NCBI GenBank assembly: GCA_001510455.1
Contig: LFFH01000041.1
Coordinates: forward strand, 1 to 11,832
Origin: Actinobacteria bacterium casp-actino8
GTDB lineage: Bacteria; Actinomycetota; Acidimicrobiia; Acidimicrobiales; Ilumatobacteraceae
DNA: 11,832 nucleotides
Reading direction: 5' to 3'
In this document: positions 1 through 11,832 of the stretch, one piece after another
How positions within the stretch are numbered: the stretch's first letter is position 1
Layout: the number at the start of each line of letters is the position of its first letter
Translations under genes and position numbers: made by a program
Notes under the pieces: model-generated
Seen by the model: only the letters and a program-made list of their open reading frames with translations
Databases searched by the model: none
Told to the model about the DNA's origin: nothing

Positions 1-1809
1 GCCCACCCCGACGACGAGCGCTATCAGCCGCTCTTCGGCACCACCGTGCACACTCCGTTGTACGGCGTCGAGGTTCCAGTGGTCGCCCATCCGCTCGCCC
101 AACCCGACAAGGGCACGGGTATCGCCATGATCTGTACGTTCGGCGACACCACCGACGTCACGTGGTGGCGCGAACTGAATCTCCCCACTCGGGCCATCAT
201 CGGTCGAGACGGTCGTATCGTCGCCACACCACCGAACGGTCTCGACTCGGCCGCTGGGATCGCGGCTTTCGAACACATCGCCGGGCTGTACGTGAATCAG
301 GCCCAGAACAAGGTCGTCGAGATGCTGCGCGAATCGGGCGCGATGATCGGCGATCCGCGCCCGATCACTCACCCCGTGAAGTTCTTCGAGAAGGGTGATC
401 GTCCGCTCGAGATCGTGACCAGCCGTCAGTGGTACATCCGAAACGGCGGCCGTGGTGACGAGTTACGTCGCGACCTTCTGGCTCGCGGCGAGAGTCTCAC
501 GTGGCATCCCGATCACATGCGACACCGCTATTCCAATTGGGTCGAGGGTCTGAACGGCGACTGGCTCATCAGCCGACAGCGCTACTTCGGTGTGCCGATC
601 CCGGTCTGGTATCCACTCGATGCCAACGGCGAGATCGATCACGACCATCCGATCGTTCCCGACGAGACGATTCTCCCGATCGACCCGTCGACCGACGTGC
701 CACCCGGTCACTCGGCCGATCAACGCGATCAACCGAACGGTTTCACGGGCGATCCCGACGTGATGGACACCTGGGCGACCTCGTCACTGTCACCGCAGAT
801 CGCCGGTCAATGGGAAGAGGACCCCGACCTCTTCGCCCGACTCTTCCCCATGGATCTGCGACCGCAGGCCCACGACATCATCCGCACGTGGCTCTTCAGC
901 ACCGTCGTGCGCGCGCACTTCGAACACGACTCGCTTCCATGGACGAACACTGCGTTGTCGGGTTGGATCCTCGACCCCGACCGCAAGAAGATGTCGAAGT
1001 CGAAGGGCAACGTCGTCACCCCACTCGACCTGTTCGACAAGTTCGGATCCGACGCCGTTCGCTATTGGGCCGCCTCGGCTCGTCCGGGTATCGACACCGC
1101 CTTCAGCGAAGAACAGATGAAGGTGGGCCGAAAGCTGGCCACCAAACTTCTCAACGCCTCGAAGTTCGTCCTCGGCTTCGGCGAGCCGCCCGGTGGTGCG
1201 ACACCCACCTCACCTCTCGATCTCGCCATGCTCGCCCGCATCGCTCACACCGTCGACGAAGCGACTCGAGCCTTCGACGAATACGATTACGCCCGCGCTC
1301 TCGAGCGCACCGAAGCCACGTTCTGGTGGTTCTGCGACGACTACGTCGAACTGGTGAAGGGTCGTGCGTACGGCGTGCACGGCGACGAGGGTGCGGCTTC
1401 GGCGCAGGTGTCACTGCGTCTCGCTCTCTCGGCCCTTCAGCGACTTCTCGCACCGTTCATTCCCTTCGCGACCGAGTCGGTGTGGCGCTGGTGGCAACCG
1501 GGATCGGTGCACACGGCGTCGTGGCCGAAGGCCGAGGAGTACCCCTCCACGGGTGACGCATCCATGCTCGATCCCGTCGGTGAGGTGTTGGCGCAGATCC
1601 GCCGATCGAAGACCGAAGCGAAGACGTCGCAGAAGACTCCGGTGTCTCTCGCCACCGTTCGTGCATCGGCCGCTCACTGCGCGGCGATCGAACTCGGTCG
1701 CGCCGAACTCGCCGACGCCGGAAGCGTCGAGTCATGGGAGACGATCACCGACGACTCGGTGTCGACCCCATCGGTGTCGGTGCAGTTGGCCGTCGATTCC
1801 ACCTCCTGA
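1..1809 (+). CDS. valS: Valyl-tRNA synthetase, 5'-truncated by the window edge
   Basis: Class I aminoacyl-tRNA synthetase that charges tRNA-Val in the cytoplasm and edits mischarged threonine. The frame is open from base 1, so the ATG at 46 is internal; 602 residues are visible and the N-terminal catalytic part (HIGH motif) lies outside. The visible part starts in the CP1 editing domain, with a DKGTG motif (fragment residues about 39-43) followed by CTFGDTTD. It continues through the catalytic core (ISRQRYFGVPIPVW, DVMDTWATSS) to KMSKS at fragment residues 330-334, then a helical anticodon-binding domain. The editing motif and the absence of a C-terminal coiled-coil arm resemble the shorter archaeal-like ValS lineage more than the E. 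coli type (inference). The LCP gene follows after 39 bp. Identification is secure; the lineage call is moderate. Confidence 0.96.
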   Translation, partial: AHPDDERYQPLFGTTVHTPLYGVEVPVVAHPLAQPDKGTGIAMICTFGDTTDVTWWRELNLPTRAIIGRDGRIVATPPNGLDSAAGIAAFEHIAGLYVNQAQNKVVEMLRESGAMIGDPRPITHPVKFFEKGDRPLEIVTSRQWYIRNGGRGDELRRDLLARGESLTWHPDHMRHRYSNWVEGLNGDWLISRQRYFGVPIPVWYPLDANGEIDHDHPIVPDETILPIDPSTDVPPGHSADQRDQPNGFTGDPDVMDTWATSSLSPQIAGQWEEDPDLFARLFPMDLRPQAHDIIRTWLFSTVVRAHFEHDSLPWTNTALSGWILDPDRKKMSKSKGNVVTPLDLFDKFGSDAVRYWAASARPGIDTAFSEEQMKVGRKLATKLLNASKFVLGFGEPPGGATPTSPLDLAMLARIAHTVDEATRAFDEYDYARALERTEATFWWFCDDYVELVKGRAYGVHGDEGAASAQVSLRLALSALQRLLAPFIPFATESVWRWWQPGSVHTASWPKAEEYPSTGDASMLDPVGEVLAQIRRSKTEAKTSQKTPVSLATVRASAAHCAAIELGRAELADAGSVESWETITDDSVSTPSVSVQLAVDSTS

Positions 1810-1833
1810 CCCGAGCCGACACGGGCCGACCGG

Positions 1834-1839
1834 TAACTT
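1834..1839 (+). promoter_or_regulatory. Possible -10 element (TAACTT) before the LCP gene
   Basis: TAACTT fits the actinobacterial -10 pattern TANNNT and ends 9 bases before the GTG at 1849, which would put transcription start at or just before the start codon (a leaderless or nearly leaderless mRNA). No convincing -35 box is visible, and the only purine-rich stretch (GGCAGGG) lies too close to the GTG for a clean ribosome binding site. The element is weak and read-through from valS is equally possible. Confidence 0.3.
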
Positions 1840-1848
1840 GGCAGGGCT

Positions 1849-3123
1849 GTGAAGGACCGACCCCGCCGCCGACGACGAACCTGGCCACAACGCCTCGTCC
1901 TGGTCCTGAACGTGGGGGTGGCTCTCGCCTGCTTCGTCGCCGCCGTGGCGATCTTCTACGGCAGCGAGAAAGCGAACGACCGCAAGGTCGTGACTCTGGC
2001 GAGCGCCTCGGGTCCGCGTCTCACGCTGCCCACGGCCACTCAACCCGACGGCACTCCCGACGAGACCACCGAGGTCACCCTGGTGTCCGGACCGGTCGAC
2101 ATGTCGGCTCGCAACTTCCTCATCACAGGCAGCGACAACGGCGCCTGTGTCGATCCCGACTCGCCGTACGCCGATGCCTTCGGGAATCGCAACGGACTCG
2201 GAGAACGCGCCGACACGATCATGATCCTGCGTCTCGATCCCAACACCAATGCGTCGGCGGTGTTGTCGTTCCCACGCGACCTGTGGGTCAAGATCGCCGG
2301 TCGTTCGTCGAGCAGTCGCATCAACAGCGCTTTCAACCGTGACGATCCCAACACCCTCGTACTCACCATCTGGGAGAACTTCGGCGTCCCGGTCGATCAC
2401 TACGTGAACGTCGACTTCTGCGCGTTCAAGCAGATCGTCGACGCCGTCGGTGGTGTGCGAGTTCCCTTCACCACCGGAATTCGTGACCGCAACACCGGAC
2501 TCCTCATCGAAGAACCCGGTTGCCACACCTTCCTCGGGGAAGAAGGACTCGCCTACGTTCGGTCGCGCAAACTTCAATACTTCGACGAGGACTCGCGCAA
2601 GTGGAAGAGTGACCCGGCCGCCGATCGCGGTCGTATCTCGCGTCAGCAGGACTTCCTTCGCCGAGCACTCCAGAAGGCCCTCGACGTCGGAGCCGGGAGT
2701 CCGACCGTGGCCAAACAACTCATCGACGCTGCTCTCGAATACGTGATCCTCGACGATCAGCTGACTCCCGGCAAGCTTCTCGAACTCGCCCAAGCGATGC
2801 GAGATCTCGATCCCGACACGATGAAGACCTATCAGATCGAGGGAACCGGCAAGATGATCAACGGCAACGCTGTCATCGAACCCAACATCAAGAGCGAGAG
2901 CATGAAGGCCGTGCTCGCCGTGTTCAAGGGTGAGGCTCGGTTGGTCGATGCACCTGCACAACTCGTCGAGGATCCCACGTCGACGACCACGACCACTCGC
3001 GCACCGTCGGGGTCCACGACTTCGGTGAGCGGAACCACGACGTCGACCTCCACCCTGCCTCCGGTGTTCGTCGAATCCGACGAGATCGGTGTTCTGCCGA
3101 CCGACGACCCCGCCTGTCGCTAG
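1849..3123 (+). CDS. LytR-CpsA-Psr (LCP) family cell-wall glycopolymer transferase
   Basis: LCP proteins transfer polyprenyl-phosphate-linked glycopolymers onto peptidoglycan at the outer face of the membrane. The 424-aa product has a short Arg-rich cytoplasmic start (residues 4-10), one membrane segment at about 16-37, and an LCP domain from about 85 to 290. Family landmarks are RADT at 120-123, FPRD at 141-144, SRINSAFNR at 156-164 and AYVRSR at 235-240; these arginines and aspartates bind the pyrophosphate and Mg2+ in characterised LCP enzymes. After the domain comes a Ser/Thr-rich, probably disordered stretch (about 376-400) and a short tail ending in Cys-Arg. Four cysteines in the extracellular part could form disulfides. 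The GTG start gives a proper N-in signal anchor. The gene is 39 bp after valS and its stop overlaps the opposing VWA gene by 4 bp. The polymer transferred cannot be told from sequence. Confidence 0.9.
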   Translation: MKDRPRRRRRTWPQRLVLVLNVGVALACFVAAVAIFYGSEKANDRKVVTLASASGPRLTLPTATQPDGTPDETTEVTLVSGPVDMSARNFLITGSDNGACVDPDSPYADAFGNRNGLGERADTIMILRLDPNTNASAVLSFPRDLWVKIAGRSSSSRINSAFNRDDPNTLVLTIWENFGVPVDHYVNVDFCAFKQIVDAVGGVRVPFTTGIRDRNTGLLIEEPGCHTFLGEEGLAYVRSRKLQYFDEDSRKWKSDPAADRGRISRQQDFLRRALQKALDVGAGSPTVAKQLIDAALEYVILDDQLTPGKLLELAQAMRDLDPDTMKTYQIEGTGKMINGNAVIEPNIKSESMKAVLAVFKGEARLVDAPAQLVEDPTSTTTTTRAPSGSTTSVSGTTTSTSTLPPVFVESDEIGVLPTDDPACR

Positions 3124-4013
3124 TCGCCGAGCACCGACTGCAACGCCGCCGGCACATCACTCGGCCCGGCCACGATCGCGACTCGCGCGCCGATCTGCGC
3201 TGCCAGAGCGCGGGCTTCCAGATCGTCCTCGGCCGGGGCGATGATCACCACCTCGTCGAGACCGCGGGCCGCCGCCACCACGTCGCCCTCCACGGTGGCC
3301 CGACAATCGCTCAACACCACGGCGATTCGACGACCCGCTCTCGATCGAGACAATTGTTCGTTCGCCGTGCGAAGAGCTCCGGCCAGGTCGGTGGTTCCGA
3401 ATCCACGGAGCGCGAGTACGTCGTTCACGACCAACTCACTCCCCTTCGAGGATTCCTGACTCTTCACGACCACCACGTCCTTGCCGAACGTGATGACGCT
3501 GTAGTCCTCGGGACTGCGCCAGGCCACCGCCGCCGTGGCCACGGCCGACGTGGCGAGGGGTTCGCCGCCCATCGATCCACTGCGATCGACACACAACGCA
3601 ATGGCGGTTCCCGGTCGCACCCAGGTGCGCACCTTCAACTCCTCGGGATCGATTGCCGATCGGGCTGCTCGCGACTCGACGACGGCACTCATGGACGCGT
3701 CGAGATCGATGTCACCGGCATCGGGGCGATACGGCAACGTGGCCATCTTGCCGATCCCGCGTGGGCGGATCGGACCACGCTTGGCGAGGTCGAGGAACAA
3801 ACGACCGGCCAAGCGTTTGGCCAGATCGCGCAACTTCGGATCGGTGGCTCCGGTGAGATCGGCCAGCAAGGCGAGCATGGCATCAGGGTCGTCGTCCATG
3901 GCGTCGTCGACGGCACTCTCGTCGAGTTCACCCACCTCGGGCGAGACCTGTTCGAACTGATCGTGCTTGGCCAGATCACGCCGGGACAGCGTGCGCTTCG
4001 AAGCCTCCGACAC
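3120..4013 (-). CDS. VWA-domain protein with intact MIDAS, partner of the upstream MoxR-type ATPase
   Basis: This 297-aa cytoplasmic protein has no signal peptide or membrane segment. Residues 1-130 are acidic and helical. A von Willebrand A domain runs from about 134 to the end, with a complete metal-ion-dependent adhesion site: DRSGS at 143-147, Thr207/Thr208 with Asp209, and Asp236 in LSDC. In known AAA+/VWA pairs (CoxD/CoxE, NorQ/NorD, CbbQ/CbbO) the VWA protein links the ATPase to the target enzyme being activated or metallated. The GTG at 4013 is the start; no better in-frame start exists before the stop of the ATPase gene 29 bp upstream, and an AAGGAAGGGG stretch about 17 bases upstream is a distant candidate ribosome site. 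It is the last gene of the minus-strand block and ends in the shared CTAG with the LCP gene. The target protein is not proven. Confidence 0.85.
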   Translation of the reverse strand: MSEASKRTLSRRDLAKHDQFEQVSPEVGELDESAVDDAMDDDPDAMLALLADLTGATDPKLRDLAKRLAGRLFLDLAKRGPIRPRGIGKMATLPYRPDAGDIDLDASMSAVVESRAARSAIDPEELKVRTWVRPGTAIALCVDRSGSMGGEPLATSAVATAAVAWRSPEDYSVITFGKDVVVVKSQESSKGSELVVNDVLALRGFGTTDLAGALRTANEQLSRSRAGRRIAVVLSDCRATVEGDVVAAARGLDEVVIIAPAEDDLEARALAAQIGARVAIVAGPSDVPAALQSVLGD

Positions 4014-4042
4014 AGCCTCGTCGGCGGCGGCCCCTTCCTTGG

Positions 4043-4957
4043 CTAGTGGGTCGCCCCCGTCGGGGCGCTCACTTTTCCCCCGCCGGCCTCGGTGGTTGGG
4101 ACGAACACCTCGTTCCAGAGTTCGGTCACCACGTCTTCACTCGTACGCGTACTGCCTTCGCGCAGACGAACTCGGCCCGACAGCGCCACGAGAGCCGCAT
4201 CGAGCGACACTCCACTGTCGTGGACCGTGCTCCCGCGCACTGACGCGAGCGACCGAGCGACGGCGGCCATGTCGATCGCCCCGCGCACCGACGACCCCAC
4301 CCGCAGATCGGGATGAGTTCGCGTGCGTCGCACGAGATCGACGACCTTGTCGAGCCAACCGCTCGGAAGATCGTCACCAGCTCTCGATGCGATGCGGACC
4401 TCGTCGGCCGCCGATTGATAGCCCATCGACACTCGACACACGCGGTCGTACACCGCACCCGAGATACGCGCCGTTCCGACGGCGTCGAACGGGTTCATGG
4501 CGGCCACGAGGCGGAAACCGTCAGTTGCCACCACCCGACCGAAACGAGGCACGTTGAGTTCGCCTTCGCTCATCACCGTGATGAGAACGTTCAAAGTCTC
4601 TTCGGGAATACGGTTGATCTCCTCGACGTACAGCAACGAACCATCACGCATGGCCGTCACGAGCGGTCCGTCGACGAACACGTCGGGTTCGTAGCCCTCG
4701 TTCAGTACACGCGCCGGGTCGAAGTGTCCGACCAGACGGGCCGGCGTGAGCTCGGCGTTGCCCTCCACGAACACGAAACCGATCCCGAGTCCTTCGGCGA
4801 CTGCTCGCAACAACGTGCTCTTGCCCGTACCCGGAGGGCCCTCGAGCAAGACGTGTCGATCGGCATCGAGCGCAGCGACGACCAGTTCGACCTCACGACG
4901 ACGTCCGACGACCGAACCGTCGAGCGCGTCGAGCAGAGAGCGACGAGACGTGGTCAC
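4043..4957 (-). CDS. MoxR-type AAA+ ATPase
   Basis: AAA+ ATPase of the MoxR/CbbQ/CoxD kind, 304 aa, cytoplasmic and expected to act as a ring-shaped chaperone or remodeller together with the VWA protein. Walker A is GPPGTGKST at residues 40-48. The Walker B region is SLLYVEEINRI at 107-117, where the usual Asp-Glu pair reads Glu-Glu (112-113). Sensor 1 lies in the AAMNP motif, followed by a C-terminal lid rich in Arg. The GTG start at 4957 sits inside the sequence GTGA, overlapping the stop of ADH1 by 4 bp, a classic translational-coupling junction; the VWA gene follows after 29 bp. Known relatives insert metals into, or reactivate, carbon monoxide dehydrogenase, nitric oxide reductase and Rubisco. 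Linkage to an alcohol dehydrogenase suggests, but does not prove, that ADH1 is the client. Confidence 0.88.
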   Translation of the reverse strand: MTTSRRSLLDALDGSVVGRRREVELVVAALDADRHVLLEGPPGTGKSTLLRAVAEGLGIGFVFVEGNAELTPARLVGHFDPARVLNEGYEPDVFVDGPLVTAMRDGSLLYVEEINRIPEETLNVLITVMSEGELNVPRFGRVVATDGFRLVAAMNPFDAVGTARISGAVYDRVCRVSMGYQSAADEVRIASRAGDDLPSGWLDKVVDLVRRTRTHPDLRVGSSVRGAIDMAAVARSLASVRGSTVHDSGVSLDAALVALSGRVRLREGSTRTSEDVVTELWNEVFVPTTEAGGGKVSAPTGATH

Positions 4958-6114
4958 GCGTTGACGATCACACCACGGATGTTGGTGCCGTCGCGCATCG
5001 CCTGATAGCCCTCGTTGATCTGGTCGAGGCTGTAGGTCTTGGTGATGAGCTCATCGAGCTTCAACTGACCGGCGCGATACATGTCGAGAAGGGCCGGGAT
5101 GTCGGCACGCGGGTTGAGCGAACCGAAGATCGTTCCCTTGATCTCCTTGTTCCACATGGCCAACTGGAAGAGGTTGACCGACGCGGTCTCCGACGTCATC
5201 GGCGAAATGGCGGTGACCACCACCGTGCCGCCCTTGCCGGCCAGATTCATACCGTCGGCCATCATCTCGCCCTCGAGAACACCGGGGGTCATGATGACGC
5301 GGTCGGCCATCTGTCCGTACGTCATCTCCATGACCGGCATCATCGCTTCGGCCATCGACGAATAGGTGTGCGTGGCACCGAACTCCATCGCCTTCTCACG
5401 CTTGAACTCGACGGGATCGACGGCGATGATGCGCTTCGCACCCGCCATACGCGCGCCCTGAACGGCGTTCATTCCGATACCGCCGCATCCGACCACCACC
5501 ACGGTGTCACCGGCCTGGGTGCCGGCTCGATTGGCGGCCGAACCCCATCCGGTGGCCACACCGCACGACACGAGTGCGACGCATTCGAGTGGAATGTCCT
5601 TTTCGACCTTGATGATCGACTGCTCGGCGACACACGCGAATTCACTGAAGGTGCCGAGTTTGGCCATGAGCGTGACCGGCTTGCCCTTCACGAAGTGACG
5701 GTGCGTGTCGTCGGTGATCATGCCGCCGATGAACGTCTTGGCGCCGTTGTCGCACAGGTTCTGGCGTCCGGTCGAGCAGTAGCGGCAGCGACCACACGAC
5801 GGCACGAACGATGCCGACACGTGATCGCCCACCTGGACCGACGTGACACCGGGCCCGACTTCCACCACGACACCAGCACCTTCGTGACCGCCGATGATCG
5901 GGAAGAAGTCCTCGATGCCCATCAGTTCGAACATCTCGGACGGTGGGACCATGTCACCGGTGACGAGGTGCTCGTCGGAATGGCACATGCCAGCCGCTCT
6001 CCAGTGCACGATGACCTCACCGGCCTTCGGTGGATGAACCTCGATCTCTTCGACCGACCATTCCTGGTTCAGACCCCACAGAACCGCAGCTTTCGACTTG
6101 CGAACTTCCGACAT
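4954..6114 (-). CDS. Zn-dependent NDMA-type (nicotinoprotein) alcohol dehydrogenase, ADH1
   Basis: Medium-chain zinc alcohol dehydrogenase of the Rxyl_3153/NDMA-dependent family. Characterised members keep NAD(H) tightly bound and pass electrons to an external acceptor, in vivo probably mycofactocin. The 386-aa product has catalytic-zinc ligands Cys44, His77 and Cys184, a structural-zinc set CGRCRYCSTGRQNLC at 107-121, a Rossmann motif GCGGIG at 209-214 and Asp233 for the NAD ribose. Between residues 55 and 71 it carries 12 more residues than ADH2, near the substrate pocket in this fold. I chose ATG 6114 because AGGGGGAG lies 5 bases upstream and the ADH2 start aligns nearby; a further 14 codons upstream are open but lack support. 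It lies 94 bp after ADH2 and overlaps the AAA+ gene by 4 bp. The physiological alcohol is unknown. Confidence 0.92.
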   Translation of the reverse strand: MSEVRKSKAAVLWGLNQEWSVEEIEVHPPKAGEVIVHWRAAGMCHSDEHLVTGDMVPPSEMFELMGIEDFFPIIGGHEGAGVVVEVGPGVTSVQVGDHVSASFVPSCGRCRYCSTGRQNLCDNGAKTFIGGMITDDTHRHFVKGKPVTLMAKLGTFSEFACVAEQSIIKVEKDIPLECVALVSCGVATGWGSAANRAGTQAGDTVVVVGCGGIGMNAVQGARMAGAKRIIAVDPVEFKREKAMEFGATHTYSSMAEAMMPVMEMTYGQMADRVIMTPGVLEGEMMADGMNLAGKGGTVVVTAISPMTSETASVNLFQLAMWNKEIKGTIFGSLNPRADIPALLDMYRAGQLKLDELITKTYSLDQINEGYQAMRDGTNIRGVIVNA

Positions 6115-6208
6115 CTCGTCTCCCCCTGATCCGGCGTCGCGCGCTCGATGCGACACGACGTGTACCCCTCGCCCGAAACGCTAGCGACCTGGCCGTTGTG
6201 AGCGGAAC
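6115..6208 (-). other. 94-bp gap between ADH2 and ADH1 with a small inverted repeat
   Basis: The gap holds the ADH1 ribosome site and an 11-bp inverted repeat, ACACG-A-CGTGT, at 6153-6163. No hairpin followed by a T-run is visible, so ADH2 transcription may read into ADH1. The gap is long compared with the other junctions of this block, and a separate ADH1 promoter is possible, but no good -10/-35 pair stands out. The repeat could equally be chance in GC-rich DNA. Confidence 0.3.
6120..6127 (-). promoter_or_regulatory. Strong Shine-Dalgarno site of ADH1
   Basis: On the minus strand this reads AGGGGGAG, 5 bases before the ATG at 6114. It is the clearest ribosome binding site I found in the window and decides the ADH1 start against the longer open frame reaching 6156. 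Confidence 0.75.
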
Positions 6209-7321
6209 TCAGTCGTAGACGAGGACACCGCGGATGTTCTCACCCTTGCGCATGGCCTCGTAGCCCTCGTTGATCCCCTCCAAGGGGTAGGTCCGGGTCA
6301 CGAGTCCGTCGAGGTCGAGTTGCCCCTCTCGGTAGAGGTTGGCGAGCTTCGGAATGTCGGCCCGCGGGTTACCCGAACCGAAGAGAGAGCCGACGATCTG
6401 CTTCTCCATGAGGGTCACGTCGAGGAGGTTCACGTTGGCCGTCATCTCGAGCGCCGGGTGGATGTTGGTCACCACCACACGGCCTCGCTTCGAGGCCATG
6501 GCCATGGCCTCGGCCAACACCTGACCGTCGCCCACACCCATCGTCATGATCACCTTGTTGGCCATCGTTCCCCACGTGATGTCCTGCAGGAGCGGCAACG
6601 CCTCGGCCATCGACGAAGCCGTGTGCGTGGCTCCGAAGTCCATCGCCTTCTCGCGCTTGAACTCGACCGGATCGATGGCGACGATGCGCTTGGCGCCCGC
6701 CAGTCGCGCACCCTGGATCGCGTTGGCGCCGATACCACCCACACCGACGACGGCGACCGTGTCGCCGGGTCGTACCTGCGCGGCGTACACCGACGAACCC
6801 CAACCGGTCACCACACCGCAACCGAGGAGGCACATCTTGTCGAGCGGTAGATCGGGTTCGACCTTGATGCACGACGCCTCGTTCACGACCGTGTGGAGAG
6901 CGAAGGTACCGAGCAGACACATGAGTCCGAGGTCCTGACCGTTGGCGTGGTGTCGCGCACCACCGTCGGTGATCTGACGACCACCACCCATGAGGGCACC
7001 GAGGTCGCACAGGTTCTGATGACCGGTCGAACAACTCGGACACCGTCCGCACGACGGAATGAAACCGAAGACCACGTGGTCACCGGGAGCCAGCCAACTC
7101 ACACCCTCTCCGACTTCACGAACGATTCCGGCGCCCTCGTGGCCGCCGATGATCGGCAGCGCGAACGGCAGGTCTCCGGTCACGAGATGCTCGTCGGAAT
7201 GGCACATTCCCGACGCCTTCATCTCGACGAGCACTTCACCGGCCTTCGGTGCATCGAGCTCGATCTCCTCGATGCTCCACGGTGCACCCAACTCCCACAA
7301 CACTGCTGCCTTGGTCTTCAC
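6209..7321 (-). CDS. Zn-dependent NDMA-type (nicotinoprotein) alcohol dehydrogenase, ADH2
   Basis: Second member of the same nicotinoprotein family, 370 aa. Zinc ligands are Cys40, His61 and Cys168 (catalytic) and CGRCPSCSTGHQNLC at 91-105 (structural). The NAD site is GVGGIG at 193-198 with Asp217. The C-terminal part carries the NPRADIPKL and GYEAMRKGENIRGV segments shared with ADH1. The start is GTG 7321, with a GGGGAAATGGGGA purine stretch just upstream. It is the first gene of the minus-strand block and is divergent from mftA across 90 bp, the layout expected if both are controlled from one regulatory region. By family knowledge the bound NADH is reoxidised in place by mycofactocin rather than exchanged. 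The substrate is unknown. ADH2 lacks the 12-residue insert of ADH1 and so may prefer a different alcohol (inference). Confidence 0.93.
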   Translation of the reverse strand: MKTKAAVLWELGAPWSIEEIELDAPKAGEVLVEMKASGMCHSDEHLVTGDLPFALPIIGGHEGAGIVREVGEGVSWLAPGDHVVFGFIPSCGRCPSCSTGHQNLCDLGALMGGGRQITDGGARHHANGQDLGLMCLLGTFALHTVVNEASCIKVEPDLPLDKMCLLGCGVVTGWGSSVYAAQVRPGDTVAVVGVGGIGANAIQGARLAGAKRIVAIDPVEFKREKAMDFGATHTASSMAEALPLLQDITWGTMANKVIMTMGVGDGQVLAEAMAMASKRGRVVVTNIHPALEMTANVNLLDVTLMEKQIVGSLFGSGNPRADIPKLANLYREGQLDLDGLVTRTYPLEGINEGYEAMRKGENIRGVLVYD

Positions 7322-7340
7322 GAGATCCCCATTTCCCCAG

Positions 7341-7355
7341 GGCCACCGGGTGGCC
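7341..7355. repeat. 15-bp inverted repeat, candidate operator
   Basis: GGCCACC-G-GGTGGCC is a perfect 7-bp arm palindrome around one central base. It lies 20 bp before the ADH2 start, so a bound protein could block ADH2 transcription. A hairpin in the ADH2 leader is the alternative. Role inferred from position and symmetry only. Confidence 0.45.
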
Positions 7356-7378
7356 GAACCATCGAAGAGAACGGTAGT

Positions 7379-7393
7379 CCCCGACGGCCGGGG
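7379..7393. repeat. Second inverted repeat, candidate operator near the mftA -35 zone
   Basis: CCCCG-ACGGC-CGGGG has 5-bp arms and ends 6 bp before the mftA -10-like element, overlapping where a -35 box would sit. The arms are short and GC-only, so this is weaker than the repeat at 7341-7355. The two arm sequences differ, so they are not obviously sites of one protein. Confidence 0.3.
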
Positions 7394-7399
7394 CAGTTG

Positions 7400-7405
7400 T
7401 ACGCT
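7400..7405 (+). promoter_or_regulatory. -10-like element of mftA, suggesting a leaderless transcript
   Basis: TACGCT matches TANNNT and ends 6 bases before the ATG at 7412, so transcription would start at or next to the A of the start codon. No ribosome binding site lies at normal spacing (the nearest G-rich stretch is about 15 bases away), which agrees with leaderless translation, common in actinobacteria. No good -35 is visible. Confidence 0.4.
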
Positions 7406-7411
7406 TGTCGT

Positions 7412-7573
7412 ATGGACAGCACCGTGACCCCCACCGTGACCCCCTCCGTGACGTCAGCCGACGACATCACCGCTGACCACGGCGTCATCGAATCGTCCGC
7501 CACGACGCCCGCCTCCGCCGACGAACTCCTCATCGAAGAGATCTCGATCGACGGCATGTGCGGGGTCTACTGA
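7412..7573 (+). CDS. mftA: Mycofactocin precursor peptide MftA
   Basis: Ribosomally made precursor of the redox cofactor mycofactocin, 53 aa. The C-terminus IDGMCGVY (residues 46-53) is the hallmark of the family. In the known pathway the last two residues, Val52 and Tyr53, become the cofactor core: MftC oxidatively decarboxylates the Tyr and cross-links it to the Val, and the peptidase MftE then releases the modified dipeptide. The acidic stretch before it, DELLIEEIS (37-45), is the typical leader recognised by MftB. The N-terminal part is unusual: Thr/Val/Pro-rich, encoded by a 12-bp tandem repeat, making the peptide longer than the roughly 30-aa precursors I know from mycobacteria. The ATG at 7412 is preferred for its upstream -10-like element; in-frame GTGs at 7424, 7436 and 7448 are alternatives. 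mftB follows with overlap. Confidence 0.95.
   Translation: MDSTVTPTVTPSVTSADDITADHGVIESSATTPASADELLIEEISIDGMCGVY
7421..7453 (+). repeat. 12-bp tandem repeat inside mftA
   Basis: Two exact copies of ACCGTGACCCCC (7421-7432, 7433-7444) are followed by a partial third copy, TCCGTGACG. In frame they encode Thr-Val-Thr-Pro units. Each copy carries an in-frame GTG, so repeat number changes both leader length and the number of possible start codons. Confidence 0.85.
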
Positions 7574-7866
7574 TCCCGCCTCGCCCCGTGGCCGTCGCGC
7601 TCGACTCGAGCCTCGAACTCCACCCCCAGGTGGCGGTCCGGCCCGAACCCTTCGGCGCCCTGGCCTACCACTACGGCAATCGACGCCTGATCTTCCTGAA
7701 GCACCCCGACGTGGTCTCGGTCGTGAACAGTCTCGACCAGCACGCCACCCTGGCCGACACCCTCGACGCCTGCGGTGTCGACCCCGAACGCTGGTCGTCG
7801 TTCGTCTCGGCCCTGTCGTCCCTCGAATCCTCGGAGATCGTCCGTGAGCGTGCAACCACTCGTTGA
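7558..7866 (+). CDS. mftB: Mycofactocin peptide chaperone MftB
   Basis: Small RiPP-recognition-element protein (PqqD-like winged helix) that binds the MftA leader and delivers it to MftC. The 102-aa product has the family core LHPQVAVRPEPFGALAYHYG followed by IFLKHPDVVSVVNSL. The frame opens with GTG 7558, inside the ATG-TGC codons of mftA, overlapping mftA by 16 bp. GTG 7588, 14 bp after the mftA stop, would give 92 aa and is equally close to the usual family length. Neither has a ribosome site at normal spacing, so coupling to mftA translation is likely. The 3' end overlaps mftC by 23 bp. Assignment rests on sequence pattern plus position between mftA and mftC; the start is uncertain. Confidence 0.9.
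   Translation: MRGLLIPPRPVAVALDSSLELHPQVAVRPEPFGALAYHYGNRRLIFLKHPDVVSVVNSLDQHATLADTLDACGVDPERWSSFVSALSSLESSEIVRERATTR
7833..7836 (+). promoter_or_regulatory. Shine-Dalgarno site of mftC
   Basis: GGAG lies 7 bases before the GTG at 7844, inside mftB. It settles the mftC start against the longer open frame that begins at 7775, whose extra residues are only the out-of-frame reading of mftB. Confidence 0.65.
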
Positions 7867-8971
7867 GCAATTGAAAGGTGGGCTCGACGCCCCCATCTGT
7901 CTCACGTGGGAACTCACCTACGCGTGCAACCTGCAGTGCGTGCACTGTCTGTCGTCGAGTGGACAACGAGATCCGCGCGAACTCACGACGGCCGAAGCGA
8001 TGCACGTCCTCGACGAATTACGCGACCTGCAGGTCTTCTACATCAACATCGGCGGCGGCGAACCGATGGTACGGCGCGACTTCTTCGATCTCGTCGAATA
8101 CTCGGTCGGCAACGGCATCGGTGTGAAGTTCTCGACCAATGGTGCCTTCATCGACGCCGAGAAGGCACGACGACTGGCGGCCATGGATTATCTCGACATC
8201 CAGATCAGCCTCGACGGAGTCGACGAGGCCACGAACGACGCCGTGCGCGGAGCCGGCTCGTATCGCATGGCGCGCACCGCCATGGACGAACTGGCCGCGG
8301 CGGGATTCGGTCCGTTCAAGATCTCGGTGGTCGTCACCCGACACAACGTGGCGCAGCTCGACCAGTTCAAGGCCCTCGCCGACTCGTACGGCGCGCAACT
8401 GCGTGTCACTCGTCTGCGTCCGTCCGGACGCGGTGCCGACTCGTGGCACGAACTGCATCCGACACTCAGCCAACAACGTCAGATCTACGACTGGCTCATG
8501 GCCAACGGCGAGAACGTTCTCACCGGTGACTCCTTCTTCCATCTCAACGCTCTCGGCGATCCGCTGCCCGGACTCAACATGTGCGGAGCCGGACGGGTGG
8601 TGTGTCTCATCGATCCGATCGGTGAGGTGTATGCGTGTCCGTTCGTCATTCACGACGAGTTCCGGGCCGGCAACGTGCGAGACGCCGGCGGTTTCGCCAA
8701 GGTCTGGAAAGAGAGCGACTTGTTCCGCTCACTGCGCGAACCGCAGTCGGCGGGTGCCTGCGCGTCGTGCGGTTCCTACGACGCGTGTCAGGGCGGATGC
8801 ATGGCGGCCAAGTTCTTCACCGGTCTCCCCCTCGACGGTCCCGATCCCGAATGTGTGGGCGGTGACGGTGAGCACGCACTGCAGTCGGTCGTTCCCGGAT
8901 CGGCTCCCAAACCGGCCATGGATCACACCAAGCCGGTACGACTCGTCCGCAAACCGGTCAGCACTTCCTGA
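7844..8971 (+). CDS. mftC: Mycofactocin radical SAM maturase MftC
   Basis: Radical S-adenosylmethionine enzyme of the SPASM group, 375 aa, cytoplasmic. In characterised systems it first oxidatively decarboxylates the C-terminal Tyr of MftA, then forms a carbon-carbon bond to the neighbouring Val, using MftB as partner. The radical SAM cluster ligands are in CNLQCVHC (Cys28, Cys32, Cys35), and the SAM-contacting GGGEP motif follows at about residue 69. The SPASM domain supplies cysteines for auxiliary Fe-S clusters: Cys247, Cys254, Cys265, Cys306, Cys309, Cys315, Cys319 and Cys337, a complete-looking set. GTG 7844 is chosen because of the GGAG site 7 bases upstream and the family-like N-terminus. 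It overlaps mftB by 23 bp, and its TGA shares one base with the ATG of the next gene. Confidence 0.96.
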   Translation: MSVQPLVEQLKGGLDAPICLTWELTYACNLQCVHCLSSSGQRDPRELTTAEAMHVLDELRDLQVFYINIGGGEPMVRRDFFDLVEYSVGNGIGVKFSTNGAFIDAEKARRLAAMDYLDIQISLDGVDEATNDAVRGAGSYRMARTAMDELAAAGFGPFKISVVVTRHNVAQLDQFKALADSYGAQLRVTRLRPSGRGADSWHELHPTLSQQRQIYDWLMANGENVLTGDSFFHLNALGDPLPGLNMCGAGRVVCLIDPIGEVYACPFVIHDEFRAGNVRDAGGFAKVWKESDLFRSLREPQSAGACASCGSYDACQGGCMAAKFFTGLPLDGPDPECVGGDGEHALQSVVPGSAPKPAMDHTKPVRLVRKPVSTS

Positions 8972-10857
8972 TGCGCCTCACCGAGTCGTTGTCACTCGGC
9001 GCGCGCACGGCGCCGAATCGAGTCATGTTCGGTCCGCACGTCACCAACCTGGGCGACGACGACCGACGATTCACCGACCGACACGTCGCGTATTACGAGC
9101 GTCGGGCCCGCGGTGGTTGCGGTGTGATCGTGGTCGAGGGCGCGAGTGTTCACGAGAGCGACTGGCCCTACGAGCGCGCTCCCCTGGCGCCGCTTTGTGG
9201 TGAGGGTTGGCGGACGATCTCCGACGCCTGTCATCGACATGGTTCCCTCGTGATCGCCTCACTCGATCACGCGGGTGGCCAGGGTTCGTCGGCCTATTCG
9301 CAACTCCCGCTGTGGGCGCCGTCACGCGTTCCCGAGGTGAACTCCCGGGAGGTTCCGAAGTGGATGGAGGCCGACGACGTTCGAGCCGTGATCGACGGCT
9401 TCATCGCTGCGGCACGTCTCGCCGTTGCGTCGGGCGTCGACGGAATCGAGATCAACGCCGGCCAGCACAGTCTCGTGCGTCAGTTCATGTCGGGCCTCAC
9501 CAACCAACGCGGTGACGAGTGGGCCGACCGAACCGCCTTCGCCCGACGAGTGATCGACTCGGTACGCGCCGAGGTGGGTGACGCGATCGTCGGCCTTCGT
9601 CTGTCGTGCGACGAACTCGCGCCGTGGGCCGGTATCACTCCGGAAATGGCTCCGGCGATCGCCGCCGAACTCGCCGCCTGTGGCCTCGACTACGTCGTCG
9701 TCGTGCGTGGCGCGATCTTCTCGGCCGAAAAGACACGACCTGATTTCCACGAGCCCACCGGATTCAACATCGACGTGTGCCGGGCCGTGCGCACCGCCGT
9801 TCCCGCGGCGGTCACGGTGTTCTTGCAGGGTTCGATCGTCGACATGGGTCAGGCCGAGTGGGCGATCGGAGACGGCGTGTGCGACGGCGTCGAGATGACG
9901 CGCGCACAGATCGCCGATCCCGATCTGGTGGCGAAGGTCCGCGCCGACGAGATCGATCGCATTCGACCTTGCCTCCGCTGCAACCAGACGTGTCAGGTGC
10001 GTGACGCGCGTAATCCGATCGTGTCGTGCGTGGGTGAACCGTCGTCGGGTCACGAGAGCGACGATCCCGATTGGTATCGAACGGCAACGAACTCCCGACG
10101 GGTGCTGGTGATCGGAGGGGGTCCGGCCGGGCTCGAAGCGGCCCGAATCGCCGCGATCCGCGGACATTCGGTGACCGTCGTCGACACGGCGGCCGAGCTC
10201 GGCGGTCTGGCTCGGGTGGCTGGTCCCGGCGTACCACTGGTCGACTGGCTCGAACGCGAGTGCCGTCGTTCGAACGTGACGCTCGAGACCGGAGTCGACG
10301 AGTCGTCGATCGCCGCACGTCTCCCCGACTTCGACGTCGTGGTGCAAGCCACCGGGTCGCGACGCGGCCTTCCCGAGTACACCGCCGACACCGACGTCAT
10401 CGACATCGCCGATCTCCGTCGTGGCACGTCGACCCTTCCCGCTTCCGGAACGGTGATCGTCCTCGATCCGATCGGCGGACCCATCGGAGTTGCGCTAGCC
10501 GAAGAACTCGGCGATCGGGCCGTTCTCGTCACCCCCGACAACATCGCCGGCAACGAGCTGTCACGAACCGGCGATCTTGCCCCGGCCAATGTCCGACTCG
10601 CTCAGCGAGGCGCGACTGTCGTCAAACGCGCCGTGGTCCGCAACGTCGAACGGGCCGATGACGGAGTGCGCGTCCGAATTCAGGACCGTTTCTCCGGAGA
10701 GATCTCACATCTCGACGCGGTCGCCGTGGTCGACGCCGGTTTCCGTCTGCCCACCGAACCTCTCCCGGGCACCCACCACGTCATCGGCGACGCCGTGGCC
10801 CCGCGCACGTTGCTCGAAGCGGTTCTCGAGGGACGACGCGCCGCCCACCAGATCTAG
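8971..10857 (+). CDS. Mycofactocin-associated OYE/FadH-family FMN, Fe-S and FAD oxidoreductase
   Basis: Homolog of 2,4-dienoyl-CoA reductase and trimethylamine dehydrogenase, 628 aa, cytoplasmic. Residues 1-330 form an Old Yellow Enzyme FMN barrel, with the NAGQHSLVRQF segment continuing into LTNQRGDEW. Cys334, Cys337, Cys341 and Cys353 form the CX2CX3CX11C site for a 4Fe-4S cluster. A dinucleotide-binding motif GGGPAG lies at 382-387, and a C-terminal GDAVAPRTLLEA segment closes the nucleotide site. Two such families (mycofactocin system FadH/OYE 1 and 2) are known to co-occur with mycofactocin; which one this is I cannot tell. It starts at ATG 8971, overlapping the mftC stop by one base (TGATG), so translation is probably coupled. 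The likely role is electron transfer or enoate-type reduction linked to the cofactor (inference). Its substrate is unknown. Its stop overlaps the methyltransferase gene by 4 bp. Confidence 0.88.
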   Translation: MRLTESLSLGARTAPNRVMFGPHVTNLGDDDRRFTDRHVAYYERRARGGCGVIVVEGASVHESDWPYERAPLAPLCGEGWRTISDACHRHGSLVIASLDHAGGQGSSAYSQLPLWAPSRVPEVNSREVPKWMEADDVRAVIDGFIAAARLAVASGVDGIEINAGQHSLVRQFMSGLTNQRGDEWADRTAFARRVIDSVRAEVGDAIVGLRLSCDELAPWAGITPEMAPAIAAELAACGLDYVVVVRGAIFSAEKTRPDFHEPTGFNIDVCRAVRTAVPAAVTVFLQGSIVDMGQAEWAIGDGVCDGVEMTRAQIADPDLVAKVRADEIDRIRPCLRCNQTCQVRDARNPIVSCVGEPSSGHESDDPDWYRTATNSRRVLVIGGGPAGLEAARIAAIRGHSVTVVDTAAELGGLARVAGPGVPLVDWLERECRRSNVTLETGVDESSIAARLPDFDVVVQATGSRRGLPEYTADTDVIDIADLRRGTSTLPASGTVIVLDPIGGPIGVALAEELGDRAVLVTPDNIAGNELSRTGDLAPANVRLAQRGATVVKRAVVRNVERADDGVRVRIQDRFSGEISHLDAVAVVDAGFRLPTEPLPGTHHVIGDAVAPRTLLEAVLEGRRAAHQI

Positions 10858-11832
10858 ACGATCGACTCGATTCGTTCGACCACATCGGACGCGAGCACGT
10901 CGACGACGGCTCTCACCGCTCCGTCGTTCACCACCGCGTCGAGTGCGGCCCCACCGCTCGCCCGTTCGGGCAATCCGGAGGTGAACACCACGAGTCCTCG
11001 TCCGGTCACCGCTTTCACGGCCGCCGCTCGGCCGAGTGTTCGCCACACCAGTTCACCGCGCTGCAACCCGGGTCGAACCGTGGTGTGTCCTCCGGCCAGA
11101 TCGAACAGGATCTCGCGCCCGTCGGCCGAACGGGCTCGTCCCGACACCTCGAGACCCGGCGTGATCTTCACGCCCCAGTCGATCGATCCGAAACCTGCCG
11201 CCCGAAGAGACGCGTCGACGATGTCGCGCAGAGTGCGGATGTCGTCACGACCGTTCTCATCACTTCTCGCGTCACCCTCGTGACGTAGTCGTTCGTGCGC
11301 CAGGTCGACGTAGGCCGGATCGGTGTCGTACCCCACGAAATGGCGGCCGGTTCGTCGAGCCGCCACGGCTGTGGAACCCGAACCCATGAACGGGTCGAGC
11401 ACCAGATCGCCGGCGAACGAATAGAGATGAATGCACCGCTCGACGAGTGACACCGGGAACGGCGCCGGGTGATTCACTCGGGTCGCGCTCTCGGGAGCGA
11501 TCTCCCAGACGTCGAGAGTCGCTTCCATGAATTCGTCACCAGTCACGGTCGACTCGAAAGGAAGACCGCGCTTCTCGCGCTTGCTCACCGGAACGGCCCG
11601 GTCGAAACGCCCCTTGCTCGCGATCACGAGACGTTCGGTCGTGTCACGAAGCACCGGATTGGTTGGCGAACGGTACGAACCCCACGCGCAACTCCCCGAC
11701 GACCCACGCTGTTTCATCCACACGACTTCACCTCGGAGCAACAGACCGAGATCGTCCTGGAGGATGTCGGTCACGTCGGCGGCGAGCGATCGGAACGGCC
11801 GTCGTCCGAGATTGGCCACGTTGACGACCATG
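10854..11832 (-). CDS. Beta-class site-specific DNA methyltransferase (N4-cytosine or N6-adenine), 5'-truncated
   Basis: SAM-dependent DNA methyltransferase; the frame runs off the right edge, and the ATG at 11831 is almost certainly internal, because the VNVANLGR segment normally follows the catalytic (S/D/N)PP(Y/F) motif, which is not in the visible part. Numbering from that Met, visible parts are HPAPFP at 121-126, the SAM-binding motif DPFMGSGST at 146-154 and VGYDTDPAYVDLAHERL shortly after. The order (catalytic motif first, SAM site late) is that of beta-class enzymes. About 135 residues follow the methyltransferase fold, with a FDLAGGHTTVRPGLQRG segment; this may be a target-recognition or nuclease-like domain, but I do not recognise it with certainty. 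No restriction endonuclease is visible beside it, though the upstream side is outside the window. Convergent with the OYE gene. Confidence 0.87.
   Translation of the reverse strand, partial: MVVNVANLGRRPFRSLAADVTDILQDDLGLLLRGEVVWMKQRGSSGSCAWGSYRSPTNPVLRDTTERLVIASKGRFDRAVPVSKREKRGLPFESTVTGDEFMEATLDVWEIAPESATRVNHPAPFPVSLVERCIHLYSFAGDLVLDPFMGSGSTAVAARRTGRHFVGYDTDPAYVDLAHERLRHEGDARSDENGRDDIRTLRDIVDASLRAAGFGSIDWGVKITPGLEVSGRARSADGREILFDLAGGHTTVRPGLQRGELVWRTLGRAAAVKAVTGRGLVVFTSGLPERASGGAALDAVVNDGAVRAVVDVLASDVVERIESIV

Follow-up and report, generated by a model that had tools for sequence, protein, structure and literature searches.

Several pairs of a MoxR-type AAA+ ATPase and a VWA protein have been described, of which NorQD is the closest to the case presented here. 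According to its description, a finger of the VWA protein NorD, made up of residues 403-448, enters the pore of the ATPase, and ATP-driven twisting has been proposed to open the client enzyme (PMC13036017). The Rubisco activase CbbQ/CbbO reportedly represents a precedent for the ATP-driven freeing of an enzyme from tightly bound inhibitors (PMC4660213). Further systems to be compared are CoxD/CoxE, involved in cluster assembly of CO dehydrogenase, and the I/D components of magnesium and cobalt chelatases.

The window, by which we mean the whole analysed stretch of 11,832 nucleotides, contains the genes for such a pair at the end of a minus-strand gene series of the order ADH2, ADH1, ATPase, VWA, which is divergent from a plus-strand series mftA-mftB-mftC-OYE, as evident from the open reading frame listing and the sequence. 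ADH1 (4954-6114, minus strand, 386 aa) is an NDMA-dependent zinc alcohol dehydrogenase matching TIGR03989, whose ATG lies at 6114, while the mechanically derived open reading frame begins upstream at 6156. The MoxR-type ATPase (4043-4957, minus strand, 304 aa) and the VWA protein (3120-4013, minus strand, 297 aa) both start with GTG. An earlier sequence-only reading of this DNA had assigned all three genes to the span 4043-6114, which actually holds the ATPase and ADH1 genes, the VWA gene being located outside of it. The gene junctions given in the same reading were confirmed: the ATPase start overlaps the ADH1 stop in the tetranucleotide GTGA (stop TGA at 4956-4954, start GTG at 4957-4955), and the VWA start follows 29 bases past the ATPase stop. 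As judged from the gene overlap, ADH1 and the ATPase may be co-translated. A second TIGR03989 enzyme, ADH2 (6209-7321, minus strand), which had not been named before, is encoded 94 bp upstream of ADH1 and probably represents the first gene of the ADH1-ATPase-VWA operon; the two dehydrogenases score 548 (ADH1) and 550 bits (ADH2) with TIGR03989, both about 110 above the cut-off of 440. On the plus strand, mftA (7412-7573) codes for a mycofactocin precursor with the C-terminal sequence IDGMCGVY (TIGR03969, 48.5 bits, cut-off 25), followed by the mftB frame (7558-7866; TIGR03967, 101 bits, cut-off 33), within which the real start of mftB probably lies, the gene mftC for the radical SAM maturase (7844-8971; TIGR03962, 626 bits, cut-off 265), and a gene for a mycofactocin-system FadH/OYE oxidoreductase 1 (8971-10857; TIGR03996, 718 bits, cut-off 628). 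The window therefore contains mftA, mftB and mftC together, as each of the three models is matched above its cut-off.

The ATPase is recognized by AAA_5 (91 bits) and AAA_3 (52 bits) and also passes the Pfam cut-off of bpMoxR. Residues 40-47 (GPPGTGKS) and 108-113 (LLYVEE) are taken by us to be the Walker A and Walker B motifs, respectively, and the segment ELTPARLVG at about 69-77 is a putative helix-2 insert by its sequence; the P-loop and the ELTP segment are invariant in alignment A2 (51 rows), from which, as from the ATPase tree, the locus L049 was omitted. With an AAA+ core, both Walker motifs, the insert and a MoxR/NorQ-like predicted fold, the protein has the features of a MoxR-type ATPase, and its nearest named relatives among the best 120 of 7284 hits of a protein search are annotated exclusively as MoxR-like or AAA family ATPases. 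The predicted structure (mean pLDDT 89.8) finds NorQ and then CbbQ (6l1q, 5c3c) as best PDB folds in Foldseek, with a TM-score of NorQ to the target of up to 0.86. The VWA protein passes the Pfam cut-offs of VWA_2 (37 bits) and VWA_CoxE (34.4 bits, cut-off 26.4). Its residues D143, S145, S147, T208 and D236 are invariant in alignment A1 (43 rows) and presumably constitute the MIDAS set; with this set complete and its gene adjoining that of the ATPase, it qualifies as a MoxR partner. The predicted structure (pLDDT 87.5) shows a helical N-terminus, then a finger-like segment and a VWA core at about 135-297. The segment preceding the core (about 85-133) is of strand-helix-strand type (residues 89-132) in the monomer model and by its position may correspond to the finger. 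The top Foldseek match of this model is NorD within NorQD (best E value 2.7e-10), while the 50 rows listed for VIA-align consist mostly of eukaryotic VWA domains and contain no NorD.

NorQ and NorD are thus the nearest solved folds for both proteins, and the arrangement of an ATPase and a VWA gene beside the gene of a presumed client is shared as well, in agreement with the earlier proposal of a kinship to AAA+/VWA pairs acting in metal insertion or enzyme reactivation. However, the ATPase is only about 25% identical to NorQ in the structural alignment, the VWA protein has 297 amino acids whereas NorD is numbered to 638 (PMC13036017), and in place of the membrane metalloenzyme served by NorQD, a dehydrogenase holding captive NAD(H) would be the client. 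No nor gene and no CO dehydrogenase gene were found among the 10 window proteins scanned, and neither a NorQ nor a NorD model was among the matches listed for them. CbbQ/CbbO differs in client and sequence, with no Rubisco gene among the scanned window proteins, and CoxD/CoxE, which is similar in gene layout and in the VWA_CoxE match, differs in that no molybdenum hydroxylase was present among them. The chelatases show a likeness to some relatives of the pair, in which an ATPase-VWA fusion comes after a free ATPase (SDR arrays of genomes G258 and G101), an order which we take to be the ChlI/ChlD layout; here, no tetrapyrrole gene was detected among the scanned window proteins, and the chelatase models scored far below their cut-offs.

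Relatives of the locus were first collected by a scan with peptide patterns of the ATPase, using one genome per species and the best 80 of 202 relatives. These comprise 51 actinobacterial loci with 53-94% ATPase identity, the next ones being at 36% and lower. Both the ATPase-VWA and the dehydrogenase-ATPase adjacency recur in most relatives: the gene directly upstream of the ATPase codes for a TIGR03989-like ADH in 38 of the 51 loci, for an SDR in five and for MftE in one (L021), while seven have none of these. The SDRs are mycofactocin-coupled according to NCBIfam in L016, L026 and L048 and generic in L020 and L022. The upstream side is cut by a contig end in L001; an ADH gene lies 2.1 kb upstream in L027, and a divergent SDR, 69% identical to that of L048, is found near the ATPase in L046. 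L032 shows mftF downstream of the ATPase, and nothing related was found in L029, L038 and L043. The mftC model is matched above cut-off in 42 of 50 genomes of this set (L049 left out), including all 12 that are not titled as MAGs, and the eight genomes without mftC are all MAGs; one of them (L026) contains the series SDR-ATPase-VWA followed by mftE and mftF. Conversely, none of the 29 more distant ATPase loci was accompanied by a TIGR03989-like ADH, a mycofactocin-coupled SDR or an mft match at 1e-8; a generic SDR lies 8 kb away from one of them. The neighbourhood of the ATPase/VWA genes with mycofactocin dehydrogenases is beyond chance.

Because this set was built from peptide patterns of the query and limited to the best 80 of 202, it is biased toward close relatives, and two genome draws were made for this reason, with completeness thresholds of 90 and 85 requested. 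Draw 1 consists of 246 actinobacterial genomes spread evenly across the phylum, including its centre G012, in which the pair was known beforehand; draw 2 comprises 227 genomes from the class to which G004 belongs, partly overlaps with draw 1 and includes G004, G015 and G041 as cases known beforehand. The ATPase profile was applied at an E value cut-off of 1e-40 to 10 candidate stretches per genome, so absences of the ATPase are to be taken as soft. The survey for co-occurrence of the ATPase with mftC, which had been suggested as a check, came out positive in both draws. In draw 1, matches were obtained for the ATPase in 22 genomes, for mftC in 33 and for TIGR03989 in 30, all of which also contain mftC. 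All 19 genomes with an ATPase of at least 367 bits contain mftC, versus 14 of the 227 others (Fisher p 8e-20, kinship among genomes ignored), and all 19 hold a TIGR03989 ADH as well. Three genomes with weaker ATPase matches of 148-313 bits (G082, G092 and G093), which were excluded from the 19, lack both mftC and TIGR03989 matches; adding them still gives 19 of 22 (p 1e-16, kinship ignored). The VWA profile, applied to draw 1, gives 22 places with scores of at least 179 bits, each of them next to an ATPase place. Draw 2 yielded the ATPase in 38 genomes, mftC in 58 and both in 37, i.e., mftC in 37 of 38 ATPase genomes versus 21 of 189 others (Fisher p 2e-26, kinship ignored), and in 23 of 24 if the count is restricted to ATPase genomes first seen there. 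The exception without mftC (G447) again contains SDR-ATPase-VWA-mftE-mftF. In the reverse direction, 14 of the 33 mftC genomes of draw 1 are without the ATPase at E 1e-40, and 11 of these 14 hold TIGR03989 ADHs, from which it follows that the pair is not needed for every such enzyme and rather meets an accessory or lineage-specific need.

The genes adjoining the ATPase are of the same kinds in the draws. Of the 24 ATPase places found in the 19 draw 1 genomes, 18 immediately follow a TIGR03989 ADH and four a mycofactocin-coupled SDR, the other two being second ATPases of such SDR arrays. The 26 new ones among the 40 ATPase places of draw 2 follow an ADH (19), a TIGR04504-like SDR (4), another SDR (1), MftE (1) or no related gene (1); the class given to the SDRs of L152, L154, L160 and L161 derives from 61-75% identity with a TIGR04504 member in tblastn rather than from a model, and the place without a related neighbour (L173) is a second ATPase copy in G377. 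In total, generic SDRs precede the ATPase in three loci (L020, L022 and L170), and no nicotinoprotein is encoded directly upstream of it in L029, L032, L038, L043 and L173. Seen from the dehydrogenases, with a limited number of places scored per genome, the ATPase adjoins 18 of the 49 TIGR03989 places listed in draw 1, three arrays among the 70 TIGR03971 places listed, and one of nine TIGR04504 places.

ARRANGEMENTS with a bearing on function comprise mycofactocin operons holding the pair, ATPase-VWA fusions and own ATPase copies. Genomes G061, G091 and G145 (loci L112, L113 and L114) contain the series SDR-mftB-mftC-ADH-ATPase-VWA-mftE-mftF with other genes in between, as derived from tblastn, the mftE and mftF assignments being at just 30-37% identity. 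ATPase and VWA protein form a single frame in these three genomes as well as in G101, G258 and Pseudonocardia autotrophica (L038), whereas the window, like most other loci, has two separate genes for them. The arrays of G258 and G101 consist of runs of TIGR03971 SDRs, then the free ATPase and then the ATPase-VWA fusion, and each of these genomes has a separate ADH-ATPase-VWA locus elsewhere; similarly, one ATPase of G012 is linked to an ADH and another to an SDR. That each type of enzyme has an ATPase copy of its own suggests that the pair serves the dehydrogenase encoded next to it. In a quick ATPase tree, whose outgroup rows are long-branched, the partner type switches between ADH and SDR at least four times, with rows without partner skipped, second tandem ATPases and generic SDRs coded as SDR, and one of the changes involving generic SDRs.

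Taken as observations, the co-occurrence with mftC in two draws and the direct adjacency to nicotinoprotein genes represent a strong association, as the sequence-only reading had anticipated in tying the pair to mycofactocin-linked dehydrogenases. Since the ATPase rarely occurs without a mycofactocin system in the sampled actinobacteria, the pair probably functions as a machinery dedicated to servicing mycofactocin-reliant dehydrogenases. More specifically, it is a good possibility, though somewhat short of an even one, that ATPase and VWA protein act as an ATP-driven two-part remodeller dedicated to mycofactocin-dependent nicotinoproteins, the clients in the window being ADH1 and probably ADH2. 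We infer here a complex of the two proteins, with the neighbouring enzyme as client and captive NAD(H), not zinc, as target. The VWA protein would dock onto the dehydrogenase and, by way of its finger, connect it to the ATPase hexamer, by which the enzyme would be twisted or stretched at its NAD site. The cage of protein enclosing the captive NAD(H) would open as a result, and spent, damaged or inhibited NAD(H) might then be renewed, or mycofactocin might engage. Applied to zinc MDR and zinc-free SDR enzymes alike, with the ATPase plus ATPase-VWA form serving the SDR arrays, the concept of a nicotinoprotein reactivase that opens such a cage is put forward more tentatively. To our knowledge, it would be the first MoxR/VWA system acting on an organic redox cofactor instead of a metal or a sugar-phosphate inhibitor. 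The feature common to the main partners is captive NAD(H) with a link to mycofactocin: TIGR03989 enzymes and mycofactocin-coupled SDRs share tightly held NAD(H) and the tie to mycofactocin, as stated in the respective reports (PMC3023750; PMC5264612). Mycobacterial TIGR03971 SDRs produced in E. coli, hence without the pair, are reported to hold NAD from the outset with a single exception, and release of NAD from them is said to require a large conformational change (PMC5264612). For these two reasons a reactivase is preferred over first loading with NAD, and the pair would act in renewal or engagement of the cofactor. The NAD content of the E. coli-made SDRs also counts against a remodeller as such, as do the loci with generic SDRs or without any partner, the limited share of dehydrogenase places that adjoin an ATPase, the mftC genomes of draw 1 without the ATPase, the eight MAGs of the first set without mftC and the three genomes of draw 1 with weaker ATPase matches. 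No link of mycofactocin to a MoxR/VWA pair was found in the literature searched, in which few subscription journals were covered, nor by term searches within PMC3023750 and PMC11778925. The NAD(H) of mycofactocin enzymes does not exchange, and with a motor tied to these nicotinoproteins the question of NAD(H) loading, repair or mycofactocin coupling could be addressed using a small number of proteins plus ATP. If true, the handling of organic cofactors would join metal insertion and Rubisco repair among the functions of MoxR/VWA systems, and the pair may be a missing component for mycofactocin enzymes of these actinobacteria in foreign hosts.

Instead of remodelling the NAD site, the pair may load, dock or unload the glycosylated peptide cofactor itself or serve in its biosynthesis. 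This is consistent with a tie to mftC on the genome level that matches the one to the dehydrogenases in strength, and with eight loci in which the pair adjoins mftE/mftF: it lies directly before mftE and mftF in six (L016, L026, L111, L154, L160 and L161) and directly behind mftE in two (L021 and L168). However, no mftC is found up to 25 kb from the ATPase on its contig in 6 of the 19 draw 1 genomes, with a dehydrogenase directly adjoining the ATPase in each case, and the 14 of 33 mftC genomes without the pair do not fit either, which renders such handling of mycofactocin rather unlikely. A role in biosynthesis only is not favoured, as mftC is clearly distant from the ATPase in 3 of the 19 genomes (G081, G101 and G258) and on other contigs in three more (G012, G199 and G273).

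A chaperone function, by which the pair would insert or restore zinc in TIGR03989 dehydrogenases as NorQD does with non-haem iron, appears unlikely, too. It would agree with NorQ and NorD being the nearest solved folds, with ADHs being by far the most frequent direct neighbours, and with the presence of a TIGR03989 ADH in 19 of 19 ATPase genomes of draw 1, in 8 of which the thresholds applied revealed no mycofactocin-coupled SDR; an ATPase beside an SDR may even act on ADHs in trans, given that all 19 genomes have a zinc ADH. This universality of the ADHs adds little, because TIGR03989 is found in 30 of the 33 mftC genomes anyway. The SDR fold has no zinc site, and the occurrence of SDR partners in separate ATPase clades, together with the own ATPase copies of SDR- and ADH-linked loci in G258, G101 and G012, speaks against zinc as the target. 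Eight residues of ADH1 (C44, H77, E78, C107, C110, C113, C121 and C184), which we take to be the catalytic and structural zinc sites by analogy to liver ADH, are conserved, and the eight zinc-ligand/active-site positions show the same residues in the 56 paired and the 34 solo ADHs compared. Zinc loading of one particular zinc ADH, as considered in the sequence-only reading, is thus not supported in this form: the ATPase family also occurs behind zinc-free SDRs in separate clades, ADH1-like and ADH2-like paralogues both adjoin the ATPase, and the zinc ligands of paired and solo ADHs do not differ. Since the partner alternates at least four times between ADHs with zinc and SDRs without it, a function restricted to zinc loading accounts poorly for the pair in general. 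The SDR partners weaken this general role, but the TIGR03989 ADH present in every one of the 19 ATPase genomes of draw 1 is the reason for retaining it as a rival.

As a further rival, the pair would join the dehydrogenase to a partner, either membrane-bound or respiratory, by which mycofactocin is re-oxidised. RavA-ViaA, for which roles with NADH:ubiquinone oxidoreductase and fumarate reductase are reported (PMC3893208; PMC10585395), would provide the model, but the constant neighbours are dehydrogenases from soluble families, making such electron-chain coupling improbable. That a general MoxR/VWA chaperone resides at these loci by accident was rejected as highly improbable, since the wide distribution of MoxR/VWA pairs and the many mycofactocin genomes without this one are largely outweighed by the association statistics in two draws, the repeated re-association with different nicotinoprotein families and the lack of such neighbours in 29 of 29 distant loci.

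Regarding the dehydrogenases that would be remodelled, no tail or terminal motif marking the paired ADHs was seen by eye, and the best single position differs by 0.59 in frequency between paired and solo ADHs, a value in which five ADHs further up their operons are uncounted and shared descent is ignored. A single specific ADH as client was rejected, as ADH1-like and ADH2-like paralogues alternate directly beside the ATPase in the relatives. On a quick tree of TIGR03989 sequences the paired ADHs are scattered, with 14 changes between the paired and the solo state.

Three loci of the actinobacterial relatives carry a cassette of their own in which a generic FabG-like SDR is encoded together with an ATPase and a VWA protein in the order SDR-ATPase-VWA (SDR at 9222-9980 in L020, 7879-8619 in L022, and 2221-2958 in L170), and the SDRs of these cassettes share 83-98% identity with the L022 copy (tblastn). 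Mycofactocin-coupled SDRs, which represent a zinc-free dehydrogenase family, occur in arrays in genomes G258 (L108, 3970-9533) and G101 (L109, 4423-9009), where a free ATPase and, behind it, a fused ATPase-VWA protein are encoded after the tandem SDRs, in a layout similar to that of ChlI/ChlD.

The compact mycofactocin (mft) clusters found in the small genomes G208, G247, and G262 (L139, L140, and L141, respectively) are composed of mftA-mftB-mftC-mftE, an SDR, mftF, and an ADH, with no match to mftA in the L141 cluster, and the ATPase/VWA pair is absent from all three. In the window, the mft genes are followed by one for a DNA methylase (10854-11831, minus strand; Pfam N6_N4_Mtase), relatives of which (35-65% identity, tblastn) are present on other mft-cluster loci (L016, L111, L112, L113, and L154).

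The VWA end of the pair is flanked in the window by the genes for ValS and an LCP-family protein (1-3123), an order conserved beside the VWA end across many relatives (e.g., L001, L002, L009, L010, L149, L150, and L155). Immediately ahead of the VWA gene, the ATPases of close relatives (window ATPase, 4043-4957) have a GKxxAP-like C-terminal tail in common; in L019 and L008, residues resembling this tail run on past a stop.
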